Below, in pieces: positions 1 to 64,000 of a stretch of 64,000 bases of DNA. Source of the DNA: Candidatus Zixiibacteriota bacterium (GTDB lineage: Bacteria > Zixibacteria > MSB-5A5 > WJJR01 > JAJRUJ01); contig JAGVQM010000021.1 of NCBI GenBank assembly GCA_020051695.1, positions 1-64,000 of the forward strand. Reading direction: 5' to 3'. Made by a program: the position numbers and the translations under genes. Position 1 is the first letter of the stretch. Each line of letters begins with the position of its first letter. The notes beneath the pieces were generated by a model. The model did not search any database. It was not told the DNA's origin and saw only the letters and a program-made list of their open reading frames with translations.

Positions 1-199
1 ACGGACAGTTCCAACCGTCGGGATACACACGGCCATCCAATTGATTATAGACGAATTTGCAGATGACTTGGACATCGAGCGGTGTGGTTCCGCCGTCGTT
101 GTTCACGTCGCCTTTCATGCCGCAGAAGCACGGGGCAACGGCCATGGTCCAGACATAATCGTCATGCGCCGGACCTTCGGCTTGCCGCCAACCCAGGGA
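1..199 (-). pseudogene. Out-of-frame dockerin-like C-terminal module, cut by window edge
   Basis: On the minus strand this stretch is open from position 199 to the window edge. It reads ...HDDYVWTMAVAPCFCG, then GDVNNDGG, PLDVQVICKFVYNQ and LDGRVYPDGWNCP, which is one calcium-binding half of a type I dockerin followed by the start of the linker to the second. It is in a different frame from the caspase-like ORF that covers 115-1308. Its own frame is blocked by a TGA at 200-202, so it cannot start independently. The two pieces look like one gene broken by a single-base slip in the run around 190-199 (acccaggg). Whether the break is real or an assembly error cannot be decided here. The similar, intact layout in the carboxypeptidase at 26124-28175 supports a secreted enzyme-plus-dockerin original. 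Confidence 0.7.
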
Positions 200-1308
200 T
201 CAGTATTGCCGTCAAGACAGGCCCAGTTCCGGCCACTCCAAACATGATCCCAACCCAACGTGGCTTCGACTTCGCTTATTCCCGATGGCGGCAGTTGGCA
301 TAGCGTAGCTCTAAACGTAAGGGAATCATCATCCCAGCCCACTTCGCAGATATCACCCCACCAATCGCACCAGATCTCCGGCCAGGCGTAGGTGTTACAT
401 TTTGTATCGAAGGTAATGGAAATCGTGTCGCCCAACCTGATAGGTGCCGGATAGTCTACATGTTGCACCGCAACTGTGAGCACCGTGTTTTCTTGTCCGG
501 CGACCGCCAAATAATTATTTAAACCCGTTTTCGCGCAGGACACCGGCCGACACCATTGCCCCAATTTCCCATCCATGCGAGAAAAGAACTGTTCGATACA
601 CTGTCCGATATAATACGCCAACTGCTCTCCAACAACGCCGATTGCCACACGAGCATTGCCATAATACGGATTGACAAGGTCGTCGATTATTGAACTACTG
701 TAGCACGCATCAACGAATACGAGCGCTCCGTCAAGATGGCTGCGCGAACGGAGATAGGAATCGGTCACGCCAATACAAGGATATCGAACATAAGAGGGAG
801 TCTCATACTCCATAGTTACCACAAGTGAGCTGGAATATTGCGCAAGATATACGTCGTAAGCATCGTCTCTTGCATTTACCCCTTCCGTCGAGTTGGAATA
901 AACTTCCACAATCAATCTGTTTGTTTCTCCGTGACTTTGTATCAACAAAGTACCAATATCATCGGAACACGATCCCAGTATTTCCTCAAAGATGGGAAGG
1001 GTGCATTCATATGGCTCAGGGTATGGTTCCGACCAATCAGTGGGGAAATTGCCGTCTTCCCAAGCGTACCGTTGACCCGTTGTCCATTCAGTATTGCCGT
1101 GGACATGATCCACATATGCCTGCATTCCATCCGAGTATTCCCAGGCAAATGGCGCATAACCGAAATAATGCCAGTCGTTGCCGACATTATTCCCGGGCGT
1201 GTAATACGGCTGCGCCCCCGCACAATCGTGCCAAACTCCGATGTCGATTATTGCCAAGAAGATGCCTGCAATCAACGCATTCGTCACAAAACTGCTTGGT
1301 TTATACAT
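115..1308 (-). CDS. Secreted caspase-fold-like (clan CD) protein, frameshifted before its dockerin tail
   Basis: The start at 1308 is preferred over the ATG 27 bases upstream because AGGGG lies 7 bases before it and it begins a clean signal peptide (MYKPSSFVTNALIAGIFLAI..., cleavage near CAGA-QPYY). The body carries the two hallmark motifs of clan CD cysteine peptidases: His-Gly in LLIQSHGE near residue 126, and the Cys after a hydrophobic strand in ALVFVDACYSS near residue 202. A segment resembling the region after the catalytic Cys in gingipain- or caspase-like proteins follows (IGVVGEQLAYYIGQCIEQFF). The C-terminal third looks like a beta-rich domain with several Trp and Cys. The frame then ends at 115 while a dockerin continues in another frame. 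Peptidase activity is an inference from the dyad only; no substrate can be named. The gene lies 62 bases after the secreted protein at 1398-2204 and may be cotranscribed with it. Confidence 0.6.
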   Translation of the reverse strand: MYKPSSFVTNALIAGIFLAIIDIGVWHDCAGAQPYYTPGNNVGNDWHYFGYAPFAWEYSDGMQAYVDHVHGNTEWTTGQRYAWEDGNFPTDWSEPYPEPYECTLPIFEEILGSCSDDIGTLLIQSHGETNRLIVEVYSNSTEGVNARDDAYDVYLAQYSSSLVVTMEYETPSYVRYPCIGVTDSYLRSRSHLDGALVFVDACYSSSIIDDLVNPYYGNARVAIGVVGEQLAYYIGQCIEQFFSRMDGKLGQWCRPVSCAKTGLNNYLAVAGQENTVLTVAVQHVDYPAPIRLGDTISITFDTKCNTYAWPEIWCDWWGDICEVGWDDDSLTFRATLCQLPPSGISEVEATLGWDHVWSGRNWACLDGNTDPWVGGKPKVRRMTIMSGPWPLPRASAA

Positions 1309-1397
1309 GATACTACCCCTATTCCGACAGAACATTAAGCCCAGGCGATCCCGGAAAGGAAATCGCCGCCGATTATCATCGAGAGAAGACGCCGGAG

Positions 1398-2204
1398 TTA
1401 CTTGAATTCCCGGGCGATTTTTTCGGCGTACTTTTCGTTTCCGATAATCTCCTGGATTCTTTTTTTGCGTTCTGCGAAATCGGGAATGCTTGACGCAACC
1501 TCTCGCAATTGCCTCAATGCAGTCTCGGACTCAGGATAATTGATCGACGTGCCGTATCCGCCCTCCTTGATTACTAATGCACCTTCGTTCAATGGGATCG
1601 CGAGTCTGCTTGCATATGCTTGAAGCCTGTTTTGTGTCTGTCTTGCATGGTCTAACAGGGAAGAATCGGGCTTTTCTCTCAACCAAATTTCCGATTCCCA
1701 ATCATTGTCAGTGCTTTTATAGCGGATAATTCTCTCCGTCAATACGTAGGCCGTATCCATCAACTGATGCTGCTGCAAGAACTTCACCATGCTATCACGC
1801 GCGCCGGCGAATCCTCGCACTTCATGCAGGGAATCAAAAATACGATCAGCCTCGACAATTGCCGCATAATATCCCGTTACAGCGGGTTCGGGCTTATCTT
1901 CGAAACGCTTCGGCTTTGAAACGAATACATCCAGCCCGTTCACCGTCACCGAGCTATCCGTCGTAGCCACAGTGTACGGCGGTTCCACAAACCGGCCTTC
2001 CAGGATCAGCCAGCCGGTTTTGACCGCCGATGTATCGTTTTGGCGTTCGCGCATTTTTGAAAAGTGGGCCTCACGCTCGGAATACCGAGCCGAGTCTGCT
2101 GATTGGCCGGCTATTTGGGCCGCTGCGATCGCCCCCAGAAAGACCGTCAGCGCCGACGCCAAGACCAGCCGCGCGATATTCCACGTAAGATTCTGCAGTC
2201 TCAT
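1398..2204 (-). CDS. Secreted protein of unknown function
   Basis: A 268-residue protein with an N-terminal signal peptide (hydrophobic stretch about residues 12-28, likely cleavage after AIAAA). It is preceded by a strong GGGGGAGGAAGTT ribosome-binding site immediately upstream of the ATG. The mature part is charged and largely helical from about residue 100 to the end, with no Cys cluster, membrane span or enzyme motif that I recognise. The segment around WLILEGRFVEPPYTV looks like a short beta-rich N-terminal domain. It precedes the caspase-like gene on the same strand, so a shared secreted role is possible. No function is assigned. Confidence 0.75.
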   Translation of the reverse strand: MRLQNLTWNIARLVLASALTVFLGAIAAAQIAGQSADSARYSEREAHFSKMRERQNDTSAVKTGWLILEGRFVEPPYTVATTDSSVTVNGLDVFVSKPKRFEDKPEPAVTGYYAAIVEADRIFDSLHEVRGFAGARDSMVKFLQQHQLMDTAYVLTERIIRYKSTDNDWESEIWLREKPDSSLLDHARQTQNRLQAYASRLAIPLNEGALVIKEGGYGTSINYPESETALRQLREVASSIPDFAERKKRIQEIIGNEKYAEKIAREFK

Positions 2205-2731
2205 AACTTCCTCCCCCGAAATTCCTTATTTCCACTTCCTATACATATAACACCGCTCATCGAGTTTTGTTCACCTCATCCGGCCTCCTTTTTTGCATAA
2301 TTCTTCTCTCCAGGGCATATTCCACCCCGGTTGTGACGCGGTTTTTCGATGTCTCCCGGAGAGCGCGGAAACCCGCCACTCTCTCAGGTGTTACTGCGGC
2401 TTTTTGTACCGGTATCAATCGGTGTACTATAAATCTACAAAAAATACAATTTTGGGCAAGGGTTATTCTCGGATGTTTTCGGGAGAACCGCCGAAGGACA
2501 GTCCGCAACCCACTGTTCCGGTTGGTTCCCGGCTAGGCAAGCTGCGGTTGAGACTTGCGCGGCGGGCACGGTCTTCGGCCTGATCCGCTGCGATCGACTC
2601 GGGAAATACTCACTGAAATACTCCGATACTCTACTGGTCCGCAGGTCGAAATCCCCGGAATTTCGACAATTGTTCTAACTCTAACCTCACGGCCCGCCGA
2701 GGCGGGTCGGACACCCTGCAATGACTTGCGT
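2205..2731. other. Intergenic region, 527 bases, no gene seen
   Basis: Several short frames are open here but none has a plausible start, codon bias or recognisable product. The region holds the shortest copy of the dispersed GTCGAAATCCCC palindrome (2645-2667) and a GCCCGCCGAGGCGGG inverted repeat near 2691. The promoter of the secreted protein at 1398-2204 must lie in the left part. Confidence 0.6.
2645..2667. repeat. Palindrome family A, copy 1 (short form)
   Basis: GTCGAAATCCCC is followed directly by GGAATTTCGAC, so the two outer arms of family A are present without the inner CCCGCC arm seen in the longer copies. Confidence 0.7.
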
Positions 2732-3352
2732 TCAATCGCATAGTTTCACGCTTATCGTAACGCCATCACCTATGGGCAGGATCGTGCTGTAAAGGCGCGT
2801 ATCGGCAAAAACTCGTTGATTGTAATCATGCATTGGTTCACTTAAAGCTGCGGGAATGCCGCGTGGTTTGAAGAGCGCATCATCAGCCACAATGATCCCA
2901 TACTGCCGCGTTAACGCAATACTCCGCTCCAAAAGAAGCGGATAGAGGTTCTTGTCCGAATCCTGCAAGATCATATCGAACGGCCCATGCACTTGTTCGA
3001 TGATCACACGCGCATCTCCCTTGATCAGTTCAACTACATCTGTCAGGCCCGCAAGGGCAATGTTCCGTCGCGTGTCCTCGAAGAGATCGTCTTTATATTC
3101 TATGGAAACCAATTTGCCGCCCGTGGTTTGCAGAGCTTGTGCCAGCCAAATGGTCGAGTATCCCAGACAGGTCCCCATTTCAAGCACGCGCCGGGCTCTC
3201 ATCAGACGAATGAGCAAGCCCAGCAGTTTGCCCACCTCCGGTCCGATGCTTGGTTGAATATCGTCGCGCTGCATTTCTTCATGGGCAACGGCTTCCAACT
3301 GGATGTTGTCGAGGGAAAGAAAGCTGGCAATATAGTTGGCGGTGTCATCCAC
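2732..3352 (-). CDS. Class I SAM-dependent O-methyltransferase (family 3)
   Basis: A 206-residue protein matching the size and order of the caffeoyl-CoA/catechol O-methyltransferase-like family. It has the SAM-binding motif VLEMGTCLGYSTIWLA near residues 56-71, an acidic strand end VSIEY near 82, GDA plus FDMILQDSDK for the metal/substrate region near 113-130, and IIVADDALF near 152. It transfers a methyl group from S-adenosylmethionine to an unknown hydroxyl substrate in the cytoplasm. The start is GTG at 3350-3352 with AGAGGAGAT nine bases upstream. It lies 76 bases downstream of the metallophosphatase on the same strand, possibly one transcript. The substrate cannot be read from the sequence. 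Confidence 0.88.
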   Translation of the reverse strand: MDDTANYIASFLSLDNIQLEAVAHEEMQRDDIQPSIGPEVGKLLGLLIRLMRARRVLEMGTCLGYSTIWLAQALQTTGGKLVSIEYKDDLFEDTRRNIALAGLTDVVELIKGDARVIIEQVHGPFDMILQDSDKNLYPLLLERSIALTRQYGIIVADDALFKPRGIPAALSEPMHDYNQRVFADTRLYSTILPIGDGVTISVKLCD

Positions 3353-3428
3353 TTGGCTATATCTCCTCTCTGTTCTCGATCATATGATTGGCGGCCGGCG
3401 GCTCCGGGCAGTATGCAACGCAGATCAC

Positions 3429-4640
3429 TCATTCAATCGGCCGAGCGTTTCCGTCTCGCGCAACCCGGTAATATTTGCCGTCTTCCCAGAGCAACGCCTG
3501 CAAACCGCCCAGTTCTTCGACCGGAACATCGATAGCGATGACGCGGTTTTGATGCAATCCGGAGACCTCGGCCACTTCGGTATGGCCCACCACAATTGTC
3601 GACACTCCGTACTGTTGCAAAACCCGGTCAATATCGTCACCCGACGCCAGGGGATAGCTGTCTTCCATCGCGCAGATGTACCCGCGATACCACAGCGGCC
3701 CATACTTTCCCAGCAATAGCTGCCGCAGGGAATCAACTGCCGGCGTGGATGATTCGTCATCAATCCCGGAGCGAATTTCTTCATCGATCTGTGCCAGGCT
3801 GACTCCTCGTTCCACGAGAAGGGGCGCGATACCCCCGTGGACGAAAAGCATCCCATTGATTTTCATTGCTGCGTGCCGGGAACGCAGCCATCGTCCAAGC
3901 ACGGTGTTTGTCCCATACAGAGCTTTGTACTCAAGGCCGGTGGCCGCGACAATCCCGGAGAGGTAGTTCTCATGTACATAGCGATAGTCGCCTTTCAGGA
4001 CCATCAGTTCGTGGTTCCCGAGAAGCACATGAACCCGCCCGCCGGCTGCCCGCGCCTCCTGCTCCAGGCGATAGACCAGCCACAAACAATCAGTCACGTT
4101 GTCGCCACGGTCAAAAACATCGCCCAGCACGACGAGATGACCGGTTCCCCAAAGCCAATGCATGTCTTTGTCGATGACTCCGCAATTCTGCAAAACCTCG
4201 ACCAAAGATTCGAATTCGCCATGAATGTCGCTTACGGTGAAAATCCGGGATACGCCGGAGAGAACTTGCGCATCAACAACGGGGGGCATTCTTGGGATCA
4301 CATACTCGACCCCGGAGTCGGCGCAAAAATACGGAAATCGAAGCGTATCGAAATCGTGGAAAACCCGGCGTTCCACCCGACCATGGCACAGGTTTATGAC
4401 CACGGCGGAGGAATCCGGCTGCAAAAAGACATACGGGCCGTCATCCCCGGGTTCAAGCAGTCCGGTCGAATCAATGGTATTCAGAATTGCGTGAGAGGAG
4501 TCGGCCGGCTCCCTGGCAACCCCCCGTTGGATTTCGAAAGAGCATGTGATAATTACGGCAACCGGCGTTACGACTAAAAGTAACCGCAGGAGCGCGTGCA
4601 TCGCGGAATGGACCGTTGTGTTCAATAACGTTCGTCGCAT
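3429..4640 (-). CDS. Secreted or membrane-anchored PPP-type metallophosphatase
   Basis: Calcineurin-like phosphoesterase of the PPP serine/threonine-phosphatase type. All metal-binding blocks are present in order: FTVSDIHGEFE, VLGDVFDRGDN, LLGNHELM, LFVHGG and IVVGHTEV. The protein starts with a hydrophobic segment (LLRLLLVVTPVAVIITCSF), so it is exported or anchored in the inner membrane; the Cys after the stretch could be lipidated but no clear lipobox is seen. The frame is open 150 bases further upstream, but the residues there look non-coding and the ATG at 4640 is better placed before the signal segment. A weak GGAG lies 12 bases upstream. Secreted PPP enzymes of this kind are seen in Bacteroidetes and related groups. 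The substrate is unknown. Confidence 0.85.
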   Translation of the reverse strand: MRRTLLNTTVHSAMHALLRLLLVVTPVAVIITCSFEIQRGVAREPADSSHAILNTIDSTGLLEPGDDGPYVFLQPDSSAVVINLCHGRVERRVFHDFDTLRFPYFCADSGVEYVIPRMPPVVDAQVLSGVSRIFTVSDIHGEFESLVEVLQNCGVIDKDMHWLWGTGHLVVLGDVFDRGDNVTDCLWLVYRLEQEARAAGGRVHVLLGNHELMVLKGDYRYVHENYLSGIVAATGLEYKALYGTNTVLGRWLRSRHAAMKINGMLFVHGGIAPLLVERGVSLAQIDEEIRSGIDDESSTPAVDSLRQLLLGKYGPLWYRGYICAMEDSYPLASGDDIDRVLQQYGVSTIVVGHTEVAEVSGLHQNRVIAIDVPVEELGGLQALLWEDGKYYRVARDGNARPIE

Positions 4641-4814
4641 GGAAGCAGCATACCACTCCAAGCTTTCAGTGTAAACCGAAAAGTGCAGTCTTCGACTCGG
4701 CAAATGGAAATCCCGGCAGCTGTTTTTAACGAACCGCTCATTTTCGAAATGCCCACAGCCCGCCGCGGCGGGTGGGGGACCAAGCCCCATGCCGGCTAAT
4801 TCTCTCGGCGGCCG

Positions 4815-6512
4815 TCACCGGTCAGGCAAGGTCTTGATCTTTCCTGGTTTCAAAATCAGAACATTGATGGTCTCGAAAAGCAGGGCCATGCTCAGAGCAA
4901 GCAAAATAATGCCGAAAACACCGGAGATGATGATATCCAACTTGATGGTTCCTTCGTTGGTCCGGCCGGCGAGTAGTCCGACGAAAGGAAGAATCTGCAG
5001 CACCAGAGACCACAGGGTCATAGCCAGCATGAAGATCATCGGCACTATGGCGTAGACAGCTCTCCTGCCGCTTTTGACCAGCCATACTGAAATCGCCAGA
5101 AGGGTGAGGGCGGCCAGCAACTGGTTTGATGTTCCGAAAATGGGCCAGGCGACCAGGTAACCCTTCTCCTTCGTCAGCATCAAAAAGACCAGCGGCAAGG
5201 CCAGAGTAGCCAGCGTCGCGATTATTCCTCCTAAGCGCTTGTTTAAGCCGAATATTTCCTGAAAGATATATCTCCCCAGGCGAGTGCAAACATCGAGAGT
5301 ATCATACACAAATGTCGAGAAAGCCAGCAACGCAAAGGGAAAAGCAATAGCGTAACCCACACCGATCAGTCCGAGATAACTGGCGATCCCGTTGGCAAAG
5401 ACCAAATTGGGGTCTGTGCCGAGGGCCTGCGACCCTCGCGGTAAAATCATCACCGTAGCCAGGGCCAGGACGGCCACCAACCCCTCTAACAGCATGGCTC
5501 CGTAACCAATGGGGCGGGCATGGGATTCTCGTGAGAGCTGCTTGGACGTCGTCCCGGAGCTGACGATGCTGTGAAATCCGGAGCAGGCACCACAGGCGAT
5601 AGTCGTGAAAAGGATGGGAAAAATCATCTTGCCGTTGACCATGCTCTTCAAGCCGTCCACGTTCAATGCCGGATATTGAATGTCGAACCTTCCAGCAAGA
5701 GTCCCCAAAAGCCCGATGGCAATGGTCAAGTACAAAAGCCAGCCCCCGAGGTAACCGCGAGGCTGGAGCAGCAACCACATCGGGATGACCGAGGCGATGA
5801 AACAATACGCCAGCAGGAACAGGTTCCATTGTTTGGTCGAAATATCTGCGAGGAACAGGAGGATCGGCTGTGGAAGTTGCGGGCCAACCCAGACAATAAG
5901 CAGAACAATGGGGACGAAAATCGCGGTTGCTATCCCGATATTGAGTTTGGCTCGATAGAGAAGTACCCCCAGCAGCATCGCCGCCAGAATGTAGAGGACC
6001 GACGAGGCGGCCACGCCCGGGCCGAAGGCGCCTTCGGCCGTGACAGTCCGGAATGTCTGGGCGGTGATATCCGTAAATGCTATTACCACATAGACCAGGC
6101 AGAGCCAGACGAAGACCAGAAAGAGAAGATGCGAGGTGCGCGACATGTTGCCCCTGACGATCTCGGCGATGGATGCCGCCTTGTGTCTGACCGAGGCAAC
6201 CAGGCTGGTGAAATCATGAACGCCGCCGACGAAAATGGAACCCAGCACTATCCACAGGAGCGCGGGCAGCCAGCCAAACCAGATGCCGGCAAGTATCGGG
6301 CCCACTATCGGACCCGCCGCCGCAATGGCCGAAAAGTGCTGTCCTAGAAGAAGCGCCGGTTTTGCCGGAACATAATCGTTGCCGTCATTTATCTGACAGG
6401 CGGGGGTCGGGGATGAGTCATTCAAGCCGAGACTGCGGCTCAGGAATCTTCCATAAGTGAAGTATGCAATCAATAACACCAGAATCGTGATTGTCACCAC
6501 CGCGGTCAGCAT
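4815..6512 (-). CDS. cstA: CstA-family carbon starvation / pyruvate or peptide transporter
   Basis: A 565-residue integral membrane protein of the CstA family, with about 14-16 hydrophobic segments. Family blocks visible include YGRFLSRSLGL, NDGNDYVPAKPALLLGQHFSAIAAAGPIVGP near residues 44-73, the FVGGVHDF segment near 98, and CGACSGFHSIVSSGTTSKQL near 308. CstA proteins take up peptides or pyruvate and are induced on carbon limitation in Escherichia coli. This is a shorter form than the enterobacterial protein, as is common in Bacteroidetes and clostridia. The start at 6512 has CCAGGAGG six bases upstream. No two-component or CsrA-like regulator lies beside it. Confidence 0.92.
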   Translation of the reverse strand: MLTAVVTITILVLLIAYFTYGRFLSRSLGLNDSSPTPACQINDGNDYVPAKPALLLGQHFSAIAAAGPIVGPILAGIWFGWLPALLWIVLGSIFVGGVHDFTSLVASVRHKAASIAEIVRGNMSRTSHLLFLVFVWLCLVYVVIAFTDITAQTFRTVTAEGAFGPGVAASSVLYILAAMLLGVLLYRAKLNIGIATAIFVPIVLLIVWVGPQLPQPILLFLADISTKQWNLFLLAYCFIASVIPMWLLLQPRGYLGGWLLYLTIAIGLLGTLAGRFDIQYPALNVDGLKSMVNGKMIFPILFTTIACGACSGFHSIVSSGTTSKQLSRESHARPIGYGAMLLEGLVAVLALATVMILPRGSQALGTDPNLVFANGIASYLGLIGVGYAIAFPFALLAFSTFVYDTLDVCTRLGRYIFQEIFGLNKRLGGIIATLATLALPLVFLMLTKEKGYLVAWPIFGTSNQLLAALTLLAISVWLVKSGRRAVYAIVPMIFMLAMTLWSLVLQILPFVGLLAGRTNEGTIKLDIIISGVFGIILLALSMALLFETINVLILKPGKIKTLPDR

Positions 6513-6640
6513 CGTGGCCTCCTGGTCAAATCCATCTCCGCCGCCGTATTATAGCCAGGAATTAATTCGCTTAAAAGGGAAAAAAACGAAAGGGGAAATC
6601 AGGGCTATTTTGTCCGGCGGGCGGGCCACCCACTCCCCGA

Positions 6641-6668
6641 TGTCATTCCGGGCTTGCCCCGGAATCCA
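6641..6668. repeat. Palindrome family B, copy 1
   Basis: TGTCATTCCGGGCTTGCCC followed by CGGAATCCA forms an inverted repeat. The same TGTCATTCC...GGAATCCA ends recur inverted at 8813-8841 and 30269-30300. Confidence 0.65.
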
Positions 6669-6702
6669 CCTGGGTACCCCATCGCTTGCGATGGGTCCGT
6701 AG

Positions 6703-6749
6703 GTCGAAATCCCCTAATCCCGCCGGTTACGGCGGGAAGGGGTTTCGAC
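6703..6749. repeat. Palindrome family A, copy 2
   Basis: GTCGAAATCCCC, then CCCGCC-ggtta-cGGCGGG, then GGGGTTTCGAC form a long two-armed hairpin. It ends eight bases before the stop codon of the helicase gene at 6757. Confidence 0.85.
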
Positions 6750-6756
6750 GATTTTT

Positions 6757-8646
6757 TCATTCCCCAAATTCGCCGGCAGATACTGAATCTAACCCCGCGG
6801 CAAGCCGCGCGGCACCGGGCGCCAAGATATTGGCATAGCAGGACAGCTTAGGCTTGGCACCAAAGATTGACGGGTCGCCTCTAGCCCGGGTCTCCGGGAA
6901 AGTAATTAGAACTTGACCCTTTGCTCGTGTAACGGCTACATAAACAAGGCGGTGCATTTCCTTCAGTCGTTCCCCTTCATTGTCACCGGGCAGGAGTTTT
7001 TTATCAAAGGCTGGGATGATCACGAATTGTTTGGACAAGCCTTTTGAGCTGTGTATGGTCATCACCTGTAAACAAGCAGTTTCAGCATCCGATTCCTGGT
7101 CGTCCTCGGCAGTCGCTTCCATACACGTAGTGACCCTATCTCGTGCTGATTTATCCGGGCCGCTATTCAGGAGACAAGTAATCAAGTCCTTATGCACTTG
7201 GTTATTCAGGTCTGTCAAAATACTGGTGATTAATCCTGCATCGTTGGAAGTAAGCGCATCAAGAGATGCAGCGAAGTCACGGAGCGAATCCTTTTGCCTC
7301 ATTTGCCACTTATGATCTTCCGATGCTTGAGTCAGCGCATCTGCAAGCGACGATCCATCGCCAAGAAACCCGGCTAGGACTTGATCTCGGAATTTTCTTT
7401 CAATATTTTGAAATAATGCCAAAAGAATCCGGCAGAGAAATGGCTGATGATGCAAGATTATGAGTCTAAGAAGAGCATCGCGCAATTCAGCAGCGGTATC
7501 GGCGGACTTAATACTGCATGCCACGCCCGAGTGATTGAGTTTTTCGGCATAGTATTCCGCGACTCTTCGCTCAGGCAAAAGCAGGATTGCATCCTTGATC
7601 TGCGATTTGTCCAAGTTTTGAAGGATTCTAGTAAGTTTGTCGACTTCGGCCTTGCAATTTTTGAATGGCTGAATGCCAAATTCGCCCTGTTCGTCTTTGT
7701 ATGCCTGTAACTCCTTCTGGGCATATCCGGCTTTATCCATGAATCTCAAGAGGTTGTTGGCGGCTGTCACGACACTCTTCGGACAACGGCGGCAATAGAC
7801 GAAGTTCACCGTCTTTGCGTCGGACCTTTCCAGCAAGCCGCGCAATCCATTAGGTGATGCCGAACGGCCGCTGTAGATACTCTGGTCAGGGTCACCGACA
7901 ATGATAACGGAAACGGAAGGCTCTGTAATCAATTCGATGAGGCGCTGCTCGGAGGGATTGAAGTCCTGGTATTCGTCGAAAAGGAAATGCTGCGCGCCCT
8001 TAAGCCACGTCGGCAGTCCTTTGCCCTCAACTGCCCTTATAGCGTGGAGAACAAGTTGATCCCAAGGGCACACTTGATATCTCTGACACAATGATCGAAT
8101 AACCTCAGCCAAATCATTGCAATCTGATGGCACTGTACGATTGCATCTCCATGATTCTGTTAGTTTGTTCAGGAGTCTGTCAAGTGACTTCTTGTCACCG
8201 ACGATGCCTTTTCCTTTTGCATATGCAAACAGATCGCCTACGAAAACCTGCGACAAGACGCTCTGCCGCTTGGGTGACAGGTCGATTACTTCCAAGTGCT
8301 TTGGCAATCCAAGCCTATCGGAATATACCTTAACAATCTTGAACGCAAGGCTGTGGAGAGTCGAAATATGAATGCCAAGCTCATCAGGATCGACTCCAAG
8401 ACCGCCTTGGTCCTTTGGTCTGCGGATGTCATCCTTGAAGGCCTCAACAATGCTATTAACAAAGGTGATGTAATAGATTTGTGCCGGTTCCACTCCAGAA
8501 TCAATCAAACTCTCGATCTTGCGCAGGAGGCTGTATGTCTTGCCTGTTCCGGGGCCTGCGACTACCACTAAGAGACCTTTCCCGTGTTCGACAACTGCGC
8601 GGTGGCGTTCTGAACTTGGATAATTGTCATTAAGAAGCTTTGGCAT
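6757..8646 (-). CDS. UvrD/Rep-like SF1 helicase, repeat-bounded
   Basis: A 629-residue superfamily 1A DNA helicase. Visible motifs are Walker A GPGTGKT at residues 31-37, motif Ia ITFVNSIV, ISTLHSLAFK, Walker B FLFDEYQDFN, motif III VGDPDQSIYSGR, motif V IHSSKGLSKQF, and motif VI VYVAVTRAKGQV. At the place where UvrD-type helicases usually carry an NYRS-like motif it reads YCRRC, as does the second helicase of this window (YCSRC). It lacks the nuclease and long 2B insertions of RecB or AddA. There are no partner genes: the gene stands alone between palindromic repeats. The last 20 or so codons are encoded by a dispersed repeat (see findings). The promoter must lie within the repeat tract that starts 40 bases upstream. 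A role in repair or phage defence is possible but not shown. Confidence 0.88.
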   Translation of the reverse strand: MPKLLNDNYPSSERHRAVVEHGKGLLVVVAGPGTGKTYSLLRKIESLIDSGVEPAQIYYITFVNSIVEAFKDDIRRPKDQGGLGVDPDELGIHISTLHSLAFKIVKVYSDRLGLPKHLEVIDLSPKRQSVLSQVFVGDLFAYAKGKGIVGDKKSLDRLLNKLTESWRCNRTVPSDCNDLAEVIRSLCQRYQVCPWDQLVLHAIRAVEGKGLPTWLKGAQHFLFDEYQDFNPSEQRLIELITEPSVSVIIVGDPDQSIYSGRSASPNGLRGLLERSDAKTVNFVYCRRCPKSVVTAANNLLRFMDKAGYAQKELQAYKDEQGEFGIQPFKNCKAEVDKLTRILQNLDKSQIKDAILLLPERRVAEYYAEKLNHSGVACSIKSADTAAELRDALLRLIILHHQPFLCRILLALFQNIERKFRDQVLAGFLGDGSSLADALTQASEDHKWQMRQKDSLRDFAASLDALTSNDAGLITSILTDLNNQVHKDLITCLLNSGPDKSARDRVTTCMEATAEDDQESDAETACLQVMTIHSSKGLSKQFVIIPAFDKKLLPGDNEGERLKEMHRLVYVAVTRAKGQVLITFPETRARGDPSIFGAKPKLSCYANILAPGAARLAAGLDSVSAGEFGE

Positions 8647-8685
8647 GAACTCTACTGTACTCCATACTCAGAATATGGCCTGTAG

Positions 8686-8752
8686 GTCGAAATCCCCTAA
8701 TCCCGCCGGTTACGGCCGGTGGCCCGCCCTTCGGGCGGGTTTCCTCCCGAGA
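8686..8752. repeat. Palindrome family A, copy 3 (one arm, rearranged)
   Basis: The left arm GTCGAAATCCCC and the CCCGCCGGTTACGG core are present. The right outer arm is replaced by another hairpin, GCCCGCCCTTCGGGCGGG. It begins 40 bases upstream of the helicase start codon. Confidence 0.7.
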
Positions 8753-8786
8753 GCAGGTCAAACGCCGTGGTGCTTTACACCAAATC

Positions 8787-8811
8787 GAGCCGCAGGCGGC
8801 TTGACCCACTC
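8787..8811. repeat. Dispersed repeat family E, copy 1
   Basis: GAGCCGCAGGCGGCTTGACC followed by CACTC. A near-identical unit lies at 47501-47525 and overlaps the suhB stop codon. Confidence 0.55.
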
Positions 8812-8812
8812 C

Positions 8813-8841
8813 TGGATTCCCCGCCGAGACGGGGAATGACA
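8813..8841. repeat. Palindrome family B, copy 2
   Basis: TGGATTCCCCGCCGAGACGG followed by GGAATGACA; inverted orientation relative to copy 1. Confidence 0.65.
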
Positions 8842-8903
8842 CCAGAAGTTCATTCTTTGAAGTGGGCACCTCACCACCTTCGGGCCTATTGAAAAAACAT
8901 TTT

Positions 8904-8950
8904 GTCGAAACCCCATCCCGCCGTGACCGGCGGGATTAGGGGATTTCGAC
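8904..8950. repeat. Palindrome family A, copy 4 (inverted)
   Basis: GTCGAAACCCC, ATCCCGCCGTGACCGGCGGG and GGGGATTTCGAC form the same double-armed hairpin as copies 2 and 5, in opposite orientation. Confidence 0.85.
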
Positions 8951-8970
8951 CTACGCTAAATCCCAACCGT

Positions 8971-9050
8971 AAAATCATCCCAATGTTGTCAGGAAGAATA
9001 TATTTGACCTGCGGGCGTCTTGTCAAACAAAAAGCGGCCCGCCAATTGGC
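8971..9050. repeat. Dispersed repeat family D, copy 1
   Basis: About 80 bases that align without gaps to 12959-13038. The shared core is TTGTCAAACAAAAAGC flanked by GCGGGC and GCCCGCC, which can pair to a hairpin. Confidence 0.8.
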
Positions 9051-9314
9051 ACTGGTGCCCCACCCTTTGGGTGGGGTTAGATTCAATTCGAATCCTTAGA
9101 TTTATTTTTCTTGTCTCCTTTAATCACTGAATCTCATCCCACGGCAAGCCGTGGGGCACCCGGCAGTCATCTGACAACCCTCCGTTAATTTCCGTCGTTC
9201 TTCTTATCGTATTGTCAGGTTAAATCTTGACTTATACATGTTAATCAAGAAACATGAGGGGAAACAATACTAGCCCATTCTCTTGTCCTCAAATGGTCAG
9301 AGTTTCAGAAATCT

Positions 9315-12134
9315 TCATTCGGTCGTTTCAACTGCCGACTCAGTATGGGCCTGGCCGGCGTTTGACACGCCACCCGCCCGCTGGATTACGACGAGGGTGA
9401 TGTCATCGGCCTGCTCGGCGCCACGACTGAAGCCTTGAACCGATTCCATCATGCCGGAAAAAACCTCCGCCGCGCTCTGTCCGCCGCACGCGGCCAGCGC
9501 CTCAACCAACCGCTCCTCCTCATACATCTCGCCGACGGTATTGGCGGCTTCCGTCACCCCGTCGCTGTAGATCGTCAGAACGCTGCCCGGAGCCAGCGCA
9601 ACCGCACCTACTTCGTATCGTATCCCCGGTATCGCCCCCACCAGCAACCCGCCTGTCTCCAGTCGCTGCATGTCGCCGCCGGCCCCGGAGAACACCAGCG
9701 CCGGCGGATGCCCGCCATTCACGTACCACAGTTCCCCCGTCGCCGTGTCAAGCACGCCCACGAACAGCGTCACGAACATCCCGGAGGGCGACGAAGCCAC
9801 GAGGTGCTCGTTCACTTCTGCCATGAACGCCGCGAGGTCACCGCCCGCCCGTGGCAACAGGCTGCGCATCAGAGCGTGCAGATTGGCCATTAACAGCGAA
9901 GCGCCCAGCCCCTTGCCGGAAACATCGCCGACAGCGAAGGCGACCTTCCCTGTTTCCATCTCGAACAGATCGTAGTAATCGCCACCCACCGCCTGGGCGG
10001 GGAGGCAACCCGCCGCAAACTCCCAGCCCGGCACAGCGGGGAGTATTCGCGGGAACAATCCCTGTTGCACTCCGCGAGCGATCTCCAGGTCGCGCGCCTG
10101 CTGAGCCTCCCGCTTCGCCACCACCACCAGCATCGCGTTCTTGAGCGCCATCCCCGCTGCCTGCGCCACCCCTTGGAGCAGCTCCTTGTCCTCGCGGCTG
10201 TAAGGCTGCTCCGAGAGCTTGACTGCCAACGCAAGACAGCCCAGAAGCTCGTTACCGGCACGCACCGGCAGTACCAACTCGTACCGGGCGGGCTTCGTCA
10301 GATCCAGCGGTGCATCCGCTTCCTCTCGCGTCGGTGGGTAGTCTACCCAACGCTGGCCCTCTTCCAACTGGCGCAGAGCGCTTTCAACCCGCACGACGTC
10401 ATCCGGCGTCGACTCGATCTCATCCACGACGGTCAGGGTGCTCGCGTGCACTCCCGCTCGCCACTGTCGGCGCCCCCAAGCCAGATGCACTTTAGTTCCG
10501 TCGCCATCCCCAAGCATGAAGAACCCTATCCGAGCAGGGTGCAGCGCTGCCAGCATTGCCTCACCGGCGTGCTTGAGAATTGCACTTGGTTCCGTGAGAG
10601 CAGCCAACTGTTCCCCAAGTCCAACCAGTACTCGCCGCGCGTCGTACGCCTCACGGAAAAAACGCAGGTCGATCGCCGCCATCAGCGGCCGGTTCACGCG
10701 GCGGAACCCGATGACGACTAGGGCCGAACTCATCATGGAGAGAGCGGAAACGACTGGCATCGACTCCGAAAATTCGAACTGAGCGCTACGAACGACTTGC
10801 AGGACGATGAAGAACAGCAGCACGAACTCGCCAAACAACATGCCGCGGGAAAGCAGAAGGTGCTGGAGACCACGGCGGATGACAAAGCGGATGTCGAACA
10901 AGCGATCAACGACAACGGCGTATCCGAGCACTGCGACGGCGACGGCCATAAGTCCATACGGCAGGAAGTTTGTGACGACAACCTGCCATAAGATACTGAG
11001 GTGGCTCCAGTCGACCCACACCATCAGCACGAAGAACACGCCTGCCGCCAAGAATAGTAGAAAGGAAGCATGCAGCATTTTCATGCGCCGAATGTGCCGG
11101 TGTCTCGTGACACGCATCTGGGCCAGCAGAAGTGGAGCGAACAGGATAACCAGAAGGGCCATCGGCCAAGTGAAGTAGTTCGTCTGTAAGAACCACAGCG
11201 AACCGGCTATAGGTTTCAGCGACGGATACACGGCGCTCGCGGATTCTAGTGTGTCCCCCAGCGCCCAGGCGCCATAAAGAATCCAGAAAACCCACCAGAA
11301 CTTTGCCAGCAAGTCCCCCAGTCGAGTCCGCACGGGGAAGATGGCCAGGAATCCAATCATCATCGGCCCCATGATCGCAGTTGAAAAATTGGAGAAGAAG
11401 AACGCCGGGAGTTTGACCCACAGCGGCCAGAGCGAGGCAAGCGGAAGGTCGGACACGAAGACGAGAGTCCCAGCGGTCAGCAGGGCCACGCTGAGACGGA
11501 AGGCAGCAGGATCACGCGTCCTGAGGATGCCGACAACAGCACCTACCAGCAACGCGCCAATGTCAAAGATGAGCCATGGGCCGATCACTATCCACAGAAA
11601 AACGTCTCTCCTTATGACCAGGCCTTCCTCGGTTTGCTGCATGCCAGGCGTCGAAGGGGGCAATTCCTCAACCACAACAGAGTCAATATGTCGCGTGCCT
11701 TCCCGAACCCACGCGATTAGCAACGTGTCTCCCGGAGACGAATTGAACACTGTCTTGAAGTATGTCTCGGGATGCTCCGGTAATTCGATGCCATTTATTG
11801 CAACGATCAGGTCGCTGTCGTGAAGCCCGACCCGTGCTGCAGGACCCGTGGAGTCCCACGATACCGTAAACGGAACTCCGCCTTCGGCCTTGACCCAAGC
11901 ATCATCTGACCATGCGCCGTCGTAAGGAGGAAGTCCGGAACGGGCGCGCGGGTAGTGTACATATGCGATCATCGACCAGAGCGTCGCCACAATCTGCAAC
12001 ATAAGTACCGCCGAGAAGAATGAGATGACAACCAGGCGCAGGACAGGAACGCGTTCCCCCGGGACGACGGGATTCCGCGCCTCTGCACTGCGATTCCCGG
12101 GCGCTTCTTCCATGTTCTTCTTATCTTCGCTCAT
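9315..12134 (-). CDS. Membrane PP2C-type phosphatase (SpoIIE/RsbU-like) with PDZ and GAF-like regions
   Basis: A 939-residue multidomain signalling protein. Order: a membrane span at about 31-58; a PDZ-like domain at about 75-155 (DSTGPAARVGLHDSDLIVAINGIELP); a cluster of about eight membrane segments to about 440; a GAF-like sensor region to about 690; and a C-terminal SpoIIE/RsbU PP2C-like phosphatase. The phosphatase motifs are LPAQAVGGDYYD, AVGDVSGKGLGASLLMA, VNGGHPPALV and LTIYSDGVTEA, with the metal-binding aspartates intact. Such proteins dephosphorylate anti-anti-sigma factors in partner-switching pathways; no RsbV/RsbW pair is present nearby. It begins six bases after the stop of the barrel-protein gene, so the two are cotranscribed. 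The signal sensed is unknown. Confidence 0.9.
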   Translation of the reverse strand: MSEDKKNMEEAPGNRSAEARNPVVPGERVPVLRLVVISFFSAVLMLQIVATLWSMIAYVHYPRARSGLPPYDGAWSDDAWVKAEGGVPFTVSWDSTGPAARVGLHDSDLIVAINGIELPEHPETYFKTVFNSSPGDTLLIAWVREGTRHIDSVVVEELPPSTPGMQQTEEGLVIRRDVFLWIVIGPWLIFDIGALLVGAVVGILRTRDPAAFRLSVALLTAGTLVFVSDLPLASLWPLWVKLPAFFFSNFSTAIMGPMMIGFLAIFPVRTRLGDLLAKFWWVFWILYGAWALGDTLESASAVYPSLKPIAGSLWFLQTNYFTWPMALLVILFAPLLLAQMRVTRHRHIRRMKMLHASFLLFLAAGVFFVLMVWVDWSHLSILWQVVVTNFLPYGLMAVAVAVLGYAVVVDRLFDIRFVIRRGLQHLLLSRGMLFGEFVLLFFIVLQVVRSAQFEFSESMPVVSALSMMSSALVVIGFRRVNRPLMAAIDLRFFREAYDARRVLVGLGEQLAALTEPSAILKHAGEAMLAALHPARIGFFMLGDGDGTKVHLAWGRRQWRAGVHASTLTVVDEIESTPDDVVRVESALRQLEEGQRWVDYPPTREEADAPLDLTKPARYELVLPVRAGNELLGCLALAVKLSEQPYSREDKELLQGVAQAAGMALKNAMLVVVAKREAQQARDLEIARGVQQGLFPRILPAVPGWEFAAGCLPAQAVGGDYYDLFEMETGKVAFAVGDVSGKGLGASLLMANLHALMRSLLPRAGGDLAAFMAEVNEHLVASSPSGMFVTLFVGVLDTATGELWYVNGGHPPALVFSGAGGDMQRLETGGLLVGAIPGIRYEVGAVALAPGSVLTIYSDGVTEAANTVGEMYEEERLVEALAACGGQSAAEVFSGMMESVQGFSRGAEQADDITLVVIQRAGGVSNAGQAHTESAVETTE

Positions 12135-12140
12135 CGACGC

Positions 12141-12731
12141 CTACTTGGGTAGAGTCATGCGTCCGATTCTTAGCAGGAGAAATACTTGTGCACTCTGGAC
12201 AATTGGGAAGCCGGCCCGATCTCGGATCCCAAGTTCGAACCCTACGGATCGGGTCGGGGCAAAGTCGATGCCAAGCTCTCCTTGAGCATACACTGCAGGG
12301 CCATGGTACGCGGTAAACCCGACCCCGAGACCAGCCGACGCGAAAGGGAGGATCGCGCCGGCTTTTTCCGCCAGGAACCAGCGGCGACGAGCTCCGAGCG
12401 AAAGGTAGGAATACGGATCAGCATCACTGTTGTCTACCAGACCAGACGCATAGCCGCTGATGAAGAAATCAATTTGCCATCGCCTGATGGCTTGAAAACC
12501 AATGTCGACACCGTTACCGAAACCTCGACCGAGGACTCCCACAAATCCGGCACCTCGTCTCTGATCGCTTATCGCCGAAACAGGGACCTCGTACCCGACG
12601 TAAGAACCGACCCATACCTGGCCCTCTGCGGTTATGATCGGAAGAACAATCAAGATGCAAAGCGCCATGGCCTGAAGAGGAAAAACCCAGTGAGTCGCCA
12701 GGAGCCCCTTACGTCCCGATCGTCGCATCAT
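12141..12731 (-). CDS. Small outer-membrane beta-barrel-like protein
   Basis: About 196 residues. The start at 12731 is chosen because AAAGGAGG sits seven bases upstream and a signal peptide follows (FPLQAMALCILIVLPIITAEGQ). The frame is open 111 bases further, but that part is only translation of the family A palindrome and is rejected. The mature protein has alternating hydrophobic/polar strands with many Gly and aromatic residues (GSYVGYEVPV, DIGFQAIRRWQIDFFISGY, YSYLSLGARRRWFL, GLGVGFTAYHG, YAQGELGIDF) and ends in a short hydrophobic strand, as in eight-stranded barrels. It is cotranscribed with the phosphatase gene. No function is assigned. Confidence 0.75.
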   Translation of the reverse strand: MMRRSGRKGLLATHWVFPLQAMALCILIVLPIITAEGQVWVGSYVGYEVPVSAISDQRRGAGFVGVLGRGFGNGVDIGFQAIRRWQIDFFISGYASGLVDNSDADPYSYLSLGARRRWFLAEKAGAILPFASAGLGVGFTAYHGPAVYAQGELGIDFAPTRSVGFELGIRDRAGFPIVQSAQVFLLLRIGRMTLPK

Positions 12732-12784
12732 TGATCTGCCTCCTTTATTAACGTCTCGAATTTTTTGTGGCCCAAAGCCTGTAG

Positions 12785-12831
12785 GTCGAAATCCCCGAAT
12801 CCCGCCGGTCACGGCGGGATGGGGTTTCGAC
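12785..12831. repeat. Palindrome family A, copy 5
   Basis: GTCGAAATCCCC, CCCGCCGGTCACGGCGGG and GGGGTTTCGAC. The bases after it (CAATTGCTTCATTCTCCAAATT) match those after copy 2, so the unit is longer than the hairpin. Confidence 0.85.
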
Positions 12832-12929
12832 AATTGCTTCATTCTCCAAATTCACCGTCAATGCCAAAATCTCATCCCACGGCCCTGCGCGGCGGGATGG
12901 GGCACACACCCCCAAATTTCTCACACCCG

Positions 12930-12954
12930 GCCGTCAGGAAAGATTCCTGACGGC
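12930..12954. repeat. Perfect 11-bp inverted repeat
   Basis: GCCGTCAGGAA-aga-TTCCTGACGGC. There is no T-run on either side, so it is more likely a dispersed palindrome than a terminator for the hdr operon. Confidence 0.6.
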
Positions 12955-12958
12955 GCTC

Positions 12959-13038
12959 AAAATCAGCCCATTGTTGTCCGGAGGAAAATACTCGATTTGC
13001 GGGCAATTTGTCAAACAAAAAGCAGCCCGCCGATTGGC
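12959..13038. repeat. Dispersed repeat family D, copy 2
   Basis: Gap-free match to 8971-9050 over about 80 bases, ending 56 bases before the stop codon of the hdrD-like gene. Confidence 0.8.
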
Positions 13039-13094
13039 GGACCGCTTTCGGGTTATGGGAGTTATTTGTGTAAATACTCCCCGTACTGCTCCTG

Positions 13095-14249
13095 CTACTT
13101 GCTGTTCAAGGCCTCAGCCAACAGGACAATTAAATCTTTGACTTCGACTTTCTTATCCTCGGGGATCGATTCGCCCTGCAGCGCGCATTTGAAATGCACA
13201 TAACATTTCGGGCACGAGGTCACCAACATCTCCGCGCCGACATTATATGCGCCCAACAGCCGGTCGGTTTGGATGCGTTTGGATGTCGCATCGCAATTCT
13301 GCCACGCCGACGTGCCGCAACAAATCGCTCCCGGCCCGCGTTTGGTCATCTCGTTGAATTGGACGCCGGGGATCAAATTGATCATCCGGCGCGGGGAATC
13401 GTAAATACCCATGTGCCGTCCGAGACGGCAGGGATCTTGAAACGAAACGGTTTTTTTGATCTCGCCGAGTTTCTTTTCCAATTGCGCAGAAACATCGGCT
13501 AAAAGCTCGGTGATATACACCATTTGGAAGCCGAGTGGCCCGACGACCTCGGGATAATCGACCGCCAGCGTGCGATAACATTCCGGGCAGGCGGTCAAAA
13601 CTTTTTTCACCCCGGTTGCGCGGATCATCTTGACGTTGCGTTCGGCCAGCAGTTTGAAATTCTCGATGTCCCCGCCCCACAGCAAGTCATGGCCGCAGCA
13701 ACGTTCATCTTTCATCACCACCGGCTCGATGCCCAGCACATTGAGCACTTTGACCACGCTTTTGGCGATAGCGAGGGTGTTCGATTCCAAATCCGAAAAC
13801 AACGCATCAAAATACGGCAGGCAGCCGACGAAATATCCCCACTCGCCTTTCTCGGCAATTTTCAAATCACCGGTCACCCAACCCATGCGGTCCTGCGGCT
13901 GGTTGGATGTCGCATGAATGCGCATCATCGCCTGCAACGCGCCGCCGTGAGAGCAGGAGGGATCATTATGCAGCCGGAACGCCTCGCGGCGCAGGACTTT
14001 GGTCATCGCCGAATATTTCACATCGGAGGGGCAGCGCGCATTGCACAACCCGCAGGTCAGACAGGTCCAGACATTGGGGTCCAGCGCGACATTGGCCGGG
14101 TTTTCGGAAATCAATCGCCCGACAATCCGCCGCGGGGAATAGGTGCCGTTGTAGCGCGAGATCGGACACACGGCAGTGCACTTGCCGCACTCCAGACAGC
14201 GGAACGCGTTGGTCAGCGACAGTGTTTTTTGAAATGTGGCTTCAGCCAT
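13095..14249 (-). CDS. HdrD/GlpC-like (Fe-S)-binding CCG-domain protein
   Basis: A 384-residue cytoplasmic iron-sulfur protein. The N-terminus holds two 4Fe-4S motifs: CLECGKCTAVCP at about residues 18-29 and CLTCGLCNARCP at about 63-74. The C-terminal part has two CCG domains. The first has VGCLPYFD, RCCGHDLLWGG and CPECYRT; the second has DPCRLGRHMG, CCGTSAW and CPKCYVH. This is the layout of HdrD, the fused HdrC-HdrB catalytic subunit, where the CCG domains hold the noncubane clusters that cleave disulfides. It is the last gene of the minus-strand hdr operon, 16 bases after mvhD. Having both HdrBC and an HdrD-like protein in one operon suggests a second disulfide- or quinone-linked output; the acceptor is unknown. 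Confidence 0.9.
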   Translation of the reverse strand: MAEATFQKTLSLTNAFRCLECGKCTAVCPISRYNGTYSPRRIVGRLISENPANVALDPNVWTCLTCGLCNARCPSDVKYSAMTKVLRREAFRLHNDPSCSHGGALQAMMRIHATSNQPQDRMGWVTGDLKIAEKGEWGYFVGCLPYFDALFSDLESNTLAIAKSVVKVLNVLGIEPVVMKDERCCGHDLLWGGDIENFKLLAERNVKMIRATGVKKVLTACPECYRTLAVDYPEVVGPLGFQMVYITELLADVSAQLEKKLGEIKKTVSFQDPCRLGRHMGIYDSPRRMINLIPGVQFNEMTKRGPGAICCGTSAWQNCDATSKRIQTDRLLGAYNVGAEMLVTSCPKCYVHFKCALQGESIPEDKKVEVKDLIVLLAEALNSK

Positions 14250-14265
14250 GATGGTTTTTCCCGGT

Positions 14266-14733
14266 TCATTCGACGATAGGGAGCGGTTGCGGCTGCGACA
14301 TGCGCGAGCCGTTCATTTTATGGGGGCTGGGCCCGGCGGCCTTGATATCCGCAACAAACTCTTTGATCAGCGCCGCCCACTTGTTGCCCTCGGCGGCCGA
14401 GACCCACTCCAGCCGGAACCGCCGCTCATCGACGCCCAGCAATTTGAGCATCGCAACGAGTTTTTTATAATTTTTCTCGGCTTCGTAATTCCCGAAGATA
14501 TAGTGGCAGTCCCCGAAATGGCACCCCGACCACAGGACGCCGTCCGCGCCCATGCGGAACGCTTCGAGAATATGTCCCGGGTTAACCCGCCCGGAACACA
14601 TGGTGCGGATCACGCGGATATCCGGAGGGTACTGCATGCGGTTGACACCCGCGTTGTCGGCCCCGGCGTAGGAACACCAGTTGCAGGCAAACACGAGGAT
14701 TTTCGGTTTGAACTCTTTTGTTTCGGCTGCCAT
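14266..14733 (-). CDS. mvhD: MvhD-type hydrogenase/Hdr-linking 2Fe-2S protein
   Basis: A 155-residue protein of the MvhD/FlpD family. Conserved Cys blocks are [15 protein letters not shown] near residues 14-28, IRTMCSGRVNP near 43-53, and WSGCHFGDCHY near 69-79. MvhD carries electrons between HdrA and an electron-donating partner (hydrogenase or formate dehydrogenase in methanogens). No hydrogenase or formate dehydrogenase gene is in the window, so the donor here is unknown. It lies 22 bases after hdrA and 16 before the hdrD-like gene. A second copy of the domain is fused to the C-terminus of the other HdrA (23243-25717). Confidence 0.92.
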   Translation of the reverse strand: MAAETKEFKPKILVFACNWCSYAGADNAGVNRMQYPPDIRVIRTMCSGRVNPGHILEAFRMGADGVLWSGCHFGDCHYIFGNYEAEKNYKKLVAMLKLLGVDERRFRLEWVSAAEGNKWAALIKEFVADIKAAGPSPHKMNGSRMSQPQPLPIVE

Positions 14734-14755
14734 GTTGGTCTGTCCCGCCGTTGGT

Positions 14756-17700
14756 TTATGCTTCGCTCCCCAGCAAAAACACTCTCATCATCGAGGAGAT
14801 CTGGTTGTCGGTGAAATGCCGCGCCTTGATTGCCCCGGTGGGGCACATCGCCGCGCAGGTCCCGCAACCCTTGCAGAGTGCTTCGTTGATCTTTGCGGCA
14901 AACAACCCGCCGCCGATAGCGACGCGCTCGGGCGCGTGGAAATCGCAGATCGCCACGCATGTCCCACAATCGCGGCACAAGTCGAAACTGACCGCGCAGG
15001 TTGTCGGGTCGAGCAGGACTGTCTCGTTGGCCAGCAAGGTTGCGGCCTTGCCCGCCGCACCGGAGGCCTGGGCCACCGAATCGGTGAGGTCTTTCGGCCC
15101 CTGCGCGCACCCGCAAACGAAGATACCCTCGGTATTGGTCTCCACCGGCCCGAGCTTGGGGTGTCGCTCCATGAAAAAGCCGTCCGGCCCGGTGGGCACT
15201 TTCATAATCTCTTTTAGTTTGGCGTACGCCTCTTTGTACGGGCTCAAGCCGACCGCCAGGACGACCAGATCGACATCGGCCTCGACAATATCATCAATGG
15301 CTTCGGTGTAGGCCCGGATGCCGGTGACTTTGTTCTCACCGATAATCTCGGGTTTGCGGTCGTCATTGTAGCGGACAAACACCACCCCGGCCCGGCGCGC
15401 CTCGCGGTACGATTCCTCCGCGTGATGACTGAACGTGCGCATATCGCGGTAGAAGACAATGACATTGATGCCGCGTTTGCGCAGCGCCAGGGCCTGCTTG
15501 ACCGTGGTCGCGCAACAATACCGCGAGCACCCCGGGTTGGTTTCCGGATCACGCGAGCCGACACACTGCACGAAAGCCGCTGTCTTGACCGACTCGCCGT
15601 CGAGCTCCACTTCACCTTGCTTGAGTTGCGCTTCGAGCTGCATGTTGGTGATCACGCCTTTGGTCATCCCGTAGCCGTACTCGCCGACCGGATTGTAGAT
15701 GTCCGAGCCGATGGCCATGATGATCGCGCCGGCCTTGACGTCACCGTTGGTGTCGGTCTTCACGGTAAAGCCGCCGACAAAACCGTCAACGCCGATCACC
15801 TCGGTGCCGGTAAGCACCCGGGCGCCGCTTTGTTTGAGCCGTTCGTACGCTTCGTTGAATAATGTCTCGGCGTCGTATTCCTCGGGGAAGGTGACATTCA
15901 ACTCACGCGAGCGGCCGCCGAGTCTTTCGGTCTTTTCGATTAAGGTCACCGGGAAGCCCTGCAGGGCCAGATCGGTCGCCGCGCGCATCCCGGCCAGACC
16001 GCCGCCGATGACCACTGCCGACGGGTTGACCTTGAGTTCCTTGGCTTCCAGCGGTTCCAGCCGCGCGGAGCGGGCTACGGCCATCCGGATTTGATCGGTG
16101 GCGCGTTCCATGGCCGCTTCGGGTTCATGGGCATGCACCCAGGAACACTGGTCGCGGATGTTGACCATCTCGAACAGGTAGGGGTTCAGCCCCACCAGCC
16201 GGATGGTCTCACGGAAAATCGGTTCATGCGTGCGCGGCGTGCAGGCCGCGGCGATGATCCGGTTTAATTTATGCTCAACAATTCTTTCCTGAATGACCCG
16301 CTGGGCCTGGTCCGAACAGGTAAACAAATCACTCTGGACCCAGACGACATTGGGCAATTTTGCGGCCTGCTCGGCCAGTTTCTTGACATCCAGCACGCCG
16401 GCAATGTTGATCCCGCAATTGCAGACAAACACGCCGATCCGCGGCGGACCGCTGGTATCAACCTGGGGAATATCTTCTTTGATCCGCTCGATGCGGTGGT
16501 CGGCCAGGTGCTTCGCGGCCAGCGCGGCCGCGCCCGAGGCCTGCGCCACCGAGTCGGGGATATCTTCCGGGCCGCGCGAACAGCCGCACAAATAAATGCC
16601 GTCGCGCGTGGCTTCCAGCGCCTGCGTGCTGGACTGCCGCGAAACGAAAAAGCCGTACTCGTCGGTCTCGATGCCGAGAATTTTGGCGAGTTGTGTCGTT
16701 ACTTCTCGATTGGGCATCCCCGCCGAGGCGAGGATCACCAGGTCGGCGTCCCGTTTCTGCGGTTTGCCGGTCGCCTGGTCCTCGGTGTACAGAATCAGAT
16801 TACGCGTCTCGGGGTCTTCGAGGATTTTGGAAGGTTTTCCCCGGACATATTTAATCCACGGTTCGGCCTGGGTGCGGCGGTAGAATTCGTCATACCCCTT
16901 GCCAAACGCGCGCATGTCGATGTAATGGATGGAGACTTCATCGACGTCGGGTTCGTGGTCTTTAGTCAGCAATGCGCACTTGGCGGAATTCAAACAGCAA
17001 AACCGCGAGCAATATTCGCCGCCTTCGAGGGCGCAGCGCGCGCCGATACACTGGATGAACGCCACTTTTTTCGGGGTCCTGCCGTCCGAGGGCCGGATAA
17101 TCTTGCCGTTGGTCGGCCCCGAGGCGTTGAGCATCCGCTCATATTCCAGTCCGGTCATCACATTGGGATAGATGCCGTAGCCGTAATCGCCTTTTTGGTA
17201 AGGAGTATAGACACCCGTGCCGGTGGCCACGATGACCGAACCCACGGGAATGGTGAACTCTTTGGGATAGTCATCATATTTGATGGCGTTGATATCGCAG
17301 GCCTTCCGGCACCGCTCGCAGGCAAGGATGACGTCATTGAGACAGTTGTCGAAATCCAGCGTATAGGCGTTGGGCACCGCTTGCGGGAACGGCGAATAGA
17401 TGGCCTTGCGTGTGCCGAGCCCGATATCGAATTCGTTGGGTACGGCGATAGGGCAGGCATCGGAGCATTGTCCGCAGCCGGTACACAAGTCCAGATCGAC
17501 ATACCGCGGGGCGGTGCGGACCGTGGCCTGATAATTTCCCGGGCGCCCCTCCAGACCGATAACTTCGGAGAGGGTGAAGACGTCAATCAAAGGATGCCGA
17601 CCGGCATCCATCATTTTCGGCCCGAGTATTCATATGGAGCAGTCCATCGTGGGAAACGTTTTGTCCAGCTGGGCCATCCGTCCACCCAGCGAGGGCGCTT

Positions 17701-17797
17701 TCTCGACCAGATAGGTCTTGACGCGCGCCGCTGCCAGATCCAGGGCCGCCTGGATACCGGCAACGCCTCCGCCGATGACAAGTACGCCTTTGTCCAT
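14756..17797 (-). CDS. hdrA: HdrA, double-module, selenocysteine-containing (in-frame TGA)
   Basis: Read as one 1013-residue protein with TGA at 17630-17632 decoded as selenocysteine at residue 56 (context MDCSI-U-ILGPKM). The start is ATG at 17797 ([14 protein letters not shown]); upstream residues are non-family. Order: FAD-binding fold at residues 1-50 ([23 protein letters not shown]); the Sec motif; a ferredoxin motif with Cys at 105, 108, 111 and 115; Cys-rich blocks FIQCIGARC and YCSRFCCLN; then, from about 450, a second HdrA unit starting with the HdrA N-domain ([15 protein letters not shown]). That unit has its own FAD site near 596 ([13 protein letters not shown]), a second [14 protein letters not shown] block, and two C-terminal 4Fe-4S motifs near 941 and 979. 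The second module lacks the Sec/Cys motif after GGRS. HdrA is the flavin subunit for electron bifurcation or confurcation. A bacterial SECIS-like hairpin follows the TGA at 17593-17608. Without recoding the gene would be split in two. Confidence 0.9.
17593..17608 (-). promoter_or_regulatory. Candidate bacterial SECIS hairpin in hdrA (copy 1)
   Basis: On the minus strand GATGCC-GGTC-GGCATC forms a perfect stem with a four-base loop; one more G-C pair closes it (17592 with 17609). The loop begins 27 bases after the TGA at 17630-17632, within the range known for bacterial SECIS elements, and starts with G as expected. The identical hairpin sits at the same distance in the other hdrA. Confidence 0.8.
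17630..17632 (-). other. TGA recoded as selenocysteine in hdrA (copy 1)
   Basis: The codon falls at the cysteine position of the HdrA motif (TFPTxDC..CILGPKM in Cys-type proteins, from family knowledge). Family similarity continues without a break on both sides in the same frame, which argues against a pseudogene stop. Confidence 0.85.
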
Positions 17798-17919
17798 GAT
17801 TGCCTTTTTGCCCCGCGCGCGGACCTGCGTCCGGACGCCTCGATAAACGGGAGATCGTTTCTTTCGTTTCGTTGGTCCCTGCCGGTGCAACTCCTCATGC
17901 GGCGGAAAACCACACGCGC

Positions 17920-18819
17920 TTATGATAAGCCCAGCTTGGCCAGTGCCGGTTTGGCCGAGACTTTATGCCGCTGCAACCCGAGCTCCTCGGGCGTGAACCC
18001 CTGGGCCAGTCCCAGCATCTGGAAGTAATACAAAATCGGCATTTCGTATTTCGTTTGATATTTGCGGGAGATCTGTAATTGGCCGAGGTCGTACTGGTCG
18101 AAGCACGTCGGGCAAATCAAACCGACCGCATCCACATCCAGCGCCGCAAACTCGGCAAGATTGTCCCGCATGATTTCCGTTTTCATGTCCTCGTTTTGAC
18201 AGGCCGTACCGCAACAGGACAGGTGCTTGGTCTGCCAGACCGGTGTGGCGCCGATCGCCGCCAGCAGCCGCTGCAGGATCTCCGGTTGTGCCGGGTCTTC
18301 CACAGCCATCACCGCGCCGGGTTTAAGCAGGTGACAACCGTAATGGATGGCCACGCGGAAATTTTCCAGCGGCCGCGTGACCGATGCGGCGACCGCATCA
18401 TATCCGATATCGTCGCGGATGATCATCGCGATATTGCGGACTTCGATCGTGCCTGTGAATTCCCGCCCGATTATTTTAAGCCGCGCATTGACTTTGCCGC
18501 GCAATTCGGCATCGTGTTTTAGTGTATGATTGGCTTCGCGCAAGGTCGAGGTGCAGCCCGAACAGCAGGTCAGCAGGTCCAGGCCGGCTTCCTCGGCAAT
18601 ACAGATATTCCGCGCGGCGAGGGTCAGCCAGTCGAGTTTGTCGGCGGCCTTGTAGTAAATGGGATCGGGACAGCAGGAAAACCCCTCGAGGTCGACCAGC
18701 TCCGCCCCCAGTTTCGGCATCGTCCGGCGGACAGCGGCCTCAAACTGCGAATGTTTGGTGCTGATTAAGCACCCGAAGAAGGGCGCATACTTTTTATGTC
18801 CGTTCCCGTTTTTACTCAT
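17920..18819 (-). CDS. hdrB: HdrB-type heterodisulfide reductase catalytic subunit
   Basis: A 299-residue protein with two CCG domains. The first has [12 protein letters not shown] near residues 12-23, FSCCPDP near 47-53, and [12 protein letters not shown] near 82-93. The second has [23 protein letters not shown] and [11 protein letters not shown]. These Cys sets bind the noncubane [4Fe-4S] clusters that reduce a disulfide in HdrB. The start ATG overlaps the hdrC stop by four bases (ATGA at 18816-18819), showing translational coupling. It is followed after 122 bases by hdrA. Non-methanogens lack coenzymes M and B, so the real disulfide or other acceptor is unknown. Confidence 0.93.
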
Positions 18820-19286
18820 GATTTTTTGTCGCCCAGGAGTTTCTGTAATTCATCGACCGGCGGCCGGACCAGTTCGGGCAAGCCGAGCTCCCGCCGCCGT
18901 CTATTGATCAGCTCGGAGACCGCCACCGTGCAGCCGGTAGTGGCCACGGAGTGAAGCAGCGGCGCCACGTTTTTCGGCGAAAGCCCCGCCTGATGGATCA
19001 TATTCTTCAACGCCAGGATGACTTCCACCGGCCGCACATCCTGCGGGCAATGGTCGAAGCAGTTGTCGCAGTTGGTGCATTCCCAAACGACCGAATCTTC
19101 AGTCACCAGCCGGTCGGCCAGCCCCAGGACCGCATCGAGCATGATCTGCCGCGGATTGAAACGCGTGGAATACTGTGCCGCCGGACAATCACCCACACAG
19201 GCGCCGCACTGAAAGCAGAGGGAGTGACCGGCGCCACCGATCATGGCGTCAATTGTCGATTTGAAAGCAAAACTGACTTTGACCAC
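18816..19286 (-). CDS. hdrC: HdrC-type ferredoxin subunit
   Basis: A 156-residue protein with two 4Fe-4S motifs, CFQCGACVGDCP near residues 24-35 and CTNCDNCFDHCP near 70-81, as in HdrC, which passes electrons from HdrA to HdrB. The start is GTG at 19284-19286 with GAGG five bases upstream. It is the first gene of the minus-strand operon hdrC-hdrB-hdrA-mvhD-hdrD-like. Its promoter must lie in the 1.1 kb gap shared with the divergent kor operon. Confidence 0.92.
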   Translation of the reverse strand: MVKVSFAFKSTIDAMIGGAGHSLCFQCGACVGDCPAAQYSTRFNPRQIMLDAVLGLADRLVTEDSVVWECTNCDNCFDHCPQDVRPVEVILALKNMIHQAGLSPKNVAPLLHSVATTGCTVAVSELINRRRRELGLPELVRPPVDELQKLLGDKKS

Positions 19287-20378
19287 ACCTGCCTCGATTC
19301 AAAACTAAGTATCGGCTGATGGTTTGTACCTGATACGGGAAGTACATTGCGTACCGGCCACTCATTACTGCACCAGCCCAATCCCCGGCCCCAGACGCAA
19401 AAAAACCCTCAAGTGAAATTGCGTTTCCGTCTTGTCAAGATTTCCCGACCGGCCGACCCCGAGGTACATAATTAATCGGCAGCCAATCCGTCTATCTTCC
19501 CCGAATCACGTCTCCACCGGACCGGCATCTTCGCCAATTCGCCGGCGTACTCCATTCGTTGAAATATATCGGCATTTAGCAGCGCCAACAAGTAAAAAAC
19601 CCGAAGAAAGCCAACAGGCAGCAGTGATCGGGGAAATATTGACAGAATCAGTTATCATCTTGCGCGCAGCGCACCGGAGTGCAACGGGCCTGATCACCGG
19701 AGGCGGTACACGGGGCGTCCTGCCCGGCAAAGATGACGGTGATGATTATCTATCAGGCGATAAATTGGACAAATATAATCCGCAATAAGTGTGCCCTGGT
19801 CACCTGGAAACGCGGAACAGGTATATTGAAGAATATGTAGGCCCGGGCAAAGATGATTAATATAGTTTTATTTTAACCGATCGCCTGCGCCCGACGGCCG
19901 CCTGTCTCGCCCGGCCCGGCAGGGTGTTTATTCGGTGAGCGCAATTGTCAAAGATCGCGGCCATGCCGTTCACGATCGTGACAATTTCTGCCGAATTCCT
20001 TTTAATGCGGGCCTTTTTCGTTGACAGGTCATAGGGTTGGGTGTAGTATGATAAGGCAGTATATTTTGATCGGGGAACGTGAACCAGCTTGGGCATTTGC
20101 AATGGATGAAGCAACGGAGGACGTTTTCCGAGAATAAAGGCCGGAGGAGGCAGGCCGAGTTTTACTGACGAGTTCGCAGCAGCAGGATCCTCTCCCATCA
20201 AGACGATAGGCATTGTCCGTGGAAGTTGCTTGTGCTGTATGGGGGACGTGCTGTTTGCCGGGGACGCCACCAGCCGGCGCGGGTGCCTCTCACACGAACA
20301 ACACGGTACAGCACGGCGTCGGGCGTAACTGCTACTAGTTGCCAAAGAGATCAAGGTTATCAATATCGAAGGAAGCCA
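19287..20378. other. 1.1-kb divergent regulatory gap between hdr and kor operons
   Basis: No convincing gene. Frames of 118 residues (plus, 19432-19788) and 190 residues (minus, 19857-20429) are open, but they show no family, no good ribosome-binding site and odd composition. The region must contain the promoters of both operons. A TTGACA box near 19639 is visible but without a good -10 at normal spacing. The length is unusual for this compact genome and could hide an untranslated RNA or regulator sites; I see no tRNA. Confidence 0.6.
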
Positions 20379-20669
20379 ATGAAACTCTGGAGAACACCGC
20401 TGGACGCGGACAAGGTCCGTGTCCCGCACGGGGTGGTCAGCATCATCATCGAACGCTGCAAGGGTTGCAGTTTCTGTGTTGAATACTGTCCCCGTGACGT
20501 CCTGATCATCTCAAAGAAGTTCAACAAGAAGGGGTATCACTACCCCGAGGTCATCTCCGCGGGCCTGTGTGTGGACTGCAACCTGTGCGAGGACATTTGT
20601 CCTGAGTTTGCGATTTACTCCGACCCCGAAGAACAACATTCGACTGCCCAAACCAAGGAGAACGCATGA
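20379..20669 (+). CDS. korD: 2-oxoacid:ferredoxin oxidoreductase delta subunit (ferredoxin)
   Basis: About 96 residues with two 4Fe-4S motifs, CKGCSFCVEYCP near residues 27-38 and CVDCNLCEDICP near 64-75, typical of KorD/PorD. The frame is open upstream, but the ATG at 20379 (MKLWRTPLD) has GAAGGAA nearby and starts the conserved part. It accepts electrons from the thiamine-pyrophosphate subunit and passes them to soluble ferredoxin. It is the first gene of korDABC, linked by ATGA overlaps. The assignment to 2-oxoglutarate rather than another 2-oxoacid follows the KorDABC layout and is not certain. Confidence 0.88.
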   Translation: MKLWRTPLDADKVRVPHGVVSIIIERCKGCSFCVEYCPRDVLIISKKFNKKGYHYPEVISAGLCVDCNLCEDICPEFAIYSDPEEQHSTAQTKENA

Positions 20670-21820
20670 GTGACCATGCCGTCTTAACCGGCGAACATTT
20701 CATGACCGGGGATGAGGCGGCCGCCGAAGGCGGGCTGGCCGCGGGGTGCCGATTTTTCGGCGGATACCCGATCACTCCGGCCACCGAGGTGACCGAGCGG
20801 ATGGCCGAGCGGCTCCCCGAAGTCGGTGGGGTTTTCATCCAAATGGAAGATGAAATGGCCTCGATGAACGCCATACTGGGCGCGTCCTGGGCCGGTGTCA
20901 AATCGATGAGTTCCACTTCCGGGCCCGGGTTTTCCCTGATGATGGAAAACTTCGGCCTCGGCATTATGACCGAAACACCCTGCGTACTGGTCAATGTCCA
21001 GCGCGGCGGGCCGTCCACCGGACTGCCCACGCTGGTCGGGCAACAGGACATGCAGCAGTGTAAATGGGGTTCCCATGGCGATTTTGAGGTGATTGCGCTT
21101 TCGCCCAGTTCGCCGCAGGAAGCATTCGACTTCGCCATTCACGCGTTCAACCTCTCGGAACAATATCGGCTGCCGGTGTTCCTGATGATGGACGAGTCGG
21201 TGGGGCATATGTTCGAAAAGGTCGTGATCCCGCCGGCCGATCAGATCAAGCTGGTCGAACGGCGCTACACCACAAAAAAACCGGGCGACTATCTGCCGTT
21301 TCTGCCCGATGAAGACCTCGTACCGCCGATGATCAAATTCGGCGACGGGTACCGGGTTCACGTGACCGGCCTGACCCACGATGAGAAGGGTTATCCGGTG
21401 ATGGAGCAGTCGTGCCACCATCCGCTGGTCACCCGGCTGGTCGATAAGATCAAGAAGAACGCCCACAAAATTTACATGTATGATGAACATTACCTGGATG
21501 ATGCCGAGGTGGTGATGGTTTCCTATGGCATTACCGCCCGCATCGCCCAGCAGGTCGTCGAGGAATGCCGGGCAGACGGGAAGAAAGTCGGCCACCTGCG
21601 GCTGATTACCTGCTGGCCGTTCCCGGAGGCAAAAATCCGCGAACTGGCCGACCGGGGTGTGAAAGGTTTTATCGTCCCCGAAATCAACCTGGGCCAGATG
21701 TCGCTGGAAGTGGAGCGGGTTGCCGGGCGCGGGGTGCCGACGATTTGCGTCCCCAACGCCGGCGGGGCCGTGCACAAACCCGAGGAAATCCACGCCGCAG
21801 TGCGGGAGGTGATTAAATGA
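20666..21820 (+). CDS. korA: 2-oxoacid:ferredoxin oxidoreductase alpha subunit
   Basis: A 384-residue KorA-type subunit without the fused gamma domain. Family blocks are GYPITPATEVTE near residues 34-45, FIQMEDEMASMNAILGASWAG near 61-81, STSGPGFSLMMEN, and VQRGGPSTGLPT near 113-124. The C-terminal transketolase-like domain (MVSYGITARIAQ, LITCWPFPE, EINLGQM) is present. With KorB it oxidatively decarboxylates a 2-oxoacid with CoA, giving acyl-CoA and reduced ferredoxin. The start overlaps the korD stop (ATGA). Confidence 0.92.
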   Translation: MSDHAVLTGEHFMTGDEAAAEGGLAAGCRFFGGYPITPATEVTERMAERLPEVGGVFIQMEDEMASMNAILGASWAGVKSMSSTSGPGFSLMMENFGLGIMTETPCVLVNVQRGGPSTGLPTLVGQQDMQQCKWGSHGDFEVIALSPSSPQEAFDFAIHAFNLSEQYRLPVFLMMDESVGHMFEKVVIPPADQIKLVERRYTTKKPGDYLPFLPDEDLVPPMIKFGDGYRVHVTGLTHDEKGYPVMEQSCHHPLVTRLVDKIKKNAHKIYMYDEHYLDDAEVVMVSYGITARIAQQVVEECRADGKKVGHLRLITCWPFPEAKIRELADRGVKGFIVPEINLGQMSLEVERVAGRGVPTICVPNAGGAVHKPEEIHAAVREVIK

Positions 21821-22680
21821 GTACAGCAGTGACGAATACCGCACCAACCGGCGAACGTCAGGTACAGCACCATCCGAAAGATACGCTGCTGCGCGATGAT
21901 CGTCTGCCACACATCTGGTGTCCGACCTGTGGCATCGGCACCGCGGTGTCGTGTTTTGTCGAGGCCCTGCGGGAAAGCGGGATCCCCGAGGAAAAGTGTG
22001 TGGTTGTGTCGGGGATCGGGTGTACCGGGCGCGTGGCCGGGTACCTCAATCTCGATTCGTTCCACACGACACACGGCCGGGCGATCCCCTTCGCCACCGG
22101 TGTGGCCCTGGCCAATCCGGACCTGCACGTGGTCGTATTCTCCGGGGACGGCGACCTGGTCGCCATCGGCGGCAATCACCTGATCAACGCCGCCCGGCGT
22201 AACATGAACCTGACGGTTATCTGTGTCAACAACTTCATCTACGGTATGACCGGCGGGCAATGCGCTTCCACCACCCCGGAAACGGCGCGGACGTCTACCT
22301 CACCGCGCGGCAATACGGAATATCCGTTTAATGTCCCGTATTTGATGGAGGCCTGCGGTGCTTCATATATCGCCCGCTGGACCGTCCTGCATATTCGCCG
22401 TCTAAAAAAAGCCATGACCGAGGCGCTCAATAAAAACGGCTTTGCGTTCGTCGAAGTGATTGCGCCGTGTTCCACCCTGTATTCGCGCCGCAACAAGCTC
22501 GGCACGGGATACGACCTGATGAAATTCTATCATGACAATGCCGAAATCCGGCACGGCGCCAACACCAAAGACGTGGGCATCGGCTTTCAAACCAAAATCA
22601 TCGTCGGCAAATTCGTCGACATCACCAAACCCACCTTTTTGGAGAAATACCAGGGTAAAACGACGGGAGGTGGGAAATGA
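21817..22680 (+). CDS. korB: 2-oxoacid:ferredoxin oxidoreductase beta (TPP) subunit
   Basis: A 287-residue thiamine-pyrophosphate subunit. It has WCPTCGIGT near residues 28-36, SGIGCTGR near 65-72, the TPP/Mg motif SGDGDLVAIGGNHLINAARRN and then VICVNN near 108-140, and the ITGGQ-equivalent YGMTGGQCAST. The substrate-binding stretch cannot separate 2-oxoglutarate from other acids by eye. Start and stop overlap korA and korC by ATGA. Confidence 0.92.
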   Translation: MSTAVTNTAPTGERQVQHHPKDTLLRDDRLPHIWCPTCGIGTAVSCFVEALRESGIPEEKCVVVSGIGCTGRVAGYLNLDSFHTTHGRAIPFATGVALANPDLHVVVFSGDGDLVAIGGNHLINAARRNMNLTVICVNNFIYGMTGGQCASTTPETARTSTSPRGNTEYPFNVPYLMEACGASYIARWTVLHIRRLKKAMTEALNKNGFAFVEVIAPCSTLYSRRNKLGTGYDLMKFYHDNAEIRHGANTKDVGIGFQTKIIVGKFVDITKPTFLEKYQGKTTGGGK

Positions 22681-23240
22681 GGACGGAATTACGTGTAACC
22701 GGCTTCGGCGGCCAGGGCATCATTCTGGCGGGATATATCATCGGGAAGGCGGCTGCAGTCTATGACGGCAAGCATGCCACGATGGTGCAGGCGTACGGGC
22801 CGGAGGCCCGCGGCTCGGCCTGCTCCTCGCAGGTAATCATCGATGACAAGCCGATCCAGTATCCCTATCTGCGGAAGATGCAGGTCCTGTGCGCCCTGTC
22901 CCAGGAGGGGTACGACAAATTTGCGCCCTTCGTGGAGAAGGACGGGATCCTGTTGTACGACGAAGACCTGGTGGAGTTCAGCGCCGTCCCGGACGTCAGA
23001 ATATTCAGAAGTGTCCCGGCGACACGGTATGCCGAAGAACTGGGCCGGGTCATGGTCGCCAATATTACGATGCTGGGATTTTTCACCGCCCAGACCGGGT
23101 TGGTTTCTCCTGAAGCGATGAAAAAAGCAATTCTCTCGGCAGTTCCCAAAGGTACCGGCGAGTTGAATACCAACGCCTTTGAACGGGGTTTCCAACATCA
23201 GCCGGCCGAGGTCAAGCTCGGCGCCGGTGCGGGGGTCTGA
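22677..23240 (+). CDS. korC: 2-oxoacid:ferredoxin oxidoreductase gamma subunit
   Basis: A 187-residue gamma subunit with the conserved start [13 protein letters not shown] near residues 6-18, the block [16 protein letters not shown] near 39-54, and ANITMLGFF near 123-131. It completes the four-subunit korDABC enzyme. The next gene, hdrA-mvhD, begins only two bases after its stop, so the oxidoreductase and the second HdrA are made from one transcript. Confidence 0.92.
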
Positions 23241-23242
23241 AC

Positions 23243-25717
23243 GTGGATGATGTAACGAAAATGGCTCTCGATGCCCCGCGGATCGGTGTGTTTGTCTGCG
23301 ATTGCGGTTTGAATATCGCAGGCACGGTCGATACCGCGGCGGTTACCGAGTGGGCCCGGTCGCTCCCGGATGTCGCTTGTGTGGTCCGTAACAAGTACAC
23401 CTGTGCCGATCCGGGTCAGAACGAAATCAGAAAGGCAGTCGTTGAGTACAAGCTCAACCGTGTTGTCGTCGCGTCCTGCTCGCCCCGCATGCACGAACCG
23501 ACATTCCGCGGATGCGTGATGGACGTGGGGATGAACCCCTACCTGATGGAAATGGCCAACCTGCGGGAGCACTGCTCGTGGGTCCACGCCGGCGAGAAGG
23601 ACAAGGCCACCGAAAAGGCCAAGGACCTGATCCGTTCGGCCGTAGCCCGTGCTCGGCACCTCACGCCGCAGGAAGAACTGAAAGTCAAGGTGACCAAGGC
23701 CGCGCTGGTTATCGGCGGCGGGGTGACCGGGATCCAGGCCGCGCTCGATCTGGCCGATTCCGGGCATCAGGTCTATCTGGTTGAAAAGGAGGCAACCATT
23801 GGCGGGATCATGGCCGGTTTGGACAAAACGTATCCCACCATGGACTGCTCCATATGAATACTTGGTCCTAAAATGATTGATGCCGGTCGGCATCCACGGA
23901 TCAAGTTGATGGCCTACTCTGAAGTGGTCAATGTTTCGGGTTTTGTCGGCAACTTCAAAGTCACGGTCAAAAAGAAAACCCGCTACGTCAACGAGAAGGA
24001 ATGTACGGCGTGCGGGGAATGTGTGAAAGTTTGTCCGATAACGAAACCGGATGCGTACCAGACCGGGTTTTCCACCCGCAAGGCGATTTATATTCCTTTC
24101 CCGCAGGCCGTCCCGGCATCGTACCTGATCAACATGGACGACTGTCTGGGGATCAACCCCATTGCCTGCGGCAAGTGCGCCGATGTCTGCGAGAAAAAGT
24201 GCATCGATTTCGACCAGCAGGACAAGTTTATCGATATCGAGGTCGGGGCGATCATAGTCGCTACCGGGATGGATGTCTATGATCCTTCCGAAATCGACGA
24301 GTATGGCTACACGCGGTTTCCCAATGTGATTACCAGCATGGAATTCGAGCGGCTCATCTGCGCCGGCGGGCCTACCGAAGGGCATTTTATCCGGCCCAGC
24401 GACCGCCAGCGGCCCAAGCGCATCGGCTTCATTCAGTGCGTCGGCTCCCGCTCGGCCAAGCGGGGTAACCCGTATTGCTCGAATATCTGCTGCATGAACA
24501 CGGTCAAAGACTGTCTGTTGCTGAAAGACCACTATCCGGATACGGACTGCACGGTCTTCTACATGGATATCCGCGCCTTCGGCAAGAGCTTTGAAGATTT
24601 CTACATGCGCAGCAAAGAAGAGGGCGTCAAATATCTCCGCGGGCTCCCCGGCGAGATCGAGGAAGACCCCGCGACCCGCAACCTGCGCGTGGTGGTGGAA
24701 AACACCAACGGCGGCGGAGTCGATTTTCATGAGTTCGACATGATCGTGCTGTCCACCGGGGTCATCCCGCAAAAAGATTCGGCGGTCATTCGCAAGCTAC
24801 TGACGTTATCGAAAACCTCCGACGGTTTTCTGATGGAAGCGCACCCCCGGTTGAAGCCGGTCGACGCGCCCACGCGCGGCGTGTTCCTGGCCGGATGCGC
24901 GGAAAGCCCGAAAGACATCAAAGACTCGGTAGCCCAGGCGGGCGCGGCGGCCTCCCACGCCAATATTCTGTTGAACGCAGGGCATATTTCGATCGAGGCG
25001 GTCACTTCGGTGATCGATGATTCGATGTGCAACGGCTGCGAGTTGTGCATTGATGTCTGTCCGTACCATGCCATCCAGTCCAACGGCAAGAAAAGCCCGC
25101 CGACGATTATTACGGCGGCGTGTGCCGGCTGCGGCAACTGCGGCGCGGCCTGCCCCACCGGCTCAATCACCATGCGGCACTTCACCGACATGCAGATCGA
25201 AGCGCAGATCGACGCGATCCTCGAAGAGGACGGCGATCAGAAAGTCCTGGGTTTTGCCTGCAACTGGTGTTCGTACGCCGGGGGCGATTTTGCCGGGATC
25301 TCGCGGCTGCAATACCCGACAGACGCGCGGCTGATCCGTACCATGTGTTCGGCGCGGGTCGATGAGGAATTCATTTGGCGGGGGTTCCACAAGGGGGCGG
25401 CGATGGTCCTGGTCTCGGGTTGTCATTACGCCGATTGCCATTACATCTCGGCCAACCGCCAGACAGTCCAGCGGGTTAACCGAGTGTGGGACAAGATGGA
25501 ACGGTTGGGCATCCGCCCCGAACGGCTGCAATTGGAATGGATTTCGGCCGCGGAAGGCCAGAAATTCGCCAAGGTCATGCGCGATATCGAACAGATGCGC
25601 AAACGGGTCACCAAAGAGGAAATCGACGAGACCGTGCGCATCCTGAACGAGGAACGCGACAAGGCCGCGGCCAAGAAAGCCGCCAAAACCGACAAAAAAG
25701 AACAGGCCGCTGCCTGA
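23243..25717 (+). CDS. hdrA: HdrA-MvhD fusion, selenocysteine-containing (in-frame TGA)
   Basis: Read as one 824-residue protein with TGA at 23855-23857 decoded as selenocysteine at residue 205 (MDCSI-U-ILGPKM). It starts at GTG 23243, two bases after korC; ATG 23261 is an alternative. Order: HdrA N-domain ([15 protein letters not shown] near 13-27; [10 protein letters not shown]); FAD fold near 156-190 ([20 protein letters not shown]); Sec205; 4Fe-4S ligands C254, C257, C260 and C264; a Cys-rich region ([17 protein letters not shown]); two more 4Fe-4S motifs near 600-640 ([24 protein letters not shown]); then a fused MvhD domain from about 665 ([30 protein letters not shown]). The tail is Lys/Ala-rich. 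The fusion joins flavin chemistry to the MvhD electron entry, and the operon couples it to the kor enzyme. The SECIS-like hairpin is at 23879-23894. Confidence 0.9.
23855..23857 (+). other. TGA recoded as selenocysteine in hdrA-mvhD (copy 2)
   Basis: The surrounding bases ATGGACTGCTCCATA-TGA-ATACT are identical to those of copy 1 on the other strand. The HdrA frame continues unbroken for 619 codons after it. Confidence 0.86.
23879..23894 (+). promoter_or_regulatory. Candidate bacterial SECIS hairpin in hdrA-mvhD (copy 2)
   Basis: GATGCC (23879-23884), loop GGTC, GGCATC (23889-23894). The loop begins 27 bases after the TGA, the same distance as in copy 1. The encoded peptide DAGRHP could be written with many codon choices, yet both genes keep the exact self-complementary ones. 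Confidence 0.8.
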
Positions 25718-25729
25718 ACGGGTTGAACC

Positions 25730-25879
25730 ATGACAAACTTCCGCTGCATGAAATGCGGGCACGAATTTGAGGACCCCTGGTCCAAAGATGATGATCATGA
25801 GGTCTCCTGTCCGCAATGTAAATCGAACAGCTGCCGCCGCCTGAAACCGAAAAAGGCGCCGACGCCGGAAAAGAAATAA
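25730..25879 (+). CDS. Small zinc-ribbon protein
   Basis: A 49-residue protein (MTNFRCMKCGHEFEDP...) with two Cys pairs, CMKC at residues 6-9 and CPQC near 28-31. These would bind one zinc, as in rubredoxin-like or FmdB-like ribbons. The tail is Lys/Pro-rich. It starts 12 bases after the hdrA-mvhD stop and is followed at once by a terminator, so it is the last gene of the kor operon. The function is unknown; tiny zinc ribbons often accompany redox operons. Confidence 0.8.
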   Translation: MTNFRCMKCGHEFEDPWSKDDDHEVSCPQCKSNSCRRLKPKKAPTPEKK

Positions 25880-25921
25880 TCCCTGCCCGGCCGGGAAACC
25901 GACGAGCAGTGAGTGTTGATT

Positions 25922-25947
25922 AAACGGCCTCGTGAGGGGCCGTTTTT
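25922..25947 (+). terminator. Rho-independent terminator of the kor operon
   Basis: AAACGGCCTC-GTGA-GGGGCCGTTT followed by TT. A ten-pair stem (one G-T pair) with a four-base loop and T-run, 43 bases after the zinc-ribbon stop. Confidence 0.88.
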
Positions 25948-26123
25948 CTATTGGGTTACTACGCCTTACTCTCGCAGCGAATTAGAGCAGTGGTGTAATT
26001 CTGACCACCCGCAACTTTTTCGGGAATTTTTCGTCTGCTTATGCAGTACTGATGTAGGTTACCGTCTGGCGTTACGGGGTCTGCGGAAGGTGACACTTAA
26101 AAACCTGGTCTCGGGGGTGGTGC

Positions 26124-28175
26124 ATGAAGCGAGCGGTAACGGGATTTTGCGGTGTTGGTCTGGTCGTTTTTGGGGTGCTCATCGCGACGGCGGTGGGCGT
26201 TTTTGCATCAAACGATGAACCCGCACAACAACTTACGTACGAAGATCACTCTCTGCTGCGGCTTGCCCCGCTGAGTGGAGAACTGCTGGAGCAGTTCAGG
26301 CGCGGCAATTTCGACATTGCCCGGCGGCTGTCGGACGGCGGCTATGAAGTGGTCGCCACCGCGGTAGAACGGGAGCTGCTGGTCGGGACCTATGACGCAG
26401 TGGTGGAAATCGAAAACATGGAGGAAGAATACCGCAAGGGGTTGAGCACCAGTTCGGCCATGGGCGGATATCATACGTATAGTGAAACGCATCAGGAAAT
26501 GTTCTGGGCTGATTTGATTTATTCCGAAATAGTCGACCTGGATACCATTGGGTATTCTCTGGAAGGTCACCCGATTTGGGCTTTGAAGATTTCCGACAAT
26601 GTCCAAACCGACGAAGATGAACCGGAAATTTGCCTCAACGCGCTTATTCACGCCCGCGAAGCCATCGGCATCGAAACATTGCTGTATCTTATGGACGTGT
26701 TGACGGACGGTTACGGGATTGATCCCGAGCTGACGCAAATGGTCGATGACTGCGAGATTTACCTCGTGCCGATTATCAACCCTGACGGTTATCTGTATAA
26801 TGAATATACCAATCCCTTCGGCGGCGGGATGTGGCGCAAAAACCGCCGCGATAACGGGGACGGCACGTACGGCATCGATCTGAACCGCAACTGGGGCTAC
26901 AACTGGGGCTTCGACAATTATACATCATCGCCTGTTCCTTTATCGGAGGTTTACCGGGGCACCGGACCGTTCTCGGAGCCGGAAACGCAGGTGTTACGCG
27001 ACTGGATGAACACCCGCGATTTCACGATCGTGGTTAATTACCACGCCTACGGCCGGTACACCTGTGCCGCCTGGTGTTTTGAAGGCGGCATTCCCAATCC
27101 CGATCAAAACTTCCATCTGCCGATGCAGGATTCGGTTTTTGCGATGAACGGATATGGCCAAGCCCTTGGCGGGCATAATGGCTCCGCGCTGGACTGGCAA
27201 TATGGTGAACAACTTACCAAGAAAAAGTCCTTCGTGATTCTGACGGAAATCGGGCCGAGTTTCTGGCCCCCCGAAGAGGAGATTCCTTCGCTGATCATGG
27301 AAAACCATGAAGTCAACCTGTATTACATCCGCGAAGCGCAGCGGTTGTGGCAGCGGCCCACGCGGTCGCTGGGGACAGATTTCGATTTCCACGGCGACAC
27401 GACGGATATCTGCGACACGAATTATACCGTGCCGGTTTCGTTTCACAACGTCGATGAAACGGCGACATTGATCGTGGATTACTCGATGTGGAATGCGGAG
27501 GAGAATCCGGGCTGGGCCACGATGCCCGGCGGGTCGGTGATACTTGGTCCCGGGGAGCACGTCGATTTGACCGTGACCATTTCACCGCAGGTCGGGACCG
27601 GTTTGCCGACGGGCCAGACCAATTTCCTGTACGGGTTCGCTATCCTGGAGGTGGCCAAATCCATGGCGCCGGAAGACCGTGATGCGCTGTATTATCTATT
27701 CTTCAACCACCAGATGTCGGTCGACAGCGACGGCGATCTGCTGGTCAATGGTTGTGACAATTGTCCGAATTCCGCCAATGCCTTGCAGGAAGACATGGAC
27801 ACCGACGGCATCGGCGATGTTTGCGACGATGACATTGACGGCGACGGCTTCCTGAATGAAAGCGACAATTGCCCGCTGGCTTATAATCCCGGACAGGAGG
27901 ATGGGGACTCGGACGGTACCGGGGATATCTGCGAGTGTATCTGCGGGTTCTGGGGCGACGTCAACGATGATGCCGCGATCAACCCGCTGGATGTCACCTT
28001 CATGGTCAATTATGTCTACCGTCATCTGGACGGCCGGACGGTGCTGCCGCTTTGTCCCAATGAGACCGGGGATGTCAATTGTGATGCGGGGGTCAACCCG
28101 GTGGATATCGCTTATTATGTGAACTATGTCTACAAGGCGCTCAACGCATTCTGCGCCGACCCGTGCGGGCCCTAG
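26124..28175 (+). CDS. Secreted M14 zinc carboxypeptidase with calcium-binding repeats and dockerin tail
   Basis: A 683-residue exported enzyme. Signal peptide about 1-31 (GLVVFGVLIATAVGVFA-SN). M14 catalytic domain about 110-415: zinc ligands in LIHAREAIG (HxxE), the arginine region MWRKNRRDN and DLNRNWGYNWG, the third zinc His in VNYHAYG, and the catalytic Glu in ILTEIGPSFWPP. A beta-sandwich follows, then thrombospondin type 3-like calcium repeats near 530-595 (DSDGDLLVNGCDNCPN, DTDGIGDVCDDDIDGDG). A complete type I dockerin-like domain ends the protein (GDVNDDAAINPLDVTFMVNY and GDVNCDAGVNPVDIAYYVNY). No cohesin gene is in the window, so the dockerin may act as a surface or sorting module rather than in a cellulosome. 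Confidence 0.93.
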   Translation: MKRAVTGFCGVGLVVFGVLIATAVGVFASNDEPAQQLTYEDHSLLRLAPLSGELLEQFRRGNFDIARRLSDGGYEVVATAVERELLVGTYDAVVEIENMEEEYRKGLSTSSAMGGYHTYSETHQEMFWADLIYSEIVDLDTIGYSLEGHPIWALKISDNVQTDEDEPEICLNALIHAREAIGIETLLYLMDVLTDGYGIDPELTQMVDDCEIYLVPIINPDGYLYNEYTNPFGGGMWRKNRRDNGDGTYGIDLNRNWGYNWGFDNYTSSPVPLSEVYRGTGPFSEPETQVLRDWMNTRDFTIVVNYHAYGRYTCAAWCFEGGIPNPDQNFHLPMQDSVFAMNGYGQALGGHNGSALDWQYGEQLTKKKSFVILTEIGPSFWPPEEEIPSLIMENHEVNLYYIREAQRLWQRPTRSLGTDFDFHGDTTDICDTNYTVPVSFHNVDETATLIVDYSMWNAEENPGWATMPGGSVILGPGEHVDLTVTISPQVGTGLPTGQTNFLYGFAILEVAKSMAPEDRDALYYLFFNHQMSVDSDGDLLVNGCDNCPNSANALQEDMDTDGIGDVCDDDIDGDGFLNESDNCPLAYNPGQEDGDSDGTGDICECICGFWGDVNDDAAINPLDVTFMVNYVYRHLDGRTVLPLCPNETGDVNCDAGVNPVDIAYYVNYVYKALNAFCADPCGP

Positions 28176-28216
28176 ACTGAAATCGCAATAATTTTCCTAC
28201 CCCAGGAAACCCGCAG

Positions 28217-28252
28217 GACGGGGACCCGGTTTTCAAATGCCGGGTCCCCGTC
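28217..28252 (+). terminator. Strong GC-rich hairpin after the carboxypeptidase
   Basis: GACGGGGACCCGG-ttttcaaatg-CCGGGTCCCCGTC, a perfect 13-pair stem 42 bases after the stop. It has no following T-run, so termination by this hairpin alone is likely but not certain. Confidence 0.6.
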
Positions 28253-28330
28253 GCGGTATTGGGACAAATTTACTCCACATATTCCCGTATGTACAATTAG
28301 AACTGATAATCATCGTACGGGAGGAGCAGG

Positions 28331-28939
28331 ATGAACAAATGGATACTGTCGGCTCTGCTGGCGTCGGCGCTGGGTGTGTGTGGCCCCGGTTGGGCCGGTG
28401 AATTCCAGGTGGACACGACCCGCCTCCGGCAGGTCCGCTTCATCTCCGACGCGCCATTGGAAAATTTCGCTGGTGTGACCGAAAAAATCGACGGTTATGT
28501 AATGTTAGGCTCTGATGACGTTGATCGCGCCGACAGTTCGGCAGGTGAGTATTATTTTGAGGTCGACCTGGGCAGTCTCGATACAGGTATCGGTTTGCGC
28601 AACAGCCATATGCGGGAAAATTACCTGGAAACCGCGAAATACCCCTACGCCCAATTGTTGGGCCAATTGGACCCGATGACACGAATCGATGACTCGACAT
28701 TTTCGGTTACTATTTCCGGACAACTTGCCATTCATGGGGTGACCCGGCCGCTGAATTCCGTGATTACCGTGAAAACAGCCGCACCGGGATACTTCGTCCA
28801 AAGCCGTTTTGCGGTTGCCTTGCCTGACTACAAAATCAAGATACCCTCATTGATGTTTCTTAAAATCGATGAGATCATCAAATTGGAAGTCGATTTTTAT
28901 CTCTTGCCGATCAGCGGTTCCGAGGGGAGGAACAAATGA
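28331..28939 (+). CDS. Secreted YceI-family protein
   Basis: A 202-residue protein with a signal peptide (ILSALLASALGVCGPGWA-GEF). It has the YceI lipocalin-like pattern: FQVDTTRLRQVRFISDAPLENF at the start, FEVDLGSLDTGIGLRNSHMRENYLETAKYPYA in the middle, and SGQLAIHGVTRPLNSVITV followed by the final strands. YceI proteins bind isoprenoid or other lipids in the periplasm. Preceded by GGGAGGAGCAGG. It overlaps the next gene by ATGA, and this YceI-plus-barrel pair suggests a joint envelope role. Confidence 0.88.
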   Translation: MNKWILSALLASALGVCGPGWAGEFQVDTTRLRQVRFISDAPLENFAGVTEKIDGYVMLGSDDVDRADSSAGEYYFEVDLGSLDTGIGLRNSHMRENYLETAKYPYAQLLGQLDPMTRIDDSTFSVTISGQLAIHGVTRPLNSVITVKTAAPGYFVQSRFAVALPDYKIKIPSLMFLKIDEIIKLEVDFYLLPISGSEGRNK

Positions 28940-29778
28940 AACGGGGTTTGGTGCTGGTTGTTGTCTTGATGTTGAGCGCATCGGCGTTCGCCGATGAAGT
29001 GCAGTGGCAACGCCGGGCGGAGTCGAGTCGGCCGGAGTCGCGGGTTTTCCACTCGACTGCTGCGATCACATTGCCCACCGCCGCGACAATCAGTCGGGGA
29101 CTCTGGCAATTCGAAGTTGCCCATCGTTTCTGGCCGCGCATCGCCGACGGTGCGGATGAACTGTATGGGCTGGATGGCCCGGCTTCAATGCGGTTGGGAC
29201 TTGCATATGCCCCGACCGACCTGCTGTTGGTCACCCTCGCCCGCAGCAATGCGCGCAACAATCTCGAATTACAGGGTAAATATCGAATTCTGACTCTGCA
29301 AAATATGCCGAGGCCTGTGGCATTCGCCGTGCAGGGCGGCATGGCCTGGAATGCCGAGAAATCTTTCGGGCGCAGCACCGGAGATTCCCGGAATTTTCAA
29401 TACAGTGGGCAGTTGATTGTCAACACCAGAGTCGCAAACAGCTTCGCGCTCGGGATTGTCCCCTCTTATTTGTCCAACAGCGACATCTATTCCGCCGACA
29501 CCGAGGAGCTTTTTCGGGTGGGGATGTATCTGCAGGCGCATCTCAATAAATTACTCAGCGTGCAGGGCGAATGGGCGCCGACGTTTGACAACGATCCCGG
29601 TGAGTATGATCCGGCGGCGGTCGGTATCGAACTGGAAACCGGCGGGCATTTTTTCAAGATTTTCGTGACGAATTCCATGTCTCCCAACACCACACCATAT
29701 TTGGAACGCGCGGACTTCCCCTTCACCCGCCGTCAATGGCGTCTGGGATTTATGATTACGCGGCTGCTGCATTTTTAA
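28936..29778 (+). CDS. Beta-barrel protein of the DUF5777 type
   Basis: A 280-residue exported protein (signal MKRGLVLVVVLMLSASAFA-DE). The mature part resembles DUF5777-like outer-membrane barrels: STAAITLPTAATISRGLWQFEVAHRFWP near the N-terminus, LYGLDGPASMRLGLAYAPTD, alternating strands, and a C-terminal strand ending RLGFMITRLLHF with terminal Phe, as expected for barrel insertion. Translationally coupled to the YceI gene. Family naming is from memory of the pattern; the function is unknown. Confidence 0.75.
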   Translation: MKRGLVLVVVLMLSASAFADEVQWQRRAESSRPESRVFHSTAAITLPTAATISRGLWQFEVAHRFWPRIADGADELYGLDGPASMRLGLAYAPTDLLLVTLARSNARNNLELQGKYRILTLQNMPRPVAFAVQGGMAWNAEKSFGRSTGDSRNFQYSGQLIVNTRVANSFALGIVPSYLSNSDIYSADTEELFRVGMYLQAHLNKLLSVQGEWAPTFDNDPGEYDPAAVGIELETGGHFFKIFVTNSMSPNTTPYLERADFPFTRRQWRLGFMITRLLHF

Positions 29779-29916
29779 CAGATTACAGGTCAATACCCCG
29801 GCGGCTTTGACCCCGGATCGTGAAGCGATCTACGGTGATCCGTATTTCCTCGGGGAGACTTCCCTGGAAACCCCGGTTTTCAACCGGGGCTACGCCGGCC
29901 ACATTCATTTAGTCGT

Positions 29917-30054
29917 GGCATGGGCATCTTCCGCCAAAGGCGGACAAGTGCCCATGCGCCCCGGCGGAAGCCGGGGCCACCTGACAACCGCCACGCATAA
30001 GTACTCGTCACACAGGCAGTCACTTGCCCACCATGAAATGGTGGGCCACCGGTC
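29917..30054. repeat. Compound repeat family C, copy 1
   Basis: Contains GGGCATCTTCCGCC, CGGACAAGTGCCCATGC, a CCCCGGC..GCCGGGG hairpin, AAGTACTCGTCACAC, and CCCACCATGAAATGGTGGG. The order is the same as in copy 2. Confidence 0.85.
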
Positions 30055-30268
30055 AAGTCGTCATTTCGAGCCGCGCAGCGGCGAGAAATCTTCCGCCGCG
30101 TGCGGGTAAGATTTCTCCTCGCTAGCGCTCGTCGAAATGACAAGAGCGCCAAGTCCGACATTGTACACCACCCCGCGGGCAGGTGAAATAGTAATGACAG
30201 AATGAGACACGCGGGAGAAATCCCACTATTCACCTGTTGGGTGAGGTACCACGTGCCACGGTTACGGC

Positions 30269-30300
30269 TGGATTCCCCGCTGCCGCGGCGGGGAATGACA
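30269..30300. repeat. Palindrome family B, copy 3
   Basis: TGGATTCCCCGCTGCCGCGG followed by CGGGGAATGACA; same ends as copies 1 and 2. Confidence 0.65.
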
Positions 30301-30316
30301 AGATTGGGTTTTTTGT

Positions 30317-30474
30317 CGCATGAGCATCCTCCGCCAAAGGCGGACAAGTGCCCATGCGCCCCGGCGCCTGTCCGCCTGTGGCGGGGAAGCCGGGGCCACG
30401 TGACGACCGCCGCGCATAAGTACTCGTCACACGGGAAGTCACTTGCCCACCATGAAATGGTGGGCCACCGGTCG
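30317..30474. repeat. Compound repeat family C, copy 2 (with internal insertion)
   Basis: Same modules as copy 1 in the same order, but about 20 extra bases (CCTGTCCGCCTGTGGCGGGG) sit inside the CCCCGGC..GCCGGGG hairpin. The extra piece is itself a palindrome. Confidence 0.85.
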
Positions 30475-30486
30475 ACAAAAGAGCAT

Positions 30487-32160
30487 TTAAGGCACTTGTT
30501 CCATACGGGCTTCTTTGATCCATTTGACGAAAGTTGGCCTCGATTTTTGGGAGGATACGATAAAGACCTTGTTTTTGGCGCGCGATAGTGCCACAAGGAA
30601 GTCGCATATATCCCGGTCAGTAATCCCTATTTCTTTCTGATTTTGGATTAGATATTGATCATCGCAATAAACCATGAACACATATTCAGCAGAAAGCCCT
30701 TTGGAACTTTCCCTCGTTGTAATAGTGATTGGAATATTTCTCAATCCTCTGTTTCTTATTGGACTTGGCCTAATCTTAAATACATCAGACAACGCATCCA
30801 TTTTCATCCTTAAAGAATCCATGTTTAATACTTCAATCAATTTATCCAGATATTCTTCTTCAACGTTTGATTCATTGTGTAACGCCTTAATTATTTGACG
30901 ATACTTAAGGACGGTCTTCTTCATTTCAACTGGAACGATCTCAACAAATGGATTGGGTTTTTCCACCATAGTTTCAGATAATAGGCGTTTGAATTCCTCG
31001 GGATCTAATAGGCGACTTGCGACAATTCTCCACCCCAAATTACTGTCTTTGTGTTCACTGATTATCTCAAGTCCATTTATAATTGAAACCGTCTCCGGCT
31101 CCTTTGGTTTGATAGGAGTGAGATTAGCAAATCCCTTTTCCGCCAATTTCTCAAATATATCATTGCATTGGTTCCTGGTTGGGGCAATGACCAAAACCGA
31201 AAAAGTTTCCTTTCTTTCAGTGGCAATTTCTTTCAACTGTTCCTCAATGAAATAAGGAATCTTTTTGGCCCATTGATGTGAATAGCACAATCTTGGATGC
31301 TTATGACTCACACGATTCTTTTCTTCGCATTCATAGTACTTGTAATCTTTGTTGATCCGGCCTTTCAAATGCCCCTCTTGTGTTGCTTTTGCGATCACGT
31401 CATTAACCGCTTCAACGATCACTTCTGTACAACGGGAGCAATAAGGAAGGCTATGCGATTCATAATTTGTGTTATCCGCCGCATATCGCCTCCTTATAAA
31501 TGCGGTGCTGGCCCCTTTCATGGAGTACAGCGCTTGGTCATCATCACCGACCAATAGCAGAGGATTATTCTCACTAAGTAAATCAATGAAAGAGACTTCG
31601 AGTTTGTTGAAATCTTGAAATTCATCAATTAGTATCTGATCGAAAGCGGGGATTCTGTTACGCTTTGACATTAATAGTCTGAGAGCCTTGTATATGATAC
31701 TGGAGTAAGCATAATAATCGTAATACCTCTGCCTCCTGCAAAGAAACTCAAATTGCTCGCTATTGTCCTTCAAATTATTGAAATATTCATCGAAATTAAT
31801 ACTATAATTTGATAAGATTTTCGCATCTTCATTTATGACCGTCGGTAGCAATGGAAAAATCTCTGCCTTTTCGTCCAATACTTTATTCAGTATGTATCGG
31901 GCGAATCCGTGCAATGTATAAACTTTTGATAATCCGAAAAGATCTAGGGACAAATCGTCGACGAGCGCATTAACAAATGAAAGAGTTAGGCATTTTGATT
32001 TCTTCGCCGCCAACTGTTTGAATAGATATGTTTTCCCTGTGCCGGGTCCGGCCACTACAATGATCTTTTTTGAACGCGAATTAATAATGTCAGCGGTGCA
32101 GTCTTCGCGTTTTGCATGAGCCTCGCTGTATTTAACTTGTTCCATAGGTATCGTTTGCAT
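30487..32160 (-). CDS. UvrD/Rep-like SF1 helicase, AT-rich, repeat-bounded
   Basis: A 557-residue SF1A helicase with Walker A GPGTGKT at residues 38-44, Walker B ILIDEFQDFN, motif III VGDDDQALYSMKGAS, motif V ITTRESSKGLSAEYVFM, and a degenerate motif VI LVALSRAKNKVFIVSS. It has YCSRC where UvrD-type enzymes have an NYRS-like motif, matching the YCRRC of the helicase at 6757-8646. It starts after GGGAGG with seven-base spacing. Base composition is clearly more AT-rich than the genes on either side, a sign of transfer. It stands alone between family C repeats. A defence or mobile-element role is plausible but unproven; it is not Gabija, because no GajA-like gene is present. Confidence 0.87.
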   Translation of the reverse strand: MQTIPMEQVKYSEAHAKREDCTADIINSRSKKIIVVAGPGTGKTYLFKQLAAKKSKCLTLSFVNALVDDLSLDLFGLSKVYTLHGFARYILNKVLDEKAEIFPLLPTVINEDAKILSNYSINFDEYFNNLKDNSEQFEFLCRRQRYYDYYAYSSIIYKALRLLMSKRNRIPAFDQILIDEFQDFNKLEVSFIDLLSENNPLLLVGDDDQALYSMKGASTAFIRRRYAADNTNYESHSLPYCSRCTEVIVEAVNDVIAKATQEGHLKGRINKDYKYYECEEKNRVSHKHPRLCYSHQWAKKIPYFIEEQLKEIATERKETFSVLVIAPTRNQCNDIFEKLAEKGFANLTPIKPKEPETVSIINGLEIISEHKDSNLGWRIVASRLLDPEEFKRLLSETMVEKPNPFVEIVPVEMKKTVLKYRQIIKALHNESNVEEEYLDKLIEVLNMDSLRMKMDALSDVFKIRPSPIRNRGLRNIPITITTRESSKGLSAEYVFMVYCDDQYLIQNQKEIGITDRDICDFLVALSRAKNKVFIVSSQKSRPTFVKWIKEARMEQVP

Positions 32161-32314
32161 AAATCCGCCTCCCTTACCAACAGCATGATAATCATAGTAT
32201 TTTATACAGACAATGGCGGATTTTCCACAGTAAAATGCACGAGCTCGGTTTGTATCATTTCAATGACGAACCCGTTGGGTGCGCACCAGCAATGCGTATT
32301 TAATTAATTGATAT

Positions 32315-32376
32315 TCACTTACGGCAAAAAACTCTGTGCCGCCATGCGGGCGAAATCGAGGAAGGGGCCAGGACAG
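32315..32376 (-). pseudogene. Diverged duplicate of the nuoN 3' end
   Basis: Matches 32509-32570 over about 62 bases with roughly seven mismatches and no gap. On the minus strand it would encode PGPFLDFARMAAQSFLP and a TAA stop, against PGPFLDFALTAAQSFLP in the intact gene. Confidence 0.8.
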
Positions 32377-32379
32377 GTG

Positions 32380-32400
32380 GCCCACCATTCCATGGTGGGC
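32380..32400. repeat. Family C-related palindrome
   Basis: GCCCACCAT-TCC-ATGGTGGGC, a perfect nine-pair hairpin resembling the CCCACCATGAAATGGTGGG module of family C. Confidence 0.75.
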
Positions 32401-32512
32401 TGGAAGAACGTCTCTTTTATATCATCGGACGTCTGGCTAACAATTAGGTGGCGCAAATAATCTAGGTGCATATTGCCGGGGCGTCCGCATTCATTTGCTG
32501 GACGTCACTCAC

Positions 32513-33976
32513 TTACGGCAAAAAACTTTGTGCCGCCGTGAGGGCAAAATCGAGGAAGGGGCCGGGGTAGACACCGATGATCAGGATCGCCAGCACCGCC
32601 ACCGAGAGGATGATCTTGTATAATGCCGGGAACGGCACCGGGTCGGTGGGGTAATCGCCCTCTTTGGCGAAATACATCCGCCACATCACATACGCATAGT
32701 AATACAACGCAATCACCGAGGTCAACAGCGCGACAAGCACCAGCCACATATACCCCTGGCCGATCGCGGCCATGAAAACATAATACTTGCCGACAAACCC
32801 GGCCAGCGGCGGGATACCGGTCAACGACAAGAGGAAAATCAGCATATATCCCGCCAGCATCGGCGAGCGTTTGGACAGCCCGGAATAATCCATAATCAGG
32901 TCCGAGCCGGTTTTCTGCGCCACGACAATCGCCACAATGAAAGCGCCCATATTGGCGAACAAGTAGGCGATCATGTAAAACGTCATCGCCGACACGCCGG
33001 CGGCATTGGTCGCCACCACCGCCACGAGGATATACCCGATATGCGCAATCGACGAATACGCCAGCATGCGTTTGATGTTTTTCTGCACGACGGCGGTGAT
33101 GTTACCCACGATCATCGCCAGCGCCGCCAGCGCGGCGAGGATCATCAGCCATTCGGTTTGTGCGATAATCAGCCCGCCGAAAAACACGCGCAGGAACACC
33201 GCCAGCCCGGCGGCCTTGGAGGCCGTTGATAAGTACGCGGTGATCGGCGTCGGCGCGCCCTCGTACACATCCGGCGCCCACATATGGAACGGCACCAGCG
33301 AAAGCTTGAACCCGAACCCGGCAATCAGCAGCACCGCCGCGACAAAAAAGCCGCGCGGGAATTCCCCGGCCGAAAAACGCAACTGCAGCAGGGCGTCTTT
33401 GATCTCGCCATACTCCAGCGAGCCGGTCAGACCGTACATCAGCGCGATACCGTACAGCATCACCGCCGAGGAGATCGCGCCCAAAATCACATATTTCAAT
33501 CCGGCTTCGGCCGATTTGGTGTCGAATTTCTTGTAGGCCGCCAGCACGAACAGCGAAACGGTCGCCAGTTCCAGCGCAACATACATCGACAATAATTCGC
33601 CGGCGGAGACCATGAACATCATCCCCACCGCCGACAGCAGCACGACCCCGAAATACTCGCCGCGGTGCGCGGGAAATTTGTTGGCCGTATCAATCGAGGA
33701 AGCCACAGTGAACATCGCGGCCACCAAGATGATCAACTTGAACGCCAGCGCAAAATCATCGGCGATGAACATGATCCCGAACGCCTGGCCCCTGCCGGAG
33801 GTAATCAACAGGACCGTCGTGATCACCAGCCCGATGAACGACCACGCCGCCATGGTCCCGGCTGCACGTTTGCCGAACGCCCCCATGGCAAGCACCAGGC
33901 AGGCAAAAATAAACAGCACCACCTCGGGGATGATCAGACTCAGATCGCCGTACATTTCCGCGAACGAAATATTCAT
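32513..33976 (-). CDS. nuoN: NADH-quinone oxidoreductase subunit N
   Basis: A 487-residue antiporter-like membrane subunit with about 14 spans. Visible family blocks are KYVILGAISSAVMLYGIALMYG (broken-helix region, about 150-172), FKLSLVPFHMWAPDVYEGAPTP near 222-243, KRMLAYSSIAHIGYILV near 303-319, and SLTGIPPLAGFVGK near 389-402. It pumps protons in the membrane arm of complex I. It is the last gene of the nuo run; a diverged second copy of its final codons lies downstream at 32315-32376. Confidence 0.95.
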   Translation of the reverse strand: MNISFAEMYGDLSLIIPEVVLFIFACLVLAMGAFGKRAAGTMAAWSFIGLVITTVLLITSGRGQAFGIMFIADDFALAFKLIILVAAMFTVASSIDTANKFPAHRGEYFGVVLLSAVGMMFMVSAGELLSMYVALELATVSLFVLAAYKKFDTKSAEAGLKYVILGAISSAVMLYGIALMYGLTGSLEYGEIKDALLQLRFSAGEFPRGFFVAAVLLIAGFGFKLSLVPFHMWAPDVYEGAPTPITAYLSTASKAAGLAVFLRVFFGGLIIAQTEWLMILAALAALAMIVGNITAVVQKNIKRMLAYSSIAHIGYILVAVVATNAAGVSAMTFYMIAYLFANMGAFIVAIVVAQKTGSDLIMDYSGLSKRSPMLAGYMLIFLLSLTGIPPLAGFVGKYYVFMAAIGQGYMWLVLVALLTSVIALYYYAYVMWRMYFAKEGDYPTDPVPFPALYKIILSVAVLAILIIGVYPGPFLDFALTAAQSFLP

Positions 33977-33991
33977 TTTCTGTCCGTCAAC

Positions 33992-35464
33992 TTACCGCGC
34001 GATCAACCGCACCAGGTCTTGTATGGTCGGCTGCATCCACATCGAGAGGATTTTCGGGTAACAACCGATCGCGATCATCAAAATCGCCAGCGGGACAACG
34101 GTGAAAATTTCCCGGAAATTCATATCGGGGAGCTTGCCTTCCCACTTGGTGTTAAACTCGCCTAAAAACATTTTCTGCACCATGCGCAGGAAATACCCGG
34201 CGGTCAGCAATACTCCCAGCACCGCTATCCCGGTCAGCCACGTGAACGTGGGGAACGAACCGATAAAGACCATGAATTCCGAAACGAACCCGGCCAGCCC
34301 CGGCAACCCCAGCGAACCCATCACGAACAATATCATCACCCCGGAGTACACCGGCAATTTCAGCCACAGCCCGCCGAAAGCCGCGATTTCACGGGTGTGC
34401 GCGCGGTCGTAAATCACGCCGACCAAAATGAACAAAGCGCCCGTGATCAAACCGTGGGCGAACATCTGAAACATGCAGCCCTGAATCCCAGCCACCGAGG
34501 TCACCGCCGCCATGCCCAACAGGCAATACCCCATGTGTGAAACCGAGGAATAAGCGACCAGTTTTTTCAGGTCTTTTTGCGCCATGCACACCAGCGCGCC
34601 ATAGATGATCCCGATCACCCCGATCGCCGCCATCGGCCAGATGAAATAATTCGTGCCGTAGGGCAGCATGGGGAACGAAATCCGCAGCAGACCGTAGGTC
34701 CCCATCTTCAGCAGCACACCCGCCAGAATCACCGAGACCGCCGTGGGCGCCTCCACGTGGGCGTCGGGCAACCATGTATGGAACGGCCAGGCCGGGATCT
34801 TGATCGCGAACGCGATAAAGAAAAAGACGAACACTAAAAGCTGCAGGTTATGGTCGAACGCCGGGCCGTGCTCGATCAACTCCAGGAACGACAGCGTGTG
34901 CGGCTCGGTGTTGAAATACAGCAGCAGGATGCCGACCAGCATGAAAATCGAGCCGAACAGCGTATACAGGAAAAACTTGATCGCGGCGTATTCCTTGCGC
35001 GGCCCGCCCCACACGCCGATTAAGAAATACATCGGCACCAGCATGACTTCCCAGAACACATAAAACAAAAAGAAATCCAGCGCGGCGAACACACCCATCA
35101 TCCCGGTTTCCAACAGCAGGAAGAACGCGAAATATTCCTTAACCCGCTTTTCAATGCCAAACGAAGCAACAATGGAGATCATCGACAACAGGGCGGTTAA
35201 AAACAACATCGGCACGGAAATCCCATCGGCGCCCACGTGGTAGAACACATTCAGCGCCGGAATCCAACTGGCATGTTCGACAAACTGCATGGCGGGAGTC
35301 GAGGGATCGTACTCCCACAGCATCATCAAGGAGAGGATCAGCGGAATAATCGTCGTGACCGTCGCCGCGGCCCGGATCGCTGATTTCTGCTCCTGCTTGA
35401 AAAACAGGATGACGACCCCGCCGATGAGGGGTATAAATATCATCCAGGAAAGTAAACCGCTCAT
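33992..35464 (-). CDS. nuoM: NADH-quinone oxidoreductase subunit M
   Basis: A 490-residue proton-pumping subunit. Family blocks: FFLFYVFWEVMLVPMYFLIGVWGG near residues 123-146 (with the essential Glu), FKIPAWPFHTWLPDAHVEAPTAVSVILAGVLLKMGTYG equivalent near 222-258, KKLVAYSSVSHMGYCLLG near 300-317, and LGLPGLAGFVSEFMVFIG near 399-416. It lies 15 bases before nuoN and 38 after nuoL. Confidence 0.95.
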   Translation of the reverse strand: MSGLLSWMIFIPLIGGVVILFFKQEQKSAIRAAATVTTIIPLILSLMMLWEYDPSTPAMQFVEHASWIPALNVFYHVGADGISVPMLFLTALLSMISIVASFGIEKRVKEYFAFFLLLETGMMGVFAALDFFLFYVFWEVMLVPMYFLIGVWGGPRKEYAAIKFFLYTLFGSIFMLVGILLLYFNTEPHTLSFLELIEHGPAFDHNLQLLVFVFFFIAFAIKIPAWPFHTWLPDAHVEAPTAVSVILAGVLLKMGTYGLLRISFPMLPYGTNYFIWPMAAIGVIGIIYGALVCMAQKDLKKLVAYSSVSHMGYCLLGMAAVTSVAGIQGCMFQMFAHGLITGALFILVGVIYDRAHTREIAAFGGLWLKLPVYSGVMILFVMGSLGLPGLAGFVSEFMVFIGSFPTFTWLTGIAVLGVLLTAGYFLRMVQKMFLGEFNTKWEGKLPDMNFREIFTVVPLAILMIAIGCYPKILSMWMQPTIQDLVRLIAR

Positions 35465-35502
35465 GGTGTGCTCCGTTTTTTATCCGCGCAATTCGGATTT
35501 TC

Positions 35503-37416
35503 CTATCGCAAAAACCAGATCAGAATGACTCCGGCGAAAATGATCAACGCATAGTTCTGCAACCGGCCGGTCTGCGCAAAACGCAGGATCGAACCGGTGC
35601 CGCGAATGGTGTACCCGGCGCCGTTGACCGCGCCGTCAATGATATACACGTCAAACCAGTTCTTGGCGATACTCCACCACAACGTCAGCGTGGCCGCGCC
35701 GTTGACCAGCCCGTCGATAATATGCTGGTCGAACCAGAACCAGAAATCGCAGATCGCGTACAGGGGTTGCACAAAGATCGCGTCATAGATTTCATCGAAA
35801 TAGTATTTGTTGTACAATAATGTATACAACGGTCTAAACCGCGCAGCGACCTTGTCCGGCGATATCGTGCCCTTGTAATACATCAGGTAGGCCAGCCCGA
35901 TCCCCGAAAGCCCGACGAATAATGAGATCCCGGCGATATCAAAATGGAACGCCGCGTGGTGCGGTTCCCCATGATAGACAAATGAGGAGAATCCGTGCGA
36001 TAACCAGGGAATACCCACCCACCCGGCGAAGATGGCCAAAAACGCCAGCACCATCAGCGGTACAGTCATGGTTTTGGGCGATTCGTGGGCGTGGTCGAAT
36101 TTATGCTGGTCGCGCGGGCCGCCGGTAAACGTCAGGAAACACAACCGGAACATATAAAACGCAGTCATAAACGCGACCATCAGCGTCAGCACCATGAAGA
36201 TCGGATGCCCGGAGGTCGAGGCGACGATCTCATCCTTGGACCAGAAACCCGACAGGGGGAAGATCCCGGCGATGGAGAACGAGGCGATAAACATGGTCAG
36301 CGCGGTGATCTTCATCTTCTTGCCCAGGCCGCCCATCTCCTGCATGTCGTTGGTGTGCACCGCGTGAATTACCGAACCGGCGGCAAGGAACAACAACGCC
36401 TTGAAAAAGGCGTGGGTCATGAGATGGAACGTGCCGGCGGTGTAGGCGCCCAGCCCCAGCGCCATAATCATATAACCCAACTGACTGACCGTGGAATAGG
36501 CCAGCACGCGCTTGATATCGTTTTGCACCAGCCCGATCGAGGCCGCCATAAACGAGGTGGTAATCCCGATAACCGCTACCACCATCCCGGCGGATTCCGA
36601 GGCGATATAAATCGTAAGAATCCGGGCCACCAGATACACCCCGGCGGCGACCATCGTCGCGGCATGGATCAACGCGGAAACCGGCGTGGGACCTTCCATG
36701 GCATCGGGAAGCCACACATGCAACGGGAACTGTGCCGATTTTCCGACCGCCCCGCAAAACAGGAAAATCCCCGCCGCGGTCAACAATCCCCCGGCAAACA
36801 CGCCGGTCTCAATTTTGGTGAAAACCTCGCCGAAATTCAACGTGCCGCAGGCGTACAGGGTGATCAGGATGCCGACAATAAATCCGAGGTCACCGGCCCG
36901 GGTAGTGATAAATGCCTTTTTCCCGGCATCGGAGGCCGATTTTTTTTCAAACCAGAAACCGATCAACAGGTACGAGGTCAGCCCCACCAACTCCCAGAAA
37001 ATGAAAATCATCGCAAAGTTGTTGGACAGCACCAACCCCAGCATCGAAAATGAAAACAGCGAAATATAGGCGAAGTAGCGTGAAAACCGCGGATCGCCGT
37101 GCATGTACCCCAGCGAATAAATCTGCACACACGAGGAGACAATCGTGACCACCAGAAGCATCACTGCGGTCAACGGATCGATTAACAACCCGATCTGCAG
37201 ATGCCAGCTGCCGAAATCCAGCCACTTGAAATAAAACTCGTGCGGGCCGTGGTCGTGCAGCACGTTAAACAGGATCGCCACCGCATAGATAAACCCGCTC
37301 ACGATGGCCGCAATGGAGATACCCGACGAGACGGCCCGATTGCGGTGTGTGCCGAAAATAATCAACACAGTGGCCGCAAGCGGCAGGGCGGGAATGATCC
37401 AGGCATTCTGCAACAT
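35503..37416 (-). CDS. nuoL: NADH-quinone oxidoreductase subunit L
   Basis: About 637 residues, the largest antiporter-like subunit. Blocks: FIFWELVGLTSYLLIGFWFEKKSAS near residues 140-165, GKSAQFPLHVWLPDAMEGPTPVSALIHAATMVAAGVYL equivalent near 225-262, KRVLAYSTVSQLGYM near 302-316, and the C-terminal lateral-helix region near 560-620. ATG at 37416 is preferred; a GTG four codons upstream (37428) would overlap nuoK. Confidence 0.94.
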   Translation of the reverse strand: MLQNAWIIPALPLAATVLIIFGTHRNRAVSSGISIAAIVSGFIYAVAILFNVLHDHGPHEFYFKWLDFGSWHLQIGLLIDPLTAVMLLVVTIVSSCVQIYSLGYMHGDPRFSRYFAYISLFSFSMLGLVLSNNFAMIFIFWELVGLTSYLLIGFWFEKKSASDAGKKAFITTRAGDLGFIVGILITLYACGTLNFGEVFTKIETGVFAGGLLTAAGIFLFCGAVGKSAQFPLHVWLPDAMEGPTPVSALIHAATMVAAGVYLVARILTIYIASESAGMVVAVIGITTSFMAASIGLVQNDIKRVLAYSTVSQLGYMIMALGLGAYTAGTFHLMTHAFFKALLFLAAGSVIHAVHTNDMQEMGGLGKKMKITALTMFIASFSIAGIFPLSGFWSKDEIVASTSGHPIFMVLTLMVAFMTAFYMFRLCFLTFTGGPRDQHKFDHAHESPKTMTVPLMVLAFLAIFAGWVGIPWLSHGFSSFVYHGEPHHAAFHFDIAGISLFVGLSGIGLAYLMYYKGTISPDKVAARFRPLYTLLYNKYYFDEIYDAIFVQPLYAICDFWFWFDQHIIDGLVNGAATLTLWWSIAKNWFDVYIIDGAVNGAGYTIRGTGSILRFAQTGRLQNYALIIFAGVILIWFLR

Positions 37417-37421
37417 CAAGC

Positions 37422-37742
37422 TTACCACTTCATGAAATTAATGCGATCGACGTTAATCCCCTTGAAACTCCGATAAATCAACAGCACGATGGCCAGGGCC
37501 ACCGTGGCCTCGGCCGCCGCCACGATAATCGTAAACATCGCCACGATCTGCCCGGTCAGGGCCGCAGGTGTCACAAACCGCGAAAACGCCACCAGCGCGA
37601 TATTCGCGGCATTGAACATCAGTTCGGTAGACATCAGCACGGCAATCGCGTTACGCCGGGTCAGTACACCGAAGATCCCGACGGTAAACAGGACACCCGA
37701 GAGCATCAAGTAATGGTTCAAACCGATTGGTACCTGGTCCAC
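37422..37742 (-). CDS. nuoK: NADH-quinone oxidoreductase subunit K
   Basis: About 106 residues with three membrane spans. Family features are LFTVGIFGVLTRRNAIAVLMSTELMFNAANIALVAF, carrying the conserved membrane Glu of the proton path, and IVAAAEATVALAIVLLIYR with the second. The frame is open much further upstream, but that part overlaps nuoJ in another frame. GTG at 37742, just after the nuoJ stop and with AAGGA upstream, gives the normal NuoK length. Confidence 0.92.
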   Translation of the reverse strand: MDQVPIGLNHYLMLSGVLFTVGIFGVLTRRNAIAVLMSTELMFNAANIALVAFSRFVTPAALTGQIVAMFTIIVAAAEATVALAIVLLIYRSFKGINVDRINFMKW

Positions 37743-37747
37743 CGCAC

Positions 37748-38248
37748 TTAATCCTTCTTCGCAATAACCACCGCGCCGACCAGCGCCGCCAAAAGCAGCA
37801 GCGAGACGACTTCGAACGGCAACACATATTTGGTCATCAGCAACGTGCCCAGCGCGTGCGCCGTGTCGGCCGGCATGGGCACACCGCTGACGGTAAACGG
37901 CGTATCCCACAACCCATACACCAGGAACGCCAGGAAAAACCCGCATATCGCCAGCGCGGGCCAGCTTTGCTCGTTAACATGACGCAGCCGGACATCCGCC
38001 AGCCGGGTGGTCAGCATGACCCCGAAGATCATCAGCATCGCCACCGCACCGACATAAATTAACACCTGGATCGCCGCCAGCAAATACGCATTGAGCATCA
38101 CGAACATGCCGGCCACGGAAAACAGCGTGAAGACCAGAAACACCGCCGAATGGAATAAATTCCGCGAACTGACTGTAAAAATACCCCCGGCAATGATACA
38201 AAACGAGAGGATATAAAAAGTCAGGTTGGTCAACGATATCTCGGTCAT
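37748..38248 (-). CDS. nuoJ: NADH-quinone oxidoreductase subunit J
   Basis: A 166-residue membrane subunit with five spans. The conserved TMH3 pi-bulge block LLAAIQVLIYVGAVAMLMIFGVML is near residues 57-80. It lies 16 bases downstream of nuoH, with no nuoI between them, unlike the usual order. Confidence 0.93.
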   Translation of the reverse strand: MTEISLTNLTFYILSFCIIAGGIFTVSSRNLFHSAVFLVFTLFSVAGMFVMLNAYLLAAIQVLIYVGAVAMLMIFGVMLTTRLADVRLRHVNEQSWPALAICGFFLAFLVYGLWDTPFTVSGVPMPADTAHALGTLLMTKYVLPFEVVSLLLLAALVGAVVIAKKD

Positions 38249-38264
38249 TTTCCTGTCCAGCTGC

Positions 38265-39326
38265 TTATTTCAATCCATCAAACAGATAAATGCCCAGCCC
38301 GGTCAGCAGGATGTTCAAAAACGCCAATGGCAACAGCACCTTCCAGGCGAAACCCATCAACTGATCAACCCGCAGCCGCGGGTAGGTCCAACGGAACCAC
38401 ATCAGGACAAAAACAAAAAACATCGTCTTGCCCAAAAACCACATCCAGGACGGCCCGAAATCCGGACCGAACGGCGACATCCAGCCGCCGAAAAACAGCG
38501 TAACGGCGACGACCGAGGCGGTGAACATGTTGACAAACTCGGCCAGAAAGAACATCGCGAATTTCATCCCCGAATATTCGGTCACAAACCCCGCGACCAA
38601 CTCGGAGTCGGCCTCCGGCAAATCGAACGGGGTCCGGTTGCATTCGGCAGTGGCGGCAATCCAGAAAATTAAAAATCCCAGGGGTTGCCGCCACACATAC
38701 CACTTGAGCAGGTTATCCTGCTGCGTCACGATCGTGCCCAGTGATAATGTCTGGGAGATCATGATCACACCAAGGAGCGCCAGCGAAAGCGGCACTTCGT
38801 AGGAGACGACCTGCGCCGCTGAACGAAACCCTCCCAACAGCGAATACTTGTTATTCGAACCCCACCCGGCCATCAGCAAGCCGATGACCGTGAAGGTGGT
38901 AATGGCGATGATGTAGAGGACACCGACACTTAAGTCCGAGACGATCAACCCCTTGCCGAACGGCACGGTGACATACACCATGAACGCCGCGACAAATGTC
39001 ACCACCGGCGCCCAGAAATGGATTGGGAAATCGATGGCTTTGGGGGTGATATCCTCTTTTTGCAGCAACTTGATCGCGTCGGCAATGGTCTGGATGATCC
39101 CGTGCCACCCCACGCGCATCGGCCCCAGCCGGTCCTGCATTTTGGCCGAGACTTTCCGCTCCCACCAAACCAAAAACAAGACAATAACCGCCACTACCCC
39201 GAACATCACCACGGCAATCAGGGCATACCCCACTAACTCGATGGCCCACTGAGGAATCCCCAGGCCGGCAAGCAGCCCGACGATGAAGCTCCAGATTGCG
39301 TCGATGATGCCCCTGAGTTCAAGCAT
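38265..39326 (-). CDS. nuoH: NADH-quinone oxidoreductase subunit H
   Basis: A 353-residue quinone-site subunit with eight or nine spans. Blocks: WWERKVSAKMQDRLGPMRVGWHGIIQTIADAIKLLQKEDI equivalent near residues 49-90, AGWGSNNKYSLLGGFRSAAQVVSYEVPL near 153-180, and the acidic loop NRTPFDLPEADSELVAGFVTEYSGMKFA near 230-257. All quinone-channel acidic residues expected by eye are present. It follows nuoA by 27 bases; nuoB, C and D are absent here. Confidence 0.95.
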   Translation of the reverse strand: MLELRGIIDAIWSFIVGLLAGLGIPQWAIELVGYALIAVVMFGVVAVIVLFLVWWERKVSAKMQDRLGPMRVGWHGIIQTIADAIKLLQKEDITPKAIDFPIHFWAPVVTFVAAFMVYVTVPFGKGLIVSDLSVGVLYIIAITTFTVIGLLMAGWGSNNKYSLLGGFRSAAQVVSYEVPLSLALLGVIMISQTLSLGTIVTQQDNLLKWYVWRQPLGFLIFWIAATAECNRTPFDLPEADSELVAGFVTEYSGMKFAMFFLAEFVNMFTASVVAVTLFFGGWMSPFGPDFGPSWMWFLGKTMFFVFVLMWFRWTYPRLRVDQLMGFAWKVLLPLAFLNILLTGLGIYLFDGLK

Positions 39327-39353
39327 GGTGGTTATCGTTTGTAATTACTTGAT

Positions 39354-39707
39354 TTAGAACCACTTGAGAACGCCCTTGCGCCAGGCGTAAAACAATCCGA
39401 ACACCAAAATCGTGATGAAAATCACCATTTCGACGAAAGCAAACAAACCCAGTGAGCGGTAGACCAGCGCCCACGGAAACAGGAAAATCGCCTCGACGTC
39501 GAAAATCACGAACAGCAGCGCGTAAATGTAAAACCGTACATTATACTGCAGTTCGGCAGTGCCGTAGGGCGTTTCCCCGCATTCGTACGTTTCAAGTTTT
39601 ACCGGATTGGGGGCCGAGGGGCGGATGATTTTCGCCAGCAGGAAAGTGAACAGGACGATTCCCGTACCGACAAGCAAAAAAACGGCTACCGCTGCAAACT
39701 CAGACAC
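39354..39707 (-). CDS. nuoA: NADH-quinone oxidoreductase subunit A
   Basis: A 117-residue protein with three spans and the family block PVKLETYECGETPYGTAELQYNVRFYIYALLFVIFDVEAIFLFPWA equivalent near residues 35-80. It is the first gene of this minus-strand run, nuoAHJKLMN, which contains only the membrane arm. The peripheral subunits B, C, D, E, F, G and I are not in the window. Confidence 0.95.
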   Translation of the reverse strand: MSEFAAVAVFLLVGTGIVLFTFLLAKIIRPSAPNPVKLETYECGETPYGTAELQYNVRFYIYALLFVIFDVEAIFLFPWALVYRSLGLFAFVEMVIFITILVFGLFYAWRKGVLKWF

Positions 39708-39921
39708 CAGACATGCTCCCGACGGCCTGTGCCCGCCCTACCCCGGGCTTTGAAATTGCCTAACTATTGGTTTTGCCGGTCAAAGTCAAGCGGATTTTGC
39801 CCAGAGCTAACAATATATGCCCGATGAGTATGCCTTTTTGCCAAACCGCAAAATTCAGCCGAGGCGATATTCCGGCGGGCCGGCGCGAGAATGCGGAATT
39901 GCCGGCGCGGGCGTGTTTTAT

Positions 39922-40965
39922 TCACGGTAAATTATAGGCAATGTCCGGAGGAAATGATTGTGGCGGCTTCCCTCCCGGACCGCGCATCGCGGCCATCGCT
40001 TGTTCCAGTTTTTGCATGTCCTCCGGCGGGTCGACCGAAAATTCGCGGGGTTTGCCGCTGGTGGGATGGACAAAACCAAGCTTTGCCGCATGCAAGGCCG
40101 GGCGGTCGATCAATTTCAACAACTGCTGCGCCCCCAACCGTAATTCCGGCGCTATCCCCCGCACCCGCTGTTCCCGGCCCGCATATTCCGGATCGCCGAA
40201 AATCGGGTGATTGTGATGGGCCAGGTGGACACGGATCTGATGTGTGCGGCCGGTTTTCAAACGAAGTTGCAGCTTGTCGCCAAGATCATATCGTTCAAGA
40301 AGTTTATATTCAGTCAGGGCTTCCCGTCCCGCGCCGTGATCGATCCGCATCCGTGTGGGATTGGACACCGAACGGCCGATCGGCAAATCCCAACTCCCCT
40401 CGGAATCTTTAAGATGACCCCAGCAGAATGCCAGGTATTCGCGGTATAATGTCTTATCCTGCAATTGCCCGGCCAACTCGCGGTGCGCAATTTCTGTTTT
40501 GGCGGCCACCAACAGCCCGCTGGTCCCTTTATCCAGCCGATGCACGATCCCCGCGCGTTCGGCGCCGCCTGCGGTTGAGAGGGTTTTGCAGTGATATAAC
40601 AGCGCGTTGACCAGCGTCCCGGTCCGGTTCCCCGTTCCCGGATGGGTGACCAACCCCGCCGGCTTGTTGATCACGATGATGTCCTTGTCTTCAAAGACGA
40701 TGTCCAGCGGAATGTTCTCCGGCTCAACCGTAGTTGGTGGCGGCGGTGAGACGACGACTTCGACGGTTTCCCCCTCCCGGAGCTTGCGGTTGGCCCTGAC
40801 CGGCTGACCGTCAACGCTCAGATGCCCATCTTTGATCAGCCGGGCAATCTGTGTGCGGGAACATTCCTCTAGTTGTTGGGCAACATAGGCATCTACGCGC
40901 ACACCGGCGCCCTCCGCCCCGACGATGATCGTGCGTTTTGGTTCCGGAGTTTCCGGATCAGCCAT
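39922..40965 (-). CDS. rluD: RluD-family 23S rRNA pseudouridine synthase
   Basis: A 347-residue enzyme. An S4 RNA-binding domain is at about 18-80 (CSRTQIARLIKDGHLSVDGQPVRANRKLREGE). The catalytic domain has GIVHRLDKGTSGLLVAAKT near 146-164 with the catalytic Asp, then RLKTGRTHQIRVHLAHHNHPIFGD near 235-258. It converts uridine to pseudouridine in 23S rRNA helix 69 if it is a true RluD; a related Rlu specificity is possible. It lies 22 bases downstream of the HD gene. Confidence 0.92.
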   Translation of the reverse strand: MADPETPEPKRTIIVGAEGAGVRVDAYVAQQLEECSRTQIARLIKDGHLSVDGQPVRANRKLREGETVEVVVSPPPPTTVEPENIPLDIVFEDKDIIVINKPAGLVTHPGTGNRTGTLVNALLYHCKTLSTAGGAERAGIVHRLDKGTSGLLVAAKTEIAHRELAGQLQDKTLYREYLAFCWGHLKDSEGSWDLPIGRSVSNPTRMRIDHGAGREALTEYKLLERYDLGDKLQLRLKTGRTHQIRVHLAHHNHPIFGDPEYAGREQRVRGIAPELRLGAQQLLKLIDRPALHAAKLGFVHPTSGKPREFSVDPPEDMQKLEQAMAAMRGPGGKPPQSFPPDIAYNLP

Positions 40966-40987
40966 CGCTGCGGCCTTTCATTATCGG

Positions 40988-41539
40988 CTAGAGGCCTAAT
41001 TCATCGGCGATTTCGGCCATTGCCGCAATCACAAAGCCGATATGCTCGGTTAAATCCACACCTAGTTCTTCGGCGCCTTTGGTCATATCCTCGCGCGAAA
41101 CCTGCGCGGCAAAGGCCTTGGCCTTGAATTTCTTTTTCACCGATTGCGGGGTAACAGTAGCGATCTTTTTATCCGGCCGCACCAGTGTCACCGCGGTGAT
41201 AAACCCGCATAGTTCATCCACGGCAAACAGTGTCTTAGCCAATTTCGTGTCGCGCGGGACGCCGGTATATTCGGCGTGCGACATAATCGCCCTAATCAGC
41301 GTTTCATCCAAGCCCTTATCGCGCAGGATTTCCGCCCCGCGATAGGGATGGTCCGCAGCGGTAGGGTATTTTTCATAATCAAAATCGTGCAACACCCCGA
41401 CCACCCGCCAGGTTTCGACATCCTCGCCGAATTTCTCGGCATAGGCGCGCATCGCCGCCTCGACCGCCAGGGCATGTTTGATCAAGTTCGGGTTTTTGGT
41501 GTATTCGTTCAGAATTTGCCAGGCCTCGGTACGGGTCAT
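40988..41539 (-). CDS. HD-domain hydrolase
   Basis: A 183-residue HD-superfamily protein with a single HD domain: LIKHALAVEAAMRAYA near residues 19-34, VVGVLHDFDYEKYP near 46-59 (the HD pair), DHPYRGAEIL and IMSHAEYTG near 85-93. Similar small proteins are annotated as metal-dependent phosphohydrolases; the nucleotide or phosphate substrate is unknown. Its start codon overlaps the stop of the AT-rich membrane-protein gene (ATGA at 41536-41539). Confidence 0.85.
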   Translation of the reverse strand: MTRTEAWQILNEYTKNPNLIKHALAVEAAMRAYAEKFGEDVETWRVVGVLHDFDYEKYPTAADHPYRGAEILRDKGLDETLIRAIMSHAEYTGVPRDTKLAKTLFAVDELCGFITAVTLVRPDKKIATVTPQSVKKKFKAKAFAAQVSREDMTKGAEELGVDLTEHIGFVIAAMAEIADELGL

Positions 41540-43140
41540 GGTTTGCCTCCCCGTTTCGACAATTCGCCGCTTATGCGCACAATATTATATAATAATAATA
41601 GATAAATCGTAGAAATTGGGAGGATAAAAATAAGGCCAAGATCAACGCCACTCCTTTTGGATAATAGAAGCTGACTATATAAAACCAAGTTTACAATTGC
41701 CCCAGGTAAGAGCGTTAATATCATCCCCAATTTTCGACTCCCCAATGACCATAGCAATGGGGCCATGGCAATTTCGCGATAAGTGTAATTAAATGATTCA
41801 ACAGTGATACCTATTTCTCTGGAATATTTCAATATTCTTAGATGTCTGAAATATAATAATATCAAAAAATAAACGCACAAAATAACTAAAGGAAGAGCAT
41901 AAAATATGGAATTTAATGTTAACGCAAAGCCGGTGCCATAGATCTGTTGCTTAGTTTCATTATGACGAGAAAGCATGATATCCGTCATATTTTGTAGGCC
42001 GTCAATTTTATCGATTTTATATGTTTTTAAAGCTTCCAAAAAATCCGGGAAACTTTCCTTTAGTAAATTTTGCTTATACGTAAACAATCCGCTATATGGT
42101 GATATTTTATGACTGCCTGCAAACCCTGGCAGCCATATACTATCCGGCAAATCATTCATCTTCCATATATCTGACGACAATATCAAATCTATGTTTGTGA
42201 ACCTAAGATTAGTCCCTTGTGATGTGAATTTAATACTATCTTCGTCATTCATTGAATGAAGAATAATATTTAAATCGGATTTTACAGAATTTAGTATATG
42301 CCTAACACTATCGAAATATTTCTTAAATATGGTTATTGAATTTATGACTTGCAGACTATAGACGAGGTCCCCCAATCCATAAGTGTTAAGGTCTTTGAAA
42401 TCGTCTGCCCAACCCCAAATGTTACCTAAGGCAGAACCCTGCATATCGTAAGGATTGAGGCCAAGAGAGACGTTGGGCCGCACCGGTTCAAGTAACGAAT
42501 CAACAAAACTGCCAATTGCCATGAGCATCGAATCTGTACTACGATTAATGTTACTGTATGAGTGATAAAAGCTATCGAGGGAATCTTTTAATTGAGCTTC
42601 AAACTTAAGGGCTTTGAAAGACGACAAATAGTAGCTTAGGCTAAGCATGTGGGATAAAATCGTGTCTTGTCTTTCCCAAAAGGTAACATGTTCCCAATGG
42701 GTTTCTGAATTAAGCAATTCTCTCAATTTACTAACAGGATACGGCTCGTCTAATTCTAATCTTATGAATTGTTCCCTCTTTTTGTTTGAAGCTTCATATT
42801 GTTCAATATATTTTTCTAACTCGATTTTCGTAACAAATCCGGATCCACCTGCGAAGTTATAATAGGAGTGAAAGCAATTATGAGTTTCCTTTAGAAAGTT
42901 GAACCATGGACGAAGAACCTCAATATTCAAAGCATTCTTCAATAATGAAATATCCCGACTGATTTTTTGAACTTCAAAATTGGCATTGTACCATGCAAAA
43001 GATAGTATAAGAGCGAATATGTAGATAAGAATTAGTAAACGTTGCAGGCCAAGCTGGGTTCTTTCGATATTTTTCAGGCGGATTGCCAAAACTGGATTAG
43101 AGTCAGATACAGTAGGGCGTATTTCATCGTTGTCGCTCAT
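41536..43140 (-). CDS. AT-rich membrane protein of unknown function
   Basis: About 534 residues from ATG 43140 (an upstream TTG at 43152 is possible). One span near residues 35-55 (LLILIYIFALILSFAW), then a long extracytoplasmic, charged and helical region of about 350 residues, then three spans near 405-430, 470-490 and 500-520. It resembles sensor-like or ABC-permease-like topologies, but I recognise no family. Base composition is much more AT-rich than all flanking genes, which suggests recent transfer. Yet its stop overlaps the HD gene start by ATGA, so it now sits in an operon-like join. Confidence 0.7.
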   Translation of the reverse strand: MSDNDEIRPTVSDSNPVLAIRLKNIERTQLGLQRLLILIYIFALILSFAWYNANFEVQKISRDISLLKNALNIEVLRPWFNFLKETHNCFHSYYNFAGGSGFVTKIELEKYIEQYEASNKKREQFIRLELDEPYPVSKLRELLNSETHWEHVTFWERQDTILSHMLSLSYYLSSFKALKFEAQLKDSLDSFYHSYSNINRSTDSMLMAIGSFVDSLLEPVRPNVSLGLNPYDMQGSALGNIWGWADDFKDLNTYGLGDLVYSLQVINSITIFKKYFDSVRHILNSVKSDLNIILHSMNDEDSIKFTSQGTNLRFTNIDLILSSDIWKMNDLPDSIWLPGFAGSHKISPYSGLFTYKQNLLKESFPDFLEALKTYKIDKIDGLQNMTDIMLSRHNETKQQIYGTGFALTLNSIFYALPLVILCVYFLILLYFRHLRILKYSREIGITVESFNYTYREIAMAPLLWSLGSRKLGMILTLLPGAIVNLVLYSQLLLSKRSGVDLGLIFILPISTIYLLLLYNIVRISGELSKRGGKP

Positions 43141-43250
43141 AATCCGTACCAATTGACCACAAGTTGCCTTACAGTTCAGGCATTGAAATATTCTTACACA
43201 CTTGCTTTTAAATTATGAGACCCCTGATGGTGGTCTTCACCATACGCACT

Positions 43251-43457
43251 TCATTTCTTCCTCCGATTGTAAGGCGATTGATTAGTCGGCTTAAGTGATA
43301 AATTAATATTGGATGCCATTGACCTCACCGAGTCTTCAGTGCGTTGCAATTTAATCCCCATTACTCGCGTCGGTGTATTTTCGCGGGCCAATTGTTTTAG
43401 GCAGGCGATATCAGACTTGCACCATCTTTGCCCATGATTTGCCGGTTTCCTTGCCAT
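43251..43457 (-). CDS. Small SANT/Myb-like putative DNA-binding protein
   Basis: A 68-residue basic protein, MARKPANHGQRWCKSDI... with NTPTRVMGIKLQRTEDSVRSMA and the C-terminus SLKPTNQSPYNRRKK. The start at 43457 is set by AAAGGAG seven bases upstream; the ATG six bases earlier is too close to it. I recall very similar tiny proteins in many bacteria, built as one helix-turn-helix of SANT/Myb type. No characterised role is known to me. It is probably monocistronic, upstream of the AT-rich membrane gene. Confidence 0.8.
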   Translation of the reverse strand: MARKPANHGQRWCKSDIACLKQLARENTPTRVMGIKLQRTEDSVRSMASNINLSLKPTNQSPYNRRKK

Positions 43458-43602
43458 TCGCATACTCCTTTCCGCGAGCAACAGCACAACACGGGCCATT
43501 GTCCCGCAATGAATTAGGTCTACGCCTGTACTGCCCCCAAAACTGCTTATTGCAGTTCAGTCCAAGCAAAAGAATTGTAATAACGGCCTTTCGGCCTGTC
43601 AA

Positions 43603-44100
43603 TCATTTTATTGAAATTTCCTCCCGCAGCGCAAACGACCGCCCATCAATCGCCCGGGCTACAGCCAAGAGGCCGTCCAAATGGTCACATTCGTGCTGGA
43701 GCAGCTCGGATGAATCATCTTCGAGAGCCATCGTCTGCTCCCGCCACTCCAAGTCCCGATAGGTAATCCGGCAACTCTTATGCCGCCGGACTTTGACCAG
43801 CAAATCGGGGAAGCTCATGCAATCGTCCCAGAGTTCAATCATCTCGGAACCCATCTTGTCGAGGATGGGATTGATCAACACTACCGGCTCGTCGATATGC
43901 ATGCAGACGACCCGCTTAGCCACTCCAATCTGCGGCGCGGCAATCGCGCGGCCGACACCGTGTGTCCGGCGGAATTCCATCATCGTATCGTGCAAGTCGG
44001 CGATCACCGGGCGCAGGAGGTCCAGATCACCCGGAGTAACTGCCGACGAGACTTCATATAATTTCGGATCGCCCAACAGGAGAATCCGGCGCAGAGTCAT
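43603..44100 (-). CDS. def: Peptide deformylase-like protein
   Basis: About 165 residues from ATG 44100 (AAGGAG upstream). Three deformylase motifs are recognisable: GVGRAIAAPQIG near residues 48-59, WDDCMSFP near 91-98 (the Cys metal ligand, with DDCMS in place of the common EGCLS), and LQHECDHLDGLL near 132-143 (HExxH). The metal ligands and catalytic Glu are all present, so activity is likely, but the first two motifs are divergent. It may be a second, specialised copy rather than the housekeeping enzyme. The gene is not next to fmt. Confidence 0.82.
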   Translation of the reverse strand: MTLRRILLLGDPKLYEVSSAVTPGDLDLLRPVIADLHDTMMEFRRTHGVGRAIAAPQIGVAKRVVCMHIDEPVVLINPILDKMGSEMIELWDDCMSFPDLLVKVRRHKSCRITYRDLEWREQTMALEDDSSELLQHECDHLDGLLAVARAIDGRSFALREEISIK

Positions 44101-44250
44101 CGGTAACTCCTTCATCCATAACAAGGTGCCGCCACGTGATCATCCCCTGCTCCCCGGCACTTGACACCGCGTTCTACCACTAATACATTTATACGTGTAT
44201 AGCCAATGTATTCGGGGAAAAGTCGAAGTACACTAACGCGGAGGAGAAAC

Positions 44251-45480
44251 GTGTCTGCATTCTGGCGCACGATAATCGCGGGCCTGGTGCTCGTGGGGCT
44301 GTTCGGTCTCCCGAATCCGGCTGCGGCGCAGCTGGGCAAACTTAAAGACAAGGTCAAAGACAAAGCTGAACAAAAGGTAGATGAAAAGGTCGACGAGAAA
44401 ATCGACGAAGCACTGGAGGGCGAATCCGAGGAGGAAGAACAACCTGCGGAAGCCGAATCCACCGAGTCAGCAACAGAAACTGAGGGGGCGGAAGCCGGCA
44501 CACCCGCGCAACCCGGTGGGGCCGCCAAACTCAAACCCGGCGAGGGCGCCTGGTTGAACTACGACTTTATCCCCGGAGACAAGATTCTCTACTACGAGGA
44601 TTTCGAAAAATCACCGGTCGGCGATTTCCCGGAACGACTGGAATTCGGGGAAGGGAACATGGAAGTTGCCGAATGGCAGGGTTCGCGGTATTTGCGCGTC
44701 AGCACCCATGCCGAGCTTGATATCCCCCTGCCCAAGGTGCTGCCGGAGACATTTACCATGGAATTCGATTTATACCTTCCTGAGGGGAGCATTCAAATCT
44801 ACGGTTTTGATCCGGAGGGGAACACCCCGTTTGAACATACGCTGGTTGAATTTCAACCCGGCACGGGGGCGGTGCGGGGGAATGGCGGCGGAGAAGCAAG
44901 TACCAGTACCGATGAGGGCATTTGGAAGGAGCTGGTACATATCCGGTTGATGGGATATAAAAAATACCTCAAGGTGTATGCCAATGAAAAGCGGCTGGCG
45001 AATATCCCCAACGCGGATTTTGTCCATTCGGACAAGATCCACATCCATGTCTATAACGGTTGGGAAGCGACCATCCTCTTCGACAATATCCGCATCGCCG
45101 AGGGCGGCAAGAAAATCCTGTATGACCAGCTTGCGGCCGAAGGCCGGGTCGCCACCCAGGGTATTTATTTCGATTCGGGCAGTGACCGTATCCGTCCGGA
45201 ATCCACACCCACGCTGAAAGAAATCGGTACCATGCTGCAGGAACATGCCGATTTAAAACTACTGATCGAGGGCCACACCGACAGCCAGGGCGAGGATGCA
45301 GCCAATCTCACACTGAGTGATCAACGTGCGGCGGCGGTGAAGACGTATCTGGTCGAAGCCTATAAAATCGACGCGGCCCGCCTGCAAACCAAGGGGCTGG
45401 GCGAAACCAAACCGGTCGACAGCAACGATACGGCGGAGGGGCGGCAGAATAACCGGCGCGTGGAACTGGTTAAGTTATAA
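44251..45480 (+). CDS. OmpA-family exported protein
   Basis: About 409 residues. GTG at 44251 is chosen because GGAGGAG precedes it and it starts a signal peptide (FWRTIIAGLVLVGLFGLPNPAAA-QL); an ATG 45 bases upstream lacks both. A short Lys/Glu-rich helical stretch (KLKDKVKDKAEQKVDEKVDE) and an acidic low-complexity linker follow. Next comes a laminin-G/concanavalin-like beta domain near 95-290, then a C-terminal OmpA-like peptidoglycan-binding domain (IYFDSGSDRIRPES, LLIEGHTDSQGED, LSDQRAAAVKTYL, NRRVELVKL). It tethers the outer envelope to peptidoglycan. Confidence 0.9.
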   Translation: MSAFWRTIIAGLVLVGLFGLPNPAAAQLGKLKDKVKDKAEQKVDEKVDEKIDEALEGESEEEEQPAEAESTESATETEGAEAGTPAQPGGAAKLKPGEGAWLNYDFIPGDKILYYEDFEKSPVGDFPERLEFGEGNMEVAEWQGSRYLRVSTHAELDIPLPKVLPETFTMEFDLYLPEGSIQIYGFDPEGNTPFEHTLVEFQPGTGAVRGNGGGEASTSTDEGIWKELVHIRLMGYKKYLKVYANEKRLANIPNADFVHSDKIHIHVYNGWEATILFDNIRIAEGGKKILYDQLAAEGRVATQGIYFDSGSDRIRPESTPTLKEIGTMLQEHADLKLLIEGHTDSQGEDAANLTLSDQRAAAVKTYLVEAYKIDAARLQTKGLGETKPVDSNDTAEGRQNNRRVELVKL

Positions 45481-45529
45481 CCGGACACGACAATGGGGTC
45501 ATTGTGCCCCCAGGAAGAGGAGATTGGCG

Positions 45530-46366
45530 ATGAAATTAAGACAAGTAATGCACAACATGGGGTTGCTGTTCAGTTTTGTGGCATTAGCCCTGATGCTTGC
45601 CGGTTGCGGCGATGACAATCCCGTGGAATCGGAAAGCCCGCCCGAACTGCCGCCGCAGTCCAGCATGATCATGGACTTCACCGACTTCCAGGACGGCAAC
45701 GAGGCGCCGCTGCACCCGGATAGCCCCGCCGGCGCGCAATCTCGCCTCCATTGGGGTCGTTCGGCGTTGCTGGTCGGCGTGTGGAATATAGTGCTGACCG
45801 TCACGCTGGCGGTGCCGGTGGCGTCATTTGTCGCGGCGTTTCAAAACACGCCGGTGCGGCAGGCCGACGGGTCATGGAACTGGACGTATTCCTTCAATGC
45901 CGGCGGCACGCACACTGCCGTGCTCAACGGCAAAATTGTCGAGGCGGACGTGCAATGGAAAATGACCATCTCCAAGGCCGGTGATTATACTAACTTTGAG
46001 TGGTATACCGGGGTAAGTCGGCTGGACGGCACCGAGGGGACCTGGACTTTGAATTTGAACCCCAGCGACCCGACACCATTCCTGTACATCGAATGGGAAC
46101 ATAACTACGCCGACAGCACCGCAAGTCTCAAATACACGAATATCATCCCGGGGAACGCGGAAAACGGCGCGTACATCTATTACGGCATCACCGCCGACAC
46201 GACGTACGATCTGTTTTACGATATCTATGCCAAGGGGCTGGACAACCTAACCGAAATCGAGTGGAATTACGACACCAAGGCCGGTCGCATTCAGGACGAG
46301 CATTACTACGGCGACACCGACTGGCATTGCTGGGATGAAAACCTCGACGATATCGACTGCCCATGA
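45530..46366 (+). CDS. Lipoprotein of unknown function
   Basis: About 278 residues from ATG 45530 (GAGGAG eight bases upstream). It has a lipoprotein signal with lipobox LAGC (Cys near residue 25) followed by DDNPVES, so it is anchored by a lipid. The mature protein is beta-rich, with repeated short strands (WNWTYSFNAGGTHTAVLNGKI, ADVQWKMTISKAGDYTNFEWYTG, PTPFLYIEWEHNYADSTASLKYT). No enzyme motif is visible. It lies 49 bases after the OmpA-family gene, so cotranscription is likely. It ends at a bidirectional terminator. Confidence 0.8.
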   Translation: MKLRQVMHNMGLLFSFVALALMLAGCGDDNPVESESPPELPPQSSMIMDFTDFQDGNEAPLHPDSPAGAQSRLHWGRSALLVGVWNIVLTVTLAVPVASFVAAFQNTPVRQADGSWNWTYSFNAGGTHTAVLNGKIVEADVQWKMTISKAGDYTNFEWYTGVSRLDGTEGTWTLNLNPSDPTPFLYIEWEHNYADSTASLKYTNIIPGNAENGAYIYYGITADTTYDLFYDIYAKGLDNLTEIEWNYDTKAGRIQDEHYYGDTDWHCWDENLDDIDCP

Positions 46367-46390
46367 TGGGCTGGGTTTATCCATTGGAAA

Positions 46391-46425
46391 AAGAACAGGG
46401 CCGGTCGTTGACCGGCCCTGTTCTT
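46391..46425. terminator. Bidirectional rho-independent terminator
   Basis: AAGAACAGGGCCGGTC-gtt-GACCGGCCCTGTTCTT, a perfect 16-pair stem between two convergent genes. On the minus strand the stem is followed by TTTCC; on the plus strand by TTGTCGG. Confidence 0.88.
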
Positions 46426-46480
46426 GTCGGTTTGCAGCAGATATGATCCGGCAGGGCCGGCACTATCCGGCTTGTGCAGT

Positions 46481-46524
46481 GGCATGGGCATCTTCCGCCA
46501 ACGGCGGACAAGTGCCTGTGCGAT
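46481..46524. repeat. Compound repeat family C, copy 3 (partial)
   Basis: GGCATGGGCATCTTCCGCCA followed by CGGCGGACAAGTGCC. Only the first module of the family C unit is present, 20 bases from the end of the peptidase gene. Confidence 0.75.
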
Positions 46525-46543
46525 GAGTTCCAAATCCTTCAGC

Positions 46544-47377
46544 TTACAGCCCGGCCGCCGATTTTTCCCAATCGCTGATAAGTGATTCTTCGGTGGTATT
46601 CAGCAGCTTCAGTATTTCAGTCTGTGACGTTGCCCGAAGAAGCTGACTGATTCTTTCCCGACTATATTTTCGGTCAACGAATGAAACCAGCGAACCGGCC
46701 AGCGCATACCGTTCTTTGCCACTCCAGAATTGCGCAAGCCGGGCCGGCGCCCGATCCTCTTTGACTACCTGAATTGCATCGGCCAGCCAACTGCTGTCCA
46801 GTCGCCCGGAAACCAGCACCGCCAGCCCCTCGATAAACCAGCCGATACTGTCCAAGCCGGTGAAATCGGGCACCGGATTATGCTGCCCGTGGAACACATG
46901 CACCAGTTCATGGGTCAACAGACGGCGAGTTGCTGCAGTATCTGCGGCATCATGCTCGCAGGTCTCGGTTGCCCAGACCCGGGGAGACAGCACATCCAGC
47001 CGGTGAGCCACCCCACTGGCCACCATCCAGCATTCGGAGGCAAAACCGGGAGCGTCCCAATCGGCCGCCCATTGGCGGTCGAGCGACGCACGGTCGGGGA
47101 AAATATAGACGTCGAATTTCTTCGCGAATTTTCCGGTCAGGAATTCTTCCACTGCGGCACAACCGGTGTCGAACCAGGAAGACAAATCGGCCAATACGGC
47201 AGAATCCTCGGCAGTGTAATAGAGGGTATAATGGGGCTTGTCCTGGGTCAGCCAACTTGCAGCAACACTGCCGCCGGTTGAATCCGGTGTATCTGCCGCA
47301 AAGCCGACGGCGTACCAGTTGCATATGATCCCGGTAACCAACGCCGAAATCATCATCCTGCAATACATTTTATTCAT
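46544..47377 (-). CDS. Secreted HExxH metallopeptidase (peptidase MA-like)
   Basis: A 277-residue protein with a signal peptide (ALVTGIICNWYAVGFA-AD). It has the gluzincin motif LLTHELVHVFHGQHN near residues 152-166 (zinc ligands His-His) and the downstream GWFIEGLAVLVSGR near 178-191 with the third ligand Glu. This matches the peptidase MA-like arrangement. It is a periplasmic or surface protease of unknown target. The gene is transcribed alone, convergent with the lipoprotein gene. Confidence 0.85.
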   Translation of the reverse strand: MNKMYCRMMISALVTGIICNWYAVGFAADTPDSTGGSVAASWLTQDKPHYTLYYTAEDSAVLADLSSWFDTGCAAVEEFLTGKFAKKFDVYIFPDRASLDRQWAADWDAPGFASECWMVASGVAHRLDVLSPRVWATETCEHDAADTAATRRLLTHELVHVFHGQHNPVPDFTGLDSIGWFIEGLAVLVSGRLDSSWLADAIQVVKEDRAPARLAQFWSGKERYALAGSLVSFVDRKYSRERISQLLRATSQTEILKLLNTTEESLISDWEKSAAGL

Positions 47378-47500
47378 GCGTCATCCTCCCAGTCCAATAT
47401 CCGATTTGCCATCAATTTCATAGTATATCAGAACTACATGAGCGGTAAAAGTTGCAGGGGTAAAGGAGAATCTTGTAGTAAACAGCGTTTCCCGCCGGTC

Positions 47501-47525
47501 AAGCCGTAGGCGGCCTGACCTACTC
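47501..47525. repeat. Dispersed repeat family E, copy 2
   Basis: AAGCCGTAGGCGGCCTGACC followed by TACTC, matching 8787-8811. It contains the suhB stop codon. Confidence 0.5.
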
Positions 47526-48314
47526 TGTCTTGGCCTGCGCCAATACCCCCCGCATCTGCCCATGAATCTTCCCATTCGTCGCCAGCACGCGGCCCGAATG
47601 GAGGTCGAAGGGTCGGCCGTCAAGGTCGGTGACCAGCCCGCCCGCCTCACGAACCATCAGCACGCCCGCAGCAAGGTCCCACGGCGAGAGTTTTAACTCC
47701 CAGAATCCATCGAAACGGCCGCAGGCGGTCCAGCAGCAATCCAGCGCCGCTGATCCCAACCGCCGGACAGCGCGCGCGCGTTTGGCGAAAGCGGCAAAAT
47801 TGTTGAGATTATCCTCGGTCGTTTCCCGGATATCATAAGGGAAACCGGTAACGAGAAGGGATTTGAGCAATTCCGTTTCGCGCGAGACAAACATCTGTTT
47901 GCCATTAAGAAAAAACCCTCCGCCTTTGGTCGCAGTGAACATCTCCTCTTGACACGGATCATAAATCGCGCCGCAGACCAGTTCACCGGCCCGTTCCAGC
48001 GCAACCGACACGCAATAAATCGGCAGACCGTGCGTGTAATTGGTCGTGCCGTCCAGCGGGTCGATATACCAGTGGAACTCGGAGCCGGAATGTATCACGG
48101 AGCCCTCCTCGGCCACGATGGCATGGCCGGGAAACGCGGAACTCAGCCGCTCGACAAGATAGGCCTCGCTTTGCTTGTCCATCTGGGTCACGAGGTTGAT
48201 CGCGCCCTTATATTCGACCTGCAGCCGCTCAGGACGGTTATCGGCCAGCATACGCCCGGCGGCACGGGCCGCCTGCTCGGCGACCGCAAGGAATTCCTGA
48301 TAGCCGGTGGACAT
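47520..48314 (-). CDS. suhB: Inositol-1-monophosphatase family protein
   Basis: A 264-residue enzyme with the IMPase metal sites: AIVAEEGS near residues 66-73, WYIDPLDGTTNYTHGLP near 82-98, and SPWDLAAGVLMVREAGG near 212-228, plus RRLGSAALDCCW. It hydrolyses inositol monophosphate or related phosphoesters in a Mg-dependent way. Its stop codon lies in a dispersed repeat. It ends the probable operon ABC-ABC-hypothetical-suhB. Confidence 0.92.
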   Translation of the reverse strand: MSTGYQEFLAVAEQAARAAGRMLADNRPERLQVEYKGAINLVTQMDKQSEAYLVERLSSAFPGHAIVAEEGSVIHSGSEFHWYIDPLDGTTNYTHGLPIYCVSVALERAGELVCGAIYDPCQEEMFTATKGGGFFLNGKQMFVSRETELLKSLLVTGFPYDIRETTEDNLNNFAAFAKRARAVRRLGSAALDCCWTACGRFDGFWELKLSPWDLAAGVLMVREAGGLVTDLDGRPFDLHSGRVLATNGKIHGQMRGVLAQAKTE

Positions 48315-48323
48315 GCGGGGACT

Positions 48324-48797
48324 TCAGGATGGTTCGTTGTTCAGCAGGGCTTTGAAAAACGCATCGAGCCGCAGTGGCTGTGCCCCGGCGCGTTCCAGTT
48401 CCGGGTTCTTTTTCAGGTATAGGCCGAATTCGGCGTGGTCGATAAAGACCTCGGCGTGGCCGTCCTCAAGGAAAAACACGACACCCGGCGGGACCGTCCG
48501 CCAATAATCGTTGTTTTTGGCGATAATAACGCTGCCCCGCTGGACCGGAGTGACGGCGATCGCGGAACCGACCGGGATGGTCTTGGCCATTTCCCGAAGG
48601 GCCAGCGCCAGGTTGGTGTAAACCTGTGGTTCCAGGGACTTTTCGGCAAAGACGGCAATTTCCCGGTCATCGGCGGCGGCGCGGCGGGATGATGTACTGC
48701 CGGTAAAGATTTCGCCGGAAAGAATAAACGGCATGGCCAGCAGACCACCGGCAACGATAACCACGGCCAGCACCAACGGCATTGTGGCTTTTTTCAT
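48324..48797 (-). CDS. Membrane-anchored protein of unknown function
   Basis: A 157-residue protein with one N-terminal hydrophobic span (MPLVLAVVIVAGGLLAMPFI), otherwise soluble and mixed alpha/beta. No family is recognised. Its start overlaps the stop of the ABC exporter gene by ATGA and it is followed nine bases later by suhB. It could be an exporter accessory protein, but this is guesswork from position. Confidence 0.75.
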   Translation of the reverse strand: MKKATMPLVLAVVIVAGGLLAMPFILSGEIFTGSTSSRRAAADDREIAVFAEKSLEPQVYTNLALALREMAKTIPVGSAIAVTPVQRGSVIIAKNNDYWRTVPPGVVFFLEDGHAEVFIDHAEFGLYLKKNPELERAGAQPLRLDAFFKALLNNEPS

Positions 48798-50593
48798 CGG
48801 CTCATCTCCCGCGTCCCCGCGTCCTGGTCCTTATATTGCAATAAATACAAGCGATAGTAAATCCCTTTTTGCTGCAACAGTTCCTCGTGTGTGCCGATTT
48901 CGCGGATCCGGCCCTTGTGCAGCACAACAATCCGGTCGACCGCGCGAATGGTGGACAGCCGGTGGGCGATCACAATTGCCGTGCGGTCGATCAGCAGGCG
49001 GGCCAGCGCCCGCTGGATCAGAATTTCGATCCCGGTATCCACTGAGGAGGTAGCCTCATCCAGAATCAAAAGCGGCGGGTTAAATGCCAGTGTCCGGGCA
49101 AACGCCAGGAGTTGTTTTTCACCGAAAGACAGGCCGGTCCCGCGTTCACCGATCTTGTGGTCGTACCCTCCGGGCAAACGCTCGATAAATGTGTCGGCCC
49201 CGACTTCCCGGGCGGCGGCACGCACCATCTCCGTGGTTATCCGGGTATCCCCCAGCCGAATGTTGTCGGCGATAGTGCCGGTAAACAAGAACACATCCTG
49301 CAGCACCAGCCCGATGCGCCGCCGCAATTCCGCGGCATCCCAGCGGCGGATATCAACATCATCCAGCAGGATCGACCCTTTTTGAAATTCGTAAAAGCGG
49401 TTGAGTAGCGAGGCAATTGAGGTTTTTCCGGCGCCGGTCGCGCCGACCAGCGCGATTTTCTCCCCCGGCTGAATGGACAGCGAAAGGTCCTGCAATACCC
49501 ACTCTTCACCTTTATAGGCAAACCAGACATGGTCAAACTCGACTTTGCCCTTCATTGCCCCGACCTCTTGCGGCTGATCGGGAACGACAATCTCCGTGAT
49601 CGTATCCAACAGCTTAAAAATCCGTTCGGAGGAGGCCATCGCCCCCTGCAGGATATTATATTTTTCCGACAAGTCGCGGATCGGGCCATAAAACATCTCG
49701 GCATACTGGATGAAGGCCACCAGCACGCCAAACGTCAGCGCGCCGGCCATCACCTGCCCGCCGCCGTAACCGATAATCAAGGCCAGCGAGATCGCCCCGA
49801 TTAACTCGACGGTGGGGAAAAAAACGGCGTAATACAGGATCGTGCGGAAATTGGCCTGCTGCAGGTCGGCATTGATTGTCTGGTGCCGGTCGAACACCAC
49901 GCGCTCGCGGCCGAAATTCTGCACCACCGACATCCCGGTGAGATGCTCCTGCAGGAACGCGTTAAGCTTGGCGATTTTGGCGCGCACATCACGGTAAGCG
50001 GTGCGGGCTCGGTGACGGAAGATCATCGAAGACCAGACCAGCAAGGGAATCGCGGCAAAACAAACCAGCGCCAGCCGAATATCCATATACAACATCGCCG
50101 CCACGATCCCCACGACCATAAACAAATCACCAATGGCCACCACCACCCCGCTGGAAAACAATGAGTCAAGGACGTTCACATCGGAGGTCACCCTGGTCAA
50201 CAACCGCCCGACCGGATTCTTATCAAAAAAGCGCAGGTCACGGCCCAGCAGATGCCGATGGACCTGTAAACGCAAATCGTAGATCGTTTTTTGCCCCACC
50301 CACTGCGTGAGGATTTCCTGCAGGTACCGCGTAATGAACAGCCCGGCCAGCAAGCCGACGTACAGCAGGGCATACCGCGCCAGTCCGGCCGGGTCGCCGG
50401 TGGCCAGCGGGCCGTCGATGGCCAGCTTGACCAGGTACGGCCCCAAAAGCTGCAAACCCGAGGAAGCCAGCAACACCACAATTGCCGCGGCGACCTGGAG
50501 GCGATACGGTCGCAGGTACCTCAACAGCCGTTTCATCAGCCGATGATCGTACGCCTTGCCCAGCGCTTCATCTTCGTGCAGATATTCAGCCAT
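48794..50593 (-). CDS. ABC exporter half-transporter with consensus catalytic Glu
   Basis: A 599-residue type I ABC exporter: six membrane spans to about residue 330, then a nucleotide-binding domain. It has Walker A VGATGAGKT near 387, Q-loop GLVLQDVFLF, the signature LSFGEKQ (non-canonical, LSGGQ expected), and Walker B LLILDEATSSVD with the catalytic Glu present. Paired with the next gene, it matches heterodimeric exporters of the TM287/288 and BmrCD type, in which one ATP site is degenerate. The substrate is unknown: drug, lipid or peptide. Confidence 0.9.
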   Translation of the reverse strand: MAEYLHEDEALGKAYDHRLMKRLLRYLRPYRLQVAAAIVVLLASSGLQLLGPYLVKLAIDGPLATGDPAGLARYALLYVGLLAGLFITRYLQEILTQWVGQKTIYDLRLQVHRHLLGRDLRFFDKNPVGRLLTRVTSDVNVLDSLFSSGVVVAIGDLFMVVGIVAAMLYMDIRLALVCFAAIPLLVWSSMIFRHRARTAYRDVRAKIAKLNAFLQEHLTGMSVVQNFGRERVVFDRHQTINADLQQANFRTILYYAVFFPTVELIGAISLALIIGYGGGQVMAGALTFGVLVAFIQYAEMFYGPIRDLSEKYNILQGAMASSERIFKLLDTITEIVVPDQPQEVGAMKGKVEFDHVWFAYKGEEWVLQDLSLSIQPGEKIALVGATGAGKTSIASLLNRFYEFQKGSILLDDVDIRRWDAAELRRRIGLVLQDVFLFTGTIADNIRLGDTRITTEMVRAAAREVGADTFIERLPGGYDHKIGERGTGLSFGEKQLLAFARTLAFNPPLLILDEATSSVDTGIEILIQRALARLLIDRTAIVIAHRLSTIRAVDRIVVLHKGRIREIGTHEELLQQKGIYYRLYLLQYKDQDAGTREMSR

Positions 50594-50617
50594 GGTATTT
50601 ATTCACCGGACAATTAC

Positions 50618-52366
50618 TCAGATCGCTTCCAATTGTTCCTGCAAGGCCTGTTTTTCCACTAAAGAGGCGTACCGGCCGCCGCGTGCAATTAATTCATCAT
50701 GCGTGCCGCATTCGGCAATTTTGCCCTCGCCCATTACCGCAATCCGGTCGGCGCGCCGCGCAGTCGAAACCCGGTGGCTGACCAGTATTACCGTGCGGCC
50801 CGCGAAATGATGGGCCAGCCGGTCGAGAATATGTTCTTCGGTCTGCGTGTCCACCGAGGAAAACGCATCATCCAATAGGAGGATCCTCGGTCCAACCGCC
50901 AGCGCCCGGGCCAGCGACACCCGCTGTTTCTGGCCCCCGGAAAGCGTGATCCCGCGTTCGCCGATAATGGTCTGCCATTTGTGCGGCAATTCTTCAATTT
51001 CACCAAGGATGCCAGCCGTGTCGGCCAGCTCGGCCAGTTTCTCCTGCGGAGGGGATTCCGGCAGACCAAAGCCGATGTTCTCCGCCAGAGTAGTGGAAAA
51101 CAAAAACGGTTCCTGGGCGGCCACGCCGAATAACTCCCGCAAGCGGACCAGCGGGATGTCGTTGATATCTGTGCCGTCAATAAGGATGGAATCTGCAGCC
51201 AGCGGGTACGACCGGGTCAAAAGCCGCAACAACGTCGTTTTACCGCTGCCGGTGTTACCCAGCAGGGCCAGCGTTTGACCGGCGGGGACCTGCAGCGACA
51301 ATTTGTCCAGCACCGCCCGCTCGGCGCCGGGGTAGGCGAAAGTCAGGTCCTTGAAAGTGATCTCACCGGAAAACTCCCTGTCCGCATTTTCGGTGGAGCG
51401 GTCGGCGATATCCGAACGCTCGGCCAGGATCTGATCGATCCGTTTGAGGGAGGCCGTCCCGCGCTGGTAGATCGACACGACCCAGCCCAGTGCGATCATC
51501 GGCCAGATCAACATCGCCAGGTACAGCGTATACGCCACAAACGACCCCAGCGAAATCCGCCCATCGATGACCGAACGCCCGCCGAAATACAACACCACCA
51601 CGACCGCCATCCCCGCCAGAAAATATAATAACGGGTGAAACAGTGCTTGCGTGCGGATCAGCTTCATGTTTAACGCAACATATTCATCGTTGAGCCGGAT
51701 AAATTCCTCATGGCGCAGCTGTTCATGCGAGCCGGATTTCACCACCCTGATTCCCGCCAGCGTCTCCTGGGTATGGGCCGAAATCACGGCAAAGTGTTTT
51801 TGAATCGCCATGAAACGCCGGTGGACAATTGTGCCAAGCCGGTTGACCGCCAGCGAGAGAATGGGCAGGGGAACAAGAGTGTACAACGCCAATTGCCAAT
51901 CAAGATAGAACATGAACGGCACCGCGCCGGCGCCGACAATCAGGGCATTGGCCGAATACATGATCCCCGGACCGAGCATCGTGCGCACTGCATCGATATC
52001 CGCCGAGGCGCGCGACAGGACCTCGCCGGTCGGCGTGCGGTCGAAAAACGACGGCGGGAGTTTGAGCAGGTGGGCAAACAAATCACCGCGCAGGTCGAAT
52101 TCCATCTTGCGCGAGGCCCAGATCAGCGTCCGCCGCATCAGAAAAAGAAAGACCCCGGCCACGAGCGCCAGCCCGATGACCAGCCCGGCATATGACCAGA
52201 CCGCCTGCATGGTTATCCCCTCGCGCAGCCGGTCTACCGCCTGGCGTAGGACCATGGGCGCCAGCAGGCGCAGCGCATTGTGCGCGGCCACTGCGGCCAG
52301 CCCGGCCCACAGGTACCGCTGGTAGCGCTTAACGTACGGCAGGATTGTGGTTACCCGGGCTAACAT
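50618..52366 (-). CDS. ABC exporter half-transporter with degenerate Walker B
   Basis: A 582-residue type I exporter: six spans, then Walker A LGNTGSGKT near 368, Q-loop FGVAAQEPFLF, canonical signature LSGGQKQ, and Walker B ILLLDDAFSSVD where Asp replaces the catalytic Glu. With the LSFGE of its partner, this makes one inactive and one active ATP site. It is the upstream gene, 24 bases before the partner. Confidence 0.9.
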   Translation of the reverse strand: MLARVTTILPYVKRYQRYLWAGLAAVAAHNALRLLAPMVLRQAVDRLREGITMQAVWSYAGLVIGLALVAGVFLFLMRRTLIWASRKMEFDLRGDLFAHLLKLPPSFFDRTPTGEVLSRASADIDAVRTMLGPGIMYSANALIVGAGAVPFMFYLDWQLALYTLVPLPILSLAVNRLGTIVHRRFMAIQKHFAVISAHTQETLAGIRVVKSGSHEQLRHEEFIRLNDEYVALNMKLIRTQALFHPLLYFLAGMAVVVVLYFGGRSVIDGRISLGSFVAYTLYLAMLIWPMIALGWVVSIYQRGTASLKRIDQILAERSDIADRSTENADREFSGEITFKDLTFAYPGAERAVLDKLSLQVPAGQTLALLGNTGSGKTTLLRLLTRSYPLAADSILIDGTDINDIPLVRLRELFGVAAQEPFLFSTTLAENIGFGLPESPPQEKLAELADTAGILGEIEELPHKWQTIIGERGITLSGGQKQRVSLARALAVGPRILLLDDAFSSVDTQTEEHILDRLAHHFAGRTVILVSHRVSTARRADRIAVMGEGKIAECGTHDELIARGGRYASLVEKQALQEQLEAI

Positions 52367-52420
52367 AAATCACATTCGTCCCGTCGGTCGGCGGGATTCT
52401 CGATTGCGCGGTTTGTCTGG

Positions 52421-53107
52421 TTAGTGCATTCCTTGCTGCTGCACCGCCTGCCGCAGCGAATCGATTTCCCGGAAATACGGCCGCTCGGATTCCACAGCGG
52501 GGATAATCATATTTCGCCACAGGTGCCAGGGGGTAATGGTCGTATCAAACAGCGAAAACTGGTAATACGGGCGAAAGGACATCGTGTCCGGAAAGGCGTA
52601 ACTCGGTTTAGAGAAAGTCGTTACCGCAAAACAACCCGGTTGCTTCCAGATCAAGCCAAGATCCGGGGCGAATTTCCCCTGATCCATGGTGAACGAACAC
52701 GGTTCAAAATCCAGGCCGTTGCTGTCGATGAGCGAGCGCATAAATACCTGCCGCTCCCGGTCCACGCGCTCCGGCACCAGTGCGTAATCGTACCAGATGG
52801 TGGCGGTGGCCAGACGGCCGTCCCGATAGGCAAACGCCACGCCGATCCGCACGCTGTCTCTGATAAACTGGGACGCCGTTTCCAGGCCCCGATCGGTCAA
52901 TTGCGTACTTTGCGCGGCAAAATATTTGTCGACCTCGATTTTCTCCATCCCCAGATGAAGATCGCGCAATTCCGGGGGGAAATAGCGGGATGAATCGGGC
53001 AGGACCAGCGGCGCATCATTGCGGCAGCCGTTGCCCGCGAGCAGAGCCAGTAAGACTAACCCGCAAAAACCCATTCGCAATTCAGGGGCAAAGAGAAACT
53101 GTTTCAT
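52421..53107 (-). CDS. Lipoprotein of unknown function
   Basis: About 228 residues from ATG 53107 (GAGG eight bases upstream). The signal has a candidate lipobox ending AGNGC, followed by RNDAP. The mature part has a short motif DLHLGMEKIEVDKYF, then mixed alpha/beta sequence; I recognise no family. It is upstream of, and 54 bases from, the ABC exporter genes on the same strand, so it may belong to the same transcript. Confidence 0.75.
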   Translation of the reverse strand: MKQFLFAPELRMGFCGLVLLALLAGNGCRNDAPLVLPDSSRYFPPELRDLHLGMEKIEVDKYFAAQSTQLTDRGLETASQFIRDSVRIGVAFAYRDGRLATATIWYDYALVPERVDRERQVFMRSLIDSNGLDFEPCSFTMDQGKFAPDLGLIWKQPGCFAVTTFSKPSYAFPDTMSFRPYYQFSLFDTTITPWHLWRNMIIPAVESERPYFREIDSLRQAVQQQGMH

Positions 53108-53222
53108 CGACACGACCTCTGCAATCCCCTTCGGCCGGAATTGGCTACCCTCAGACCGGCGGATATTTTATGTTACCGGTGTCGACCGGACAACCCGGCG
53201 CCCCCGGAGAAAGTACAGTATA

Positions 53223-53687
53223 ATGAAATTCGTGTGCGATGACAATCTGGGCCGACTGGCCCGCTGGCTGCGCACGCTGGGTTTTGATACTGTCTTCCAC
53301 CAGGACTTCTCCGATACTGCGGTGCTGACCTGTGCCTTAAACGAACAGCGGACCATCCTTACCCGTGACACCCGACTGGCCGGCAAAGCCCTGGCGCGGG
53401 AACTGGTTTTGTTGTCGTCGTCCGACCCCCTGGAACAGTTACAGGAGGTGATCCGGCAGCGGCCAATTGTTATGCGGATGAGTGATGTGTTCACGCGCTG
53501 TCCCTGCTGCAACCTGCTGGTGGAAAAAATCGACAAACAGGATTATGTCGCCGCCATCCCCGCATATGTATACCAGACCATAAATCACTTCACCCGCTGC
53601 ACGGCCTGCGCCCGCATTTTCTGGCGCGGCACACATGTCCAGCGGATGATTGATTGCTTACGAACAGCAGGGATAACTATTGGCTGA
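53223..53687 (+). CDS. Mut7-C RNase-domain protein
   Basis: About 154 residues. The N-terminal PIN-like part has MKFVCDDNLGRLARWLRTLGFDTVF and ILTRDTRLAGKA with acidic residues, as in the Mut7-C (DUF82) family. A C-terminal zinc ribbon has RCPCCN near 95 and RCTACAR near 126. ATG 53223 is chosen because upstream residues of the open frame are non-conserved. It is convergent with the GH57 gene and overlaps its 3' end by 11 bases. It is a probable nuclease; the RNA target is unknown. Confidence 0.87.
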   Translation: MKFVCDDNLGRLARWLRTLGFDTVFHQDFSDTAVLTCALNEQRTILTRDTRLAGKALARELVLLSSSDPLEQLQEVIRQRPIVMRMSDVFTRCPCCNLLVEKIDKQDYVAAIPAYVYQTINHFTRCTACARIFWRGTHVQRMIDCLRTAGITIG

Positions 53688-55908
53688 TTTGCGCGGGGGA
53701 ATTGCTGTCGGCCGCCGATCCGGCGCCGGCAGGTGTTGCGGACGAAATTTTGCGGTTTCGCGGGCCGGCATAATGGGCCAGTACAGTGGTCCAGGTCTCA
53801 CCCGGCGCAAGTTCCAGCGGCCAGACCGCGCACGCGACCGTACATTGATACGAACGTTCGAAGCCGTCCTCGGAAAGCGAAACCGTATATAACGGGAAAT
53901 ACCACCACTCGGCAGGGCGGTCGGCCTCGACCGAGATCGCCAGATCCCGGTGAGTATCGATAATTTCCCAGTGCCGGTGGTACCCCCGAACGCCGGTGCT
54001 GTTCAGTGGCGAGGTGTCCGCCCCGCCGTCGAAATACATTGCCGTCCCCGGGCGTTTATTCGATTGCAGCGCCGCGCAGAATTCAATGCCGAAGCGCATG
54101 ACCAGCGGCCGGTCCCAGCAGTTGGTCACCCGGTACGCCACATGCATCAGCGGATCGCCCGGCCTGATCCCGAACGTTTTTTCCACCTCGACAGGCACAT
54201 GCTCCGAGCCGACCCACACTCCGCCCCGCCGGCGGAGGACGGCATGTTTTGCCCCGTTGCCCGCGCCGGTCTCCCCGGCATAGGCCTGGTTCACAAAATC
54301 GCCCTGTTCGGGAAATTCGTTATGGGCAAACCCATCACAGTTGGCGGAAGCACCGAAGAAATGATCCAAAAACGATGCGCGGCGATACCAATCGTAAGTC
54401 AAAAACCGCTCAAGATTTTCTTCTTTTTTGGTGATCCGTTCGTGGATGGACACGGAATCCTCGGCGGATTTTTCCCCGGCCGGTTTGAATTTCGCCTGCG
54501 CCACCTTGCGATGGTAGATCTCCTCCCGCCGGGTCAATCCGTCGATCAGGTTGATCCGTTCGTCGTAGAGGTCATATTCGACCAGACTGCCGCCGGCATC
54601 ACATTTCAAGCAGGCAAAGACCTTGTCGTTGGCCAGCAGTATCTCGTCGCGGCCGTCGGCATCAAGGTCTAACTTTTCCACTGCGGCAAACACGCCATTT
54701 TTGGCTGAGGCCCTGTTGACCAGCTGTTCCGCGGCAATCAAATGCTCCCAGATCGCGGCCCGCAGGTGCGGCAGATATAACCCGCCGAAAACACCGTGCC
54801 AGTAGCCGCAATTGCACTGCGCCTGCCACAAATGGTCGCGTGCCGTCGTCAATCCGGGATCGCCGGAACTGGTTTTTTTCGACCAATCCTCGATTTTGTC
54901 TGAAATGGCCAGCATTCGCTTGTGCATCTGGTTGGCCTCGGGATACTTGGTCAGGAAATTCCGCCAGATTCCGCCCCTGGTGAAGATGCCGTATTTTTTC
55001 TCATCGCCGGTTTCATGCAATTGGTGCAGAAAATCCTCGAACCTCCGGCCCGCATCGGTGGGCAAAGCCCATTCGGACATTTCCGCATACGAGGCGGCAG
55101 GCAGGTAGATGCGGCCCAGTGGCGGCAGACGTCGCATCACCTCACCCAGCGGGATAACTGTCAACCAGGCACGGTGCTTGTCCAACTCGGCGAGAAACGC
55201 CTCCAGCCAGCCTTTTTCCCAGACCGACTCGTAGGTTTCCGGCCAGCTCCCGAATTTTTCGCCGTCATCGGCATACACCACGACTGCGTGCGGATGGGTG
55301 CGCGCGGTTTCACGCAGGTATTCGATGGTCACCGATGGTTTTTCGAACGGTATGGCATACCGCAGCCGCTTGGCGATCGGCAGCAGGTTAATCGTCCGGC
55401 CCTGCTCTTCAGTGAGATAGTAACCGAATAACTCGTCCTCGTTCAGCCCGGCGTATTTAAAATGCGTATCATCCAACACCGTATACTGTATGCCCGCCTC
55501 GTGCAGGACCGCAGGCAGGTGCGGTTCCCACACTCTTTCAGCCAGCCACAGTCCGCGGGGTTTGACCCCAAAACGGGCCTGCAGGAACTCGGAGTATTTC
55601 TTGATTTGTCCCAGCTTGTCGCGATCGGGGATGACCGGAAGAATCGGTTCGTAATAGGCCCCAGTCAGTAATTCGACTTGTCCCCGGGCGACCAACTCCT
55701 GAATTTCTCCGGCAATATACGGGTGGTGGGCCAGGATCCATTCCAGCAACACGCCCGAAAAATGGAGCGAGGAACGGAAATCGGGGTATCGTTTCAGCAG
55801 CCGCAGATAGGGAAAATAACACTGCCTGCACACCTGCTCGAAGACCTCGTCGAAATTACCGACCGGCTGATGGTTGTGGACCCCGAAGGCCAGATAGATC
55901 TTATTCAT
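53677..55908 (-). CDS. GH57 4-alpha-glucanotransferase / alpha-amylase
   Basis: A 743-residue glycoside hydrolase family 57 enzyme. The N-terminal barrel has GVHNHQPVGNFD near residues 9-20, LLTGAYYEPILP near 80-91, LWLAERVWEP near 119-128 (nucleophile Glu), and VYADDGEKFGSWPE near 212-225 (acid/base Asp). C-terminal beta domains correspond to DUF1925/DUF1926. The layout matches archaeal and bacterial 4-alpha-glucanotransferases that remodel glycogen or maltodextrins in the cytoplasm; pure amylase activity is possible. No signal peptide is present. Confidence 0.92.
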   Translation of the reverse strand: MNKIYLAFGVHNHQPVGNFDEVFEQVCRQCYFPYLRLLKRYPDFRSSLHFSGVLLEWILAHHPYIAGEIQELVARGQVELLTGAYYEPILPVIPDRDKLGQIKKYSEFLQARFGVKPRGLWLAERVWEPHLPAVLHEAGIQYTVLDDTHFKYAGLNEDELFGYYLTEEQGRTINLLPIAKRLRYAIPFEKPSVTIEYLRETARTHPHAVVVYADDGEKFGSWPETYESVWEKGWLEAFLAELDKHRAWLTVIPLGEVMRRLPPLGRIYLPAASYAEMSEWALPTDAGRRFEDFLHQLHETGDEKKYGIFTRGGIWRNFLTKYPEANQMHKRMLAISDKIEDWSKKTSSGDPGLTTARDHLWQAQCNCGYWHGVFGGLYLPHLRAAIWEHLIAAEQLVNRASAKNGVFAAVEKLDLDADGRDEILLANDKVFACLKCDAGGSLVEYDLYDERINLIDGLTRREEIYHRKVAQAKFKPAGEKSAEDSVSIHERITKKEENLERFLTYDWYRRASFLDHFFGASANCDGFAHNEFPEQGDFVNQAYAGETGAGNGAKHAVLRRRGGVWVGSEHVPVEVEKTFGIRPGDPLMHVAYRVTNCWDRPLVMRFGIEFCAALQSNKRPGTAMYFDGGADTSPLNSTGVRGYHRHWEIIDTHRDLAISVEADRPAEWWYFPLYTVSLSEDGFERSYQCTVACAVWPLELAPGETWTTVLAHYAGPRNRKISSATPAGAGSAADSNSPAQISQ

Positions 55909-55910
55909 GG

Positions 55911-56819
55911 TTAAAACAGTTTGAACTGGACCTGCACATATTTTTTCGGGTTGGCGCGGATATCGGAAATCAGCACGTCCAAATCCTGCGCCGCCGTTTT
56001 CAGTTCATTATATAGTTCGTCATCTGAGAGCATTAACCCCAGTGTACCCTCACCGTTTTCGACCCGCTGCAGGAGGGCTGTCATGCCCGCAGAAAGCGTA
56101 TCCAACCGTCCGGCAAACTGCACCAGCGCGGTGGATACCGTATCGAAGCGGCCGACGGTCTGCCCGATTTGCTGCTCGTTGGCGGCAACCAGCTTGCGGA
56201 ACGAACGCGCCGCAGCAGCAAAATCCCGGGCTGCCTGAGTGAACTCTGCCCGGTTCTCCGCGACCGTCTCTTTCAGTTCCCCGGTCAGCTGCCGGGTGTT
56301 CTCAATCATTTCGGCAAAACCCGAGAGTGTCCCGTCGGAACCGAGAGTGGCGCGGACCGCCAACACCAGGTCATGAATTTCGGCCACCATCCGCCCCAGG
56401 ACCCCCATGACCTCCGGGATGCCCGTGTCGTAGTAACCGATCACCGGTACGGCCAGGTTCAGCAGCGAATCGGCGAACCCGGGCCGGACATCGACAAACC
56501 GCTCACCCATCAGGCCGATATTTTTGACCGCAAATTCCGCGTCGGTTTTCAGGATGACGTCGTCGCCGAGGTTGATGGTGACCAGCACTTTTCCGCGATG
56601 GAGTACTATTGATTTCACTTTGCCGCGGTTGACACCGTTGACCAGCACCGGATCGCCCTGGCTCAACGTCCCGACTTCCGGGTAAATAATCTGCAGTGGG
56701 TAAAAGCGGTGGCCGAAACGGTATCCCTTGATCCAGAGCAAACCGGCAATTAGAATCACCGTGGCCAGGACCACGGTAAACCCGACTTTGATTTCCATAT
56801 TGGCCCGCGGCATAATCAT
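55911..56819 (-). CDS. MlaD/MCE-domain lipid-transport protein
   Basis: A 302-residue protein with an N-terminal membrane anchor (VVLATVILIAGLLWIKGY near 16-33) and an MCE domain (YPEVGTLSQGDPVLVNGVNRGKVKSI near 46-71, LMGERFVDVRPG near 103-114). A helical C-terminal region follows (about 145-260) that could form the long tunnel-like coil. ATG 56813 is an alternative start. MlaD-type proteins carry phospholipids across the periplasm with MlaE and MlaF; those partner genes are not beside it. A terminator separates it from hprK, and it ends two bases before the GH57 start, so those two may be cotranscribed. Confidence 0.88.
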   Translation of the reverse strand: MIMPRANMEIKVGFTVVLATVILIAGLLWIKGYRFGHRFYPLQIIYPEVGTLSQGDPVLVNGVNRGKVKSIVLHRGKVLVTINLGDDVILKTDAEFAVKNIGLMGERFVDVRPGFADSLLNLAVPVIGYYDTGIPEVMGVLGRMVAEIHDLVLAVRATLGSDGTLSGFAEMIENTRQLTGELKETVAENRAEFTQAARDFAAAARSFRKLVAANEQQIGQTVGRFDTVSTALVQFAGRLDTLSAGMTALLQRVENGEGTLGLMLSDDELYNELKTAAQDLDVLISDIRANPKKYVQVQFKLF

Positions 56820-56904
56820 CCCTGATACGGCTGGCTCTACGCTTCGTTTACACTATCGATATCGGCCGAATCCCTCCGCAGGATGACCGGCCCCGCCGGT
56901 GATA

Positions 56905-56943
56905 AACAAAACCGGCCGCTGGATCACGATCTCGGGCCGGTTT
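56905..56943 (-). terminator. Rho-independent terminator after hprK
   Basis: On the minus strand AAACCGGCCC...GGCCGGTTTTGTTT: a nine-pair stem, 17-base loop and T-rich tail, 27 bases after the hprK stop. Confidence 0.7.
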
Positions 56944-56969
56944 GTCGGATCAGCTTGCGGCACATCCTG

Positions 56970-57938
56970 TCATTCGAGGTCCGATTCGAGATAAGCGTCG
57001 GTCGTTTTGCGGCGCCGGAGTTCCTGATTGAGGCGCCGGGAAAACAACTCCGCCGGGTTTTCACCGTAGGTCTTGAGCATATGCGTCATTGCGATGACTT
57101 CGGAAATCACGGTGATATTTTTCCCCGGCGAGACCGGGATGGTGACTGCGGGGATTTCCACGCCCAGGATCGTCGTGTACCGTGTCTCCAGCCCCAGACG
57201 GTCATATTCGGCGCCGGAGTCCCACAATTCGAGCCGCACCTCGACTTCGACACGCTTTTGCATGCGCACCGACTGGATGCCGAACAACCGCTCGATGTCA
57301 ATAATTCCAATCCCCCGGACCTCCATATGAAAACCCTGAATCTCCGAAGCGGTCCCCATGATGACCTTCGGCGCCTTGCGGGTCAGCCGGACGATATCGT
57401 CGGCCACCAGCCGGTGGCCTCGCTCCACCAGGTCCAGCGAGCATTCCGATTTGCCGATCCCCGACGGCCCGGTATACAGCAACCCCACCCCGTAGACATC
57501 CACCAGCGTCCCGTGCATCGTCGTCGTCGGGGCAAACACCCCGTCAAGATACAGCGACAACCGGGAGATGAATTCCGAAGTGGGCAATTTGGTGGATAAC
57601 AGGGCGGTTTGTGTCTGTTCGGCAGCGTGGACCATCTCCACCGGAGGGGTAAGCCCTTTGGTGACGACCACCATCGGCAGGTCAAACGAGAAAAAGCGGT
57701 TCAGGCGCCCCTCGCGTTCATCGGAGTTTTGCGAGGTGATGAATGCCAACTCGGTTTCGCCGATGACCTGGGTCCGGGATTTGGCGAAGCGTTCGAAAAA
57801 ACCGGCGAGAGCCAGACCGGGACGGGCAATTTCACTGTTGACCAGCTCCCGTTTTAATCCTTCGCGGCCGGCCAACAGGGACAATTCCAGTCGGTCCTTG
57901 CGTTCCCGGTACAGTTTTTCAACAGTGGTGGTTTCCAT
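56970..57938 (-). CDS. hprK: HPr kinase/phosphorylase
   Basis: About 322 residues from ATG 57938 (AGG seven bases upstream; a further ATG at 57953 is possible). The C-terminal catalytic domain has YTGPSGIGKSECSLDLVERGHRLVADD near residues 146-172 (P-loop and catalytic region) and GIGIIDIERLFG, the HprK signature, near 201-212. It phosphorylates and dephosphorylates HPr at Ser. It sits in the common rpoN-hpf-hprK gene set. No sugar-specific PTS genes appear in the window, so here it probably serves a regulatory PTS. Confidence 0.93.
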   Translation of the reverse strand: METTTVEKLYRERKDRLELSLLAGREGLKRELVNSEIARPGLALAGFFERFAKSRTQVIGETELAFITSQNSDEREGRLNRFFSFDLPMVVVTKGLTPPVEMVHAAEQTQTALLSTKLPTSEFISRLSLYLDGVFAPTTTMHGTLVDVYGVGLLYTGPSGIGKSECSLDLVERGHRLVADDIVRLTRKAPKVIMGTASEIQGFHMEVRGIGIIDIERLFGIQSVRMQKRVEVEVRLELWDSGAEYDRLGLETRYTTILGVEIPAVTIPVSPGKNITVISEVIAMTHMLKTYGENPAELFSRRLNQELRRRKTTDAYLESDLE

Positions 57939-57981
57939 CTGCAGACCTGCCATCCGTGGCCTGTCGCGGCCCCCTGGTCAT

Positions 57982-58353
57982 TTAAGCGTCTAGTTCCTCG
58001 TCCTCTTCACCGGCAGCCGCCCCGGCCGGCGTCGTCGGCTGTTTGGCTTCCGCCACTTTGCGCTGGCCCTTGTCCTGCAGCCGGGCCTTGTATTTTTTAA
58101 TCTGGGCTTCCATTTTGGTGGTGACTTCGTCGATCGAGGCGTACATGTCGTTCGAATCCGCGCGGCAGGACAAGACTGCCCCATAGACTGTCGCGTTGAG
58201 ATCCGCCGAATGGCGATACTTCTCCTTGTCTAGTTTGAGATGGACATCCATGATATTATCAAAATACTTGGTTAGCGATTGCAGGCGGGTCTCTGCGGCC
58301 TGTTTTATGTCTTCGGTCAAATCAAAATGCCGAGCAGTTATCCGCACCTTCAT
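57982..58353 (-). CDS. hpf: Ribosome hibernation-promoting factor (short form)
   Basis: A 123-residue HPF/RaiA protein: MKVRITARHFDLTEDIKQAAETRLQSLTKYFDNI at the start and MYASIDEVTTKMEAQIKKYKARLQ near 70-93, ending in an Ala/Glu-rich tail. It lacks the C-terminal dimerisation domain of long HPF. It binds the 30S decoding region and stores ribosomes in inactive form under starvation. Good AGAAAGGAG site upstream. 43 bases before hprK. Confidence 0.93.
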   Translation of the reverse strand: MKVRITARHFDLTEDIKQAAETRLQSLTKYFDNIMDVHLKLDKEKYRHSADLNATVYGAVLSCRADSNDMYASIDEVTTKMEAQIKKYKARLQDKGQRKVAEAKQPTTPAGAAAGEEDEELDA

Positions 58354-58828
58354 GCACTACTCCTTTCTGTAAATCCATCGCACGGTTTGTCCCGGTCCTG
58401 CAGCCGAAGTGACTACCCCACAAGAACTTGGGCGCGGACCGCACATGACGTCTGCCGGTGTCGGGCCGGCGGCCATGCCCATTTTGCCCAAGCAACGTAC
58501 ACCGTCGCGCCGAGCACACATACTCTATTGCGCGACCGGCAGCGGCACCCCCTTTATACACGAATCATTTCGGTGAAGACAGCCCAAAGAAAACGCTGCG
58601 ACTTCAAGCCGGCGGTTGACGCCCCCCGTCACTCGGCCGGCAACATGCATGGATGTGGGACACGGCAGAAGTCGATCAATAAACGGCTGTCCAGAGAATA
58701 ATCGCCTGCAACATACGTACAAAAACTCCGGTTTCCGTAGTAAACCGCGGTATGAGTGATGCCCGGCCAAGCGAACTGTCGCTCCCATTTGTAAAATGGT
58801 TTTATCTATAAATTATACGACACGTGCC
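58354..58828. other. 475-base gap between rpoN and hpf
   Basis: No convincing gene, tRNA or repeat. Short frames on both strands lack starts or family signal. The region likely carries a separate hpf-hprK promoter; it is longer than the usual rpoN-hpf spacing. Confidence 0.55.
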
Positions 58829-60241
58829 TTACGTAAATGCTTTCACCGGTTTTTTTTTGACGACCCGCTTTCTGAACCGGGCGGGTTGAATTTTCAGTTC
58901 CTCGCGATATTTGGTTACCGTGCGCCGCGCCAGCTGGATCCCATCGGCCTGCAACCGGCGGAATATTTCCTGGTCCGACAGCGGGCGCGCGGGGTCCTCG
59001 GCGTCGATGATCCCCTGAATCCTGGTCTTGACATTGCGTTTGGTCATCTGGTCGCCGTCGTCCCGGGCGACGCCGCTGTTGAAAAAGAACTTAATCTCGA
59101 AGATGCCCTGTGGGGTTTGGGCATATTTTTCGTTGGCCACGCGCGAAATTGTCGCCACATTCATCCCCACTTTTTGCGCAATCTCCTCCATGATCAGTGG
59201 CTTAAGGTGTTGGACACCCTTCTCGAAAAATTCGCCCTGTTCTTCGACGATGGCGTTCATCACCTTGACCATGGTCGAACGGCGCTGGTTGACTGCGTTT
59301 AACAGCCAGCGGGCCTGTTCGAGTTTCTCGCGCACGTATTTCTTGGTTTCCTGCGGCGAATTATTGCCGCGTTTCAGCAAATTGCGGTAGGCGGAATTGA
59401 TCCGCAGGCGCGGGACATGGCGGTCGTTGTGCAGCACCACATATTCTTCGCCGATCCGTTCGACAATCAGGTCGGGCACAATCGGCAGGGCCGCCTTGAC
59501 AAACCGCCCCTGCACCGATGTCGGCGAAAGGGTTTTGATCTGTTCCATGGCGTCCTGGATGCGCTCGACCGGAACGCTCATGATCCGCGCCAGTTGCAAG
59601 TGGGTCTTGCGCGCCAGTTCATGCAAATGTTCGTCCACAATGCGCCAGGCCAGGGAACCTTCCATTTTTTTCAAGCTCATCTGGATGAGCAGGTTCTCCC
59701 GCAGATCGCGCGCGGCGACCCCCGGAGGGTCGAAAGTCTGGACCAGTTTCAAAATCCGTTCGACATCCTCGGCCTTGACCTTAAGTGCCTCGGCCATCTC
59801 TTCGACAGACACGGTCAGCAACCCGGACTCATCGAGGTTGCCGATAATGAACTCCCCGATCGAAACTTCCTCGGCCGTCAGCTTGTTGAAATTGAGTTGT
59901 TCGATCAGGTATTCGTATAACCCCGGTTCCAGAACAGGCATTTGTTCAGGGAGTTCTTCGTGCCGCTCGCGGAAAGAACGCGGGTAGAATTCGCTGTCAT
60001 CGCCGAGATAAGCTTCCCAATCGATCTTGTTGTCCTCGACGGCGGGTTGGTCCGGTTCAGCAATTTCCCGTTCATCCTCGGGTTGCTCGGTGATCTCTTC
60101 CTCTTCGAGTAGTGGATTGGTCGAAAGCTCATGCCGTAAGGTTTGCTCCAGGCGCAACAGCGGCATTTGTAGCATCTTGAGCGATTGAATAAGCTGTGGA
60201 GCGAGAACCTGTTTCAGTCTTAGTTGCAGTTCAAGTCTCAT
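58829..60241 (-). CDS. rpoN: RNA polymerase sigma-54 factor
   Basis: A 470-residue sigma-54. The N-terminal Gln/Leu-rich region I is LELQLRLKQVLAPQLIQSLKMLQMPLLRLEQ. Region II is acidic (LLEEEEITEQPEDEREIAEPDQPAVED). The core-binding domain is in the middle. The C-terminal DNA-binding domain ends with the RpoN box ARRTVTKYREEL near residues 444-455. ATG 60241 is preferred over the TTG nine bases upstream. It directs transcription from -24/-12 promoters with AAA+ activators; none is encoded in the window. Confidence 0.96.
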   Translation of the reverse strand: MRLELQLRLKQVLAPQLIQSLKMLQMPLLRLEQTLRHELSTNPLLEEEEITEQPEDEREIAEPDQPAVEDNKIDWEAYLGDDSEFYPRSFRERHEELPEQMPVLEPGLYEYLIEQLNFNKLTAEEVSIGEFIIGNLDESGLLTVSVEEMAEALKVKAEDVERILKLVQTFDPPGVAARDLRENLLIQMSLKKMEGSLAWRIVDEHLHELARKTHLQLARIMSVPVERIQDAMEQIKTLSPTSVQGRFVKAALPIVPDLIVERIGEEYVVLHNDRHVPRLRINSAYRNLLKRGNNSPQETKKYVREKLEQARWLLNAVNQRRSTMVKVMNAIVEEQGEFFEKGVQHLKPLIMEEIAQKVGMNVATISRVANEKYAQTPQGIFEIKFFFNSGVARDDGDQMTKRNVKTRIQGIIDAEDPARPLSDQEIFRRLQADGIQLARRTVTKYREELKIQPARFRKRVVKKKPVKAFT

Positions 60242-60661
60242 GGCAGTCAACCACCTCGGTGCTTCCGGCTAATCCTTTAACATATAGTGCGTTAGCCATC
60301 CCGGTCGGCAGCATTTCGGTCTCCAAATGTTATACGTTTGAGCTGCCAGCCCGTATATAAAATACGCCAAAAATCCCCAAGAACAACAATAATTCGCCAG
60401 AAAAATAGCCAAGTCGGCATTTTATATGCTGACCGGAAAACAACCCCCCGGCAACCAAGCAGTAACCGGAGAATTGATCATCCTAATTATATTATCGACA
60501 CCGAGAACCGAGAGTGTAATTCCGGTTGGAGGAATATCCGCGCTTGTGGCAAACCTTGAGTACTGATTACACAACTAATTGAACTATATTAAGTTGACGG
60601 TATTGCTAATCGCCCGGTTTTGACAAGCGTTGGGGGAAACAATGGAAATTGTGTGTGATTT
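60242..60661. other. Gap upstream of rpoN, about 420 bases
   Basis: AT-richer than its surroundings, consistent with the rpoN promoter, but no clear box pair, gene or repeat is seen. Confidence 0.5.
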
Positions 60662-62203
60662 CTATCGGGTCATAAACACTGTAACTTTATGCATGTGAGA
60701 GCGTTTGGTGTGATGCAGCACGACTAAGTCCACCTTGCGGTCATTATTCAAATCGGCGGGATAGACCGCCGCGGGTTCATCGCAGTCGATGCTCAATTCG
60801 GGGTCTTCCGGCAAGAGCCGCCCCTCGTGCCCAAAGAAAAGGTCCAATTCGTCCCCGCCCGGACACGTCACAAAATCAGCACGCCCATCTGTGTTCAGGT
60901 CGCCGACATAGCGCACTGGGACGCGGCCCAACAGATCGGGCGTTTCGGTATCCAGCCGGCAGGAAAGCTCCAGCCGCTCGTCGGGATCAGGCCCGAACGA
61001 ATTGTCGGGGCGCTGGCGATAGGCCAGCAGGTAAATTGTGGCGCTTTTGACGACGACCATTTTGGCCGAGGTGATCGTCCCCAGTTCGATCGCGCACAGC
61101 ACGATATCCTTGTGGTTGTCGCCATCCAGATCGGCAAATTGCGGATAGGCGGTGACGTTTTCAATCGTCAAACTGCGGTGGGGCGTCAGCGTGCTTTCCA
61201 GCGAAAGCGGCCCGTAATGCACTTCGATTTTCGTGCTCGCTTCGGTAATCCCCCCGCTGGTCAGGCACCGTACCAGATCCGAGGAACCGTCGCCGTTAAG
61301 ATCATCCACCCACACCCCGCTGCCGAATGGCCCACGCGAGAAAAACGGGGCGCCGTTGTCGGCCTGTTCCAGATGCGCGTTTTTTTGGAAAGCCAATCCG
61401 GAAAGTGCATCACGGCGGAAACCGGTAATCCCCTGAGTCGAAGACAAAAACAACTCCGAGTGGGCCGATGAAATCGCCCGGGCGGGCGACGGCAGGCAAA
61501 AACTAATCCCCTCCACCCCTGCGGCAACATTCTCCGGCTGGTACCGGCGAGCCGAGGAGGGGCTGCTGATCGTTTGGCACGCCAATGATTCCGCCACGGC
61601 ATATGATCCCGACTCGTCGGGCATCCACAATTCAAGGATATCTCCGCCGGGCACGGCGAGGATCTCGCGCAAGCCGCGCAGGAGGGGCCAGCCGAAATCC
61701 CAGGCGCGCACGGCATAAGGTGGAATCAACGGCCCGATGTCGGGAGTGACCAACCGTTGAGCCGTGGAAGTGAACCCGCCGGAGTCCAGGGAATAATAGA
61801 AAACGCCCCGGCTGTCCAATCCCACCAGTTCACGCCGAGTGTCCCCGACTACATCCGCCAGATCAAAAAAGCCGCCCCGTTCGGGTAAGCTCCAGGACTG
61901 CTTGGTCGTATTATTGAAATTATCCTGCCGGTTCTGCTGAAAAAAAGCCACGCGATATGTCTCGCCATCGACAGCCGCTCGCCGATAAAACACAAAAATA
62001 TCCACCAACCCGTCGCCATCAGCGTCCCCCAGCAGCAGGTCCTCGATCGGACCGTCGATGTATAATTCATGTCTGCCGAAAAAATCGGTGTCGGCGCCCT
62101 GCACGGGCAGGGCCGATACCGCGAGCAACAATGCAAAAACTAAGAGTATCCCCCGGCGGCAATACCCTGTGACCCAGGGGATGTATGGTCTGCTGTCTGG
62201 CAT
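60662..62203 (-). CDS. Exported FG-GAP/VCBS repeat protein
   Basis: A 513-residue protein with a hydrophobic signal (GILLVFALLLAVSALPVQGA-DT). At least five calcium-binding FG-GAP-like loops of the pattern D-x-[DN]-x-D-G are spread over the chain: LGDADGDGLVDIFV, VDDLNGDGSSDLV, FADLDGDNHKDIVL, VGDLNTDGRADFV and PADLNNDRKVDLVV. This predicts a seven-bladed beta-propeller on the surface or in the periplasm. It is probably involved in binding; no catalytic domain is visible. Confidence 0.87.
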   Translation of the reverse strand: MPDSRPYIPWVTGYCRRGILLVFALLLAVSALPVQGADTDFFGRHELYIDGPIEDLLLGDADGDGLVDIFVFYRRAAVDGETYRVAFFQQNRQDNFNNTTKQSWSLPERGGFFDLADVVGDTRRELVGLDSRGVFYYSLDSGGFTSTAQRLVTPDIGPLIPPYAVRAWDFGWPLLRGLREILAVPGGDILELWMPDESGSYAVAESLACQTISSPSSARRYQPENVAAGVEGISFCLPSPARAISSAHSELFLSSTQGITGFRRDALSGLAFQKNAHLEQADNGAPFFSRGPFGSGVWVDDLNGDGSSDLVRCLTSGGITEASTKIEVHYGPLSLESTLTPHRSLTIENVTAYPQFADLDGDNHKDIVLCAIELGTITSAKMVVVKSATIYLLAYRQRPDNSFGPDPDERLELSCRLDTETPDLLGRVPVRYVGDLNTDGRADFVTCPGGDELDLFFGHEGRLLPEDPELSIDCDEPAAVYPADLNNDRKVDLVVLHHTKRSHMHKVTVFMTR

Positions 62204-62386
62204 TACCTGTTACTCGATGTTTCCGACGGCCCCACCCGATGCACTTCCGTCTCACCGCCGGCGCTCAAAATGGTCGTACAAATACCGTCCATGTTGATAC
62301 TCCGCATTTATCCCATTATTAGCAAATACACGAAAAGTGCCGCTTCATTCAACTAAATAATTCGTTTTTGGGAAGTTATTGTCCTA

Positions 62387-63910
62387 TCAGTCAATTCGAT
62401 AGGGGCTTTTCCAGAAAAAACGTTGAACGCCGTCCTGAGTCCCCAGCCACAGATATTCACCGTCCGGGTAGATCGTCTGGACAAAATCATCGTACAGACC
62501 GTCCGAGCGGTCAAATAGCCGGTACCGCCCCGTTACCGGTTCGAACCGCACCAGTCCTGATGCCGTGGAAGCCCAGACAATCCGCTCGGTGACCGCAAGG
62601 GCATAAATATCCCCGCCGGGGAAGATATTTTCTGAGAGATATTCCTGAACTCCGGAACCGTCCCGGGGCACGATGGCCAACCCAAAGTCCGTCCCGAAAT
62701 AAAAGGCGGAATCATCATGGGTGATGGCCCGGACATGCCCGGCAAGGATCCCCCCGACTGCGGAAAACCGCCGCCATTGTCCGCTTTCTTTGAACAAGCG
62801 AAACAAGCCGCGGTCGGTCCCCAGCCAGACAAAATCATCAATGACTTCGATATCATAGACATACGCTCCGGCAGTCTGCCGGTCGACAACCCGGACCACC
62901 GAATCCTGCGGGGTCAAAAGCGCATTCACGCCGATATCGGTCCCCACCCAAATAACATCTCCATCGGGTTCGACGGCGGTCACCAGGTTGCTGAGCAGTC
63001 CGTCAAACTCATTGTATGTGCGAAAAGCAGGCGTCCGGCAATCACAATAGCGGGTCAAACCGGCAGAGGTGGCCAGCCAGATGGTATCGCCCGTGCGCGC
63101 CAGATCGAGCACGTCGTCCGAGTCGAAACCATCAGTAAAACGGCCTTCGTAGTATTCCCAGGATTCCCGCAATGTATCGAAGACCGTCACACCGGAGAGT
63201 TCGCCCTCCAGCCGTGGACCGGCAAACCACCATTGCGTGTCCAGCCGTTCGATTGCCCGGACATTCCCCTGGGCGAGGCCATAGGGTAACGGTTCCAGAT
63301 CGGTGGCATAATCGCGGCCGCGCCAGACACCCAACCCCCATGTTCCAACCCAGCGGTTGCCCCAATCGTCGGTTATTGCGCCTTGGACGGTAAAATCGCG
63401 CATTTGGGCGTCACTAATAATATTTTCCTCCAGCGCGGTAAATCCGGTGGGCAGATAAAAGGGCAGTAAGTCGATCTTATTCCAAAACACCATCAGTGAT
63501 TCGGGGAATGCGCCGGTAGACTCAAATTCATGCCCCACAATGTTGTAAACCAGATCACCCTCGATGGTCCGCGCGTGAAGCTCCTGTAAATCCGGGTCAA
63601 AAGCCACGGCGAGCACGCGATTGGTCGGCAAGCCGTCGATCGTTGTCCAGACGCCGTCCCAGCGGTCCCGAAAACGATCATACCGCAAAATGCCGCCGGG
63701 GCTGCTGAAATAGATGAACTCCGGCCCGATGGCCGCCAGTGAAATATAGCGCGTGGAGGTATACCCGAGCCAGTCGCCATCCTGATAGCGCCCGGCGGCT
63801 GTGGCCCCTGTATGGATCAGCATAATCAGGATGGCAACTGCGCAGAGATACCCGCTCAGTACCAACGGCGTACGGGACCACGGACGGAAGTAACTACGCA
63901 TTACTTTCAT
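62387..63910 (-). CDS. Exported two-component-regulator-propeller-type protein
   Basis: A 507-residue protein with an N-terminal signal or anchor (GYLCAVAILIMLIHTGATAAG). Repeated propeller blades of the Reg_prop type recur through the chain: GLPTNRVLAVAFDP, DDWGNRWVGTWGLGVWR, GDTIWLATSAGLTRY, GDVIWVGTDIGVNAL, DDFVWLGTDRGLFRL and GEYLWLGTQDGVQRF. No kinase or sensor output domain follows, so it is a stand-alone extracytoplasmic propeller. Its start overlaps the stop of an upstream frame by ATGA. Confidence 0.85.
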   Translation of the reverse strand: MKVMRSYFRPWSRTPLVLSGYLCAVAILIMLIHTGATAAGRYQDGDWLGYTSTRYISLAAIGPEFIYFSSPGGILRYDRFRDRWDGVWTTIDGLPTNRVLAVAFDPDLQELHARTIEGDLVYNIVGHEFESTGAFPESLMVFWNKIDLLPFYLPTGFTALEENIISDAQMRDFTVQGAITDDWGNRWVGTWGLGVWRGRDYATDLEPLPYGLAQGNVRAIERLDTQWWFAGPRLEGELSGVTVFDTLRESWEYYEGRFTDGFDSDDVLDLARTGDTIWLATSAGLTRYCDCRTPAFRTYNEFDGLLSNLVTAVEPDGDVIWVGTDIGVNALLTPQDSVVRVVDRQTAGAYVYDIEVIDDFVWLGTDRGLFRLFKESGQWRRFSAVGGILAGHVRAITHDDSAFYFGTDFGLAIVPRDGSGVQEYLSENIFPGGDIYALAVTERIVWASTASGLVRFEPVTGRYRLFDRSDGLYDDFVQTIYPDGEYLWLGTQDGVQRFFWKSPYRID

Positions 63911-64000
63911 AATCTCAATATGCGAAATTCTTTGTCTATCGCAATCTTTTGCTCGATCTTCTCCTCCACTCTTGTACCGCCGGATCGGCCGGCAGTTCTG
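63907..64000 (-). CDS. C-terminal end of an upstream gene, cut by window edge
   Basis: About 30 codons are open from the right edge, with coding-like residues (VEEKIEQKIAIDKEFRIL) and a TGA at 63907-63909 that overlaps the next ATG in the ATGA style common in this window. No product can be named. Confidence 0.45.
   Translation of the reverse strand, partial: RTAGRSGGTRVEEKIEQKIAIDKEFRILRL

Follow-up and report, generated by a model that had tools for sequence, protein, structure and literature searches.

Some integrase elements restore the 3' end of the gene that they target, as e14 does at icd, and the nuoN locus described here resembles these elements in that a gene end is duplicated with few differences while the gene itself is intact; it is unlike them in having no integrase, only some 136 bp between the two nuoN copies, and a REP palindrome at the edge of the repeat. 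A second likeness is with the REPtron (Nunvar 2010, PMC2817692; Corneloup 2021, PMC8266576), whose PF01797-type transposase gene, inverted palindromes at the borders and scattering of that palindrome through the genome all recur among our loci, but from which our loci differ in the long direct duplications of host DNA that we see outside the unit; we found no mention of such duplications in the parts of this literature covered, which included few subscription journals. RAYT elements share the Y1 (HUH) transposase fold family and hairpin ends with IS200/IS605 elements, which are reported, in the part of the source covered, to occur without larger target duplications (PMC2817692), and because these relatives make none, a target duplication at a REP insertion is unexpected; the RAYT loci here, in contrast, show duplications of 37-219 bp. 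REPINs (PMC3116915), as presented in the sections covered, are units built from REPs which RAYT is believed to move in trans, and they differ from our locus in that the latter has one REP, with filler and a duplicated gene end adjacent. In the covered portion of one of the REPtron papers, REP transposases are described as cleaving single-stranded REPs when purified, with a 3'-OH left that could prime replication or strand transfer, and the manner of REP spread as unresolved (PMC8266576); the REPtron papers, in the same partial coverage, stress the lack of evidence for RAYT mobility (PMC2817692; PMC8266576).

The window, by which we mean the whole stretch of DNA that was analysed, covers the opening 64 kb of contig C14 (355 kb) in a Zixibacteria genome of 3.53 Mb, 43 contigs and 98.9% completeness, hereafter the home genome. 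Judged by NuoN, the closest named relatives are Candidatus Zixiibacteriota. The features that concern us are as follows.

32513 to 33976, minus strand: nuoN, intact, 487 aa, with PF00361 and TIGR01770 matches
32509 to 32570, minus strand: gene copy of the repeat, comprising the last nuoN codons, the stop codon and 4 bp beyond; 55 of 62 bases match 32315-32376
32401 to 32508, no strand: filler of 108 bp from nuoN to the REP, unique in the genome and not derived from a RAYT gene
32372 to 32400, plus strand: REP of the C25 RAYT family, core 32376-32400, its outer GACA/GACC end facing the ghost (pattern scan with shuffles; genome copies and their flanks)
32315 to 32376, minus strand: the ghost, a further copy of the nuoN end left stranded, with an overlap of its last 4-5 bases and the REP edge
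30487 to 32160, minus strand: UvrD-like (GajB-like) solitary helicase, outside the duplicated structure (PF00580; PADLOC GajB, E=5.9e-21)
30445 to 30473, minus strand: second REP of the C25 RAYT family, oppositely oriented and lying 14 bp beyond the stop codon of the helicase
30026 to 30054, minus strand: third REP of the C25 RAYT family, within a mosaic at 29915-30473

The first-pass annotation had reported a second nuoN end with about seven differences, two of them changing amino acids. The repeat is real, and the differences number exactly seven, five of them in a core where 53 of 58 bases match; the native copy reads PGPFLDFALTAAQSFLP and the ghost PGPFLDFARMAAQSFLP, each followed by a stop codon, so that the two amino-acid changes are also correct. 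The repeat is bordered 4 bp beyond the stop codon on one side and by the edge of the REP palindrome on the other. A 19-base piece across the stop codon, with up to three mismatches allowed, occurs at just these two sites in the 3.5-Mb genome. When the nuoN tail was compared with its own downstream DNA the score was 43, far higher than chance would give, against 12 or less at 107 other nuoN-like loci; no nuoN-end ghost was found at these loci, which speaks against an old tandem duplication present in all relatives.

The gene order is nuoN with its own end, the unique 108-bp stretch, the REP palindrome, the ghost and then the helicase. Apart from its REP, the interval of about 136 bp between the nuoN end and the ghost has no match elsewhere in the genome, and an origin of the filler as a RAYT remnant was rejected, there being no similarity to RAYT genes or proteins. 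The helicase cassette of the first-pass annotation is beyond the ghost and does not lie between the two copies. In its simplest form, the idea of an element that carried in the helicase while restoring nuoN is ruled out: the repeats leave the helicase outside, and a third copy beyond it was sought across the genome with the 19-base piece and rejected, since that piece was found at just two sites. Attachment-site duplication by an integrase element that restored nuoN would suit a target at a gene 3' end, a stop codon in both copies and their slight differences, but the repeats enclose only some 136 bp, in which no integrase fits, and none was seen among the neighbouring genes examined; already disfavoured, this explanation now has hardly any claim on belief. 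What survives of the original proposal is that an insertion beside nuoN which left the gene whole is most likely, without an integrase-type restoring element.

The helicase is AT-rich (GC 33-44%, compared with 53-65% in its surroundings), its best PADLOC matches are GajB of Gabija, no GajA was found among the neighbouring genes examined, and its homologues, all distant, are confined at E<=1e-20 to two further genomes within the phylum. It may well be of foreign origin; the ghost says nothing about its arrival, and under an insertion reading the helicase-side DNA (from TAAGTGAATATCAATT onwards) would have adjoined nuoN before the REP arrived. Directly after the helicase, window positions 29915-30473 form a mosaic of two REP families containing a 156-bp direct repeat (83% in a gapped alignment).

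The palindrome GGTGGCCCACCATNNNATGGTGGGC occurs at about a dozen places in the home genome; it is imperfect and flanks a RAYT gene on contig C25, and the copy beside nuoN is thus a REP of a RAYT family. With 12 REP copies, a duplication edge would come to lie no more than 5 bp from one of them by chance with a probability of approximately 3e-5. The nuoN site is not itself a REPtron, having one REP and unrelated filler in place of a RAYT between inverted REPs, nor is it a REPIN, since a single REP and no inverted pair lies between the copies. Among the other single REPs of this family in the home genome none was found with such a repeat. A local-repeat scan covered about 0.86 Mb of that genome. 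A third candidate ghost in the home genome (L200, 10609/10781) was dropped because its repeat is dispersed. Contigs C1 and C25 (first 260 bases) each have a REP of this family no more than about 230 bp from their start, which looks as though the assembly had broken there.

The nuoN site has a counterpart on contig C25, where a RAYT-type Y1 transposase gene (PF01797; 178 aa) at 90.1-90.8 kb stands amid three REPs of the GGTGGCCCACCATNNNATGGTGGGC family and lies between inverted REPs, as in a REPtron. Here the end of an aldehyde dehydrogenase gene is followed by the REP-RAYT-REP unit and then, at the outer REP, by a ghost of the last 37 bp of that gene, 33 of which are identical and which include the stop codon. 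The order is identical to that at nuoN and the same REP end touches the ghost. There is also short similarity between the REP end and the target, clearest at C25 (ACCCGG). That similarity, and the flush position of the ghost against the REP, would suit replication slippage, in which the REP came first and, with no transposition involved, a polymerase stalled at its hairpin and re-copied the nuoN end via short homology; but duplicates at RAYT loci span the entire REP-RAYT-REP unit, one gene considered below (L236) is interrupted by the unit, and most single REPs of the C25 family have no such repeat, all of which makes slippage improbable.

To see how general this anatomy is we turned to the phylum, in which 110 of 132 Zixibacteria genomes have RAYT relatives. 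Eighty RAYT regions and further loci were collected, hairpins were masked, the two flanks of each RAYT were compared, and scores of at least 22 were counted, with position-shifted flanks within the same loci as controls. Flanking direct repeats were present at 15 of 62 RAYT loci in a first batch, as opposed to two of 297 shifted controls (p=8e-11), and at two of 18 in a more distant batch (controls, 1/83), giving 17/80 against 3/380 overall (p=2e-11); the largest control repeat is an unrelated long repeat (L333). About half of the 17 have REPs within them and may be no more than REP mosaics of the usual kind, a class to which a repeat near REPs at L179 was also assigned because it contains REPs. 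Seven are single-site duplications of host DNA, as sorted from REP mosaics by eye, with uniqueness checked among the collected loci for all but L242: C25 (37 bp), L236 (39 bp), L260 (59 bp), L255 (74 bp), L271 (81 bp), L238 (138 bp) and L242 (219 bp). Even set conservatively against all three controls, these seven alone give p=3e-4. Ten canonical IS200-type loci with enough flank, for which the locus middle was taken as the gene position, showed nothing comparable, and the RAYT clade had no match at 1e-15 in the genomes of other phyla searched. At a number of RAYT genes (L254, L283, L261, L285, L290, L294 and L349) there are long flanking direct repeats containing paired REPs, 76-160 bp in length and some of them 98-100% identical.

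In most of the seven, one copy has a REP end against it or close by and the opposite side has from a few to more than 100 bp of filler. The nuoN site, with a flush REP on one side and 108 bp of filler opposite, follows this pattern; both element ends flush, as in a conventional target-site duplication, is not what we see at nuoN or at most loci. Young cases have near-identical copies (137/138 at L238, 38/39 at L236). At L236 the element is within the 3' end of a 262-aa gene, which now ends in NPVVNDK at a new stop from the element side, while the ghost-side reading preserves the old end, NPVVNGGSK and stop. Sites without the element were sought for L271 in three congeners and for L236 in one, and no alignable site was found. 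Most of the surveyed genomes are metagenome assemblies, and this, with the two contigs of the home genome that start close to REPs, counts in favour of reading the nuoN structure as an assembly chimera of two coexisting strains; yet the same anatomy is seen at C25 and at L236, whose genome was assembled as one contig, and the nuoN junction is inside a 355-kb contig, so that we consider a chimera very unlikely.

It had been suggested that the differences between the copies mark a nuoN end that came in from a relative, and that equal closeness of both copies to one relative would weigh against this. At the five differing core bases, the sole relative in the same family (G001, NuoN 73% identical) does agree with each copy twice, but it is too distant to decide the matter; its nuoN has one end, and its downstream DNA does not align with the window. 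In that genome a RAYT gene with a different REP is directly downstream of nuoN (contig C9, L119:7823-8356), and the same spot is therefore hit by REP/RAYT elements in both sister genera. Ghost and gene match the NuoN family equally well, an outcome that five neutral hits would seldom give: were all five core differences neutral, the probabilities would be 0.007 for change from gene to ghost and 0.02 for ghost to gene. These values are too strong, since some of the five changes may have hit the gene under selection. With that reservation, two working sequences are a better fit than simple decay.

The same tendency is more marked at L242 (contig C49 of genome G111), where a RAYT lies between a full kinase gene and a ghost made up of 50 codons of its 5' end and 70 bp upstream. 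The ghost differences are mostly silent: 13 are at third positions, four at first and none at second, with three amino-acid changes (P=0.05 if half of the changes were neutral), and this ghost may derive from another allele or a paralogue. On such sequence comparisons the ghosts of nuoN and of the kinase resemble working alleles more than copies in decay. Either recombination with relatives replaced the gene side at a later time, or two alleles meet in some of these structures. The latter is the main rival to an insertion, and is in effect the idea of the first-pass annotation without an integrase: DNA from a relative arrived with its own nuoN end, homologous recombination on one side and an illegitimate join on the other leaving the ends of two alleles side by side. 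The constraint-like differences in both ghosts suit it; the exact start of the ghost at the REP and the recurrence of the anatomy at RAYT loci are left unexplained, and the near-identical young cases would need very close donors. We regard it as a minority prospect, to be kept in view.

Our preferred reading, probable if by no means secure, is that insertion of a REP element at the nuoN 3' end produced a long target duplication whose far copy is the ghost. The nuoN end would at first have directly adjoined what is now the helicase-bearing DNA. Insertion there of a REP element from the C25 RAYT family would have followed, its outer REP end being joined within the last nuoN codons, presumably by the RAYT enzyme, and about 60 bp of target would have been copied during or after the join, for instance by synthesis primed from the cut 3' end, one copy completing nuoN and the other being stranded beyond the REP. 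Afterwards the copies would have diverged, or the gene side been replaced. A precise join at the outer REP end, and copying of the target from the free 3' end before the other end was sealed, would together leave one side flush, filler on the opposite side and a long duplication of variable length. Between the copies there is one REP and 108 bp of filler in the window, and a whole REP-RAYT-REP unit at C25 and other loci.

The flush REP, the anatomy of C25, the uniqueness of the repeat, the enrichment of long repeats at RAYT loci, the seven single-site host duplications, the old and new gene ends at L236 and the near-identity of the young copies support this insertion. Against it count the absence of an empty site at the sites examined, a unit in the window with a single REP and without a RAYT, a stretch of filler separating copy from REP that a clean insertion would not lead us to expect, the likeness of the nuoN and L242 ghosts to working alleles, and the want of a repeat at any other single REP of the family.

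More tentatively, and with rather less confidence than for nuoN itself, we suggest that Zixibacteria RAYTs could insert REP-RAYT units or REP fragments while copying tens to hundreds of target bases, giving long duplications of variable length. If so, such duplications would give an element access to gene ends while sparing the gene, which would explain elements at the ends of operons such as nuo with the last gene unbroken; the footprint would be new for Y1 enzymes within the literature covered, and would be evidence for RAYT movement. Long duplications in RAYT flanks may then be the missing footprint of palindrome spread, and a recurrent scar is measurable, in the length of the duplication, in which end is flush and in the existence of empty sites; insertions of varied ages would allow RAYT movement to be tracked in an uncultured phylum. 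Finally, a 37-bp sequence beginning GCCACGGTTTATCGTC recurs at several places beside a different REP, GCATGGGCATCCTGCCCATGC (L200:10609-10817, L192:1880), and looks like a dispersed REP-associated unit.
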